From: Frateuria defendens
GTDB taxonomy: Bacteria > Pseudomonadota > Gammaproteobacteria > Xanthomonadales > Rhodanobacteraceae
Direction: 5' to 3'
Assembly (NCBI RefSeq): GCF_001182895.1
Contig: NZ_LFQR01000133.1
Span: 1-46,947 of the forward strand
DNA: 46,947 bases
Shown here piece after piece: positions 1 through 46,947 of the stretch. Numbering within the stretch: the stretch's first letter is position 1; the number at the start of each line of letters is the position of its first letter. Made by a program: the position numbers and the translations under genes. The notes beneath the pieces were generated by a model. It saw only the letters and a program-made list of their open reading frames with translations, ran no database searches and had not been told where the DNA came from.

Positions 1-419
1 GGCTCGGGCGCCGGCGGCTCGGCCTGCCGCGCGGGCGCCGGCGCCGGGGCGGGCGTCGCGGCCGGCTGGCCGGCGGCCGGTTCGTAGGCGGCGCGGAACT
101 TGGCGATCAGCGGCAGGCCCATGCGTTCGGCCAGCGCCTCGGTGGCGCTGGTGCCGTAGGCCAGGCCCACCGGCAGCATGCCGGCGCTGCGGATGGCTTC
201 GAGCAGGGCGTCCACGGTGCCGTCGTCGGGCAGCGCGGGCAGGTAGCTCAAGTCCAGCACCACGGCGGCGCGGGCGAACAGCTGCGGGGAGGAGCGCACG
301 CGGCGCTCCAGTTCCTCGCACAGCGCGGCGGCGTCGACGCGGCGCAGGCGCACGCAGGCCATGCCGACCTGGCCGAAGCGCAGGTCGCAGGCATCAGTGG
401 TATCCATCGTGGCATTCAT
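1..419 (-). CDS. minC: Septum site-determining protein MinC, N-terminal part (runs off window)
   Basis: Inhibitor of FtsZ ring assembly; MinC works with MinD at the inner membrane to keep division at midcell. Only the first ~139 codons are present and the C-terminal beta-helix domain lies outside the window. The visible part matches the MinC N-domain: an early strand (LRFGQVG), a helix with LCEELERRV, then SPQLF..AAVVLDLSYLP and GMLPVGLAYGT, followed by an Ala/Pro linker that begins near residue 118. The start ATG (417-419) overlaps the stop of the upstream GNAT gene in an ATGA, so translation is probably coupled. minD and minE would be expected further along the minus strand, which cannot be seen here. 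Confidence 0.88.
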   Translation of the reverse strand, partial: MNATMDTTDACDLRFGQVGMACVRLRRVDAAALCEELERRVRSSPQLFARAAVVLDLSYLPALPDDGTVDALLEAIRSAGMLPVGLAYGTSATEALAERMGLPLIAKFRAAYEPAAGQPAATPAPAPAPARQAEPPAPE

Positions 420-1039
420 GGCAGCCGCTCCCCGGCGAGGCGGCGTTGTTGTTGTGGGTCGTCGGACGCCGGCCCGAGGCGCTCCGCCAGCCAGGCCTCG
501 GCGGGCAGGCCGCCGTGCTCGAGATAGGTTTCGCGCACGTAGGCGAAGCTCGGCAGGTCCTTAGCCAGCAGGCTGACCTGCGGGCCGTCCTCGCCCATGC
601 GCTGCTGGCCCACTTCCTGGAAGCCGTAGGTGCCGTGGAACAACACCACCACGTCGTCGCGCGGCTCCAGGAACACCTCGCAGGTGAGCAGCGGCACGCG
701 CACCTCGGCGTAGCTGGTGGCGTCGCAATAGAAGATGCGGCCCAGGCCGTGGCGCCGGTAGGCGTTGGCGATCACGATGCGGTCGATGTAGACGAACGAC
801 GGGTAGTGCTCGCGGAACCAGCGGTAGTTGGGGCTGCCGTAGTCGCGGCCTTCGCGCATGGCGATCAGGAAGCCGGCGATCTCGCCGTCGATCTCGGCCA
901 CGCGGAAATAGTCGGCGTGCTCGTAGAAATAACGCAGCTGCGTGGCGTTGAGGGCGAGGATGGAGCGGCCGGCGGTGTTGTTGAGCGCCAGTACGGCATC
1001 CAGGTCGTGCTCGCGCACGTCTCGGATGGCTAGGGCCAT
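416..1039 (-). CDS. GNAT family N-acetyltransferase, upstream partner of minC
   Basis: Predicted acetyl-CoA-dependent N-acetyltransferase of 207 residues. The GNAT core is visible: a conserved strand (FVYIDRIVI, residues 82-90) followed by the acetyl-CoA pyrophosphate loop RRHGLG at 95-100, which fits the R-x-x-G-x-G/A pattern of motif A. The substrate is unknown. The C-terminal ~30 residues are Gln/Arg-rich and probably not part of the fold. The gene overlaps minC by 4 bp (ATGA) and is its only visible upstream partner, so the two are likely one operon. Its 5' side faces the histidine kinase gene across a ~200-bp divergent gap. Confidence 0.85.
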   Translation of the reverse strand: MALAIRDVREHDLDAVLALNNTAGRSILALNATQLRYFYEHADYFRVAEIDGEIAGFLIAMREGRDYGSPNYRWFREHYPSFVYIDRIVIANAYRRHGLGRIFYCDATSYAEVRVPLLTCEVFLEPRDDVVVLFHGTYGFQEVGQQRMGEDGPQVSLLAKDLPSFAYVRETYLEHGGLPAEAWLAERLGPASDDPQQQRRLAGERLP

Positions 1040-1139
1040 TCGTAGCTCCGCATGATGAGGAATCGGACCAGGCCCGACTGGCGGCCTGCACGGGCGGCAT
1101 TATGGCATGCGCGGGCGGGCGGCACACCCGGGGCGACGA

Positions 1140-1156
1140 TGTAAAACCTTTGTAAA
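1140..1156. promoter_or_regulatory. TGTAAA direct repeat, 11-bp period, in divergent promoter region
   Basis: Two TGTAAA hexamers (1140-1145 and 1151-1156) are separated by 5 bp, so they recur every 11 bp, about one helical turn. They lie in the only AT-richer patch of the gap between the GNAT/minC operon and the histidine kinase gene. The arrangement suits a dimeric activator such as a NarL-type response regulator. That is inference; no -10/-35 pair is convincing here. Confidence 0.3.
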
Positions 1157-1242
1157 TCGCGACGCTGCATGGCTTCCGGCACGGGGTCGACAATGACTTC
1201 TCGCGCATGGCGGAGGCCTTGCGCTGGCCTATCATGCCGGGC

Positions 1243-2460
1243 ATGGCCTGGACCAACTTTAACCACATCCGACTGCTGCGTTACGTCGGCCTGTTCACCT
1301 ACATCTGCGTGGGCGTGCCGTTGCTGCAGGGGGACTGGGGGCTGGCCGCGGTCAGCAGCCCGTGGAGCCAGAGCCCCGCGCTGGTGGGGTGGGCGATCAG
1401 CTATGTGCTGTTCGGCGTCAGCTACCTCGGGTTGACCGCCGACCTCCAGGCGCGGCCGAGCCTTCTCAAGATGGCCGGGCTGGTGGTGATGACGGTCTCG
1501 GCCATCGTCGTGGGCTGGTGCAGCCAGTCGGGCCTGTCCGCCATGCTCATGGTGGTGATCTCGGTCGTGCTGCCGTGGCTGCTGCCCCTGTCGGCCGCAC
1601 TGGTCTGGATGCTGGTGCAGAACCTGCTGCTGATCCCGATCATCGCCAACTACCCCAACTGGACGGTGGTGACGGCAGCGCTGCAGGTCTGCATGTACCT
1701 GGGCATTTCGGCGATCACCTTCTTCACCTCCACCGTCGCCCGCCAGCAGGCCGAGGCGCGCGAGGTGCAGCGCCAGCTCAACTCCGAGCTGCGCGCCACC
1801 CGCGCGCTGCTGGCCGAGTCCACCCGCATCGCCGAGCGCATGCGCATCGCGCGCGATCTGCACGACCTGGTGGGGCACCACCTCACCGCGCTCAGCCTGA
1901 ACCTGGAAGTGGCCAGCCACCTGGCCAACGCGGAGGCGGCCGAGCACGTGCGCAAGGCGCAGGCCACCGCCAAGCACCTGCTGTCGGACGTGCGCGAGGT
2001 GGTCAGCGAGCTGCGCCAGGACGATGCGGTCGACCTCACCCAGGCGCTGCGCAGCCTGATCGAGGGCGTGCCGGGCCTGGCCGTGCACGTGAACACGCCG
2101 CCGCGCTTCGGGGTGGAGGATCCCGGCCGGGCCCAGGTGCTGCTGCGCTGCGCGCAGGAGATCATCACCAACACGGCCCGCCACGCCGGCGCGCGCAACC
2201 TGTGGCTGAAGTTCGACTACCTCGACGCCAACCTGCTGCAGCTGTATGCCCGCGACGACGGCCGCGGCGCGGCGCAGTTCCACCCGGGCAACGGCCTCTC
2301 CGGCATGCGCGAGCGGCTGCGCGAGTACGGCGGCCAGGTGGTGGTGGAGTCCGCCGTCGGGCAGGGCTTCGCGCTTACCGTGCAGTTGCCGCTGGGCGAG
2401 GTGCTGACCTTGCCGCACACGCCCTCGCGGCTCGAGCCGCCGGCGATCAGCGTGCCATGA
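1243..2460 (+). CDS. NarL/DesK-type sensor histidine kinase, multi-pass membrane
   Basis: Membrane sensor kinase of about 405 residues that should phosphorylate the response regulator encoded just downstream. The N-terminal ~165 residues hold about five hydrophobic segments with no large periplasmic domain, followed by a helical linker. The HisKA_3 dimerisation box has the phosphoacceptor His in RDLHDLVGHH (His207 from this start). The ATPase domain shows an N-box (EIITNTARHAG) and glycine boxes DDGRG and GNGLSGM. The start is uncertain: in-frame ATGs occur at 1207, 1234 and 1243 and none has a good Shine-Dalgarno. I prefer 1243 because the typical hydrophobic N-terminus begins right after it. 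The ligand cannot be inferred. Confidence 0.9.
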   Translation: MAWTNFNHIRLLRYVGLFTYICVGVPLLQGDWGLAAVSSPWSQSPALVGWAISYVLFGVSYLGLTADLQARPSLLKMAGLVVMTVSAIVVGWCSQSGLSAMLMVVISVVLPWLLPLSAALVWMLVQNLLLIPIIANYPNWTVVTAALQVCMYLGISAITFFTSTVARQQAEAREVQRQLNSELRATRALLAESTRIAERMRIARDLHDLVGHHLTALSLNLEVASHLANAEAAEHVRKAQATAKHLLSDVREVVSELRQDDAVDLTQALRSLIEGVPGLAVHVNTPPRFGVEDPGRAQVLLRCAQEIITNTARHAGARNLWLKFDYLDANLLQLYARDDGRGAAQFHPGNGLSGMRERLREYGGQVVVESAVGQGFALTVQLPLGEVLTLPHTPSRLEPPAISVP

Positions 2461-2569
2461 ACGCGGCGCCCGCTTCCCCACCCGCCGTCGCGTGCCAGAA
2501 TGGCCGGCGACGCAGGGCCGCGCCGGGCCGCCGGCATGCCCGTGTCATTCCTGTCTCCGAGGGTTCACG

Positions 2570-3211
2570 ATGATTTCCGTCTGTCTCGTCGACGACCAGA
2601 ACCTGGTGCGCCAGGGTATCCGCTCGCTGCTCGGCCTGGCCGAGAACATCCAGGTGGTGGCCGAATGCGCCGACGGCGCCCAGGCGGTGCTGGAGATCCC
2701 GCGCATCAAGCCCGACGTGGTGCTGCTGGACCTGCGCATGCCCAACATGAGCGGGCTGGAGGTGCTGCAGACGCTGTCGGCGCGCAACGAGCTGCCGGCC
2801 ACCATCATCCTCACCACCTTCGACGACGACCAGTTGGTGCTGCAGGGCCTCAAGGCCGGCGCGCGCGGCTACCTGCTCAAGGACGTCTCGCTGGAGCAAC
2901 TGGTGGAGGCGGTGCGCACGGTGGCCGCGGGCGGCTCGCTGGTGGCGCCGATGGTGACCCAGCGTCTGCTGGCCGGCGTCGGGCGCATGCAGAACCAGTT
3001 CACCAGCCTGGAGCAGCCCGACCCGCTGACCGAGCGCGAGACCGAGATACTGCGCCTGCTCTCCGGCGGCTACAGCAACAAGGAGATCGCCAACTCGCTC
3101 AAGGTGGCCGAGGGCACGGTGAAGAACCACGTCTCCAACATCCTCTCCAAGCTGGGCGTGCGCGACCGCACGCGGGCGGTGCTCAAGGCGCTGGAGCTGG
3201 GCATCGTCTGA
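2570..3211 (+). CDS. NarL/FixJ-family response regulator with LuxR-type HTH
   Basis: DNA-binding response regulator of 213 residues. The receiver domain (1-120) has the acidic pair Asp8-Asp9, phosphoacceptor Asp54 in VLLDLRMPNMSG, the conserved Thr of LTTF and Lys104. The LuxR/GerE helix-turn-helix (about 152-208) contains LTERETEILRLLSGGYSNKEIA and VKNHVSNILSKLGV. The ATG at 2570 is chosen because a GAGGG ribosome site (2559-2563) lies 6 nt upstream and the receiver begins right there; longer in-frame starts would add unrelated residues. It lies 109 nt behind the kinase gene, so the two are a cognate pair. Targets are unknown. Confidence 0.94.
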   Translation: MISVCLVDDQNLVRQGIRSLLGLAENIQVVAECADGAQAVLEIPRIKPDVVLLDLRMPNMSGLEVLQTLSARNELPATIILTTFDDDQLVLQGLKAGARGYLLKDVSLEQLVEAVRTVAAGGSLVAPMVTQRLLAGVGRMQNQFTSLEQPDPLTERETEILRLLSGGYSNKEIANSLKVAEGTVKNHVSNILSKLGVRDRTRAVLKALELGIV

Positions 3212-3576
3212 TCGGCAAGGCGCTGTGCGGGGAGCACGCGCCTCGTTCCTTGGGCCTTGGGGGAAGTGCGGCCGGGCCGAGGGAATAGCCGTCCAATCTT
3301 CACCGACGACTTGTCGCAGCGTGCTTTCGCGCGCGGCGCCGGGGCGTCGGGCGCGGGCCCGAAACGGCGCCGCGGCGCGGCTTGCGGCGCTTTCCGCGAG
3401 GCCGGGAAGGGATGCTGCGGAGCGGATAGCGTTCCTGTCGGCGAGCAAGTAACATCCAGAGCTTCGGTCCGTGCCGCCTCCAGGGGTGCCAATGTTCCGG
3501 GACAGGGGTCCCGGGATATGTGCGGCCGGACGAAACCTTCAAGCGCTGCGTGCAAACGCTCTGGAGAACCTTGGTA
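3212..3576. other. Intergenic gap with leader hairpin (3497-3514)
   Basis: This 365-bp gap holds no convincing gene on either strand; the reading frames crossing it are low-complexity Arg/Ala/Gly. The one clear structure is a perfect 7-bp stem (CCGGGAC/GTCCCGG, loop AGGG) at 3497-3514, about 63 nt before the downstream start codon. It has no U-tract, so it is more likely a leader structure of the SRPBCC gene than a terminator. Confidence 0.4.
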
Positions 3577-4971
3577 ATGATGCGTGTTCTTGAATTTCTC
3601 GTGGCCGTGCTGATCGTGGCCATCGTCGGTGTCGTAGTGGGCGTGGCGATGCCCAGCAGCGGCCATGTGGAGCGGCAGCAGGTCATCGGCAAGGACATGC
3701 GCCAGGTCTACGACGTGCTCAGCAACTTCCGCCGCTTCCCCGACTACTCGGTGCTGCGCACCTACGACGCGAAGGTCCAGTACAGCCTGTCCGGCAAGGC
3801 CTATGGCCCCGGCGCCGAGCTGAGCTGGTCCAGCAGCGACAGCAAGGTGGGCAACGGCAAGCTCGCCATCGCCAGCGCCGAGCCGAGCTTCGACAAGGTC
3901 GACGGCACCGCCAAGACCGCCACCATCGTGTGGAGCATCGACAACGGCTGGCGCGGCGACGACAAGCACTTCACGCTGGCCCTCGAGCGCCAGGGCAACC
4001 GTGGCCAGCTGACCCAGGTGACCTGGTCGTACGACGTGTCGTACGGCTTCAACCTGGTCAGCCGCTACTCCAACCTGTACATCCACGGCGATCCGGACTC
4101 GTTCATCCAGTTCAGCCTGAACAATCTGCAGACCGCGATGGCGACGGTGCCGAACATCGACTACGGCAAGCTGATCCCGTACATCGAGCAGACCAAGCCG
4201 ACGCCGCTGCTGGTGGTGCCGACCACCATCGAGCGCAAGGGCGGTCTGGACGCGCTGGACCAGGCTACCGCCAAGGCCGAGGGCGAGATCCGCACCGCGG
4301 CCAAGAAGCTGGGCGTGAACGTGGTAGGCCCGCGCATCGTCTTCACCACCAACTACGGCGACCAGAACTACGACTTCGACGTGGCGTTGCCGATCGACGC
4401 CACCAGCCTGACCGTGAACGGCCAGAGCCAGGAGCTCGCCGCCGCGCAGGCGCCGAAGCTGGACGAGGCCAACCCGGCCGCCGCCGGCAGCGCCCCGGCC
4501 GCCGCCGGCAGCGCCCCGGCCGAGGCCAGCACCGCCGCGGCGCCGGCCGCCGACGCCAAGCTGGCGCCGGGCGACCACGACCGCTTCGGCCGCCTGGTGA
4601 TCGACAGCAACGTGCGTGGCGTGCTCGCCTTCGGCGGCCCGGCGCTCAAGGCCTCGTGGAGCGGCACCGCGGCCGGCGTGCCGCAGACCCGCGACATGCT
4701 CAAGGCCTATGCGCAGACCCACGGTTACAAGTTCGACGAGGTGGTCAACCGCCTGTACGACATCCTCGCCAAGCCGGAGGAGAAGAAGGGCGACGAGGTG
4801 ACCAGCTACGCCCGCTTCGACGTCTACCTGCCGCTCGCCGGCGACGTGCCGGCGCAGACGCCGGAGCAGGAAGCCGGCATCAAGCCGCCGTCGCTGGAAG
4901 AGGCCCCGGCCTCGTCCTCCTCGGCGCCCGCCCCGGCGGGTTCCGCGGCGGCCCCGGCCGGCGGCGAGTAA
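3577..4971 (+). CDS. Membrane-anchored SRPBCC (polyketide cyclase-like) protein with C-terminal effector-binding-like region
   Basis: Protein of 464 residues. Residues 5-24 form a hydrophobic anchor, then a START/SRPBCC ligand-binding fold occupies roughly 30-185 (VIGKDMRQVYDVLSNFRRFP; ELSWSS; GDPDSFIQFSLNNL). The remainder resembles a GyrI/AraC-type small-molecule-binding region (about 205-435), interrupted near 300-330 by an Ala/Pro/Ser-rich insert coded by a 21-bp tandem duplication (4476-4517). The tail is Pro/Ala/Ser-rich. Ligand and function are unknown. The start at 3577 has GGAG (3563-3566) 10 nt upstream; ATG 3580 is an alternative. It is monocistronic, closed by a strong terminator. 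Confidence 0.85.
   Translation: MMRVLEFLVAVLIVAIVGVVVGVAMPSSGHVERQQVIGKDMRQVYDVLSNFRRFPDYSVLRTYDAKVQYSLSGKAYGPGAELSWSSSDSKVGNGKLAIASAEPSFDKVDGTAKTATIVWSIDNGWRGDDKHFTLALERQGNRGQLTQVTWSYDVSYGFNLVSRYSNLYIHGDPDSFIQFSLNNLQTAMATVPNIDYGKLIPYIEQTKPTPLLVVPTTIERKGGLDALDQATAKAEGEIRTAAKKLGVNVVGPRIVFTTNYGDQNYDFDVALPIDATSLTVNGQSQELAAAQAPKLDEANPAAAGSAPAAAGSAPAEASTAAAPAADAKLAPGDHDRFGRLVIDSNVRGVLAFGGPALKASWSGTAAGVPQTRDMLKAYAQTHGYKFDEVVNRLYDILAKPEEKKGDEVTSYARFDVYLPLAGDVPAQTPEQEAGIKPPSLEEAPASSSSAPAPAGSAAAPAGGE
4476..4517 (+). repeat. 21-bp in-frame tandem duplication
   Basis: Two identical 21-bp units (4476-4496 and 4497-4517) inside the SRPBCC gene encode two copies of a seven-residue Ala/Gly/Ser/Pro motif in a flexible linker. 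The lack of divergence suggests recent slippage. Confidence 0.85.
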
Positions 4972-4994
4972 ACAACGCCCCGCGGTTCCCGAAG

Positions 4995-5026
4995 ACCCTG
5001 CCTGCGGCCGCAGGCAGGGTTTTTTT
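4995..5026 (+). terminator. Rho-independent terminator of the SRPBCC gene
   Basis: A perfect 26-nt palindrome (4995-5020: ACCCTGCCTGCGG and its complement) is followed by a run of T to 5026. It begins 23 nt after the stop codon and separates the SRPBCC gene from the ABC transporter operon. Confidence 0.95.
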
Positions 5027-5155
5027 GTGGGCCCGCTCCCGCGCCGCCGGCGCCGGCCAAACCCATTGGCCCATGGGCGGGCCGCTGCGGGAACCTTTGC
5101 GCGGCACTGCGGTACATTGCCCCGAGCGGCGCGCGTCGCCGAAACCCTACAGAGC

Positions 5156-6094
<939 letters not shown>

Positions 6095-6236
6095 TGGGCG
6101 TGGACGCAAGAAGCGGAGCGCAAGGCATGGGGAAAGCGGCGAGCGCGGCGCTTCGGCCCACGCTCCGTTTCCCGCCATGGGCAGGTTTCGATGCCCGCTT
6201 GCCGATTCCCGCTTCCCGGCGCCACGAGACGCACCG

Positions 6237-6971
6237 ATGACCCCCGTCATGGCCATCGCGCGGCGCGAGCTGCGCAGCTATTTCGTGACGCCGATGGCAT
6301 ACGTGTTCCTGGTGATCTTCCTGGTGCTCGCCGGCATCCTCACCTTCTACGCCGGCGACTTCTACGAGCGCGGCGTGGCCGACCTGCAGCCGTTCTTCGC
6401 CATGCACCCGTGGCTCTACCTGATCCTGGCGCCGGCGGTGTCGATGCGGATGTGGGCGGAGGAGGCCAAGGGCGGCACGCTGGAGCTGCTGCTCACGCTG
6501 CCGGTCAACCTGCACGAGGCGATGCTGGGCAAGTTCCTCGCCGCGTGGCTGTTCCTCGGCCTGGCCCTGGTGCTGACCTTTCCGCTCTGGCTCACCGTGA
6601 ACTACCTGGGCTCGCCTGACAACGGCGTGATCCTGGCCGGCTACCTCGGCAGCTGGCTGATGGCCGGTGCCTTCCTGGCCATCGGCGCCTGCCTGTCGGC
6701 GCTGACGCAGAGCCAGGTGGTGGCCTTCATCCTCACCATGATGGTGTGCGTGCTGCTGATCCTCGCCGGCCAGCCGCAGGTGCTGGACTTCTTCCACGGC
6801 GCGCTGCCGCGCAAGCTGGTGAGCGGCGTGGCGCAGCTGTCGATGCTGCGCCACTTCGAGGCGATCGCGCGCGGCGTGCTCGACGTGCGCGACCTGGTCT
6901 ATTTCCTGCTCACCATCCTCGCCTGGCTCCTCGCCGGCATCCTGGTGCTCGACCTGAAGCGGGTCCGCTGA
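6237..6971 (+). CDS. gldF: ABC transporter permease, GldF-like
   Basis: Inner-membrane permease of 244 residues with about six hydrophobic segments and the typical ABC-2 start (ARRELRSYFVTPMAYVFL), then MWAEEAKGGTLELLLTLPV. This is the usual length for the family. The 142-bp gap from the ATPase gene contains no other gene. The 3' end overlaps the next gene by one base (TGATG), so the permease and auxiliary protein are coupled. Substrate unknown. ATG 6249 is an alternative start. Confidence 0.9.
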   Translation: MTPVMAIARRELRSYFVTPMAYVFLVIFLVLAGILTFYAGDFYERGVADLQPFFAMHPWLYLILAPAVSMRMWAEEAKGGTLELLLTLPVNLHEAMLGKFLAAWLFLGLALVLTFPLWLTVNYLGSPDNGVILAGYLGSWLMAGAFLAIGACLSALTQSQVVAFILTMMVCVLLILAGQPQVLDFFHGALPRKLVSGVAQLSMLRHFEAIARGVLDVRDLVYFLLTILAWLLAGILVLDLKRVR

Positions 6972-8854
6972 TGCTGCGCCTGCGCACGCCGCCCCGCCGC
7001 ACCCTGCTGTACGCCGCGCTGGCCCTGCTGGTGCTGGTCTTCGTCGGCCTCGCGCTGGCCAGCGGCCGCTGGCTGCGCTCGGCGCGCATGGATCTCACCG
7101 CCGACAAGCTCTACACGCTGACGCCGGGCACGCTCACCATCGTCGACGGCATGCGCCGGCCGCTCCGGCTCACGCTGTATTTCTCCGACCACGCCACCCG
7201 CGACCTGCCGCAGCTGCGCAGCTACGAGCAGCGCGTGCGCGAGATGCTGCTGGAGATGGTGGCGCGCTCGCGCGGGCGCATCCGCCTGAGCGTGGTCGAC
7301 CCGGTGCCGTACTCGGACGACGAGGCCAGCGCCGAAGGCGGCGGCCTCAGCCCGATCAACGGCGGCAGCAACGGCGAGCGGGTGTTCTTCGGGCTGATCG
7401 GCACCACGCTGCGCCCCAGCGGCGAGCCGGACGACGGGCGCGACGCGCGCTCGCTGGCGATCCCGTTCTTCGACCCCGCCCGCGAGGCCTTCCTCGAATA
7501 CGACATCGCCAAGCTGCTGTACGAGCTGGGCGAGCCGACCAAGCCGCACATCGGCGTGGTCAGCTCGCTGCCGGTGAACGGCAATCCGCTGATCGGCGAG
7601 CAGCCCTGGACCGTGTTCCGCCAGCTGGAGCAGCAGTTCGAGGTGCACATGATCGACCCCGCGGGCCTCCGGCGCGTGGGCGACGACATCCAGGTGCTGC
7701 TGCTGATCCATCCCAAGCGGCTGTCGGACGAGGCGCAGTACGCGCTCGACCAGTACGTGCTGCGCGGCGGGCACCTGGTGGTGTTCGTCGACCCGGACGC
7801 GGAGCTCGACAACGCGCCCTACGTGGACAGCAAGGGCGTCACCGACGACCACGACTCGAACCTGCCCCGGCTGTTCGGCGCCTGGGGCGTGGCCTACGAC
7901 CCGCGGCAGGTGGTGCTGGACCGCTCGCGCGCCTTGCAGATCGAGCTGGCCGGCAGCAGCCTGAGTCACCCGGCGATGCTCGGCCTGGGCGCGCAGGAGC
8001 TCAACCGCAGCGACGTCGTCACCTCGAGCCTGCAGCGCATCAACGTCTCCACCGCCGGCAGCTTCGACCTCCTGCCTACCGCCACCACGCGACTGCTGCC
8101 GCTGATGCAGAGCAGCACCGAGGCGCAGCGCGTGCCGGTGCAGCGCGTGCTGGAGGCAGCCAGCGATCCGGGCGTGCTGCTGCGGGACTACCGCCCGGCG
8201 CAGACCCACGACGTGATCGCCGCCCGCCTGCGCGGCCCCTTCGCCAGCGCCTTTCCCGAGCGCGCCGGCACGGCCGGCCACCTGGCCCGCTCGGGGCCGA
8301 ACGCCGAGGTGATCCTGATCGCCGACACCGACCTGCTCAGCGACCGCCTGTGGGTGGAGTCGCAGAGCTTTCTCGGCCAGTCGATGCTGAGCGCCTTCGC
8401 CAACAACGGCGACTTCGTCACCAACCTGGTGGACAACCTGAGCGGCTCCTCCGCGCTGCTGTCGATCGGCGCGCGCTACACCTCGCAGCGGCCGTTCACC
8501 CGCGTGCAGGGCCTGCGCGCGGCGGCCGACCGCAAGTTCCTGCTCAAGGAGCAGGAGCTGGAGCACGAGCTGGCCGAGACGCGCAGCCGGCTGGACGAGC
8601 TGCAGTCGGGCAAGGCGGGGCGCGGCTCGGGCATGACCGTGGAACAGAAGCGGGAGGTCGAGCAGTTCCAACAGCGCCGGCTGGCGATCAACAAGGAGCT
8701 GCGCGACGTGCAGCACCAGCTCAATGCGGAGATCGACGCGCTGGGCACGCAGCTGAAGGTGCTCAACATCGTGCTGGTGCCGGTGCTGGTGGCCCTGGCC
8801 GGCCTGCTCTACGGCTGGCGGCGCACCCGCCGAAGCCGCCGCCAGCGGCCATGA
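6971..8854 (+). CDS. gldG: GldG-like ABC transporter auxiliary protein
   Basis: Protein of 627 residues: an N-terminal membrane segment (about 14-32), a large extracytoplasmic GldG/ABC_transp_aux region (motifs LTADKLYTLTPGT, YDIAKLLYELG, VLLLIHPKRLSDEAQYALDQYVLRGGHLVVFVDP), a charged helical stretch near 530-590 that is probably coiled coil, and a C-terminal membrane helix (about 596-615) ending in an Arg-rich tail. This topology places the body in the periplasm. Start ATG 6971 overlaps the gldF stop (TGATG). In some genomes a DUF4340 gene follows; none is present here. Confidence 0.9.
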   Translation: MLRLRTPPRRTLLYAALALLVLVFVGLALASGRWLRSARMDLTADKLYTLTPGTLTIVDGMRRPLRLTLYFSDHATRDLPQLRSYEQRVREMLLEMVARSRGRIRLSVVDPVPYSDDEASAEGGGLSPINGGSNGERVFFGLIGTTLRPSGEPDDGRDARSLAIPFFDPAREAFLEYDIAKLLYELGEPTKPHIGVVSSLPVNGNPLIGEQPWTVFRQLEQQFEVHMIDPAGLRRVGDDIQVLLLIHPKRLSDEAQYALDQYVLRGGHLVVFVDPDAELDNAPYVDSKGVTDDHDSNLPRLFGAWGVAYDPRQVVLDRSRALQIELAGSSLSHPAMLGLGAQELNRSDVVTSSLQRINVSTAGSFDLLPTATTRLLPLMQSSTEAQRVPVQRVLEAASDPGVLLRDYRPAQTHDVIAARLRGPFASAFPERAGTAGHLARSGPNAEVILIADTDLLSDRLWVESQSFLGQSMLSAFANNGDFVTNLVDNLSGSSALLSIGARYTSQRPFTRVQGLRAAADRKFLLKEQELEHELAETRSRLDELQSGKAGRGSGMTVEQKREVEQFQQRRLAINKELRDVQHQLNAEIDALGTQLKVLNIVLVPVLVALAGLLYGWRRTRRSRRQRP

Positions 8855-8933
8855 CCGCGGCGGCCCGCCGCCGGCGCCGCATCGGGTCGCCGGGCCGGCT
8901 GGCCGCACCGCGGCGCCCGCGCGGGTCGGGCCG

Positions 8934-9806
8934 ATGATCGCCGCGTTGCTCAAGTGGATCGTGCCGTGGGAATTCTCCTGGACGTTCCTGGCCGTGTTCC
9001 TGCCGGCCTGCGTGCTGTACTGGCGCGGCAGCCGCCGGCTCGCGGTGAGCGCCGGGCGGCGGTTCGCGTTCTGGGCCGGCATGGCGACGGTCTACCTCAC
9101 CCTGCACACCTATTTCGACTACTACGCCGAGCACGAATTCTTCATGCACCGCATCCAGCAGGTGCTGCTGCATCACCTGGCGCCGCTGGTGATCGTGGCC
9201 TCCTATCCGGGCACGGTGCTGCGCGCGGGCCTGCCGCTGGCCTGGCGCGCGCGCGCGCTGCGGCCGCTGGCGCGCGCGTGGCCGTGGCGCATGGCAACGG
9301 GCGTGCTGCTGAACCCGGCGCTGGTCACGCTGCTGTTCGTGGCCTTCGTGCTGGTATGGCTGCTCCCCGCGATGCAGACGCTGGCGATGCTGGACTGGCG
9401 CATCTACCGGCTGATGAACGGGTCGATGCTGGCCAGCGGCTTCGCCTACTGGTCGCTGACGCTCGACCACCGGCCGCATCCGCCCGGCCGCATGGCGGTA
9501 GGCATGCGCGTGCTCTCGCCCGGCATCACGATGACGCCGCAGATCCTCGCCGGCGCCTACATCACCTTCGCCAGGGCCGACCTCTACCCGATCTTCGAGA
9601 TCTGCGGCCGCGCCTTCGACTTCAACGTGCTCACCGGACAGCTGCTCGGCGGCCTGATCATCTGGGTGCCGGCGGCCCTGGTCGAGGTGTCCGGCGCGCT
9701 GCTGGCGCTGCGCAACTGGCTGCGGCTCTCGCGCAACGGGCGCTTGCGCAAGCGCGCCGGGCCACCCCGGACGGGCGGGGCCGCCGGGGCGGCGAGGCAC
9801 CGCTGA
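8934..9806 (+). CDS. ctaG: Cytochrome c oxidase assembly protein, CtaG (caa3-type) family
   Basis: Integral membrane protein of 290 residues with about seven hydrophobic segments. It shows the His-rich helices of the family (HTYFDYYAEHEFFMHRIQQ, LLHHLAPLVIV) and the later MTPQILAGAYITF segment. Family knowledge: caa3-type CtaG proteins assist copper insertion or assembly of heme-copper oxidases. The job is supported by the SCO and PCuAC genes on the opposite strand immediately after. It follows gldG by 79 bp on the same strand and could share its transcript. Confidence 0.88.
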   Translation: MIAALLKWIVPWEFSWTFLAVFLPACVLYWRGSRRLAVSAGRRFAFWAGMATVYLTLHTYFDYYAEHEFFMHRIQQVLLHHLAPLVIVASYPGTVLRAGLPLAWRARALRPLARAWPWRMATGVLLNPALVTLLFVAFVLVWLLPAMQTLAMLDWRIYRLMNGSMLASGFAYWSLTLDHRPHPPGRMAVGMRVLSPGITMTPQILAGAYITFARADLYPIFEICGRAFDFNVLTGQLLGGLIIWVPAALVEVSGALLALRNWLRLSRNGRLRKRAGPPRTGGAAGAARHR

Positions 9807-9882
9807 GCGCCAGGCCGCGGGCGGCCTGCTGCCATGCGGCCCGAAGTCCTGAGGGGTGGCGTCGTGCGTGGCGGCCGTGCCG

Positions 9883-9900
9883 GTCGATCATGGGATCGAC
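9883..9900. terminator. Hairpin between convergent ctaG and PCuAC genes
   Basis: A perfect 7-bp stem (GTCGATC/GATCGAC) with a 4-nt loop lies in the 98-bp convergent gap, 4 nt beyond the PCuAC stop. It could act in both directions, but there is no U-tract, so termination is only possible, not shown. Confidence 0.35.
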
Positions 9901-9904
9901 ACGC

Positions 9905-10363
9905 TCAACCGCCGTCGGCGGGCCCCGTCGCATTCGCCGGGCGGGCGAGGAAGCCCGCGTCGAGCGTGCTGCCGTCGGCGAAGTGCAGGCGGATCGTCAC
10001 CGTCTGGCCGGCCTGCACCGGCTGCGTCGCCTCCATCAGCATCAGGTGATAGCCGCCGGGGGCCAGCGCGACCGTGCCGTGGGCGGGAATGTCCAGCGAC
10101 GCCACCGCGTTCATCCGCGCCATGCCGGTCTCGCTGGTGCTCCGGTGCAGCATCACGTGGCCGTAGGCGGGGCTGCTGGCCTCGCGCAGCACGACAGGCC
10201 GGTCGGCATCGTTGCGCAGGACGACGTAGCCGCCCGCGGGCAGGCCGGCGGGAAGCAGGCGGATCCAGGCGCCCCCGGCATGCACGTGGTCGGCCTGGGC
10301 GGCGTGCGCGCCGCCGGCGCCGAGCAGGCCAGCGAGCAGTGCGGGCAGGGCGCGTCGGATCAT
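9905..10363 (-). CDS. Periplasmic PCuAC-type copper chaperone
   Basis: Exported Cu(I) chaperone of 152 residues that delivers copper to the CuA/CuB centres of cytochrome oxidase, normally with SCO proteins. The signal peptide ends near AHA/A at ~21. The copper motif H-x10-M-x21-H-x-M is complete: His73, Met84, His106 and Met108, the last two in GGYHLMLM. Its ATG overlaps the SCO stop in an ATGA (10360-10363), so the two products are coupled. The tail after ~142 is short and low complexity. Confidence 0.94.
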   Translation of the reverse strand: MIRRALPALLAGLLGAGGAHAAQADHVHAGGAWIRLLPAGLPAGGYVVLRNDADRPVVLREASSPAYGHVMLHRSTSETGMARMNAVASLDIPAHGTVALAPGGYHLMLMEATQPVQAGQTVTIRLHFADGSTLDAGFLARPANATGPADGG

Positions 10364-10986
10364 GGTCGGGCTCCGGCTCCGGTGGTGGCGAGCAGCAGGT
10401 GCAGGTCGTGCACCAGGTCGTCCTGCGGCGTGGACGGGGTGGCGATCAGGCGCGCCTTGCCGGCGCGGTCGAACACGTAGATGGCCGAGCTGTGGCTGAC
10501 CTCGTAGCGGCCCTCGCCCTGGTCCGGCTCGCGGGTGAAGGCGGAGCGGTAGCGCTTGCTCAGCGCCTCGATCGCACGTGGCGTGCCGGTGAGGCCCACC
10601 GCGCGCGGGTCGAACGCGGAGACGTAGGCGTGCATCACCGGCGGCGTGTCGCGCGCCGGGTCCACGCTCACGAACAGGATGCGCGCGCCGTCGGCCAGCG
10701 GCCCCAGGCGCTGCATCGTCACGTGCAGCTGGGCCAGGGTGAGCGGGCACACGTCCGGGCAGTGCGTGTAGCCGAAGTACAGCAGCACCACCTTGCCGCG
10801 GTAGTCGGCGCCGGTGGCGGCCTTGCCCTGGTCGTCGGTGAGCGCGAAGTCGAGGTCGGGCATGTGGCCGCCGATGTCGATCAGCCGCCACGGGGCGGCC
10901 TCGCGCTGGCAGGCGGCGAGCAGCAGCGCGAGCGCCAGCAGCAGCGCGACGGACAGGAGGCGGGCAGATCGCTGGAACGGCTTCAT
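10360..10986 (-). CDS. SCO1/SenC family copper-binding lipoprotein
   Basis: Thioredoxin-fold copper chaperone/thiol oxidoreductase of 208 residues for cytochrome oxidase CuA assembly. The N-terminal signal ends in a lipobox (LLAAC, Cys26), so the protein should be membrane-tethered. The copper ligands are Cys76 and Cys80 in HCPDVCPLT and His165 in YEVSHSSAIYVFD. The gene is first in a two-gene operon with the PCuAC chaperone. Start ATG 10986 is chosen because it begins directly with the signal peptide. Confidence 0.94.
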   Translation of the reverse strand: MKPFQRSARLLSVALLLALALLLAACQREAAPWRLIDIGGHMPDLDFALTDDQGKAATGADYRGKVVLLYFGYTHCPDVCPLTLAQLHVTMQRLGPLADGARILFVSVDPARDTPPVMHAYVSAFDPRAVGLTGTPRAIEALSKRYRSAFTREPDQGEGRYEVSHSSAIYVFDRAGKARLIATPSTPQDDLVHDLHLLLATTGAGARP

Positions 10987-11068
10987 GCGAGAATCGGCGG
11001 GGAGTACCTCCACCAGCATACGACAGCCCTGCCGCTGGAACCGCGCGCGCGGGGCGTGGCGACAAGCG

Positions 11069-11491
11069 ATGCCATCGACTCCCCGTTCATCGACTTCCGG
11101 CCCGTCCACTTCCGGCCCGGCCACTCCCGGCAACCGCCAGCGCCTGCTGGTCGCCGCCGCGGGCGCCAGCGCCGTGCTGCTCGGCGCCTTCGGCGCGCAC
11201 GCCTTGCGCGGCACGCTGGACGACGCCCACCGCGAGTTGTGGCACACCGCGGTGCAGTACCACTTCTGGCACGCGCTGGCCCTGGCGCTCGCCGTGCTCG
11301 GCGCGCGCGGGCGCGCCGGGCGCGTGGCCGTCGTGGCCCTCGCGCTGGGCATCGTGCTGTTCAGCGGCAGCCTTTATGCCTTGGCATTGGGCGCACCGCG
11401 CTGGACGGGCCTCGTCACGCCGTTCGGCGGCATCGCCTTCATCGTCGGCTGGATCGCGCTGGGGCTCGGGGCGGTGCGCCGGGCGGATTGA
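11069..11491 (+). CDS. DUF423 small membrane protein
   Basis: Four-helix membrane protein of 140 residues matching DUF423 (YgdD-like): GASAVLLGAFGAHAL near the N-terminus, then HTAVQYHFWHALALA and the final FGGIAFIVGWIALGL. Function unknown. The first ~22 residues are Ser/Thr/Pro-rich and coded by a 15-bp tandem repeat (11093-11131); no later ATG or GTG would remove this extension while keeping the fold. Divergent from the SCO gene across 82 bp. Confidence 0.85.
   Translation: MPSTPRSSTSGPSTSGPATPGNRQRLLVAAAGASAVLLGAFGAHALRGTLDDAHRELWHTAVQYHFWHALALALAVLGARGRAGRVAVVALALGIVLFSGSLYALALGAPRWTGLVTPFGGIAFIVGWIALGLGAVRRAD
11093..11131 (+). repeat. 15-bp tandem repeat in the 5' end of the DUF423 gene
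   Basis: Two 15-bp units (11093-11107 and 11108-11122, one mismatch) and a partial third. They encode the Ser/Thr/Gly/Pro extension of the DUF423 protein. Confidence 0.7.
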
Positions 11492-11534
11492 GCGCTGTCA
11501 TCGCGCCGTCATCGCGGCCGGGGAGGATGCCGGC

Positions 11535-11930
11535 ATGCGAGGCCTGTTTCCCGATCGTTCGAGGTTGCGCCTGCCGTCGCCGTGGCGGTGGGGGAGTGCG
11601 CTCGCGCTCGCGTTCGAGCTGGCGGCGGGGGCGGGCACGACCTTGGCCTGGGCGTCCGCGGGCGGGCAGGACGAGGCGGTGTCGTTCCGCCCCGTCGTGC
11701 ACTGGCGCGACGCCGGCTACGACTGGCTGCTGGTGGCGGCTGCCGATACCGACGAGGTGGTGGTCTACGATGCCGCCGACGGCCGTCCGCTGCGCCGGTT
11801 GGGGCGCGAGGCCGGGCTGGCGGACGTGGAGCGCGTGGTGCTGCGGGACCGTGGCTTGCTGGTGCTGGGGCGTGACCGGCCCCGAGTGGTGCGGCTGCCG
11901 CAGTTGGAGGTTGCGGTGGCCGCGCGCTGA
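11535..11930 (+). CDS. Hypothetical exported or anchored protein, propeller-like repeat
   Basis: Protein of 131 residues not assigned to a family. Residues ~18-40 are hydrophobic and could be a signal peptide or anchor. The remainder has two short strand-rich segments (YDWLLVAAADTDEVVVYDAADG; VVLRDRGLLVLGRDRPRVVRL) that look like beta-propeller blades, too few for a closed propeller. It may be a fragment or a small orphan. The start has GGGGAGG just upstream (about 11519-11525), supporting translation. It lies 43 nt after the DUF423 gene. Confidence 0.6.
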   Translation: MRGLFPDRSRLRLPSPWRWGSALALAFELAAGAGTTLAWASAGGQDEAVSFRPVVHWRDAGYDWLLVAAADTDEVVVYDAADGRPLRRLGREAGLADVERVVLRDRGLLVLGRDRPRVVRLPQLEVAVAAR

Positions 11931-12178
11931 GGAGGCGGTGTTCGCGCGAGCGCAGAACATGCTTGCCTCACTGCGCTTGCTCATCGTTCCAGTGCAGGCC
12001 GGACAAGCGCACAGAACGTTCGAAGGATGGCCCCGCAGGGGCGAGCGAAGCGAGTCACCCGGTGCCGCATGTCTGGGTAGGGGACCCCTCGAAGAGCGAA
12101 GAGCTGGAAGAAAGAAAGCGCGCGCGGGATGGCCTTCTGCCGAGGGCTTTCACGGGATGACGTGGCGTGGAGCGGCGC

Positions 12179-12367
12179 TCAGTCCTTGTCGTCCTCCACC
12201 GGCGCCGACTGGCCGGGTTTCAGCCGCCCGTTCTTGCGCAGCGCCTCGCGCAGCACGTATTCGATCTGCGCGTTGAGGCTGCGCAGCTCGTCTTCGGACC
12301 AGCGCTGCATGGCTTCCAGCACGGCCGCGCTGATGCGCAGCGGGTAGGCTTTTTTCTCGGCCGCCAT
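12179..12367 (-). CDS. Small ribbon-helix-helix (Arc-like) DNA-binding protein
   Basis: Protein of 62 residues with an Arc/MetJ-type ribbon-helix-helix fold: the strand KKAYPLRIS (5-13), helix A (AAVLEAMQRWSEDE) and helix B (SLNAQIEYVLREALRKNG), then an acidic tail. Arc-like dimers bind DNA with the paired strand and often occupy tandem sites as tetramers. It is third in a minus-strand operon after the SPFH gene and a 23-residue peptide gene, 6 bp behind the latter. It may regulate the operon through the tandem GATATCAA sites at 13349-13367; that is inference. Confidence 0.85.
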   Translation of the reverse strand: MAAEKKAYPLRISAAVLEAMQRWSEDELRSLNAQIEYVLREALRKNGRLKPGQSAPVEDDKD

Positions 12368-12373
12368 GCGTAC

Positions 12374-12445
12374 TCAGTGGGCGCGGCGCCGACGCATCGC
12401 GGCGGCGATGATGGCGATGATCACGGCAACGGTTCCGGCGGTCAT
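12374..12445 (-). CDS. 23-residue single-pass membrane peptide
   Basis: Tiny gene, ATG to TGA, for a peptide with a short polar start (MTAGTV), about 11 hydrophobic residues rich in Ile/Val/Ala and a basic end (MRRRRAH). This fits a small membrane peptide with a positive-inside C-terminus. The ribosome site is the strongest in the neighbourhood: AAGGAGG 6 nt upstream, beginning right at the SPFH stop codon (12458-12460). The gene fits exactly between the SPFH and RHH genes (12-bp and 6-bp gaps). Function unknown; it might modulate the SPFH protein. A chance ORF with so good a Shine-Dalgarno and so exact a fit is unlikely. Confidence 0.7.
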   Translation of the reverse strand: MTAGTVAVIIAIIAAAMRRRRAH

Positions 12446-12457
12446 GCGCAGCCTCCT

Positions 12458-13318
12458 TCAGTGGTAGAGCGTGCCGGCGTTGACCACCGGCTGGGTGCTG
12501 CGGTCGCCGCACAGCACCACCAGCAGGTTGCTGACCATCGCCGCCTTGCGTTCCTCGTCCAGCTGCACCACGCCCTGCGCGCGCAACCGCTCCAGCGCCA
12601 TGCCGACCATGCCCACCGCGCCCTCCACGATGCGTTCGCGCGCGGCCACGATGGCGCCGGCCTGCTGGCGCTGCAGCATGGCCTGGGCGATCTCCTGCGC
12701 GTAGGCGAGGTGGCTGATGCGCGCCTCGATCACCTGCACGCCGGCCTTCTGCAACCGGGCCTGGATCTCGTCGCGCAGGTGGTCGTTGATCGCCTCGCCG
12801 TGGCTGCGCAGCGCGGGCAGGCCCTCGTCGCGGGCGTCGTAGGGGTAGCTCTGCGCCATCTGCCGCAACGCCGACTCGCTCTGGATGTGCACGAAGTTCT
12901 CGTAGTCGTCCACGCAGAACACCGCCTCGGCGCTGTCGAACACCTGCCACACCACCACCGCGGCGATCTCGATCGGGTTGCCGTCGCTGTCGTTCACCTT
13001 GAGCTTGCCGCTCTCGAAGTTGCGCACGCGCAGCGAGAGGCGCTGCTTGCTGTAGAACGGGTTGGTCCAGCGCAGGCCCTCCGCGCGGGCGGTGCCGGCG
13101 TACTTGCCGAACAGCTGCAGCACCTGGCCCTCGTTGGGCGCGACCTGGAAGAAGCCTTTTAGCGCGAAGCCGGCGAGGCCCAGCACGACCACGCCGGCGG
13201 CGAGGTGCCAGATGGCCTCGCCGGCGGTGATCACCAGCCACGCTCCCAATGCGGCCAACGCCAGGCAGGCCAGCACGAAAGGAATGCCGGGAATCGAAAA
13301 ACCGTTGCGCTCGTTCAT
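12458..13318 (-). CDS. SPFH/Band 7 domain membrane protein
   Basis: Protein of 286 residues. Two hydrophobic segments (about 10-32 and 36-54) precede an SPFH/prohibitin domain (about 57-230: [59 protein letters not shown]), then helical repeats rich in Arg/Glu/Ala ([21 protein letters not shown]). Such proteins scaffold membrane microdomains or control membrane proteases; no NfeD or protease partner gene is nearby. Start ATG 13318 has AGGGAGA upstream. It leads an operon with the 23-aa peptide and the RHH protein, behind a near-consensus sigma70 promoter. Confidence 0.93.
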
Positions 13319-13344
13319 GGTGTCCGTCTCCCTGAAGAGCGCAA

Positions 13345-13374
13345 ATTAGATATCAAAAAGATATCAATTTTCAA
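13345..13374 (-). promoter_or_regulatory. Sigma70-type promoter of the SPFH operon with tandem GATATCAA operator
   Basis: Reading the minus strand, TTGAAA (13374-13369) and TCTAAT (13350-13345) are separated by 18 bp; each differs from consensus at one position. The spacer holds two direct repeats, GATATCAA on the plus strand at 13349-13356 and 13360-13367, spaced 11 bp start to start. This is a strikingly AT-rich island in GC-rich DNA. A repressor bound there would block RNA polymerase; the operon's own ribbon-helix-helix protein is the obvious candidate. The leader before the start codon at 13318 would be only ~20 nt. Confidence 0.7.
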
Positions 13375-13383
13375 GTGCCGCTT

Positions 13384-14895
13384 TCAGGGGCCGGCGGCGC
13401 CGGCTCCGGAAGGCGCCGCGACGGCCGGCGCGGTGCCGAGGGTGTCCATCAGGTCCGCGCTGGGCGCGACGCGGTCGATGCGCAGGTTGCCGAACATCCG
13501 CGCCGCGGCGAAGAAGCGGGCCGGGTCGCCGTCGCCGACAGCCAGCGCGATGTGGGTGGCGTCGAAGCGGCGCAGGGCGGCGTCGTAGCTCTCCCAGCGC
13601 CCGTCCACCCAGGCCTGCACCCAGGCGTGCGGCACGAACACGCGCAGCACGCCGCTGTAGCGGTCGGCGTAGACCATGCCGCTGACCACGCGCGTGGGCA
13701 CGCCCGCGGCGCGGCCGAGCGCGGCGAGCAGCACGGCGTATTCGGTGCAGTCGCCCTTGCGGGTGCGCGCCACCTCCAGCGCGGAGGCGTAGCCGACGTC
13801 CAGGCCGTATTCGGTGATGTAGTCGCTGACGAAGCTGCGCAGCCGCCGCATGCGGTTGCGGTCGTCGCGCGCCTTGCCGGCGGCCTGGATCGCCAGCTGG
13901 CGGATCTCGGGGGCGTCGGACTGCAGCCAGTCGGTGGGCTGGCGGTCCAGCGCGGTGGGCGGCGATTCGCTGCCGCGCCGCGCATGGCCGATGTGCAGCA
14001 GCCACTGGCCGTCGCCCAGCGGCACCACCCGCTGCTCGTCGGTCGCCACGAACGGCTGCGGGAGGTCGCCGCGCACGTGCATGCGGTAGCTGAGCGGCAC
14101 GGCGCGCAGGTTGGGTGTGAGCGGGCGCGGCGAGCCGACCATCGCGGCGCGGAACATGTCCACCCGCTGCGTCGGCGCCTGCGCGCAGGCGCGGCTGCAG
14201 GCGAGCATCTCCAGCGGCTGGCCGACCATCGCCATGCGACCCTTGCGGGCGATGCCGCGATCGTCGAGCCACACTTCCACCGTCTGCATGCCGCCGGCCA
14301 GCATCAGATGCTGCCGCTGGTGGCTGAGCGTCTCGGGGCCGTCGGGCAGCGCGACCCGCTCTTCGCCCAGCACCTCGGTGTCCACCGTGACCACCTGCTG
14401 GCTGCCCGGGTCGAACTGGCGCACGCTGTAACGGGTGCCGGGGCGGCGGCCGGCGGCCTGCATGGCGCGGCGCAGGCCCTCGAACATCAGCGCGTCGGCG
14501 GGCAGGGCCAGTTCGGTGCTGCGCGACAGGCCGGCCACGCTGGTGGTGACCGCGAAGCGGCCCGGCGCGAGCAGCCGGCCTTCCGTGCTGTTGGCGGCGG
14601 CCGACAGTGTGTTGCTGGCGGCGAAGCCGCGCGGCGAGCCGTCCAGGCCCTCCACCGTGCGGCTCATGCTGCCGAGCCTGAGCGTGGTGCCGACGCGGTT
14701 GAGTTCGAGGATCAGCGTCTGGGTGGTGGTGACGGCGTCGCCTTCGCGCCGGCGCTCGATCTGGAGCGAGCCGATCTTGCGCCCGCTGAGCAGCACGCTC
14801 ATCCAGATCGTCTCGCTGTCCGGTTCGGCGGCGGGGGCGACCGGAGCGAGAGCGAGGCAGGCGAGCACCAGCAGCGTGGCGATCCGGCGAAGCAT
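13384..14895 (-). CDS. Secreted transglutaminase-like cysteine protein
   Basis: Exported protein of 503 residues. A signal peptide (1-~22) ends in APAA. The N-terminal two thirds form a strand-rich region without a recognised domain. The C-terminal part is a transglutaminase-like domain with a complete triad: Cys383 in [17 protein letters not shown], His423 in [10 protein letters not shown] and Asp438 in WESYDAA. In bacteria such domains act as peptidases or amide-bond enzymes; the substrate here is unknown. It is divergent from purT across ~109 bp. The start at 14895 is chosen because the signal peptide begins there. Confidence 0.88.
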
Positions 14896-14970
14896 GCGGC
14901 GATTCCGGTCGGGGACAGGCGCAGTGGAATCCCCGCCGCGCCGTTCGTCAATGCGCAGTGCATCGCACCG

Positions 14971-14999
14971 TACAATGGCGTTTTTGTCGCGCCCGGAGA
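14971..14999 (+). promoter_or_regulatory. Candidate -10 element and ribosome site of purT
   Basis: TACAAT at 14971-14976 is a good -10 hexamer; the -35 region 17 bp upstream is weak. GGAGA (14995-14999) lies 5 nt before the purT ATG at 15005 and fixes that start. The same TACAAT element precedes rsmC (27102-27107). Confidence 0.5.
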
Positions 15000-15004
15000 A
15001 CCCC

Positions 15005-16186
15005 ATGAAGCCGTTCGGCACGCCCCATTCCGACCACACCCTGCGCGTGCTGCTGCTCGGCTCGGGCGAGCTCGGCAAGGAGGTGGCGATCGAGCTGCAG
15101 CGCCTGGCGGTGGAGGTGGTGGCGGTGGATCGCTACGCCGATGCGCCGGCGATGCAGGTGGCCCATCGTAGCCATGTGATCGACATGCTCGACGGCGCCG
15201 CGCTGCGCGCGCTGATCGAGCAGGAGCGGCCGGACCTGGTGGTGCCCGAGATCGAGGCCATCCACACGCCCACCCTGGTCGAGCTGGAGCAGGGCGGCCT
15301 CAAGGTGGTGCCCACCGCGCGCGCTGCCTGGCTCACCATGAACCGCGAGGGCATCCGCCGCCTGGCCGCCGAGGAACTGGGCCTGCCCACTTCGCCCTAC
15401 CGCTTCTGCGACAGCGAGGCGGCATACCGCGAGGCCGCCGCCGCGCTCGGCTACCCGTTCGTGGTGAAGCCGGTGATGAGCTCCTCGGGCAAGGGGCAGA
15501 GCGTGGTGCGCGACGCCTCGCAGCTCGAGCCGGCCTGGAACTACGCGCAATCCGGCGGCCGCGCGGGGCAGGGCCGGGTGATCGTGGAGGGCTTCGTCGA
15601 TTTCGACTACGAGATCACCCTGCTCACCGTGCGCCACAAGGACGGCACCCGCTTCTGCGCGCCCATCGGCCATCGCCAGGAGGATGGCGACTACCGCGAG
15701 TCCTGGCAGCCGCAGCCGATGAGCGAGGTGGCGCTGGCCGAGGCCGAGCGGCAGGCGGCGGCGATCACCGCCGCGCTGGGCGGCTGGGGCGTGTTCGGCG
15801 TGGAGTGCTTCGTGAAGGGCGACGCGGTGATCTTCTCCGAGGTGAGCCCGCGCCCGCACGACACCGGCCTGGTCACGCTGATCTCGCAGGATCTCTCCGA
15901 GTTCGCCCTGCACGCACGCGCCATCCTCGGCCTGCCGGTGCCGGCGATCCGCCAGTTCGGCCCGGCGGCCTCGTGCGCGGTGCTGGCCGAGGGCGAAGGT
16001 AGCGCGCCGCGCTACCACGGCGTGGCCGAGGCGCTGGCCGAGCCGGACACCCAGCTGCGCCTGTTCGGCAAGCCGACGGTGAAGGGCCGCCGGCGCATGG
16101 CGGTGACGCTGGCGCGCGACGCGGACGTGGAGGCGGCCAAGGCCAAGGCGATCCGCGCGGCGCAGCGGCTGAAGGTGGAACTGTAG
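15005..16186 (+). CDS. purT: Formate-dependent phosphoribosylglycinamide formyltransferase PurT
   Basis: Cytoplasmic ATP-grasp enzyme of 393 residues, the usual length (E. coli 392). It converts GAR, formate and ATP to FGAR in purine biosynthesis, bypassing the folate-dependent PurN step. Visible family motifs: the N-terminal loop [47 protein letters not shown], the ATP-binding [28 protein letters not shown] and the catalytic loop [13 protein letters not shown]. It is a single gene with its own promoter-like element and no purine-pathway neighbours. Confidence 0.97.
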
Positions 16187-16379
16187 CCGCGTCCGTGGCC
16201 GCGTGAGCGGCGTTGCGCAGGCGGCCATGCACATTGGGCATGGCCACGCGCAAGCCGATGGCGCCGTTTGAAACCCTCGCGGCCCTGGCGTCGCCGATCC
16301 AGGCGACGAGGCGGCGAACGGCCGGGGCGAGCCGCTGCTCACCGCCGGGGGTGATGCTGGGCGACGACCTGGAGGGAAC

Positions 16380-16672
16380 ATGGCCTGCTTCCTGTTCAAG
16401 CTGCTCCCGCCGCGTCCGGGTTTTCCGGGCGACATGACCGAGGCGGAGGCGGGCGCGATGCGCGAGCACGTGGCCTACTGGTCCGCTCTGGTGCAGCAGG
16501 GCCGGGCGATCGCCTTCGGGCCCGTGCCGATCCGCGCGGCGCCTACGGCATCGGCATTCTCTCGCTGGAGGAGGGCGCCGATCCGCAGCGCCTGGCGGAG
16601 GACGACCCGGTGATCCGCGCCGGCTTCGGCTTCGAGATCCATCCGATGCCGCGCGTCGTCGCACGGGTGTAG
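16380..16672 (+). pseudogene. YciI-family protein gene broken by a single-base frameshift
   Basis: A strong ribosome site (GGAGGG, 16371-16376) precedes an ATG at 16380. The first frame reads like a YciI-family protein (MACFLFKLLPPRPGFPGDMT, then REHVAYWSALVQQGRAIAFGPV) and then becomes nonsense. The sensible continuation (DPRGAYGIGILSLEEGA...DPVIRAGFGFEIHPMPRVVARV, stop 16670-16672) is in the next frame. Restoring one G between 16526 and 16527 would join them as a 97-residue protein of normal length. It could be a real recent mutation or a sequencing error; the second half is not yet decayed. Confidence 0.85.
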
Positions 16673-16680
16673 CGGGGGCG

Positions 16681-17394
16681 TCAGCCGTCCGGCTCCAGCC
16701 TCGTCCAGCCTTCGGCGGTGCGCACTTCCAGCGGGCGGAAGCGGCGCTTGTAGTCCATCTTCGGGTGGCCTTCGATCCAGAAGCCCAGGTACAGCCAGGG
16801 AATGCCGCGCCGGCGGGCCAGGTCCACCTGCTGCAGGATGGCGAAGGTGCCCAGGCTGCGTGCACTCTCGTCCGGATCGAAGAACGTATAGACGGCCGAA
16901 AGGCCGGTGAGGCAGACGTCGGTCACCGCCACGCCGAGCAGGCGGGTGCCGAGGCGGAACTCCAGGAACAGCGTAGGGCTCCACGGCGCGGTGAGGAAGC
17001 GGCGGAAGTCGCTGGCGTCGGCCTCGTCCATGCCGCCGCCGGCATGGCGGCTGCGCAGGTAGTGCTGGTACAGCGTGTGGCGCTCGGCGTTGTAGCCGGC
17101 CATGCACTCGACCACGCTGAGGTCGGCGTTGCGGCGCAGGCAGCGCCGCTGCGCGCGGTCGGGGCGGAAATGCTCCACGTCGATGCGGCACGGCGTGCAG
17201 GCGCGGCACTGCGGGCACTGCGGAAAATACAGGTGCCCGCCCGCGCGGCGGAAACCGTGTTCCAGCGCCGGCCCGTACAGCCGGTCCAGCTGCGGCGCGG
17301 CCGGATCGATCACCAGGTTCTGCGCCGTGCGTTCGGCGTAGTAGCCGCAGGTGTGCGGCAGAGTCTGGAACAGGCGGACACGTTCGGAGCGCAT
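16681..17394 (-). CDS. bpt: Bacterial arginyl/leucyl-tRNA-protein transferase (Bpt/Ate family)
   Basis: Aminoacyl-tRNA-protein transferase of 237 residues that adds an amino acid (in Bpt, leucine to N-terminal Asp/Glu) to N-degron substrates feeding ClpS/ClpAP. The N-terminal domain has the conserved CGYYAERTAQNLVIDP and the Cys-rich cluster CPQCRACTPCRIDV (60-73). The C-terminal GNAT-like domain has VAVTDVCLTGLSAVYTFFDP, YLGFWIEGHPKMDYK and RFRPLE. No clpS or aat is adjacent. Convergent with the broken YciI gene, only 8 bp apart. Confidence 0.94.
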   Translation of the reverse strand: MRSERVRLFQTLPHTCGYYAERTAQNLVIDPAAPQLDRLYGPALEHGFRRAGGHLYFPQCPQCRACTPCRIDVEHFRPDRAQRRCLRRNADLSVVECMAGYNAERHTLYQHYLRSRHAGGGMDEADASDFRRFLTAPWSPTLFLEFRLGTRLLGVAVTDVCLTGLSAVYTFFDPDESARSLGTFAILQQVDLARRRGIPWLYLGFWIEGHPKMDYKRRFRPLEVRTAEGWTRLEPDG

Positions 17395-17495
17395 GGCCCG
17401 ATTCTATGCCCGCGGCGGCGGGTGGTGTCAGCCACCGTCTCGCCGCAGGCGGGGCGCCGCCGCGAAGCGGGCCCGTGCGCAGACGGCGGCGCGGA

Positions 17496-17882
17496 TCAGA
17501 TCTTGCCCAGGTAGCGCAGCATCAGGATCAGGAACGCGGCGGCCAGCGCGACCAGCACGATGCGGCGGATGCGCACGGCCACGCTCTGCCGCCGCACCGC
17601 CGGGCTGCGCTCGATGCCGAGCTCCTCGGCGAAGCGCACCGCCGGCTCGACGCCCAGCTCGCGCAGCAGTTCGCGGGCACGGGTGTGGTCGTCGGCGTGC
17701 ACCACCCACACCTGCGGCCAGCTGTCGCGGTTGGTGTTGCGCGACTGGTAGCTGGCGCGCTGGTAGCTCGGCTTGTTCCAGTTGGAACGGTTGGTGACGC
17801 GGGTCTCGATGCCGTGTTCGGCCATCAGCGCGATCACGCGGTCGACATTGTCCTGGCGGGGCGAGGTGTAGAGCAGGCGCAT
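17496..17882 (-). CDS. DUF2007-like small protein with C-terminal membrane anchor
   Basis: Protein of 128 residues. The N-terminal half looks like the signal-transduction-like DUF2007 fold: MRLLYTSPRQDNVDRVIALMAEHGIE, then VWVVHADDHTRARELLRELG. Residues ~108-124 form a hydrophobic helix ending in a short basic tail, so it should be a C-tail-anchored inner-membrane protein. Relatives in Xanthomonas are often labelled pathogenicity-like, without a proven function. It sits 101 bp upstream of bpt on the same strand and 46 bp after tesB. Confidence 0.8.
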   Translation of the reverse strand: MRLLYTSPRQDNVDRVIALMAEHGIETRVTNRSNWNKPSYQRASYQSRNTNRDSWPQVWVVHADDHTRARELLRELGVEPAVRFAEELGIERSPAVRRQSVAVRIRRIVLVALAAAFLILMLRYLGKI

Positions 17883-17928
17883 GCGGCAAGTGTAATGCCT
17901 CGGGCGCCGGCCGGCGCCCGTTCGCGGT

Positions 17929-18795
17929 TCAATCCCCGCGCAGGCGGATCAGCCCTTCCTGCGCGGTGGAGGCCACCAGCCGGCCGTCGCGGCTGAAGAT
18001 CTGCCCGCGCGCCAGGCCGCGCCCGGCCTGGGCGGTGGGGCTGTCGAAGGAGTACAGCAGCCACTCGTCGGCGCGGAACGGGCGGTGGAACCACAGCGCG
18101 TGGTCCAGGCTCGCCATCTGCACGTTGTGCGAGTAGTAGGAGATGCCGTGCGGCAGCGTGGCGGTGCCGATCAGGTTGAAGTCCGAGGCGTAGGCGAGCA
18201 GGGCGCGGTGCAGCGCGGGGTCGTCGCCCACCGGCGCGGCGATGCGGAACCAGATGTGCTGGTAGGGCGGGCGCTTGACCGGGTTGAGCTTGTCCTGCGG
18301 CCACACGTGGCGGAACTCCACCGGCGCGTCCACGCCCAGCCAGCGCTGGATCTTCTCCGGCAGTCTGGCCAGCCGCTCGGGCGGCAGTGGCTGCAGCGGC
18401 TCGATGTCTTCCGGGCGCGGCACCTCGGGCATCGCGCTCTGGTGCTCGAAGCCCGGCTCCGGCACCTGGAAGGAGATCGAGCCGTTCAAGATCGGCTGGC
18501 CGTGCTGGATCGCCACCACCCGCCGCGAGGAGAACGTGCCGCCGTCGCGGGCGCGCTCCACGCTGTAGACGATCGGCGCGTCGATGTCGCCGGCGCGCAG
18601 GAAGTAGGCGTGCAGCGAGTGCGCCGCGCGCACCGGGTCCACCGTCTGCTGCGCCGCCGCCAGCGCCTGGCCCAGCACCTGGCCGCCGAATACGTACTTG
18701 GTGCCGATGTCGCGGCTCTGGCCGCGGAACAGGTTGTCTTCCAGGCGTTCGAGCTGGAGCAGCTCGACCAGCTCGCTGACGTGGGTTTCGCGCAT
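17929..18795 (-). CDS. tesB: Acyl-CoA thioesterase II
   Basis: Cytoplasmic double-hotdog thioesterase of 288 residues (E. coli TesB 286) that hydrolyses medium/long acyl-CoA to free acid and CoA. Motifs in order: LERLEDNLFRGQS, FGGQVLGQALAAAQQTV, AHSLHAYFLRAGD, the duplicated second hotdog with YASDFNLIGTATLPHG and SLDHALWFHRPFRADEWLLY, and the C-terminal GLARGQIFSRDGRLVASTAQEGLIR. The start at 18795 gives the normal family length. The gap to the amidase gene is 51 bp. Confidence 0.95.
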   Translation of the reverse strand: MRETHVSELVELLQLERLEDNLFRGQSRDIGTKYVFGGQVLGQALAAAQQTVDPVRAAHSLHAYFLRAGDIDAPIVYSVERARDGGTFSSRRVVAIQHGQPILNGSISFQVPEPGFEHQSAMPEVPRPEDIEPLQPLPPERLARLPEKIQRWLGVDAPVEFRHVWPQDKLNPVKRPPYQHIWFRIAAPVGDDPALHRALLAYASDFNLIGTATLPHGISYYSHNVQMASLDHALWFHRPFRADEWLLYSFDSPTAQAGRGLARGQIFSRDGRLVASTAQEGLIRLRGD

Positions 18796-18846
18796 GCGGG
18801 TAGCGTCTTGTCCGGCGTGGTCGGGGGGGGCGATGGCGGAGGGCGA

Positions 18847-19413
18847 TTATAGCGGGGCGGCGAGGCGCGCCAGGCCGCCGCCGGCGAGCACCTGGGCCCA
18901 AGGGAACAGCGGGCCGGGGTCGAGCTTGCGCGGCACTTCCACGGACGGATCGTCGGTGGCGGGCACGCGCGCGGTGTCCAGCTCCTCGTGGCCGGCGATG
19001 CGGCGCAGCCGGGGAAACTCCTGCCGCAATTGCGCCAGCAGTGCCTTCAGCGCGGCGATCTGCGCCGGCGGGTAGGGCTCGGTCATGGTCTGGTGGCCGG
19101 CGTGCCACCAGTGCGGGTAGCGGCCGAGGTTCACCAGCTCGATGCCGATCGAGTGCGGGTTGTGGCCGCGCACGTGATGGGCGATGCGCGTGCCGGGCAC
19201 ATAGCGCCAGATGCTGCCGTCACGGTCGATGTAGTAATGCCCGCTGTTGCCGGTGCCCGATGCGTGCACCACGCGCTCGCCGTACTCGCGGGCGATGGCG
19301 AGGTCGGGCAGTTCGGTGCAGTGGATCACCACCAGCTCCACCGCTTCGGCGTGGCGTTCGGGCAGCTTGTCGACATAGGGCAGCAGGTGGTCGTGGATGG
19401 TCGGCGCGCTCAT
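18847..19413 (-). CDS. AmpD-type N-acetylmuramoyl-L-alanine amidase
   Basis: Zn-dependent Amidase_2 (peptidoglycan-recognition fold) protein of 188 residues that cleaves between MurNAc and L-Ala, in recycling or remodelling of peptidoglycan. Probable zinc ligands by alignment of motifs: His31 in LVVIHCTE, His142 in IAGHEELD and Asp165 in RKLDPGPLFPW. Also seen are SGHYYIDRDGSIWRYVP and NPHSIGIELVNLGRYP. There is no obvious signal peptide, which fits a cytoplasmic recycling enzyme, although it is not closer to AmpD than to other PGRP-type amidases as far as I can see. Divergent from the hydrolase-rlmKL operon. Confidence 0.9.
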   Translation of the reverse strand: MSAPTIHDHLLPYVDKLPERHAEAVELVVIHCTELPDLAIAREYGERVVHASGTGNSGHYYIDRDGSIWRYVPGTRIAHHVRGHNPHSIGIELVNLGRYPHWWHAGHQTMTEPYPPAQIAALKALLAQLRQEFPRLRRIAGHEELDTARVPATDDPSVEVPRKLDPGPLFPWAQVLAGGGLARLAAPL

Positions 19414-19479
19414 GCCCGGCAGTCTCGCACGGCGGCCGGCTATCATGCGTGCATTCCCTTTTTCTTCCGGAGTTGCGCG

Positions 19480-19998
19480 ATGCGCGGCCACATCCTTCTT
19501 TCGCATGGCTCGGATTCCGGCCCGGACGCCACCAAGGTCAGCGTGCTGGCCGCGCTGGCCGAGTCGCTCGGCTGGTCCACGCACCGGCCGGACTACCGCG
19601 CCGACGACGTGCTCGGCCACGCCGGCAGCGTGGCGCCGCGGGTGGCGCGCCTGCGCGACGCGGTGGACGCGCAGCCGGCACCGCCGGTGCTGGTGGGTTC
19701 GAGCATGGGCGCCTTCGTCTCCGGGCTGGTGTCGCTGGAGCGGCCGGTGGCCGGGCTGTTCCTGCTCGCCACGCCGGCGGCGATCCCCGGCTTCGCCTCG
19801 TCCTTCGACCTGCGCGCGGGCGTGCCGAGCCTGCTGATCCACGGCTGGCGCGACGAGGTGTGCCCGCTCGAGGCCATCCACGCCTTCGCCGGCGAGCGCC
19901 GCGTGCCGCTGCTGGTGCTGGACGACGACCATCGCCTCGGCGCCAGCGTGGACGCCGTCGCCGCGCAGTTCCGGTTGTTCCTCGAGGGACTGGCATGA
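19480..19998 (+). CDS. Small alpha/beta hydrolase
   Basis: Protein of 172 residues with a compact alpha/beta-hydrolase core: oxyanion-region ILLSHGSDSGPDA, nucleophile Ser75 in VGSSMGAF, Asp125 in HGWRDEVCP and His151 in DDDHRLG. It lacks a cap domain. Substrate unknown. Start ATG 19480 has GGAG (19469-19472) 7 nt upstream. Its stop overlaps the rlmKL start (ATGA, 19995-19998), so the two are coupled; the link with rRNA methylation is not obvious. A TATCAT -10-like element at 19441-19446 is the likely promoter. Confidence 0.9.
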   Translation: MRGHILLSHGSDSGPDATKVSVLAALAESLGWSTHRPDYRADDVLGHAGSVAPRVARLRDAVDAQPAPPVLVGSSMGAFVSGLVSLERPVAGLFLLATPAAIPGFASSFDLRAGVPSLLIHGWRDEVCPLEAIHAFAGERRVPLLVLDDDHRLGASVDAVAAQFRLFLEGLA

Positions 19999-22181
19999 AG
20001 GCCTTCTTCGCCTCCTGCCCCAAGGGCCTCGAATACCTGCTCAAGGACGAGCTGATCGCGCTAGGCGCCGCCGACGTGCGCGAGGCGCTGGCCGGCGTGC
20101 ATTTCGCCGGCACGCTGGAGACGGCCTATCGCGCCTGCCTGTGGTCGCGCCTGGCCAGCCGCGTGCTGCTGCCGCTTGCCGAGTTCGACGCGGCCGACGA
20201 GTCGGCGCTGTATGCGGGCGTGCAGGCCATCGACTGGTCGCGGCACCTGGCCGCGCACGGCACGCTGGCGGTGGACGCCCACACCACGCAGAGCAAGCTC
20301 TCGCACAGCCAGTTCGCGGCGCAGCGGGTGAAGGACGCGGTGGTGGACCAGTTCCGCCTGAACGCGGGCGCGCGCCCGGACGTGGACCTGGAGGAGCCCG
20401 ACCTGCGCCTCAACCTGCGCCTCAAGCGCGACCGCGCCACGCTGTCGCTGGACCTGGCCGGCGCGCCGCTGCACCAGCGCGGCTGGCGCGAGCAACAGGG
20501 CGAGGCGCCGCTGAAGGAGAACCTCGCCGCGGCGATGCTGCTGCGCGCGCGCTGGCCGGAGCTCTACGCCGAGGGCGGCGCGCTGCTCGACCCGATGTGC
20601 GGCTCGGGCACCCTGCTGATCGAGGGCGCGCTGATGGCCGCCGACGTGGCGCCCGGCCTGCGTCGCGAGTACTACGGCTTCCTCGGCTGGGGCCAGCACG
20701 ACCTCGCGCTGTGGCGCGGCCTGCTGGACGAGGCGCAGCAGCGGGCCGACGCCGGCCTGCGCGCGCTGCGCGCCGCGTTCTTCGGCTCCGACAGCGACCC
20801 GCGCATGGTGCAGACGGCCAAGCGCAACGCGCAGGCCGCCGGCGTGGCCGGCTTCCTCACGCTGGACCGCCGCGATGCCTTGCAGGTGGCGCCGCCGCCC
20901 GGCTACGCGCGCGGCCTGGTCATCACCAACCCGCCCTACGGCGAGCGCCTGGGCGAGCGCGCCGAGATGCCGCGGCTGTACCGCGCGCTGGGCGAGGCGC
21001 TGCGCGAGCGCTTCGCCGGCTGGCGCGCGGCGGTGCTGGCCGGCGACCTGGAACTGGGCCACGCGATGCCGCTGCGCGCGGACAAGAAGTACGTGCTCTA
21101 CAACGGCCCGCTGGAAACCCAGTTGCTGATCTTCGAGCTGCATGCGCGCGACACGGCTCCGCGCGAGCCCAAGCCGCTGTCGCCCGGCGCGCAGATGCTC
21201 AAGAACCGGCTGGAGAAGAACCTGCGCCACCTGCGCAAGCGGTTGGCGCGCGAGGGCATCCACTGCTGGCGCGCCTACGACCAGGACCTGCCCGAGTACG
21301 CCGCCGCCATCGACGTCTACGGCAACGCCGCCGGTGCGACATGGCTGCACGTGCAGGAATACCGGGCGCCGGCGGAGGTCCCCGCCGACGTCGCGCGCAC
21401 GCGATTGCGCGAGATCGCGCGCGTGGCCGGCGAGGTGTTCGGCGTGCCGCGCGAGCGCATTGCGCTGAAGACCCGCGAGCGCGGCAAGGGTGGCTCCAAG
21501 TACGGCCAGTTCGACCAGCGCGGCGAGTTCGTCGAGGTGGGGGAGGGCGGGCTGAAATTCCTGGTCAACCTCACCGACTACCTCGACACGGGCCTGTTCC
21601 TCGACCATCGCCTGGTGCGCGCCAAGCTGCGTGAGCTGGCCGAGGGCCGGCGCTTCTTGAACCTCTTCGCCTACACCGCCACCGCCAGCGTGTACGCGGC
21701 GGCGGGCGGCGCGCGCGACACCACCAGCGTGGACCTCTCGGCCACCTACCTCGAATGGGCCTCGCGCAACCTCGCGCTCAATCGATTCACCGGCGAGAGG
21801 CACCGGCTGGTGCAGGCCGACGCGCTGGCCTTTCTGAAGCAGACCCGCGAGCGCTACGGCTTGATCTACGTGGACCCGCCGACCTTCTCCAACTCCAAGC
21901 GCGCCGAGGACTTCGACGTGCAGCGCGACCACGCCGCCCTGCTCGCGGCCTGCGGCGAGCGGCTGGCGGACGGCGGGGTGATCGTGTTCTCCAACAACTT
22001 CCGCCGCTTCAAGCTCGACCGCGAGGCGCTGGAACCGCATTTCGCCATCGAGGACTGGAGCGCGCCCAGCATCCCGTTCGACTTCGCCCGCCGCGCCGAC
22101 ATCCACGGCTGCTGGCTGCTGCGCCGCCCCGTCGCGCCCGGCGACGACGACCCCTGGCGTAATGCCCGCGTTAAAAAGTGA
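19995..22181 (+). CDS. rlmKL: Bifunctional 23S rRNA methyltransferase RlmKL (m2G2445 / m7G2069)
   Basis: Fusion methyltransferase of 728 residues that modifies 23S rRNA during 50S assembly. Order: ferredoxin-like and THUMP domains (1-~160), the RlmL Rossmann methyltransferase (SAM loop DPMCGSGT at 199-206, catalytic NPPYGER from 312), then the RlmK module with a PUA-like region (NRLEKNLRHLRKRL; TRERGKGGSKYGQFD), SAM-binding FLNLFAYTATASVYAAAGGA and catalytic DPPTFSNSKR. Length and order equal the E. coli enzyme (702 aa). Coupled to the hydrolase gene upstream. Confidence 0.97.
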   Translation: MKAFFASCPKGLEYLLKDELIALGAADVREALAGVHFAGTLETAYRACLWSRLASRVLLPLAEFDAADESALYAGVQAIDWSRHLAAHGTLAVDAHTTQSKLSHSQFAAQRVKDAVVDQFRLNAGARPDVDLEEPDLRLNLRLKRDRATLSLDLAGAPLHQRGWREQQGEAPLKENLAAAMLLRARWPELYAEGGALLDPMCGSGTLLIEGALMAADVAPGLRREYYGFLGWGQHDLALWRGLLDEAQQRADAGLRALRAAFFGSDSDPRMVQTAKRNAQAAGVAGFLTLDRRDALQVAPPPGYARGLVITNPPYGERLGERAEMPRLYRALGEALRERFAGWRAAVLAGDLELGHAMPLRADKKYVLYNGPLETQLLIFELHARDTAPREPKPLSPGAQMLKNRLEKNLRHLRKRLAREGIHCWRAYDQDLPEYAAAIDVYGNAAGATWLHVQEYRAPAEVPADVARTRLREIARVAGEVFGVPRERIALKTRERGKGGSKYGQFDQRGEFVEVGEGGLKFLVNLTDYLDTGLFLDHRLVRAKLRELAEGRRFLNLFAYTATASVYAAAGGARDTTSVDLSATYLEWASRNLALNRFTGERHRLVQADALAFLKQTRERYGLIYVDPPTFSNSKRAEDFDVQRDHAALLAACGERLADGGVIVFSNNFRRFKLDREALEPHFAIEDWSAPSIPFDFARRADIHGCWLLRRPVAPGDDDPWRNARVKK

Positions 22182-22246
22182 ACCCTTCAGTGCACATTAA
22201 GTGCGCCGGCCCGAGCATCTGCCTCGCAACTGATCGGAGGTATGTC

Positions 22247-22672
22247 ATGAACAAGCGTTCGCGCAGTCTCGGCAAGATCTTCGCTGCTGGCGTGGCCGTG
22301 GCGGCCATGGTCGCGGCGCCCATGGCGGCTTCCGCACACGGCTGGGGTCGCGGCGGCGGCTGGGGTGGCGGCTATCACGGCGGTTATCACGGCGGCTACT
22401 ACGGCGGCGGCTATCGCCATCATGGCGGCGGCTACTGGAGCGGCGGCCGCTGGATCGCCGGCGCGGTGGTCGTCGGCGCCACCGCGGCGCTGGTGAACAA
22501 CGCCCTGCGCCCGGCCCCGGTCTACTACGGCGCGCCCCCGGCCGTGGTCTATCGCCAGCCGTCCACGGTGGTCTACGAGGAGGCGCCGGTGACGCGCCGC
22601 GTGGTCACCACCCGCACGGTGGTCTACGACGATCCCTACGAAACGCGCTACATCCGCGACGACGGCTATTGA
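22247..22672 (+). CDS. Exported glycine/histidine/tyrosine-rich protein
   Basis: Protein of 141 residues. A signal peptide ends in AASA/H near residue 31. Next comes a repetitive low-complexity region (GYHGGYHGGYYGGGYRHHGG), a short hydrophobic stretch (WIAGAVVVGATAALVNNAL) and a strand-prone tail (VVYRQPSTVVYEE, RVVTTRTVVYDD). The His/Gly repeats could bind metals, but this is inference; such proteins are common envelope components of unknown role. Start ATG 22247 is fixed by CGGAGG (22235-22240) 6 nt upstream. Followed by its own terminator. Confidence 0.8.
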   Translation: MNKRSRSLGKIFAAGVAVAAMVAAPMAASAHGWGRGGGWGGGYHGGYHGGYYGGGYRHHGGGYWSGGRWIAGAVVVGATAALVNNALRPAPVYYGAPPAVVYRQPSTVVYEEAPVTRRVVTTRTVVYDDPYETRYIRDDGY

Positions 22673-22693
22673 TCGCCGCGCGGCGTTGAGACG

Positions 22694-22721
22694 AAGAAGC
22701 CCGGCCTTGGCCGGGCTTCTT
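22694..22721 (+). terminator. Strong hairpin terminator after the glycine-rich protein gene
   Basis: A 13-bp perfect stem (AAGAAGCCCGGCC and its complement) with a 2-nt loop begins 21 nt after the stop codon. The right arm ends in CTTCTT rather than a long U-run. The AAGAAGCCCGGCC..GGCCGGGCTTCTT form is a usual bacterial terminator, active in either direction. Confidence 0.85.
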
Positions 22722-22754
22722 GCGTTGGGTGATCCGGGCTTCGCGTCGAGCGGT

Positions 22755-22824
22755 GCGCGTTGACACCTGCGCGTTGACGCCTGGGTGCCGCACGTCACGT
22801 CGCGTCACGTCGCGTTACGTCACG
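22755..22824. repeat. Two short tandem repeats (14-bp x2 and 10-bp x3)
   Basis: Tandem units GCGCGTTGACRCCT occur at 22755-22768 and 22769-22782. A few bases later a 10-bp unit, consensus CRCGTYACGT, recurs three times (22791-22820) with a partial fourth. They fill the gap between the terminator and the DUF6491-like gene, which otherwise holds nothing recognisable. Confidence 0.75.
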
Positions 22825-22898
22825 CGCCGGACGTGCCGGCGCGGTGCGTCGCCATCGCCGGCATGTGTGGATGGCTGCGTGTCAGCGAGCCTGCCGCC

Positions 22899-23348
22899 TC
22901 ACTTGGGCGGCGACGTCGTGGGCATGTCGGCGGCGCTGCCGTGGCGCGGGGCCTGCTTGCTCAGGCTGTCGAACTGGGCCTTGTCGATCTTGCTCACCGA
23001 GGCGATCGCGCACGGCGGCTGGTTGCGCGCCTGCACCGTCTCGCCCACCTCGCCGCAGATGCGGCTCTGGCCTACCAGCTTGTTCGACTCATTGGGGCGG
23101 AACAGCAGGCCAGGCACGCCGATGCCCAGCCGCGGGCAGTCGTTCTGCAGCTTCACCTGGTAACGGTAGGGCCCGGTGCGCACCAGTGCGGTGCGCGGGT
23201 CGACCACGTGCCATTCGTTGATCTGGTCGAGGCGGATGCACGCGGAGATGGGGCGCAGCGGCGTGCGTGCGGTCTGCTGCGGCCCGGCGGCGTGCGCGGC
23301 GCAGCTCAGCAGCGCGGCCAGCGGAAGCAGGAAGAGTGTGCGTTTCAT
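22899..23348 (-). CDS. DUF6491-like exported protein
   Basis: Secreted protein of 149 residues. A signal peptide (MKRTLFLLPLAALLSCAAHA) is followed by a conserved core with CIRLDQINEWHVVDPRTALVRTG, YQVKLQNDCPRL and SRICGEVGETVQARNQPPCAIASVSKID. Four mature cysteines could form two disulfides. The pattern, with Cys followed by a W-x-V-x-D-x-x-T box, is what I recall for DUF6491; function unknown. ATG 23348 is preferred over an upstream GTG because AGAGGTG lies just before it. Divergent from egtB. Confidence 0.75.
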   Translation of the reverse strand: MKRTLFLLPLAALLSCAAHAAGPQQTARTPLRPISACIRLDQINEWHVVDPRTALVRTGPYRYQVKLQNDCPRLGIGVPGLLFRPNESNKLVGQSRICGEVGETVQARNQPPCAIASVSKIDKAQFDSLSKQAPRHGSAADMPTTSPPK

Positions 23349-23556
23349 GGTCGACACCTCTGGGGGAATGGGCGGCGACGGCGTCGCGCGGCATGCGCCG
23401 CGGCGGGCGACTGTCAGACCGTTGCCATCTGTATATCACGCGCACTGAACGACGGCTGCGGCATCCTCCGCGCATGTTTGCGAACCGTTTCCCTTGCCGC
23501 GCATGCGCATCGGCCGTCGGGGCCGGGCGCCGGATACGCCGCCGGGGCATGCGCCG

Positions 23557-24792
23557 ATGAGCACGCGGCCGGTTGCGCCCAGTGAACGCTATCGCGGCAT
23601 CCGTCGGCGCACCCTGGCGCTGTGCGGGGGGCTCAGCGCGGAAGACATGATGGTGCAGTCGATGCCCGACGCCAGCCCGGCGAAGTGGCACCTGGCCCAC
23701 ACCACCTGGTTCTTCGAGCAGTTCGTACTAGGCCGAAAGGCCGGCTACCGGCCGTACCGCCCGGCGTGGCATTACCTGTTCAACTCCTACTACCAGAGCG
23801 TGGGTCCGATGCATGCGCGGCCGGAGCGTGGCCTGCTGTCGAGACCGTCGCTGGACGAGGTGCTCGACTATCGCCGGCAGGTGGACGAGGCGCTGTCCGC
23901 CCTGCTGGACGGCGACGCCGCGCAGGACATGGCGCCGTTGGTCGAGCTCGGCCTGCAGCACGAGCAGCAGCACCAGGAGCTGCTGCTGACCGACATCAAG
24001 CACGCCTTCTGGTGCAACCCGCTGAAGCCGGCCTGCGCGCCTTCGGCGGGCGAGGGCGGGGCGGGCGCCTCGCTGCCGCTGCGCTACGTCGCTGGCCGCG
24101 AGGGCGTGGCCGGCATCGGTCACCTCGGCGCGGGCTTCGCCTACGACAACGAGACACCGCGCCACCGCGTGTGGCTCGCGCCGCATGCGCTGGCGAACCG
24201 GTTGGTCACCAATGCCGAGTACGCGGCCTTCGTGCACGACGGCGGCTACCGCGAGCCCTCGCTGTGGCTGTCCGACGGCTGGGCCGCGGTGCAGCGCGAG
24301 GGCTGGGCGCGCCCGCTGTATTGGGAAGCGGACCTCGCCAGCGAATTCACCGTGGCCGGCGTGCGCGCCATCGACCCGCATGCGCCGGTCGCGCACCTGA
24401 GCTATTTCGAGGCCGACGCCTTCGCACGCTGGGCCGGCGCGCGGCTGCCCACCGAGGCGGAATGGGAGAGCGCCGCCGAGCCACTGCCGGTGGCTGGCAA
24501 CCTGCTGGACCAGGCGCCGAAGCTGCCGGCGGCCGCGCAGGGCGAGGGCCTGCAGCAGCTCTACGGCGACCTGTGGGAATGGACCGCCTCGCCCTACGTG
24601 GGCTACCCGGGCTTCCGTCCGCTGTCAGGCTCGCTCGGCGAATACAACGGCAAGTTCATGAACGGGCAGTGGGTGCTGCGCGGCGGCTCCTGCGCCACGC
24701 CGCGCGAGCACATCCGCGCCAGCTACCGCAACTTCTTCCCGCCCCACGCGCGCTGGCAGTTCGCCGGGCTGCGCCTGGCCCAGGATCGATAG
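23557..24792 (+). CDS. egtB: Ergothioneine biosynthesis sulfoxide synthase EgtB
   Basis: Non-heme iron oxygenase of 411 residues that joins hercynine to a thiol (gamma-Glu-Cys or Cys) with O2, forming the C-S bond of ergothioneine. The N-terminal DinB-like part gives the iron triad by motif: His48 in WHLAH and His135/His139 in HEQQHQELL. The C-terminal FGE-sulfatase domain shows NRLVTNAEYAAFVHDGGY, RLPTEAEWE, LYGDLWEWTASPY, VLRGGSCATP and RASYRNFFPPHARW. egtD follows after 16 bp. No egtA, egtC or egtE is in the window. Confidence 0.95.
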   Translation: MSTRPVAPSERYRGIRRRTLALCGGLSAEDMMVQSMPDASPAKWHLAHTTWFFEQFVLGRKAGYRPYRPAWHYLFNSYYQSVGPMHARPERGLLSRPSLDEVLDYRRQVDEALSALLDGDAAQDMAPLVELGLQHEQQHQELLLTDIKHAFWCNPLKPACAPSAGEGGAGASLPLRYVAGREGVAGIGHLGAGFAYDNETPRHRVWLAPHALANRLVTNAEYAAFVHDGGYREPSLWLSDGWAAVQREGWARPLYWEADLASEFTVAGVRAIDPHAPVAHLSYFEADAFARWAGARLPTEAEWESAAEPLPVAGNLLDQAPKLPAAAQGEGLQQLYGDLWEWTASPYVGYPGFRPLSGSLGEYNGKFMNGQWVLRGGSCATPREHIRASYRNFFPPHARWQFAGLRLAQDR

Positions 24793-24808
24793 CGACGAGA
24801 CCGACGAC

Positions 24809-25792
24809 ATGAGCACCCAGCCCTACGACTTCGAGAGCGAACTGTACCCACCGCCCGCCGTGTTGCTCGGCATCGTGCAGCGCGGCCTGGGCGCGCGCGC
24901 CAAGCGCCTGCCTTCGTGGCTGTTCTACGACCGCCGCGGCTCGCAGCTGTTCGAGAGCATCTGCGAGCAGCCGGAGTACTACCTCACCCGCTGCGAGATG
25001 GCGCTGCTCCAGGCGCATGCCGGCGAGATCGCCGACACGCTCGGCCCCGACGTGCGGCTGGTCGAATACGGCAGCGGCAACGCGGCCAAGACGCGCCTCT
25101 TGCTGGAGCGGCTGCACGCGCCGGTGTGCTGGGTGCCGGTGGAGCTTTCCGCGACCGCGCTGGAGGCCAGCGTGCGGCAGATGTCCGCGCTGTTCCCGCA
25201 GCTGCCGGTGCAGCCGCTGCGCGCCGACTTCACGCGCCCGCTGCGACTGCCGATCCCGCCGCGCGCGCTGCGCCGCACGGTGCTGTACTTCCCCGGCTCC
25301 ACCATCGGCAACTTCGAGGCGCGCGAGGCGGTGGAGCTGCTGCGCAAGATGCGCGGCGAGATGGGCGAGAACGGCGGCGTGCTGGTGGGCGTGGATTTGA
25401 AGAAGGACCCGGCGCTGATCGAGGCGGCCTACAACGACCGCGCCGGCGTCACCGCGGCCTTCACCCTGAACCTGCTGGCGCGGCTCAACCGCGAGCTGGG
25501 CAGCGATTTCGACCTCGACGCCTTCGGCCATCGCGCCCGCTACAACCCGATGGCCGGGCGCGTGGAAACCGCGCTGGTCAGCACGCGCGCGCAGTACGTG
25601 CACGTGGGGCGGCAGCCCTACCACTTCGCCGAGGACGAGGCGATGCAGGTGGAATACAGCTGCAAGTATTCGCCGGCGGACTTCGCCGCGCTGGCGGCCA
25701 GGGCCGGGCTCGAGGTGGCGCGCCTGTGGACCGACCCGGAAGGCATGTTCAGCGTGCAGTACCTGGTGCGCGGCGGCGCGCAGGCGCGCTGA
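24809..25792 (+). CDS. egtD: L-histidine N-alpha-methyltransferase EgtD
   Basis: SAM-dependent enzyme of 327 residues that trimethylates the alpha-amino group of histidine to hercynine, the EgtB substrate. Motifs: SWLFYDRRGSQLFESICEQPEYYLTRCE (histidine-binding region), the SAM loop EYGSGNAAKTRLLLE at 86-100, FPGSTIGNFE, GVDLKKDPALIEAAYND and the late YSCKYSPADFAALA. Same operon as egtB. Convergent with the diguanylate cyclase gene, 26 bp apart. Confidence 0.96.
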   Translation: MSTQPYDFESELYPPPAVLLGIVQRGLGARAKRLPSWLFYDRRGSQLFESICEQPEYYLTRCEMALLQAHAGEIADTLGPDVRLVEYGSGNAAKTRLLLERLHAPVCWVPVELSATALEASVRQMSALFPQLPVQPLRADFTRPLRLPIPPRALRRTVLYFPGSTIGNFEAREAVELLRKMRGEMGENGGVLVGVDLKKDPALIEAAYNDRAGVTAAFTLNLLARLNRELGSDFDLDAFGHRARYNPMAGRVETALVSTRAQYVHVGRQPYHFAEDEAMQVEYSCKYSPADFAALAARAGLEVARLWTDPEGMFSVQYLVRGGAQAR

Positions 25793-25818
25793 AGCGCGGC
25801 GCGCCGGAGCAGGCGCCT

Positions 25819-27006
25819 TCAGGACGTCGCGAGGCTTTCGGCGGCGAGGCCAAGGCGGCTCCATGCCGCCACCCGGTTGCGGCCCGCCGCCTTGGCGCGG
25901 TAGAGCGCCGCGTCCGCCTCGCGGATGAGCTGCGGCAGGTCGGCGCCGTCGCGGGCAGCGGTCAGGCCGATGCTGGCGGTGAGCGCGATGGTCGCGCCCT
26001 CGAAGGCCAGCGGCGAGGCGGCCAGCCGGCGGCACAGGCGTTCGGCCTGCTGCCATGCCCCGGTCTCGTCGAGGCCGGGCAGCACCAGCAGGAACTCCTC
26101 GCCGCCGTAGCGGCCGAAGAGGTCCGCGTCGCGGCGCCCGTCGGCGAGCACCAGCGCCGCGAAATGGCGCAGCACGCGGTCGCCGCCCTCGTGGCCGTGG
26201 CTGTCGTTGATCGCCTTGAAGTGGTCGAGGTCGAACAGCAGCAGCGCGCACGGCTGGCGCTGGCGGCGGCAGGCCTCCAGCGCCCGCGCGCCCTCCGCCA
26301 GCAGCGCAGTGCGGTTGAGCAGGCCGGTGAGCCCGTCGGTGCGCGCCTGCTTGCCGAGATCGATCACCAGCCGCTCCACCAGCAGCAGGAGCAGGGCGAA
26401 GTTCATGCCCAGGTTGAGCAGGATGGCCAGCACGTAGGCCGCGGCCACCGGCGCGCCGGCCTGGTTCACGTCCTGGCTGAGCACCTGGATGGGCAGGAAC
26501 AGCCGCACCAGGTAGAAGACCGCGTCCATGGCGAAGCAGGCGGCGGCGATGCGGGCGCTGCGGCGGATGTCGCGCGGCGCGCGGTGCAGCAGCAGCGCGA
26601 TGGTCCAGCCGTCCCAGATCACGCATTGCGCGCTGAACACGCGCATGCGCGCCACCAGGTCGCGGTCGGCGAATTCGTACCAGGCGAACAGCGCGAGCAT
26701 GGCCGCGATCAAGGCCAGCGGCCAGCGCCAGCGCGGCGCCATGCCCAGGTGCAGGGCCACACCGCGCAGCATCAGCGCGCTGGAGAAGGCCAGCGCCGCG
26801 TTGCCGCCCATTACCGAGATCCACTCGGCGATGGGCCCGCGCAGCGCGTAGAGCAGCGCGCCCAGCGTGGCCAGCCAGTAGCCCGCGGCCCAGCAGTACA
26901 GCACCCGGCGCTCGCGCAACACCGCGCCGAGCAGGGTGAAGCCCAGCGACAGCACCACGCCGACCAGGAAGCCGAGGATGGCGAGCGTGCGGATGTCCAG
27001 GTGCAT
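25819..27006 (-). CDS. Membrane-bound diguanylate cyclase (GGDEF)
   Basis: Protein of 395 residues with six to seven hydrophobic segments (1-~210) and a C-terminal GGDEF domain (about 218-385). The active-site loop GRYGGEEFLLVLPG has GGEEF at 301-305, a functional variant. An allosteric RxxD I-site (Arg292-Asp295) sits exactly five residues before it, so product inhibition by c-di-GMP is expected. TDGLTGLLNR and FDLDHFKAINDSHGHEGGDRVL are also intact. The start at 27006 excludes a Pro-rich upstream extension. No EAL domain and no known periplasmic sensor; the membrane part may itself be the sensor. Confidence 0.93.
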   Translation of the reverse strand: MHLDIRTLAILGFLVGVVLSLGFTLLGAVLRERRVLYCWAAGYWLATLGALLYALRGPIAEWISVMGGNAALAFSSALMLRGVALHLGMAPRWRWPLALIAAMLALFAWYEFADRDLVARMRVFSAQCVIWDGWTIALLLHRAPRDIRRSARIAAACFAMDAVFYLVRLFLPIQVLSQDVNQAGAPVAAAYVLAILLNLGMNFALLLLLVERLVIDLGKQARTDGLTGLLNRTALLAEGARALEACRRQRQPCALLLFDLDHFKAINDSHGHEGGDRVLRHFAALVLADGRRDADLFGRYGGEEFLLVLPGLDETGAWQQAERLCRRLAASPLAFEGATIALTASIGLTAARDGADLPQLIREADAALYRAKAAGRNRVAAWSRLGLAAESLATS

Positions 27007-27137
27007 GCGGGGGCGTGTCGGTGGCGGGGCGTTCCATGCTTGCGGCGGCACGGCGATGGACGTTCCATCGTAGCGCGCGGCGCACGGCGCGCGCTCCCCA
27101 CTACAATGCGTGCCTCGATTTCCGTTGAAGGTCTGAT

Positions 27138-28208
27138 GTGACGCTTGCCGGTTTCTCTGCGCCCGCGCCGGACGCGGCGCTCGACGCCTTGTTCGTTCCG
27201 TTCGACGCCGGCCACCTGCGCTGGCCGGCGGACGGGCGCGTGCTGTGCCTCAACGCGCGCGATGGTTGGCGTTTGCGCGAGCTGGCCGGCCCGTCATGGC
27301 TGTGCGAGCAGAGCTTCCGGCCCTTCGCCGATGCGCTGCGGCGCGGCGGCCTGCGCGTGGGCGAGCCGGGCGAGGACGAGCGCTACCCGCAGGTATTGGT
27401 GCTGCCGCCGCGCCAGCGCGACGAGCGGCGCGCGGTGTTCGCCCGCGCCGTGCGCGCAGCGCTGCCCGGCGGCATCGTGCTGGCCTGCGTGCCGAACGCG
27501 GAGGGCGCGAAGTCGGCGGAGGCCGATCTCGCCCAGCTGCTCGGCCCGCTCGCGAGCCTCTCCAAGCACAAGTGCCGGGTGTTCTGGGGCGCGGTGACGG
27601 AAGCCGGCGCCGCGCCGGCGCTGCGCGATGCGTGGCTGGCTCTGGACGCGGTGCGCGAGAACGCGGCGGGCTACTTCAGCCGTCCCGGCCTGTTCGCCTG
27701 GGACCGCGTCGATGCCGCCTCGGCGCTGCTGGCCGCACAGCTGCCGCGCGACCTGCATGGCCGCGTTGCCGACCTCGGCGCCGGCTATGGCTACCTCGCC
27801 GCGCAGGTGGTCGCGCATTGCCCGAAGGTTACGGCGATCGATCTCTACGAGGCCGAGGGAGGCGCGCTGGAGCCGGCGCGGCGCAACCTGGAGCGCGCGG
27901 TGCGCGAGAGCGGGCGCGCGGTGGCCGTCGGCGCGCACTGGCACGACGTCACCACCGGCCTGCCGCAGCGCTACGACGCCATCGTCAGCAACCCGCCGTT
28001 CCACCAGGGCCGTGCCGACCTGCCGGACCTCGGCCGCGCCTTCATCGCCGCGGCGGCCGCGTCGCTCGCGCCGCACGGCCGGCTGTGGCTGGTGGCGAAC
28101 CGGCACCTGCCGTACGAGGCCACGCTGGCGGCGCGCTTCGCCGCGGTGCGCGTGCTGGTGGTGCAGGAGGGCTTCAAGGTGATCGAGGCCGGCGAGGTGC
28201 GCCGATGA
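27138..28208 (+). CDS. rsmC: 16S rRNA m2G1207 methyltransferase RsmC-like
   Basis: Class I methyltransferase of 356 residues with the RsmC double-domain layout: a degenerate N-terminal domain (SLSKHKCRVFWGAV near 140-153) and an active C-terminal domain with SAM loop DLGAGYG at 212-218 and the NPPFHQG motif at 285-291. It should methylate G1207 of 16S rRNA in the 30S subunit. The start is GTG 27138, since ATG 27136 reads straight into TGA; GAAGG (27126-27130) lies 7 nt upstream. A TACAAT -10 element is at 27102-27107. The stop overlaps rsuA (ATGA), another 16S rRNA enzyme. Confidence 0.92.
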   Translation: MTLAGFSAPAPDAALDALFVPFDAGHLRWPADGRVLCLNARDGWRLRELAGPSWLCEQSFRPFADALRRGGLRVGEPGEDERYPQVLVLPPRQRDERRAVFARAVRAALPGGIVLACVPNAEGAKSAEADLAQLLGPLASLSKHKCRVFWGAVTEAGAAPALRDAWLALDAVRENAAGYFSRPGLFAWDRVDAASALLAAQLPRDLHGRVADLGAGYGYLAAQVVAHCPKVTAIDLYEAEGGALEPARRNLERAVRESGRAVAVGAHWHDVTTGLPQRYDAIVSNPPFHQGRADLPDLGRAFIAAAAASLAPHGRLWLVANRHLPYEATLAARFAAVRVLVVQEGFKVIEAGEVRR

Positions 28209-28912
28209 AACTGGTCAGGCTGATCGCCAACCTCGGCTACGGCAGTCGCAAGGAGGTGGCCTGGATGTTCCGCGAAGGCCGCGTCACCGACCTCGACGGC
28301 GAGGTGCTCTACGCCGACGACAAGCTGCCGCACGAGCGCATCCTGCTCGACGGCGAGCCGCTCGATCCGCCGCCGGGTTTGGTGCTGGTGCTCAACAAGC
28401 CGCTCGGCGTCACCTGCTCGCGCAAGGACCAGGGCCGCGTGGTCTACGACCTGCTGCCGCCGCGCTACCGCCTGCGCGAGCCGGCGCTCTCCACCGTGGG
28501 CCGGCTCGACCGCGACACCGCCGGCCTGCTGCTGTTCACCGACGACGGCGCGCTGCTGCACCGGATCATCTCCCCGCGCACCCACGTGCCCAAGGTGTAC
28601 GAGGCCACGCTGGCGGAAGACCTGCGCGGGCACGAGGCCGAACTCTTCGCCAGCGGCACGCTGCTGCTGGAATCGGAGACCACGCCGCTGGCGCCCGCGC
28701 AGTTGGAGGTGCTGGCGCCGCGCCACGTGCGCCTCGTCCTCACCGAAGGCCGCTACCACCAGGTGCGGCGCATGTTCGCCGCCACCGGCAACCGGGTGGA
28801 GACGCTCGCGCGCATCGCGGTCGGCGACCTCACGCTGGGCGACCTGCCGCCCGGCCAGTGGCGGGCGCTGGCGGCCGACGAGGTGGCGCAGATCTTCGCC
28901 GCGCCTTTGTAG
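28205..28912 (+). CDS. rsuA: 16S rRNA pseudouridine synthase RsuA family
   Basis: Pseudouridine synthase of 235 residues. An S4-like RNA-binding region (MKLVRLIANLGYGSRKEV...) precedes the catalytic domain with Asp102 in GRLDRDTAGLLLFTDDG, LNKPLGVTCS, and LTEGRYHQVRRMFAATGNRV. Length and S4 domain fit RsuA (psi516 of 16S rRNA), although RluE/F relatives look similar. It is coupled to rsmC by an ATGA overlap. Its TAG stop lies inside the first bases of a REP element, so the repeat marks the gene's exact 3' end. Confidence 0.92.
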   Translation: MKLVRLIANLGYGSRKEVAWMFREGRVTDLDGEVLYADDKLPHERILLDGEPLDPPPGLVLVLNKPLGVTCSRKDQGRVVYDLLPPRYRLREPALSTVGRLDRDTAGLLLFTDDGALLHRIISPRTHVPKVYEATLAEDLRGHEAELFASGTLLLESETTPLAPAQLEVLAPRHVRLVLTEGRYHQVRRMFAATGNRVETLARIAVGDLTLGDLPPGQWRALAADEVAQIFAAPL

Positions 28913-28980
28913 GAGCGCGCTAGCGCGCGACCGGCGTATGCGGTGAGAAAAGCCGGTCGCGCGCAAGCGCGCTCCTTACA
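28909..28980. repeat. REP pair (BIME-like inverted extragenic palindrome)
   Basis: Two inverted copies of a ~26-bp REP share AGGAGCGCGCT-x-GCGCGCGACCGGC. The left copy starts at 28909 (GTAGGAGCGC...) and the right copy, on the minus strand, starts at 28980 (TGTAAGGAGCGC...), with about 17 bp between. Each copy has its own small palindrome (GCGCGCTAGCGCGC or GCGCGCAAGCGCGC), and together they can fold into a long stem. Such elements are usually mobilised in trans by RAYT transposases; none is encoded here. Confidence 0.9.
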
Positions 28981-29047
28981 CGAGGGCGGGGGGATGCCGA
29001 ATCCGATGCTGTCGACGGCGTACCGGGCACGCTTGCATCACCGCCCT

Positions 29048-29070
29048 CATGCCCGAATATCGGGGGCATG
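29048..29070 (+). promoter_or_regulatory. Inverted repeat enclosing the selO start codon
   Basis: CATGCCCGA (29048-29056) can pair with TCGGGGGCATG (29060-29070) apart from a two-G bulge, with a 3-nt loop. The right arm includes the selO ATG (29068). Folding in the mRNA would hide the start codon and weaken initiation. Confidence 0.45.
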
Positions 29071-30633
29071 AGCCTCGACACCCTCCGCTTCGACAACCGC
29101 TTCGTGCGCGACCTGCCCGGCGACCCGCAACAGGGGCCCGGCGTACGCCAGGTCGAGGGCGCGGCGTATTCCCTCATCGAGCCGACGCCGGTGCCCGCGC
29201 CACGGCTGGTGGCCTATTCGGCCGAGATGGCCGAGACGCTGGGCCTCACGCCCGCCGACCTCGCCAGCGCCGAGTTCGCCGACCTGTTCGGCGGCAACGC
29301 GCTGCGCGAGGACATGCAGCCCTGGGCGGCCAACTACGGCGGCCACCAGTTCGGCGTGTGGGCCGGGCAACTGGGCGACGGGCGCGCGATCTCGCTGGGC
29401 GAGGCGCTGACCGCGGCCGGCGGGCGCTGGGAGCTGCAGCTCAAGGGCGCCGGCCCTACGCCGTATTCGCGCGGCGCCGACGGCCGCGCGGTGCTGCGCT
29501 CCTCGATCCGCGAGTTCGTGTGCAGCGAGGCCATGCACCACCTCGGCGTGCCGACCACGCGCGCGCTCTGCCTGGTCGCCACCGGCGAGCCGGTGGTGCG
29601 CGACATGTTCTACGACGGCCATCCGCGCGCGGAGCCGGGCGCCATCGTGTGCCGCGTGGCGCCGTCCTTCATCCGCTTCGGCCAGTTCGAGCTGCCCACC
29701 TCGCGCGGCGACGTCGCCCTGTTGCGCCAATTGGCCGACTTCACCCTCGCCCGCGATTTCCCGCATCTCGCCGGGCGGGGCGAGGCGCGCTACGCGGACT
29801 GGTTCGACGAGGTGTGCGCCCGCACCGCGTCCCTGATGGCGCACTGGATGCGCGTGGGCTTCGTGCATGGAGTGATGAACACCGACAACATGTCCATCCT
29901 CGGCCTCACCCTCGACTACGGCCCCTACGGCTGGATCGACGACTACGACCCGGAGTGGACCCCCAACACCACCGACGCGCAGCGCCGCCGCTACCGCTAC
30001 GGCCAGCAGCCCAACGTGGCGTGGTGGAACCTCTCCTGCCTCGCCGGCGCGCTGGCGCCGCTGTTCGGCGACGTGGCGCCGTTGCGCGCGAGCCTGGAGC
30101 GCTATGCCGAGCTTTACGCCGGCCACGAGCGCGCCAACGCCGTGGCCAAGCTCGGCCTGGGCGTGGAGCGCGAGGGGGACCTGGCGTTGATGCAGTCCCT
30201 GCAGGAGGCGATGCAGCAGGCGTCGCTGGACATGACGCTGACCTTCCGCACGCTCGGTGAGATGGACGTCCAGACGGCCACGCCGGAAACGTTCCGCGAA
30301 CTGGCCTACGACGAGGCCTGCTTCCGCGCCGCCGCGCCGGGGCTCGCCGACTGGCTGCGCCGCTACGCCGCCCGCCTCGCCGGCGATCCGCGACCCGCTG
30401 GCGAGCGGCGCCGCGCGATGCACGCCGTCAACCCGCTCTACGTGCCGCGCAACTACCTCGCCCAGCAGGCCATCGACCGCGCCGAGCAGGGCGACTACGC
30501 CGGCGTCCACGAACTGCTCGACGTACTGCGCGATCCCTACGGAGAGCAGCCCGGCCGCGAGGCCTATGCACGGAAGCGGCCGGAGTGGGCAGTGCGCAAG
30601 GCGGGGTGTTCGATGCTTTCTTGCAGTTCGTAA
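29068..30633 (+). CDS. selO: Protein adenylyltransferase SelO (YdiU)
   Basis: Pseudokinase-fold enzyme of 521 residues that transfers AMP from ATP to Ser/Thr/Tyr of target proteins; in E. coli it acts in redox stress. Motifs: [46 protein letters not shown](IREF), [21 protein letters not shown] (active-site Asn/Asp region), and [15 protein letters not shown]. The C-terminus ends CSMLSCSS; the Cys in the final CSS takes the position of selenocysteine in eukaryotic SelO. Start ATG 29068 gives the family N-terminus; an inverted repeat covers it. Confidence 0.96.
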
Positions 30634-30996
30634 GGGCGCGGGTAAGGCGGCAGGCTGCAAGTGGTCGAGGGGGAGGGGGATGGGGGGGCGGCCGCGACAG
30701 CCCCGCTTCGGGCGAGCGTTCCCGCGAGCACCCGCCCCTCACCTCGGTCATCTCCCCAGTGGGGAGAGGAGCAAGGCGCGCCTGCTCAAAGCGCGCCACA
30801 ACCTGCTCCCTCTCCCCGCTGGGGAGAGGGTTGGGGTGAGGGGGCACGGTCGCGACAGCCCCGCTTCGGGCGAGCGTTCCCGCGAGCACCCGCCCCTCAC
30901 CTCAGTCCTCTCCCCGGCGGGGAGAGGAAGCAAGGCAAGCGCGCTCAAGCTCGCCGCGGCTTGATCCCTATCCCCGTTGGAGAGAGCAAGCAAAGC
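30634..30996. repeat. Gap with 53-bp direct repeats and CTCTCCCC-type hairpins
   Basis: No gene is visible in this 363-bp gap. A 53-bp sequence is present twice without mismatch (30693-30745 and 30851-30903, starting CGCGACAGCCCCGC). Each copy is followed by a CTCCCC-xxx-GGGGAG(AG) palindrome (about 30751-30769 and 30908-30927), and a third palindrome lies between them (30810-30830). So a composite unit of ~75 bp occurs twice with a 158-bp period. The hairpins may end transcription of selO and trxC, which converge here. Confidence 0.85.
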
Positions 30997-31434
30997 TCAG
31001 CGCAGCGCGCCCTCCACGAACTGCCTGAGCTGCGCGGGATTGAGCGCCCCCGACTGCCGCGCGACCTCGCGCCCGTCGCGCAGCAGGAGCAGGGTGGGGA
31101 TGCTGCGGATGCCGTAGCGCTGGGAGAGTTTCGGGCTGGCGTCGGCGTCCACCTTCGCCAGCCGCAGGCGCGGCTCGAACTGGCGCGCGGCTTCGGCGAA
31201 CACCGGGGCGAAGGCGCGGCAGGGGCCGCACCAGGCGGCCCAGACGTCTACCAGCACCGGCAGGTCGCCGCGCCCGGCCACGGCGTCGAAGTTGGTGTCG
31301 TCCAGGGCCACCGGCAGGCCCTCGAACAGCGCGCGCTTGCAGCGGCCGCAGCTGGGGTGCTGGCCCATGCGTTCGGCCGGCACGCGGTTGAGGGCGTGGC
31401 AATGCGGGCAGGGGACGGTCAGCGGCGTGCTCAT
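30997..31434 (-). CDS. trxC: Thioredoxin 2 (TrxC), zinc-binding
   Basis: Disulfide reductase of 145 residues. An N-terminal zinc ribbon has two CxxC pairs (Cys9/Cys12 in CPHC and Cys29/Cys32 in CGRC), followed by a thioredoxin domain with active site WCGPC (Cys69, Cys72) and the cis-Pro loop in IRSIPTLLLLRDG. Length equals E. coli TrxC. ATG 31434 is used because the zinc ribbon begins at once; an upstream in-frame start adds an unrelated extension. TrxC is usually OxyR-controlled in E. coli; no such site is evident. Confidence 0.95.
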   Translation of the reverse strand: MSTPLTVPCPHCHALNRVPAERMGQHPSCGRCKRALFEGLPVALDDTNFDAVAGRGDLPVLVDVWAAWCGPCRAFAPVFAEAARQFEPRLRLAKVDADASPKLSQRYGIRSIPTLLLLRDGREVARQSGALNPAQLRQFVEGALR

Positions 31435-31527
31435 GGCGGTTCCGGGGTGAAGGGCTGTTGCCCCGGAACATGGCGGCGCGGGCCGGCGATGCAAGCGGGC
31501 GGCGCCGCCGCGTTCGGAACGCAGCGT

Positions 31528-32943
31528 TCAGAGCGGATAGCTGATCGACAGGCCCACGGTGTTGTTCCAGTAGCCGCTGCCGCCCTGGTTGATGCCGGCC
31601 ACCGAGCTGCGGCCCAGCCGCAGCTGCAGACGGCCGTTGTGCGGCAGGCGCCCGTCCAGGGTGAGGCCCAGGGTGTAGATGCGCGCGCCGGTGCCGTTGA
31701 TGACCTGCCGCCCGGTGCTGGCCACCGCGTGCAGCCGCCAGGCCGGGGTGAGGCTGTACACGCCGATCAGGCCGACCTGCGCGGAGCGGTAGTTGGCCGG
31801 GTTGAAGTACACGCCGCGGCTGGGCTGGTCGCTGTGGTAGATGCGCCCGGACAGCTCGGCGCCGAGCGCGGCGCGGGTGTCGGGGATGTCGTAGGGGCTG
31901 AGCACCACGCGCAGGGTGCCGCCGTCGCGGCGGTTGCCGTCGCTGAAGGTCTGCCGGTAGTAGGTGGGCAGCACGTACAGGTGGGTGGCCGGGCGCAGGC
32001 TGGTGCTCACGCTGTAGGTGTCGTAGGCGAGGCGGTGGTCGATGGCCGGCGCGGACAGGATCGGCGCGCGCTCGGCGGCGGCGGAGACGCTGAAGCGGTC
32101 GTTCGGCTGCAGGGTCCAGCGCGCATAGCCTTGCAGGAAGGTCCAGCTGCCGCTGCGGCCGGCGCCGAGGGCGAGGTCGAAGTAGTGGCTGTCGCCGGCG
32201 CGCAGCTGCGCCAGCAGGGCGGCATCGTTGACCCGGCGCGAGCGGCCGTCGTCGTCGACGTGGGTGGTGTCGGCGCTGGCGCCCCAGCGCTGCACCAGCC
32301 CGTCGCGGGCGATGGGGGCGCCGAGGAAGGCGGCGCCCACGCGCCAGGTGTCGAGGTTCTCGCTGTCGTGGCTGAAGTCGGTGCCGGCGTCCACGCGCGG
32401 GGCCAGCGCGTAGCGCATGTCGTCGGTGGACAGGCGGTACTGCGTGCCCAGATACCCTTGTTCCGCCGGCGGTGTCGCCGCCGCGAGGTAGCCGGGGCTC
32501 TTGTCCTGCCAGCCCACGGCCTGCGCCGCGCGCAGCAGCTCCAGCGTGGGGCGCGCCTCGCCCTTGGCGTAGGGCGCCACCAGTGCATAGGCCTGGCGCG
32601 GGTAGTCCTGGGCGTTGAGGGCCTGGGCGAGGCCGGTGGTGGCGGCCTGGCGCGCGGCCTCGTCCTCGGCCTGCTCGCGGGCGAGCTGGAAGGCGCCGGC
32701 GGCGGCCGCGTAGTCGCCCAGCCACAGCGCGGCGCGGCCGAGGCCGAGCGCGGCCGCGTAGCGTTCGGCGCGGGGCAGGCCAGGCTGCGCGAGCGCGGCG
32801 GCGAAGCGCTCGCGCGCCTCGCGCGGGTGGGCATCGACCAGGGCGGCGCGGCCGGCGCGGATCTCGCTCGCCGGGTCCGTCTGCGCATGGGCGGCAGCGA
32901 GCGGCAGCAGCGCCAGCGCGAGCAGGGGCAGCGGGCGTTTCAT
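31528..32943 (-). CDS. Outer-membrane beta-barrel protein with N-terminal TPR-like region (YaiO/PgaA-like)
   Basis: Exported protein of 471 residues. A signal peptide (1-~21) ends in AHAQ. Residues ~25-135 are Ala/Arg-rich helical repeats of TPR type (AGRAALVDAHPREARERFAAAL; RYAAALGLGRAALWLGDYAAAAGAF). From ~170 on there are alternating strands with aromatic girdles (WRVGAAFLGAP; GSWTFLQGYARWTLQPNDRFSVSAAAE; LRPATHLYVLPTYYRQTFSD) and a terminal strand LSISYPL ending in a hydrophobic residue, typical of barrels. The plan recalls PgaA or the C-terminal part of BcsC, and E. coli YaiO, but it is much shorter than PgaA. It overlaps the GT2 synthase gene (ATGA) and is probably its export pore. Confidence 0.82.
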   Translation of the reverse strand: MKRPLPLLALALLPLAAAHAQTDPASEIRAGRAALVDAHPREARERFAAALAQPGLPRAERYAAALGLGRAALWLGDYAAAAGAFQLAREQAEDEAARQAATTGLAQALNAQDYPRQAYALVAPYAKGEARPTLELLRAAQAVGWQDKSPGYLAAATPPAEQGYLGTQYRLSTDDMRYALAPRVDAGTDFSHDSENLDTWRVGAAFLGAPIARDGLVQRWGASADTTHVDDDGRSRRVNDAALLAQLRAGDSHYFDLALGAGRSGSWTFLQGYARWTLQPNDRFSVSAAAERAPILSAPAIDHRLAYDTYSVSTSLRPATHLYVLPTYYRQTFSDGNRRDGGTLRVVLSPYDIPDTRAALGAELSGRIYHSDQPSRGVYFNPANYRSAQVGLIGVYSLTPAWRLHAVASTGRQVINGTGARIYTLGLTLDGRLPHNGRLQLRLGRSSVAGINQGGSGYWNNTVGLSISYPL

Positions 32944-34352
32944 TTGGTCCCCCAGCGCTTGCGCAGGCGGAGCAGCTCGGCGAAGTAGCCCAGCACGCAG
33001 CCGGGCTGCAGCACGATGCCGTAGAACAGGGCGTAGACCAGGAAGCCGACCGGGTTGCGCCGCACCTTGAGGCCCTGCGCGCGGAACATGCGCGACTGCA
33101 CCATGAACATCAGGTAGTTCACCAGCAGCGCCAGCGGCAGCACCAGCAGGGTCATCGGCCCGGCCAGCCAGTAGATGCCGAAGCAGGCCAGCAGCAGGCC
33201 GGGAATGAAGACCAGCGTGTAGACCAGGTCCATGTACGGGAACAGCAGATTCCACCACACGAAGAGCGTGCTCATGCGCCAGTGGAACAGCAGGCTGCCG
33301 TAGGCCTTGAAGGCCTCGATCAGCCCGCGCGACCAGCGCTGGCGCTGGCGGATGAACTGGCGGAAGCTGGTGGGCGCGTTGGTGAAGCTCACCGCGTCCT
33401 CGCAGTAGCCCACGCGGTAGCCGCGGTCGAGGATGGCCCAGGTAAGCACGATGTCCTCGCCCACACATTCGGGCCAGCCGCCCACCTCGTGCAGCACCTC
33501 GGTGCGGTAGAGCGAGAAGGCGCCCTGCGCCACCAGGGTGCCCTGGAACAGGCTCTGCAGGCGCTTGACGGCGGCGATGCCGTGGAAATAGTCCCACTCC
33601 TGCATCTTGGTCACCAGGTTCAGGCGCGAATTGCGCAGCAGCACGGCGCCGGCCACGGCGGCGGTGTTCGGCGGGTCGCTGAGGAAGCGGCCGACCAGGT
33701 GGCGCAGCGCGTTGCGGTAGAGGTAGGAGTCGCCGTCCAGGGTGACGGTGAGCGGGTGGCTGGCGAGCTTGAGCCCCTCGTTGAGCGCATTGGCCTTGCC
33801 GCTGTTGCGCGGCAGGTCGATCACCCGCAGCCACGGGTAGGAGACGCTGTGCAGCCGGACCAGGGTGTTGTCGGTGGAGCCGTCGTTGATCACCAGCACC
33901 TCCATCGGCGCCGGGTAGTCCTGCCGGGCCAGGCTGGAGAGGGTGGCGAGGATCGACTCCTCCTCGTTGTAGGCGGCCACCAGCACGGTGACGCCGGGGA
34001 AGGCGGTGATCTCGGTGCGCGGCGGGCGGCGGTCCAGCAGCAGGCCCACCACCAGGAAGGCGTTCATGAAGCCGGGCAGGATGGCGACGCCGAAGATGAC
34101 CAAGTGCGCCGGCACCGGGCCCGCCAGCTGCGAGAGATCGGCCAGCCAGCGCCCGGCGAGGTGGTAGGAGAAGGCCGCCCAGGCCAGCGCCAGCACGAGG
34201 GTGACGGCGAACTTCACCCGCACCGGCACGTAGAGCCGCAAGCCCCGAATCACCAGGGTGTCGTCGAGCAGGGCGCGCGCCAGCGGGTTGCCGGGTGCGC
34301 TCGATTCCTTCTGCACCGCGCTGTGCGGCGCGGCGTGTTCACGCGATTTCAT
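32940..34352 (-). CDS. Membrane GT2 processive glycosyltransferase (PgaC/NodC-like)
   Basis: Inner-membrane family 2 glycosyltransferase of 470 residues. Two N-terminal membrane helices (about 48-66, 84-106) precede the catalytic domain: VTVLVAAYNEEESI, nucleotide-binding VINDGSTDNT (Asp157), DxD-type LDGDSY (206-208), catalytic Asp300 in VGEDIVLTW and the processive motif QRQRW at 336-340. About four C-terminal helices follow. This is the layout of polysaccharide synthases that polymerise and extrude glycan. The sugar cannot be read from the sequence. It starts the operon with the TPR-barrel protein; no deacetylase, PilZ or PgaD-like partner is present. Confidence 0.9.
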   Translation of the reverse strand: MKSREHAAPHSAVQKESSAPGNPLARALLDDTLVIRGLRLYVPVRVKFAVTLVLALAWAAFSYHLAGRWLADLSQLAGPVPAHLVIFGVAILPGFMNAFLVVGLLLDRRPPRTEITAFPGVTVLVAAYNEEESILATLSSLARQDYPAPMEVLVINDGSTDNTLVRLHSVSYPWLRVIDLPRNSGKANALNEGLKLASHPLTVTLDGDSYLYRNALRHLVGRFLSDPPNTAAVAGAVLLRNSRLNLVTKMQEWDYFHGIAAVKRLQSLFQGTLVAQGAFSLYRTEVLHEVGGWPECVGEDIVLTWAILDRGYRVGYCEDAVSFTNAPTSFRQFIRQRQRWSRGLIEAFKAYGSLLFHWRMSTLFVWWNLLFPYMDLVYTLVFIPGLLLACFGIYWLAGPMTLLVLPLALLVNYLMFMVQSRMFRAQGLKVRRNPVGFLVYALFYGIVLQPGCVLGYFAELLRLRKRWGTK

Positions 34353-34671
34353 TGCGCTGCCTCCCCGTGGTCCGGTGCTCGGACACGTCGTCGGGCGGGA
34401 TCGGTTCCGGCGGCCCCTACGCCGGGAATAGGTGCACGGCTCCTTGGTGCAACAGGTCCTGGCGTTCGTGCTGAGGAGGGCATTAAGCGTGCCATGTGCG
34501 ACAGAACGCCGCGCACGGCCGCGCCGCACGCGCCGGCACGCGCGCCGGGCCCGCATGGCGCGCCGCCGGCGCATCCGGTACGACGCGCTTGGGCACAAAA
34601 CGACACGCCGGGGCGGGCGTATGTCCGCGCGGCCGGGCGTTGCGCCCGGCCAGGAGAGGTCGGGCGGACGC
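34353..34671. other. Intergenic gap between helicase and GT2 genes, with a GC hairpin (34631-34651)
   Basis: This 319-bp gap has no supportable gene. A perfect 9-bp stem (GGCCGGGCG/CGCCCGGCC, loop TTG) at 34631-34651 lies 20 nt past the helicase stop and may help end that transcript, although it has no U-tract. The GT2 promoter should be in the lower half, but I cannot point to a convincing -35/-10 pair. Confidence 0.4.
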
Positions 34672-36549
34672 CTAGTCGGCCGCCCGCGCCAGCTGCCCCT
34701 GCACCTCGTTGATCGAGGCGCGGATGCGCTGGCTGAACACCGAGTCGTCGTGGTGGATGAGCAGCAGCCGCTCGGTGGCGCGGGTCATGGCGACGTAGAG
34801 CAGGCGTGCTTCCTCCGCCTCGTCCTTGCCGGGCTTGGGCAGCGAGCCGAGGCCGGGGACGATCACCAGCGGGAATTCCAGGCCCTTGCTGGAATGCATG
34901 GTGAGCAGCTTCACGCTGTCCTCCACCACGAACAGCGCGCGCTTGCCCTCGCCCTCGGCGAGGCGGCTGGGGATGTCGGCGCGGGCCAGCGCCTGCTGCA
35001 GCTTCTCGCCCTCCCACTGGTTGCGGAAGATCACCGCCATGTCCGACCAGGGGCGGCCGCCGGCGTGCTCGTCGCGCAGGCGCTGGATCAGCACGTCCAG
35101 CTGCGCCGCGGCGGTGTCGGTGCGGATCAGCTCGGGCAGGGCGCCGCGCCGGCCGGCGCTCTCGGGGGCGATCAGCGGGATGCCGTCGTCGTCCTCGACG
35201 CGCGAGGCCAGCAGCTCCTGCGCGAAGCGGCGGGCCACGGCGAGGATCTCCAGCGTGTTGCGGTAGTTGAGCCTGAGGATGGTGGTGCGGCCCTGCGCCT
35301 GCACGCCCAGGCTCTTCCAGCTCACGCGGCGGCGGCCGGGCTGGCCGTAGATGTTCTGCGCGTCGTCGTAGAGCACCAGCAGCGAGTTGGTGTCCGGGTC
35401 GATCATCTGCACGATCAGCCTGTACCAGTCCGGCTCGAAGTCGTGGCCTTCGTCGATCAGCACCGCGCCGTACTGGAAGCGCGGGATCTGGCCGCGGTCC
35501 ACGCCCGCGATCACCGCCGGCGGCAGCGCGTCGGTGAAGGAGGCGCCCTTCCCGGGCGGCAGCGGCACGTGGTAGGCGCCGAGCATCTGCCGGCACCAGC
35601 GGTGGAAGTTGTACACCTGCACCTTGTCGGCCAGGCCGCGCTCGCCCATCAACTGCTCCAGCCGCGCGGCCAGCGTCTTGTTGTAGCAGAGCACCAGGAT
35701 CGGCTTGGCCAGCGCGCGCGCCAGCTGCAGCGCGCGGAAGCCCAGGATCATCGTCTTGCCCGAGCCGGCCACGCCGTGGATGATGCGGTGCTCGTCGCCC
35801 AGCGAGCGCGCCAGCTGCTCCTGCTGCGCGTCCATCACCTTCACGATGTCGGGAATCTCCAGCGCCTTGCTCTCGCTCGCCGCGCCGGGCGCGAACAGGC
35901 CGAACTGGCCGCTGCCCGGCTCCACCCGCAACTCGGGGAACAGGTGCCAGCGCACGCGGTCGATCTGCGGCAGCGTCATGGCGGTGGGGAACACCTGCGG
36001 GAACATCGCCCACAGCTGCTCCTGCAAACGCTCGGCGTCCACCGTCTCGTACAGCTCGTCGCGGCACAGCACGAGATGGGCCGGCAGCACCGATTCGAGC
36101 CCGCCCTCGTCGAACTGCCTGCGGGTGATGTTGGCCAGCACCACGCCGTAGCTCCAGGGCATCGCCAGCTTGCCGGCGAGGCGGTGGCCATCCGGGTAGC
36201 GCAGCGCCGGGTCGCGCTCCAGCGCCACCACGATCTCCAGCGCGTAGGCGCGCGCCTGCAGCAGCGGGTTGGTGGCCACGGCGAGGCCGCGGTCGGTGAC
36301 CAGGGTGAACTGGGTCTTGTCGGCGTGCTGGATGGTCTCGGCCTTCCAGTCCTTCACCTCCAGCACCAGCACGCCGCGGCGCGGGTGGAACACCACGAAG
36401 TCCGGCTGGCGCTGCTTGGGGCCGATGGGCACGTCGTACCACAGCAGGTAGTCGTCCTCGAGCTTCTGCTCCAGCCGTTCGGATACGCGCTTCTCGCCGC
36501 CGGTCATGCGCGGCAGGCAGCTGCTGCGGGAAGGAATGAGGGTGGCCAT
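34672..36549 (-). CDS. NERD-domain UvrD/Rep-type (superfamily 1) helicase
   Basis: Protein of 625 residues. The N-terminal NERD (nuclease-related) domain has the D...E-x-K pattern: Asp50 in QPDFVVFHP and Glu64/Lys66 in LVLEVKDWKA, so nuclease activity is plausible. The helicase part has Walker A GVAGSGKT (259-266), LVLCYNKTLA, Walker B LIDEGHDF (364-371), LRLNYRN, and motifs V/VI with TMHSSKGLEFPLVIVPGL and RLLYVAMTRATERLLL. Such fusions occur in bacterial chromosomes and plasmids and are suspected to act in DNA repair or defence. It is transcribed alone, with ~225 bp upstream free of genes. Start 36549 gives the common MATLIPS N-terminus. Confidence 0.92.
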   Translation of the reverse strand: MATLIPSRSSCLPRMTGGEKRVSERLEQKLEDDYLLWYDVPIGPKQRQPDFVVFHPRRGVLVLEVKDWKAETIQHADKTQFTLVTDRGLAVATNPLLQARAYALEIVVALERDPALRYPDGHRLAGKLAMPWSYGVVLANITRRQFDEGGLESVLPAHLVLCRDELYETVDAERLQEQLWAMFPQVFPTAMTLPQIDRVRWHLFPELRVEPGSGQFGLFAPGAASESKALEIPDIVKVMDAQQEQLARSLGDEHRIIHGVAGSGKTMILGFRALQLARALAKPILVLCYNKTLAARLEQLMGERGLADKVQVYNFHRWCRQMLGAYHVPLPPGKGASFTDALPPAVIAGVDRGQIPRFQYGAVLIDEGHDFEPDWYRLIVQMIDPDTNSLLVLYDDAQNIYGQPGRRRVSWKSLGVQAQGRTTILRLNYRNTLEILAVARRFAQELLASRVEDDDGIPLIAPESAGRRGALPELIRTDTAAAQLDVLIQRLRDEHAGGRPWSDMAVIFRNQWEGEKLQQALARADIPSRLAEGEGKRALFVVEDSVKLLTMHSSKGLEFPLVIVPGLGSLPKPGKDEAEEARLLYVAMTRATERLLLIHHDDSVFSQRIRASINEVQGQLARAAD

Positions 36550-36775
36550 CCAGCGTCCGTGTAGTTCCCCAATGGGCGAAAGTAGCGGAACGGCAGGGGC
36601 TGTCAACGCTGCGGCGATGCCGGCGGGTGGCGGGACGAGGGATGCGGACGGCCGGGGACGACGATGTGGATGGGGCGGGCGAGGGCGTGGATCGGCGTGA
36701 GCACGGGGGCGGCCGTGTCGGCCGAGCCGGTGTTCGATCTGGACGTAACCGGCGGCGAGGGACGACGGGCCGGCG

Positions 36776-37702
36776 CTACGCCGGCCAGCGCAGCATCCGC
36801 TCCGGCGCCACGCCCATGCGGCGGCAGGCATGCGCGACCAGGCCGTCGCGGAGCGCGGCGCGGAACGCCGGCGCCAGCAGCCACAGCGTGCGCGCCGCCA
36901 GCCGGTCCTGCCGCCGTTGTGCCGGCGTGCGTTCGAGGCGCTCGCTGGCCCAGTCCGGCAGCAAGGCGGCGCCCGCATGCAGGAACAGGTCGCGCGACAG
37001 CCCCGCCGCCGGCACCGGCAGGCGCACCGTGGTGAGCACGCCCAGCACCTCGCGCGAGCGGTGGTCGTAGCGCAGCTGCGGCTGCACGCGGCGGAAATAC
37101 GCCGCCACCTCGGCCTGCGAGCGCGGCACCCCACGCGCGCCCAGCGCCTCGGCCACGCGGCGCGCCTCGTCGTAGTAGCGGTCGGCGATCGCCTCGGGCA
37201 CCGCGCGGTGGCTGTAGCGGCGAAAGCCCTGGAGAAAACTGTAGGCCTCGGTGACGTGCACCCAGGTCAGCAGGGCCGGATCGTCCGCGCGGTAGGGGCG
37301 GCCGTCCTCGGCCACGCCGTGCACCTGCGCGTGGATCGCCTTGACGTGTCCGATCAGCGCCTGCGCCATCGCCTGCGGCGCATAGGTAGTGGCGCCGACG
37401 AAGCGGGTGGTGCGGCGCAGGCGGCCCACCAGGTCCTCGCGGAAGTTGGAGTGGTCCCACACCCCGGCTAGCGCCAGCGGGTGCAGGGTCTGCAGCATCA
37501 GCGCGGCCAGCCCGCCGGCGAGCATGCCGGGGAAGTCGGCGTGGATGCGCCAGGTGACGCTGTCCGGCCCGAACAGGCCCGCATCGCCGGCCGGCGCGTC
37601 GTAGTCGGCCAGGCCGTGCTCGCGCGGGAAGGCGCCGAGCACCCAGCGGCGCACGGCCCGGACGGCCGGCCGGGCGAGCAGATCGACGAACGGCGGAGGC
37701 AT
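36776..37702 (-). CDS. DUF2236 / MpaB-like oxygenase family protein
   Basis: Protein of 308 residues, mainly helical, matching DUF2236 (oxygenase MpaB/rubber-oxygenase-related, heme-binding in characterised members). Family features: GPDSVTWRIHADFPGMLAGGLAALMLQTLHPLALAGV, RLRRTTRFVGATTYA, HGVAEDGRPYRADDPALLTWVHVTEAYSF and YYDEARRVAEALGA. The biochemical role of such bacterial members is unknown. The start at 37702 follows from the family N-terminus. Monocistronic as far as seen; 190 bp separate it from the isomerase gene. Confidence 0.88.
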   Translation of the reverse strand: MPPPFVDLLARPAVRAVRRWVLGAFPREHGLADYDAPAGDAGLFGPDSVTWRIHADFPGMLAGGLAALMLQTLHPLALAGVWDHSNFREDLVGRLRRTTRFVGATTYAPQAMAQALIGHVKAIHAQVHGVAEDGRPYRADDPALLTWVHVTEAYSFLQGFRRYSHRAVPEAIADRYYDEARRVAEALGARGVPRSQAEVAAYFRRVQPQLRYDHRSREVLGVLTTVRLPVPAAGLSRDLFLHAGAALLPDWASERLERTPAQRRQDRLAARTLWLLAPAFRAALRDGLVAHACRRMGVAPERMLRWPA

Positions 37703-37892
37703 GCGGCGAGTGTAGCGGGTCGCGCGGCTCCGCTTCGGCGTCCGGCGCCGGCGGCAGGGCAGCGAGGCGACGCATGACGCGAAGCCCCGTGAGGCGATGC
37801 GCCCCTGCGTGCCCGGTGACGACGCGGCCACGAGCCGGCCGCGGCGCGCCCGCGGTCGACGCCGGATGCCCGCGCGCCTGCCGCCGCGTGCG

Positions 37893-38816
37893 CTACTTCT
37901 TCTCCCGCACCGGAATGCCGATGCTGCACAGGTCGATCTTGCCGGCCGGCACGGTGTAGAAGGCATCGCGGCGGTTGCGCTTGGCCTCGATCAGCGCGGC
38001 GAAGGTGGCGCTGTCGGTGCGCAGCACCTCCACGCGCGGGCGCTCGGCCTCGGGCAGGTCCGCGGCCAGATGCACCGAGGTGATCGGCACGCGCTGCCCG
38101 GGATCGGTGTAGAAGCCCATCGGCGCGGGGCCGCGCGGCAGCGCGGAGAGCCGCTCCATGCCCTCGATCACCCGGCCGGCCACGGCGAGGTTGCGGTCCA
38201 GCCCGCGCGGCGCCTGGCCGATGATGGCGTAGAGCGCGCTGCCGTTGCCGCTTTGGGCGCCGATGTCGCGCGCCACGCCCACCGCACCGTAGCAGTGGGC
38301 GAGCCAGGTCTGTCCGCGCTTGGGATCGCGCGCGGCGGGGAAGCCTTCGGAGAAGCCGACCTCGGGCGCGTAGATGTCGCCGTCGGGTAGCCGGGTCCAC
38401 GGCAGCTTGGGGTCGATGGCGCGGGTGAATTCCGGCGGCAGCGTTTTCCTGGCCGAGCCCAGCGGCTTGAGCTTGCTCTCGTCCACCGGGTCGCTGTCGG
38501 AGGCCGGGTCGTCCCATTGGGTGACGAAGTTGTCCTGCACGCGGTTGATCGAGAGCCCGTCGAAGTAATGCTCGTGCGCCAGCGTGCGCAGGTTGGCCGC
38601 GTGCAGCGGGGTGTAGTCGCTCGCCAATTCGATCAGCACGCGGCCGGCGGGCAGGGTCATCACCAGCAGGTTGCGCGGGTCGGGCGTGCGCCATTCGGCA
38701 GGTGTGGATTTCGCCAGCAGCTCCTTCGGTGTCGGCGTCTTGGCTTCCTCGGCGAAGGCGGGCAGGGCGAGGGCGCCGGCGAGCAGCGCGCAGGCGGCGA
38801 GGCGGTGGCGGAGCAT
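37893..38816 (-). CDS. Exported cyclophilin-type peptidyl-prolyl cis-trans isomerase
   Basis: Protein of 307 residues with a signal peptide (1-~22, PAFA/E), so probably periplasmic. The cyclophilin domain starts about residue 45 ([57 protein letters not shown]) and contains [40 protein letters not shown]. Several canonical active-site residues of CypA (for example the F-x-M-Q-G/GGD segment) are replaced by VTQWDDP, so activity is not certain. It is longer than PpiA because of insertions near 110-165 and an extended C-terminal part. Divergent from a GNAT gene. Confidence 0.88.
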
Positions 38817-38974
38817 GGTTTCCCCTTCGAATGGTGGCGCGGCTGGCCGCCAACTTAGCAGAGCGCAGTGTTGGCGACTGCCTCGCCATGCTCCAATGTG
38901 TTCCGCCACGCAGGCCGGCGAGCAACCTGGCGGTGCTGGTCACGCCGTCTTTGGGGCTGACGAGGAAAAGCTTG

Positions 38975-39502
38975 ATGGGTACTGCGACGACTGTGCGTCG
39001 TCTCGATGCCGCCGAGGCGGCCGATCGCGTCGAGGCGCTGGCCGAGGTGCTGATCGACTGCGTCGAAGGCGGCGCCTCGGTGGGCTTCATGCGGCCGCTG
39101 CCGCGCGCCCGGGCCGTGGCTTTCTGGCAGGGCGTGGCCCAGGGCGTCGCGCGCGGCGAACGCGCCTTGCTGGTGGCCGAGGACGGCGAGGGCCGCCTCC
39201 TCGGCACGGTGCAGCTGATCCTGGCGCTGCCCGACAATCAGCCCCATCGCGCCGACGTCGCCAAGATGCTGGTGCACCGCCGCGCCCGCCGCCGCGGCCT
39301 CGCCGCGCGGCTGCTGTCGGCCCTCGAAGCCGTGGCGCGCGAGGAAGGCCGCAGCGTGCTGGTGCTCGACGCCGTGACCGGCGGCGACGCCGCGCGGCTC
39401 TACGCCCGCCACGGCTGGCAGCGCGCAGGCGACGTGCCGTGGTACGCGCTGATGCCCGACGGCGCGTACTGCTCGACCACGTTCTTCTACAAGCACCTGT
39501 GA
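38975..39502 (+). CDS. GNAT family N-acetyltransferase
   Basis: Protein of 175 residues with a full GNAT fold: a central strand (ADVAKMLVHRRA, 93-104), the acetyl-CoA loop RRRGLAARLLSALE (105-118), the SVLVLDAVTGGDAARLYARHGWQRAG motif and a final ALMPDG.YCSTTFFYK. Substrate unknown; the family is close to those acting on small amines or toxins. ATG 38975 is chosen because GAGG (38962-38965) lies 9 nt upstream. Monocistronic. Confidence 0.9.
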   Translation: MGTATTVRRLDAAEAADRVEALAEVLIDCVEGGASVGFMRPLPRARAVAFWQGVAQGVARGERALLVAEDGEGRLLGTVQLILALPDNQPHRADVAKMLVHRRARRRGLAARLLSALEAVAREEGRSVLVLDAVTGGDAARLYARHGWQRAGDVPWYALMPDGAYCSTTFFYKHL

Positions 39503-39606
39503 GCCGCGTCGCCGGTGGCGGATCGATGGGGCGATGACGCGGCCGGGTAGCTTCCTGGTCAGCGCGGGCCGGCATCGCCGGCGAACGCCTCCGTCAGAGC
39601 CGGCCC

Positions 39607-40044
39607 TCATCCGAGTTCTTGGGCGAGTCCGATGAGAAGTCCTTCAGGGCTGCGGACGTAGCAGAGCCGATAGGTGTCTTTGTACTGAACCACTTCGCCC
39701 ACGAGCTGCGCGCCGCGCTTGCGGAGCCTCTCGAGCGTCTCGTCGATGTCGTCCACGGCGAACATGATGCGCAGGTAGCCCAGAGCGTTCACCGGAGCGT
39801 TCCGGTGATCGGCGACGGCAGGCGGCGCGAGAAACCGGGAAAGCTCGAGCCGGCCGTGGCCGTCCGGCGTGCGCATCATGGCAATCTCGACGCGCTGGTC
39901 GCCCAGTCCAGTGACACGTCCAGCCCATTCTCCTTCGATCATGGCCCGCCCTTCGAGGTCGAGGCCGAGTTCGCGAAAGAAAGCGATCGTCGCTTCGAGG
40001 TCATCGACGACGATTCCCACGTTGTCCATCCGCTTGAGCGCCAT
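39607..40044 (-). CDS. VOC (glyoxalase/bleomycin-resistance) family protein
   Basis: Protein of 145 residues with two beta-alpha-beta-beta-beta modules: MDNVGIVVDDLEATIAFFRELGLDLEGRA at the N-terminus, and LRIMFAVDDIDETLERLRKRGAQLVGEV.YKDTYRLCYVRSPEGLLIGLAQEL at the C-terminus. VOC proteins hold a divalent metal and act as lyases, dioxygenases or drug-binding proteins; the substrate is unknown. The start is uncertain: an alternative ATG lies 30 nt upstream, but the VOC fold starts right after 40044. Divergent from padR. Confidence 0.9.
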   Translation of the reverse strand: MALKRMDNVGIVVDDLEATIAFFRELGLDLEGRAMIEGEWAGRVTGLGDQRVEIAMMRTPDGHGRLELSRFLAPPAVADHRNAPVNALGYLRIMFAVDDIDETLERLRKRGAQLVGEVVQYKDTYRLCYVRSPEGLLIGLAQELG

Positions 40045-40296
40045 GGGTGTGTCCAACCTGCAGGTGGCCATCATTCTGACAACGGACCGGGGGAGCCGTT
40101 CAAAAGCCGTGTCAACGCAGGGCTCTACCTGGCTATTGCATCGCTCATCGCTGGCTTGCCTGGTTCGATCAGGCGTAAGCGGGGGAACGTCGTGCCCGCG
40201 CATGGCCCAGCCCGCCGGCGTGACTTCCTGCCCATGCACTATGCATAACTTGGCACTACTGTGCATGCCTATACAGATGGCAGTGCAGGCCAGCGC

Positions 40297-40659
40297 GTGG
40301 ACGAGCTCGATGCCCAGCTGAAGAAATTCCAGAAGGAGCTGTCGGCCGGCACCGTGTCGCTGGTGCTGCTGGCGGTGCTCGGGCAGGCGCGGCAGCCGAT
40401 GTACGGCTACCAGATCGCCAAGCGGCTGGAGGCGGAGGGGGAGGGCGCGCTGGCGGGCAAGCAGAGCGCGCTGTATCCGGTGCTGCGCAACCTGGAGGGC
40501 GCGGGCCTGCTGGCCAGCGAGGTGGAGCCCTCGGTGAGCGGCCCGCCGCGCCGCTACTACCGCATCACCAGGGCGGGCCGCGAGGCGCTGCGCGCATGGC
40601 GCGCGGCCTGGGCAGCCACCCGCGATTCCGTCGACAAGGTTCTCAGAGGAGGGGTGTGA
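40297..40659 (+). CDS. PadR-family transcriptional regulator
   Basis: Winged-helix repressor of about 120 residues: LDAQLKKFQKELSAGTVSLVLLAVLGQARQPMYGYQIAKRLE (helices 1-3), KQSALYPVLRNLEGAGLLASEVE (recognition helix and wing) and RRYYRITRAGREALRAW. The start is uncertain. I use GTG 40297 because the family typically begins just before this ELDAQLKKF segment; GTG 40261 would add 12 residues. The stop overlaps the next start (TGATG), so it is coupled to the HAAS-domain membrane protein, a common pairing. The AT-richer stretch at about 40235-40280 upstream, with two ATGCAT/TGCATG-like boxes, could be its operator. Confidence 0.9.
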   Translation: MDELDAQLKKFQKELSAGTVSLVLLAVLGQARQPMYGYQIAKRLEAEGEGALAGKQSALYPVLRNLEGAGLLASEVEPSVSGPPRRYYRITRAGREALRAWRAAWAATRDSVDKVLRGGV

Positions 40660-41582
40660 TGGACACGCCACGCACGATTGCCCAATACCTGGAGCAGCTG
40701 CGCACCGCGCTGCGCGGGGCCGACCCCGCACTGGTGCAGGACGCGCTCTACGACGCGGAGGAACACCTGCGCGCCGAGCTTGCCGAACAGCCCGGTCGCA
40801 GCGAGGCCGAGATGCTGGCCCGCGTGGTGGGCAGCTACGGCGCGCCGGAAGAGGTGGCGGACATCTACCGCGACCAGGAGATCAAGATCCAGCGCGCGCT
40901 GCGCCCGCCGCCGCCGCCCAGGCGCCATTCCGCGCTGGGCCGCTTCTTCGGCGTGGCGGCCGACGCCCACACCTGGGGCGCGCTGTTCTACATGCTGTTC
41001 GGGCTCGGCACCGGCATCGTCTACTTCACCTGGGTGGTGGCCGGGCTCAGCCTGTCGGCGGGCTTGTCGGTGCTGATCGTCGGCATTCCCTTCATCGTGC
41101 TGTTCTTCGCCACGGTGCGCGCGCTGTCGCTGCTGGAGGGGCGGCTGGTGGAGGCGATGCTCGGCGTGCGCATGCCGCGGCGGCCGCCGTATCCGGCGAA
41201 GAGCCTGCCGCTGCTCAAGCGCATCGGGGCGATGTTCACCGACGCGCGCACCTGGACCACGCTGCTCTACATGCTGCTGATGCTGCCGCTGGGCGTGGCG
41301 TACTTCAGCATCGCGGTGACCCTGCTCGCCACGTCGCTCGGCCTGATCGGCCTGCCCGTGGTGGTGGCGCTGCACGGCGCCGGCCTGGGGGATGCCTTCG
41401 TGGGCGGCACGTTCCTGGTCAATTGGGGCACGGGATCGCATGAGCCGGGTTGGATCGAGGCGATCGCATCGTGCCTGCTCGGCATCGCGCTGCTGTTCGC
41501 CACGCTGCACCTGGTGCGGGGCCTGGGCAAGCTGCACGGCCTGTTCGCCAAGCACCTGCTGGTGCGCAGCGCGGCGGTGTGA
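40659..41582 (+). CDS. HAAS-domain and multi-pass membrane protein, partner of PadR
   Basis: Protein of 307 residues. The N-terminal HAAS-type helical domain (about 1-75: TIAQYLEQLRTALRGADPALVQDALYDAEEHLRAEL, then VVGSYGAPEEVADIYRDQE) is typical of membrane proteins paired with PadR regulators. After a Pro/Arg linker, about five membrane segments form a duplicated sensor-like region (FGVAADAHTWGALFYMLFGLGTGIVYF and the matching MFTDARTWTTLLYMLLMLPLGVAYF). An internal duplication is therefore visible. AGAGGAGGGG lies just before the ATG. The role is probably signalling or stress-linked membrane control. Confidence 0.88.
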   Translation: MDTPRTIAQYLEQLRTALRGADPALVQDALYDAEEHLRAELAEQPGRSEAEMLARVVGSYGAPEEVADIYRDQEIKIQRALRPPPPPRRHSALGRFFGVAADAHTWGALFYMLFGLGTGIVYFTWVVAGLSLSAGLSVLIVGIPFIVLFFATVRALSLLEGRLVEAMLGVRMPRRPPYPAKSLPLLKRIGAMFTDARTWTTLLYMLLMLPLGVAYFSIAVTLLATSLGLIGLPVVVALHGAGLGDAFVGGTFLVNWGTGSHEPGWIEAIASCLLGIALLFATLHLVRGLGKLHGLFAKHLLVRSAAV

Positions 41583-41746
41583 GGCGCGGTGAAGGCATGC
41601 GGCGTGGTCCGCCGTGGGGCGTCGAGGCGCGGACGCATCCCGAGGTCTTCCAGGCGCTCCGCTCGCCGCGTTGCGCCGCCTTCGTCCACGCCGCGCTCCT
41701 TGATCGTCACGCGTTGCGCGACGCCGGCAATGCGGCGTCGCGGTTT

Positions 41747-42901
41747 TCAGCGGAGGCGGCCGGTCGGTCGGGTGCCGGCGGTGAGCCGGGTGGTGTCCGG
41801 GGCCGGGTCCGTGCGTTGCGCGGGGCTGTGCAGCGCGTGCAGGGCCGCCTCGGCCACGGCTTGTGCCGAGCGGTCGTCGGCGTCGATCGCGACGTTGCCG
41901 TCGCCGTAGGGCCCGTAGCGCTGGCTGTCGGTGACCTTGAAGGCGCCGACGGTGGTGGCGCCGGAGGCGCAGGCGAGGTGCATCACGCCGCAGTCCGCGC
42001 TCACCACGCAGTCCATGGCCGCCATCACGCCGGCCATGGCGCGCACCGAGGTGGAGAAGTAGGCCGGAAAGCGGTCGCCAAAGCGGGAGACGCCGTCGGC
42101 CGGCACCATCTCGACGAAGCGCGCCGCGGGCAGGGCCGCGGCCAGGTACTCGATGAGCGCCGTCCACCATGCCGGGCCGTAGGCCTTGGCGCCGGTGGCG
42201 GTGCCGTAGAGGCCGATCACCGGGCCGTCCGGACTTTCGGGGGCGAACAGGTGCCGCAGGCGTTCCTGGCCCTGGCAGCGCTCGGCCCCCGACAGGCGGA
42301 TGTCCAGGCGCGGGAAACGGCCCTCGACGCCCTCGCCGCGCGCCGCGCGCAGCAGGTACACCGCCTGCTGCGCCATGTGCTGCGGATGCCCGGGCGCGGC
42401 GATGCCGCAGGTCAGACGTCCATACGTCCGCGCGCCGACGAAGCCGAGCTTGTGGTTCGCCCTGGCGAAGAGCAGCAGCAGGCGGCTGCTGCCGGAACCC
42501 TTGCTGGGGTCGATCGCCAGGTCGTAGCGGCTGCGGCGAAGGTATCGCAGCAACCCGAACAGGCGCGGCAGGTGGCGCACCACCTTGGCCGGCAGCGCGA
42601 AGACATGGCGCACGGATTCGAATCCGCGGAAAACGTCCGCCGCGGCCGGGCCCGCGGTGAGGATGTCGATCTCGGCGCCGGGGTAGGCGCGCTCCAGCTC
42701 GTCCACCAGCGGCGTCAGCAGCAGCGTGTTGCCGAGCCGGTGGTTCGGGCGGATCAGCAGGATGCGATGGATGCCGGCGCCGGGCAGGCGCTCCGATTCG
42801 GCGCCGCCGCGGAAGAGGGCGGCGAACAGATTCGACAACCAGCGCCGGCGCACCCGTTCGATGGCGCGCCGCCAGTGCCTGGACCCAGCATTCAACCGCA
42901 T
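41747..42901 (-). CDS. Glycosyltransferase family 9 (heptosyltransferase-like)
   Basis: GT-B enzyme of 384 residues resembling LPS heptosyltransferases: HRILLIRPNHRLGNTLLLTPLVDELERAYPGAEIDILTAG at the N-terminal domain, DLAIDPSKGSGSSRLLLLFARANHKLGF, and in the C-terminal domain VIGLYGTATGAKAYGPAWWTALIEYL, DCVVSADCGVMHLACASGATTVGAFK. It would add a sugar, probably heptose or a related donor, to core oligosaccharide at the inner membrane. The N-terminus is Arg-rich (1-25) and may contact membrane lipid. Start ATG 42901 has AAGG about 10 nt upstream. No other LPS gene is nearby. Confidence 0.9.
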   Translation of the reverse strand: MRLNAGSRHWRRAIERVRRRWLSNLFAALFRGGAESERLPGAGIHRILLIRPNHRLGNTLLLTPLVDELERAYPGAEIDILTAGPAAADVFRGFESVRHVFALPAKVVRHLPRLFGLLRYLRRSRYDLAIDPSKGSGSSRLLLLFARANHKLGFVGARTYGRLTCGIAAPGHPQHMAQQAVYLLRAARGEGVEGRFPRLDIRLSGAERCQGQERLRHLFAPESPDGPVIGLYGTATGAKAYGPAWWTALIEYLAAALPAARFVEMVPADGVSRFGDRFPAYFSTSVRAMAGVMAAMDCVVSADCGVMHLACASGATTVGAFKVTDSQRYGPYGDGNVAIDADDRSAQAVAEAALHALHSPAQRTDPAPDTTRLTAGTRPTGRLR

Positions 42902-43108
42902 GACCTGACCTTTGAGTCGCGTGCCGATGCGGCCTCCGCAATCGCCGCGCCGGAACGGTGGCGCCGGCATCCATGCCGGCGAGACGGATGACGCGCCGAG
43001 CCGCCCTGCCGCCCGGGCTCGGCGGCGAGGCGCCGGCACGGTCGCCAACGCATGGCTAAGCCCTGCGACACGCTAGGGCTCGACCCATAAACCACCCTTC
43101 GCCAAAGC

Positions 43109-43124
43109 ATGAAGAAATCTTCAT
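43109..43124. promoter_or_regulatory. 16-bp perfect palindrome in the GT9 upstream region
   Basis: ATGAAGA and TCTTCAT flank AA at 43109-43124, in an AT-rich patch about 210 bp upstream of the GT9 start. It is a good shape for a dimeric regulator's operator. No regulator can be assigned. Confidence 0.4.
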
Positions 43125-43190
43125 TAACTCGATGTCGGCGGGTGGGAAGGTTTCGAGGGCGGTCGGGTTCGGGGTGGTGCGGGGCGGCGC

Positions 43191-43230
43191 AGAGAGCCGC
43201 GGAGAGCTGCGGAGAGCTGCGGAGAGCTGC
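43191..43230. repeat. 10-bp tandem repeat, 3 to 4 units
   Basis: The unit GGAGAGCTGC occurs three times exactly (43201-43230), preceded by one diverged unit AGAGAGCCGC (43191-43200). The 10-bp period is close to one helical turn. It lies in the 664-bp gap between the GT9 gene and the next gene, where no coding sequence is visible. Confidence 0.85.
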
Positions 43231-43257
43231 GGGGACTTCGCGCTACCGCTCGGTGTG

Positions 43258-43410
43258 CCGTCGCTGGATGCCAACCTGCGCCGGCATGACGGGGCTTCGG
43301 CAGGGCGGGCCCCACGGGCGCCTTCATGACCTCACCCTTCCAGGCTGGAATCCTTCTCCCTCCGGGAGAAGGTGCCGGCAGGCGGATGAGGGTTCGCCCG
43401 GAACGCCGGA
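43258..43410. repeat. Cluster of palindromic extragenic elements
   Basis: Three structures lie together: a GGATGCC..CCTGCGCCGGCATGAC element (about 43266-43291) of the kind scattered in genomes of this group, a 13-bp palindrome TTCCAGGCTGGAA (43338-43350) and a hairpin CCTTCTCCC-TCC-GGGAGAAGG with a 9-bp perfect stem (43352-43372), followed by GCAGGCGGATGAGGG. The last resembles the CTCTCCCC-type unit after selO. No gene is visible in the rest of 42902-43565. Confidence 0.65.
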
Positions 43411-43565
43411 CATCCACCACGCCGGTGTCCTGGTCAGGAACCTGCCAGGCGTCAGCCGGCGACGATCCCCCCGGCCACTGTCTGGCTTCGACGCCGACCA
43501 GGCGGGAGAAAGCTTCCCAAGCCTGCACGCCATCGGCGCTATGCCAAGGCACATGACGGACGTCT

Positions 43566-43952
43566 TTACCGCCAAGTCCCGCTCTCCTTCACCAGCACCT
43601 GGTCGCCCCGGGTGACCAGCAGCTGGCCGTCCTCGCCGACGAAGTACGTCACGCCGCGGTTGCGGAACACGTAGCCCAGGAAGCGGCAGGGCGTGACGCC
43701 GTCGGCGCAGGGGGCGTGCCGGGTGCTGCCGGCGAGGCGCAGCGACTTGCCGGTCTTCTTGCTGGTGCCGAGGTACTCGACCCGGTTGCAGGCCACCTCG
43801 CCCTCCTCGCAGTGCGGCACGATGCGGACGGTGAAGGAGGCGGTGTCCAGCGTCTGCGCGCCCTGGCCGATGGCGGCGAGCGGAAGCAGCAGCGCGGCGG
43901 CGGCGAGCAGGGGCGGCAAGCGGCGGCGTCCAGCGGTCCGGTCGGCGTTCAT
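43566..43952 (-). CDS. Small exported protein with two cysteine pairs, family unknown
   Basis: Protein of 128 residues with a basic N-terminus and a signal peptide (cleavage near ~30, AIGQ/G). The mature part is strand-rich: FTVRIVPHCEEGEVACNRVEY, LGTSKKTGKSLRLAGSTRHAPC and CRFLGYVFRNRGVTYFVGEDGQLLVTRGDQVLV. Four cysteines (C..C and C..C, spaced 7 and 7) suggest two disulfides. The shape suggests a small periplasmic inhibitor or binding protein, but I cannot assign it. It lies 128 bp downstream of the DUF1800 gene on the same strand. Confidence 0.75.
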   Translation of the reverse strand: MNADRTAGRRRLPPLLAAAALLLPLAAIGQGAQTLDTASFTVRIVPHCEEGEVACNRVEYLGTSKKTGKSLRLAGSTRHAPCADGVTPCRFLGYVFRNRGVTYFVGEDGQLLVTRGDQVLVKESGTWR

Positions 43953-44080
43953 GGCATGCGCTCCGTGGGCAGCGCCGCCTCGGGCGGCGGCGTGGATGTC
44001 GGCCTGCGCCGTATCCTCGGAGCGCCGGCATCGCGCGGTCAAGCCGGTGTGCGCCGTGGCCGGTAGGCGGCCGTGCGGCC

Positions 44081-45655
44081 TCAGCGGTGGTTGAAGTCCG
44101 GCGAGGCCAGCAGGAAGGCGTTCCACTCCTGCTGCGAGCGGGCCTGGGCGAGGCCGTTGCGGGTGGCGTCGCCCAGGCCCGGTTCCACCGCCTCGTAGTA
44201 GAGCCGCGTGGTGAGCAGCGGGAAGCCGGGCAGTTGCTGCGTGGCGCCGGGGGGCGTGAAGAGCTGGTTGTTGCCGTAGCCGATGGAGCGGGCGATCTCG
44301 AAGCGCGCCTCCATCTGCCCGGAACTGGACCAGGCGGCACCGTCCAGCGGCCAGCCGTCCGGCGTGATGCGCCCGTACAGCGGCTCGCCCAGCTGGTTGA
44401 GCCAGTTCACCAGCGGCAGCGCATTGGCGATGGGCTTGCCGTCGTAGGCCAGGCGCATGGCCGAGACCACGAACTGGGTCGGGTCCTTGAACTTGGCGCC
44501 GGCGCCCGCCGTCAGTTCCTTCGATTCGAACAGCGTGCGCAGCACCTTGGCGATGTCGCCGTCGCTGCGCCGGAACGTGCGCGCCATGCGTTCCACCAGC
44601 TTCGGCGGCGGCTGGTCGGCCACGAAGTACTCGGCCAGCCGGTGCGAGACGAATTGGGCGCAGGAGGGCTGGCGCACGATCAGGTCCACCGCCTGCCTCA
44701 CCTCGTCGTAGCCGCTGCCCTTGATCGGGTGGCCGAGGAAGGTCTTGTCGCCGAAGTCGTGGCGGTTGGGGTTGAACTCGAACAGCCCATCGTGCACCAC
44801 CAGCGGCGCCATCTTCGGGTTGAAGCGCTCGGGCTTGCCGTCCACCGGCGCGATGCCCACGCCGGTGAGGATCAAGGCCAGCTGCTGCACGTCTTGTTGG
44901 GTGTAGCCGCCGTTCACGCCCAGCGTGTGCAGCTCCATCAGCTCGCGCGCGTAGTTCTCGTTGACGTGGCCCTTGGCGTTCTGCGCGTTGTCGAGGAACT
45001 CCAGCATGGCCGGGCTTTGCAGCGTGGCCATCACCAGGTCGCGGAACTTGCCCAGTGCGTGCGGGCGGATGGCGCGCTCGGCGTAGTCGGCTACCTCCCA
45101 GCGCACGCGGCCCTTGGGCGCGTACACGCTGAAGTGGTTGAGCCAGAACCACACCAGTTGCTCCTTGAGCTGGTTGGGCCCGTAGACGGCGTGCAGCAGC
45201 GCGGCCTGCTGCGCCTGCTGCATCAGCTGGTTGCCCTGCTTCTGCACGTCGTTGCGGGCGGCCAGCCTGGCGTCGCCGTCGGGCATGGCCTTGATGCGTG
45301 CCTGCGCGGCGGCGAAGTCGGCCAGCCGCTGCGCGGCGGAGGTGCTTTGCGCGGGATAGCCGGCGAGCAGCGCGGCGATGGCAGGCGGCAGCGCGCCGTC
45401 CACGCGGTCGTCGAGCTGCGCGGCCAGCAGGCGGCTGCGGCCGAGTTCGTGGTAGCGGGCCACCGCCGCGGCATCCAGGCCGAAGCCGTCGCGGCGCAGC
45501 CAGGCGATGTCCTCGCGCGCGAGCGGCGCGTCGCCGCGTGCGCTAGCGAGCAGGGGCAGCAGCGCCAGCGCGAGGGCGAGGCCGGCACGCCGCCGCGTGC
45601 GCGGTGCCTTTGCAGTGGGCGCTCCATGCGTACGTGCCGGCTTCCTGCATGCCAT
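44081..45655 (-). CDS. DUF1800 family protein
   Basis: Protein of 524 residues with a basic, hydrophobic N-terminal signal (about 20-38). DUF1800 motifs are clear: LKEQLVWFWLNHFSVY, HALGKFRDLVMATLQSPAMLEFLDN, HVNENYARELMELHTLGVNGGYTQQDVQQLA, and late DPTQFVVSAMRLA, LNQLGEPLYG..PDGWPLDGAAW. It ends EWNAFLLASPDFNHR. Family function is unknown, but members nearly always pair with DUF1501 proteins, as here. The DUF1501 stop is only 5 bp upstream of this start, so they are cotranscribed. This is the second DUF1800 of the cluster. Confidence 0.92.
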   Translation of the reverse strand: MACRKPARTHGAPTAKAPRTRRRAGLALALALLPLLASARGDAPLAREDIAWLRRDGFGLDAAAVARYHELGRSRLLAAQLDDRVDGALPPAIAALLAGYPAQSTSAAQRLADFAAAQARIKAMPDGDARLAARNDVQKQGNQLMQQAQQAALLHAVYGPNQLKEQLVWFWLNHFSVYAPKGRVRWEVADYAERAIRPHALGKFRDLVMATLQSPAMLEFLDNAQNAKGHVNENYARELMELHTLGVNGGYTQQDVQQLALILTGVGIAPVDGKPERFNPKMAPLVVHDGLFEFNPNRHDFGDKTFLGHPIKGSGYDEVRQAVDLIVRQPSCAQFVSHRLAEYFVADQPPPKLVERMARTFRRSDGDIAKVLRTLFESKELTAGAGAKFKDPTQFVVSAMRLAYDGKPIANALPLVNWLNQLGEPLYGRITPDGWPLDGAAWSSSGQMEARFEIARSIGYGNNQLFTPPGATQQLPGFPLLTTRLYYEAVEPGLGDATRNGLAQARSQQEWNAFLLASPDFNHR

Positions 45656-45660
45656 GGTGG

Positions 45661-46869
45661 TCACACCAGTTGCAGGTTGCGCGGCCTGGCCTGCGGGAAC
45701 ACCGCCTGCAACTGGCCGGCGTTCAAGTCCCACAGCCGGCCGAGCAGGCCGCCGAGCACGTCGCGGTAGTTGTTGAGCACCGGGTAGTCGCGGTTCTGCA
45801 GCAGGTTGGCCTGGGTGACGGCCACCTGCTCGCCGGCGATGCGCCCGCCGTTGACCTTGCCGCCCAGCACCCAGTGCACGGTGCCGTGGCCGTGGTCGGT
45901 GCCCTTGTCGCCGTTCTCGCGGAAGGTGCGGCCGAACTCGGAGAGCACCACCACGGTGGTGTCGTTCCAGGCGTCCCCCAGCGTCTGGGCATAGGCGGCC
46001 AGGCCCTCGCCGAGGTTGCGCAGGTTGTTGGAGAGCTGGCCGTTGGCGCCGCCCTGGTTCACGTGCGTGTCCCAGCCGCCGACGTCGACGAAGCCGAGCC
46101 GGTACTGGTCGCGCATCAGCGTGGCGATGCGGCGCGTCTCGGTGGCGAAGCTGCGCGCGCTGGGCGCGCCGCGGCTGGCGCGCATCATCTCGTCCTCCAG
46201 CCCTTGCAGGTGGCTGGAGACGGCGCGGCGCAGGGCCAGGCCGTCGGTGGCGGCGGCGGCCAGCGGCGTGCCCTGGTACATGCCGGCCAGGATCGCCGAC
46301 TGGCGCTCGTCGAAGCGCGCCTTGGTGTCGCCCTTGAGCGAGATGTTGGGTACGTCGCGCGCGCTGCCCTGGAAGCTCAGCGGCAGGTTGCCGGTGAAGG
46401 CGATCGCCGGCGTGCCGGTGAGTAGGCCCGAGAGTCGCGCCATGAAGCCGGAGCGGTAGTTGGCGCCCGGCTGCTGCGGCTCGCCGCGCTCGATGTCGTC
46501 CTGTGTCTCGAAGTGGCTGCGCGAGAGATCGTCGGTGCCGGCGAAGGGGATGAAGGCCAGCTGCTTCTTCTGCCACAGCGGGTAGATCGACTCGCGCAGC
46601 ACCGGGTTGAGGCCCCAGTTCGCATCGAGCGGGATGGCGCTGTTCGGATCGTTGGCGGCGGGCCGGGCGATGGCGAGCGTGGGCCGCGAGGCGTAGTAGA
46701 AATCGCTGCCGTGCGGCACCAGCAGGTTGTTGCAGTCGTAGCCGCCGCGCAGGAACACGAACAGGAAGCGCGGCGAGCCTGCCGGCGCGGCGAACAGGCG
46801 GCCGGAGAAGGAGAGCGCGGGCAGGGCGGCGGCGCTGGCGGCGGCGAGCAGGAACTGGCGACGCTTCAT
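45661..46869 (-). CDS. DUF1501 family (sulfatase-fold) exported protein
   Basis: Protein of 402 residues. The N-terminus MKRRQFLLAAASAAALPAL is a twin-arginine signal, so it should be exported folded. Motifs of DUF1501: FLFVFLRGGYDCNNLLVPHG, FIPFAGTDDLSRSHFETQDDIERG, VDVGGWDTHVNQGG and VVVLSEFGRTFRENGDKGTDHGHGTVHWVLGGKV. The His/Asp clusters (SHFETQ, GWDTH, GTDHGHG) match metal sites of the alkaline phosphatase/sulfatase superfamily, but the substrate is unknown. GAGGG just after the preceding gene's stop provides its ribosome site. It lies between two DUF1800 genes. Confidence 0.94.
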   Translation of the reverse strand: MKRRQFLLAAASAAALPALSFSGRLFAAPAGSPRFLFVFLRGGYDCNNLLVPHGSDFYYASRPTLAIARPAANDPNSAIPLDANWGLNPVLRESIYPLWQKKQLAFIPFAGTDDLSRSHFETQDDIERGEPQQPGANYRSGFMARLSGLLTGTPAIAFTGNLPLSFQGSARDVPNISLKGDTKARFDERQSAILAGMYQGTPLAAAATDGLALRRAVSSHLQGLEDEMMRASRGAPSARSFATETRRIATLMRDQYRLGFVDVGGWDTHVNQGGANGQLSNNLRNLGEGLAAYAQTLGDAWNDTTVVVLSEFGRTFRENGDKGTDHGHGTVHWVLGGKVNGGRIAGEQVAVTQANLLQNRDYPVLNNYRDVLGGLLGRLWDLNAGQLQAVFPQARPRNLQLV

Positions 46870-46879
46870 GGGAAATCCC

Positions 46880-46947
46880 TCAGCGGTAGTTGAAGTCGGG
46901 CGAGGCGAGCAGGTAGGTGTTCCACTCCGCCGGCGTGGCGGCCTTGG
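46880..46947 (-). CDS. C-terminal end of a second DUF1800 protein (runs off window)
   Basis: Only the last ~22 codons are present. They read AATPAEWNTYLLASPDFNYR then stop, almost the same as the end of the DUF1800 protein at 44081 (QEWNAFLLASPDFNHR). The stop TGA (46880-46882) merges with the DUF1501 ribosome site (TGAGGG), so the two genes are tightly linked. Confidence 0.8.
   Translation of the reverse strand, partial: KAATPAEWNTYLLASPDFNYR

Follow-up and report, generated by a model that had tools for sequence, protein, structure and literature searches.

Small membrane proteins encoded with larger partners

Single-span micropeptides encoded together with a larger protein, their membrane partner, form a kind already known. 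The cytochrome bd operons occur in different versions carrying different small proteins, CydX, CydY or CydZ, and the sequence of CydX is variable with few highly conserved residues, according to the available passages of PMC4325964; an alanine scan of CydX, as excerpted from PMC6005532, identified no single residue that is required. Similarly, KdpF is described in the accessible part of PMC3618439 as a membrane peptide of 30 residues whose gene is co-transcribed with kdpABC, the supposed partner genes.

A 23-codon open reading frame (ORF) lying between an SPFH gene and an Arc-like ribbon-helix-helix (RHH) gene can be set beside these systems. As far as those excerpts describe them, it resembles CydX, CydY and CydZ in being a short hydrophobic protein encoded beside a supposed large membrane partner, and KdpF in a gene order that would place it in one operon with a supposed partner gene, the operons themselves being unrelated. 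The tolerance of CydX to alanine substitution, as excerpted, would by analogy fit the loose, hydropathy-guarded evolution of the micropeptide. Unlike CydX, the micropeptide neighbours an SPFH protein and no oxidase, belongs to a family of 18-25 aa versus 37, ends in a basic C-terminus and runs straight into a repressor-like start. The micropeptide may thus work like accessory micropeptides of the CydX/KdpF type, an analogy for which no homology is claimed.

NfeD is a membrane protein. In the available text of PMC2636767, which divides SPFH proteins into twelve subfamilies, it is encoded in one operon with SPFH1, SPFH2 and SPFH5 genes; the micropeptide is likewise encoded alongside an SPFH gene, its other neighbour, unlike in the NfeD operons as given there, being Arc-like. 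A search for an NfeD domain in the micropeptide and in five larger proteins that occupy the same slot in other loci gave no Pfam match at E 1.

Among the open-access literature matches listed, no paper dealt with the micropeptide or with an SPFH/Arc-like operon. PMC8656257 contains both 'SPFH' and 'ribbon-helix-helix', its available passages concerning SPFH proteins or detergent-resistant membranes, and PMC13086221, as far as its accessible text goes, is on SPFH proteins of Pseudomonas aeruginosa. A bacterial SPFH operon would gain a so far unrecognised micropeptide family.

The 23-codon gene and its neighbours

The window, meaning the whole stretch of DNA that was analysed (46,947 nt, Frateuria defendens contig NZ_LFQR01000133.1), contains the following features around the ORF.

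12374..12445, minus strand: micropeptide gene, 23 codons, product MTAGTVAVIIAIIAAAMRRRRAH, with its ATG at 12445 and its TGA ending at 12374
12452..12458, minus strand: Shine-Dalgarno sequence AAGGAGG, which shares one base with the SPFH stop
12458..13318, minus strand: SPFH/Band_7 protein gene, 286 aa (PF01145, E=3.9e-26)
12179..12367, minus strand: Arc-like RHH gene, 62 aa, with a profile match to Arc
13349..13365, no strand assigned: GATATC-N5-GATATC, candidate operator, in the region 31-47 nt ahead of the SPFH start

The gene order on the minus strand is SPFH, micropeptide, Arc-like RHH. The preliminary description had placed an AAGGAGG across the end of the SPFH gene, 6 nt ahead of an ATG, and every detail of this proved exact on the minus strand: the SPFH stop TGA occupies 12460-12458, its last base is the first A of AAGGAGG, and the spacer to the ATG at 12445 is CTGCGC, 6 nt. 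The pairing with the anti-Shine-Dalgarno sequence (duplex energy) predicted for this start is -11.7, and the median at random positions is -3.0. The 23-aa product has a best 17-residue Kyte-Doolittle mean of 2.31 and fits a protein of at most 50 aa with one hydrophobic span; neither the NCBIfam models (E 0.001) nor the Pfam models (E 1) gave a match to it. The remark in the preliminary description that automatic gene calling passes over such short genes would fit the usual default minimum of about 90 nt.

The SPFH protein scores 92.6 bits against PF01145, above the cut-off of 23.6, and shows two N-terminal hydrophobic stretches by eye; a search against PDB sequences returned no match at 1e-3. 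An identification as HflK was tried and rejected, since TIGR01933 gave 22.6 bits against a cut-off of 159.4. The start codon of the Arc-like gene lies 6 nt past the micropeptide stop and has no strong ribosome site. Profile A1 of the RHH proteins matches Arc repressor 1u9p with E=1.8e-7. PF03869 gives 19.0 bits on the Arc-like protein of the window, just under the cut-off of 20.4, and among relatives 22.7 bits on that of L070 (above) and 17.7 on that of L055 (below), while L097 is not among the matches listed. An AlphaFold model of the Arc-like monomer, one long helix with pLDDT 78.6 and pTM 0.43, is uninformative because a dimer is expected.

The overall reading, which we judge moderately probable, is of a membrane micropeptide encoded by a middle cistron, serving both as an accessory to SPFH and as a relay to the repressor. 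The SPFH, micropeptide and Arc-like repressor genes would form one operon read as one transcript. Ribosomes would load on the site placed over the SPFH stop codon, and the product would insert in the membrane with its basic C-terminus in the cytoplasm, most likely as an accessory subunit beside the SPFH membrane anchor. Ribosomes terminating on the micropeptide would re-initiate a few nucleotides on, at the repressor start, and the repressor would bind the twin GATATC site and turn the operon off.

Distribution of the micropeptide

Of 299 genomes of the order, 254 gave SPFH matches, weak paralogues included. The loci analysed are part of those with SPFH matches; 235 had a match above 150 bits, L001-L005 and any weak SPFH paralogue scoring no more than 150 bits being omitted, and in 232 of these 235 SPFH has an RHH gene of the same strand no more than 1.5 kb away. 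Removal of seven duplicates, including the window itself (L228), reduced the 235 to 228 distinct SPFH loci; the host's own genus is represented by a single genome in the collection.

SPFH and RHH adjoin directly, at most 40 nt apart, in 119 of the 228 loci, the gap holds no membrane ORF by the filter in 38, and three lack RHH. A micropeptide-type ORF (18-25 residues, hydrophobic core, basic C-terminus) occupies the slot between the two genes in 27/228, mostly in Rhodanobacteraceae, a proportion that should not be read as a population frequency, as the sample is enriched in micropeptide-bearing genera. By origin, 22 of these loci belong to the host's family (f1) and three to a second family of the same order (f2), and the micropeptide is also carried by Rhodanobacter glycinis S10 (L036) and by an unclassified Pseudomonadota MAG (L047). 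Across the final 600 bases of the SPFH gene, f1 loci show full identity with named Rhodanobacter and Dyella records (L042 with L013, L039 with L174), by which f1, and with it the host, is most likely Rhodanobacteraceae. L113, which passes the ORF filter of the shuffle test, is kept out of the 27 on account of its different tail and spacing, whereas L169 fails that filter yet is counted; L237 is counted and is absent from the pN/pS, simulation, shuffle and codon-position tests.

The micropeptide occurs in 6/6 genomes of genus g3 and 4/4 of genus g19, and its presence is mixed in Rhodanobacter (g12). A FastTree phylogeny of 191 SPFH proteins, duplicates included, requires at least 13 changes, and because presence is so patchy the micropeptide is regarded as dispensable. 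The slots of L025, L187 and L167 resemble by eye eroded copies of the micropeptide and were left out of the counts. In two loci of Dyella type (L022 and L050), a similar-looking insert of ~240-250 nt separates SPFH and RHH and contains no membrane ORF by the filter; it looks like a repeat element.

The slot is taken instead by a larger membrane ORF, 69-156 aa long, in 40 of the 228 loci (for example L037, L054, L206-L209, L216, L217 and L219), the class having been labelled 41 by the script before L073, with an ORF of 300 aa or more, was excluded. Three or four hydrophobic stretches are found in 37 of the 40, and none of five such proteins had a Pfam match above cut-off, DUF3784 giving 18.6 bits vs 28.1. 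The identical slot raises the idea that the micropeptide is a remnant of this larger protein of other lineages, and the C-terminal 40 residues of the larger ORFs do show a weak excess of similarity (3/60 shuffles equal or better). Against a remnant, their first 38 residues are no better than shuffled sequences (40/60 equal or better), the middle part behaves alike (42/60), and L246, placed in the larger-ORF class, holds in one slot a larger membrane ORF as well as a 39-aa micropeptide-like ORF ending in a basic tail; descent from the larger protein is accordingly considered very improbable.

Evidence for a coded membrane peptide

The hydrophobic 23-residue peptide gene that had been proposed was confirmed as the ORF MTAGTVAVIIAIIAAAMRRRRAH, which we hold to be almost certainly a real gene, predicted to be translated into a single-span membrane micropeptide. 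Comparison with relatives, which the preliminary description had suggested as a check of frame conservation, showed that the frame, a near-constant length, the hydropathy and the basic tail are kept, and so is the ribosome site, with one clear exception. In 25 of the 27 loci the ORF has 23-25 codons; L162 has 20, and L155, cut down to 18 aa, has a membrane stretch that is weak. The first 12 residues are free of K, R, D and E in 26/27 peptides and the last eight contain at least two K/R in 27/27, these 27 rows including the duplicate L152 and leaving out L237. The ribosome site has a median of -8.4 across the 27 loci, and the exception, L169, is poor at -2.3.

Substitutions follow the reading frame. 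In seven pairs with each sequence used once, 28, 14 and 40 substitutions fell at codon positions 1, 2 and 3 (chi-square p=0.002), and 26/65 changed codons were synonymous in frame versus 15/62 and 6/64 in the shifted frames. Under a neutral model in which the observed substitutions were placed at random, nine pairs that share some sequences and clades were simulated 2000 times: 36 synonymous codons were observed vs 18.8 expected, the BLOSUM total was 687 vs 525, and the hydropathy change was 117.7 vs 240.7, about half, each of these being reached in 0/2000 simulations. Taken singly, 6/9 pairs fell below 0.05 for hydropathy and 5/9 for BLOSUM. Pooled pN/pS was 0.48, 0.50, 0.52 and 0.74 in four clades, and 0.85 for the window vs L032. 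These values correspond to purifying selection of moderate strength, comparable with the variable sequence of CydX; the frame and the hydropathy look to be under selection. RNA structure as the cause of conservation was not supported in the three loci scored (z-scores 1.31, -0.59 and 1.68).

Position-specific similarity across clades (15 representatives) was 33.2, whereas segment shuffles gave 24.5 (sd 0.8) and reached the observed value in 0/300, so the micropeptides are likely one family, although a common membrane-helix layout could contribute.

An ORF arising by chance in a non-coding spacer was weighed as well, since the frame is very short and high GC lengthens chance ORFs. All pairs stayed open in 31% of simulations, so that an open frame on its own says little. 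Dinucleotide shuffles of the 27 gaps bearing the ORF produced one with a membrane stretch, a basic end and a ribosome site in only 1/5400, by a filter that was defined after the family had been seen. The same filter was passed by 27/44 real gaps of 60-200 nt, a count that includes the duplicate L152 and L113 and misses L169, and by 0/44 on the antisense strand. Together with the frame-specific substitutions and the recurrence in 27 loci, the shuffles leave chance a negligible probability.

Readthrough of the SPFH stop codon, which would turn the ORF into a C-terminal extension of SPFH, is suggested by the window, where an offset of 12 nt puts the ORF in the SPFH frame. The offset from the SPFH stop to the ATG nevertheless falls in all three phases (11/12/4 among the 27 loci), and within genus g3 alone it ranges from 10 to 13 nt and covers all three, which excludes readthrough as a general mechanism; the ribosome site is also mostly kept, and such an extension is scarcely credible.

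A possible partner of the micropeptide

The preserved hydropathy indicates that the micropeptide product itself is likely to matter. Because the micropeptide follows the SPFH gene throughout the SPFH-based sample, SPFH is the nearest candidate for a partner; gene order is the evidence that points to it, and we regard the chances that SPFH is indeed the partner as evenly poised.

Stress-induced peptides and type I toxins likewise combine a short hydrophobic core with a basic end. The micropeptide could accordingly be a small stress- or toxin-like membrane peptide in its own right, riding in the operon with no contact with SPFH, and its patchy distribution would suit this. All 27 distinct copies are nevertheless located in the SPFH-RHH slot, in loci collected via SPFH, so that copies elsewhere would be invisible. 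Moreover, no Rfam match was obtained in 12000-13500, and an antisense ORF of like kind was found in none of the 44 gaps. An independent peptide appears improbable.

Probable passage of ribosomes to the Arc-like start

The predicted Arc-like start lies -1 to +8 nt past the micropeptide stop in 27/27 loci, and a strong ribosome site of its own (-6 or below) is present in 0/27. Such a site precedes RHH in 16/38 loci without a membrane ORF in the gap (Mann-Whitney p=5e-5 vs 0/27, a value that ignores relatedness, the 38-locus class mixing phyla and including L113 with its hydrophobic ORF and five loci from Streptomyces in which SPFH stop and RHH start probably overlap), and in 16/41 loci of the larger-ORF class as labelled by the script. 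It is found in 20/119 directly adjacent loci, so most of these are without one too.

In micropeptide loci, the distance from the SPFH stop to the Arc-like start, which is the whole gap, is about 70-105 nt. According to the accessible part of PMC10666635, a separation of about 20 nt all but abolished termination-reinitiation for six gene pairs in two other species. The closeness of stop and start and the lack of a strong repressor site, combined with this limit as excerpted and the length of the gap, lead to the reading that the micropeptide ORF also passes ribosomes to the repressor start by re-initiation, which we consider rather likely. A tiny cistron could then fit between two genes, seemingly without breaking translation of the second.

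The same observations would serve a leader ORF in which translation of the codons is what counts, the peptide being a by-product. For a relay alone a membrane segment would be superfluous, yet hydropathy stays above the neutral level and charged residues are kept out of the first 12 positions in all peptides except one; furthermore, the ORF is absent from most sampled loci. A pure relay is thus unlikely, and a micropeptide that acts both as a membrane product and as a relay is preferred. An extension of this preferred reading, in which insertion of the nascent segment beside SPFH sets re-initiation on the repressor and the 23-codon relay becomes a sensor of membrane state, is a long shot; if true, the operon would read the membrane and set the dose of its own repressor.

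The twin GATATC site and probable control of the operon

GATATC-N5-GATATC is present a single time in the 4.19 Mb genome, upstream of the SPFH gene, its half-sites lying 11 bp apart from start to start. The subsites of Arc have the same start-to-start spacing of 11 bp. The Arc repressor of phage P22 is the RHH sequence match to the neighbour protein; unlike P22 arc, the Arc-like gene is chromosomal and sits beside SPFH, and the likeness of the sites is one of spacing, half-site sequences aside.

The exact pair occurs around or upstream of the SPFH start in 167/228 loci, GATATC pairs at other spacings (0-24) occur in none of the same 228, and elsewhere in the fetched loci the exact pair was met three times in 823,587 nt. 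It is present in 73/151 genomes of the order, and the reversed control pattern in 2/151 (G107 and G148). In the host's family, which supplies 25 of the 151 genomes, 21/25 possess the SPFH orthologue; the exact pair is present in 19 of the 21, always beside the SPFH gene; G022 and G090 have the orthologue and lack the exact pair, and the four genomes without the orthologue have the pair in none. Two genomes of this family, G046 and G130, contain a second copy elsewhere, and outside the family one copy may be found despite no strong SPFH match (for example G008, G026, G071 and G129).

Judged from its sequence and placement, the twin GATATC is probably the operator of the Arc-like protein, for which it stands as a candidate, and the operon may be autoregulated by the Arc-like repressor. 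No terminator-like site was found in 12100-13450, which speaks for the operon reading; a sigma-70-like promoter was not found there either, and no promoter is claimed for this reason. The SPFH/Arc-like pair, found in several phyla, gains a handle in the form of candidates for operator and repressor and of a lineage-variable slot for membrane partners. Together with its twin site, the pair may prove worth more study than the peptide by itself.

Minor observations at the locus

DNA of the region has two further matches in its own genome, one in C305 and one in C189; the latter lies inside the span of a 363-aa ORF of L004, presumably DAHP-synthase-like as recognised by eye, and was taken as chance. 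In one Rhodanobacter genome (G334), the SPFH match is in pieces with an internal stop. The C-terminal tail of SPFH, QPVxNxGTLY (12461-12493 in the window), recurs by eye in slightly varied copies from Gammaproteobacteria to Streptomyces and is a possible docking motif.
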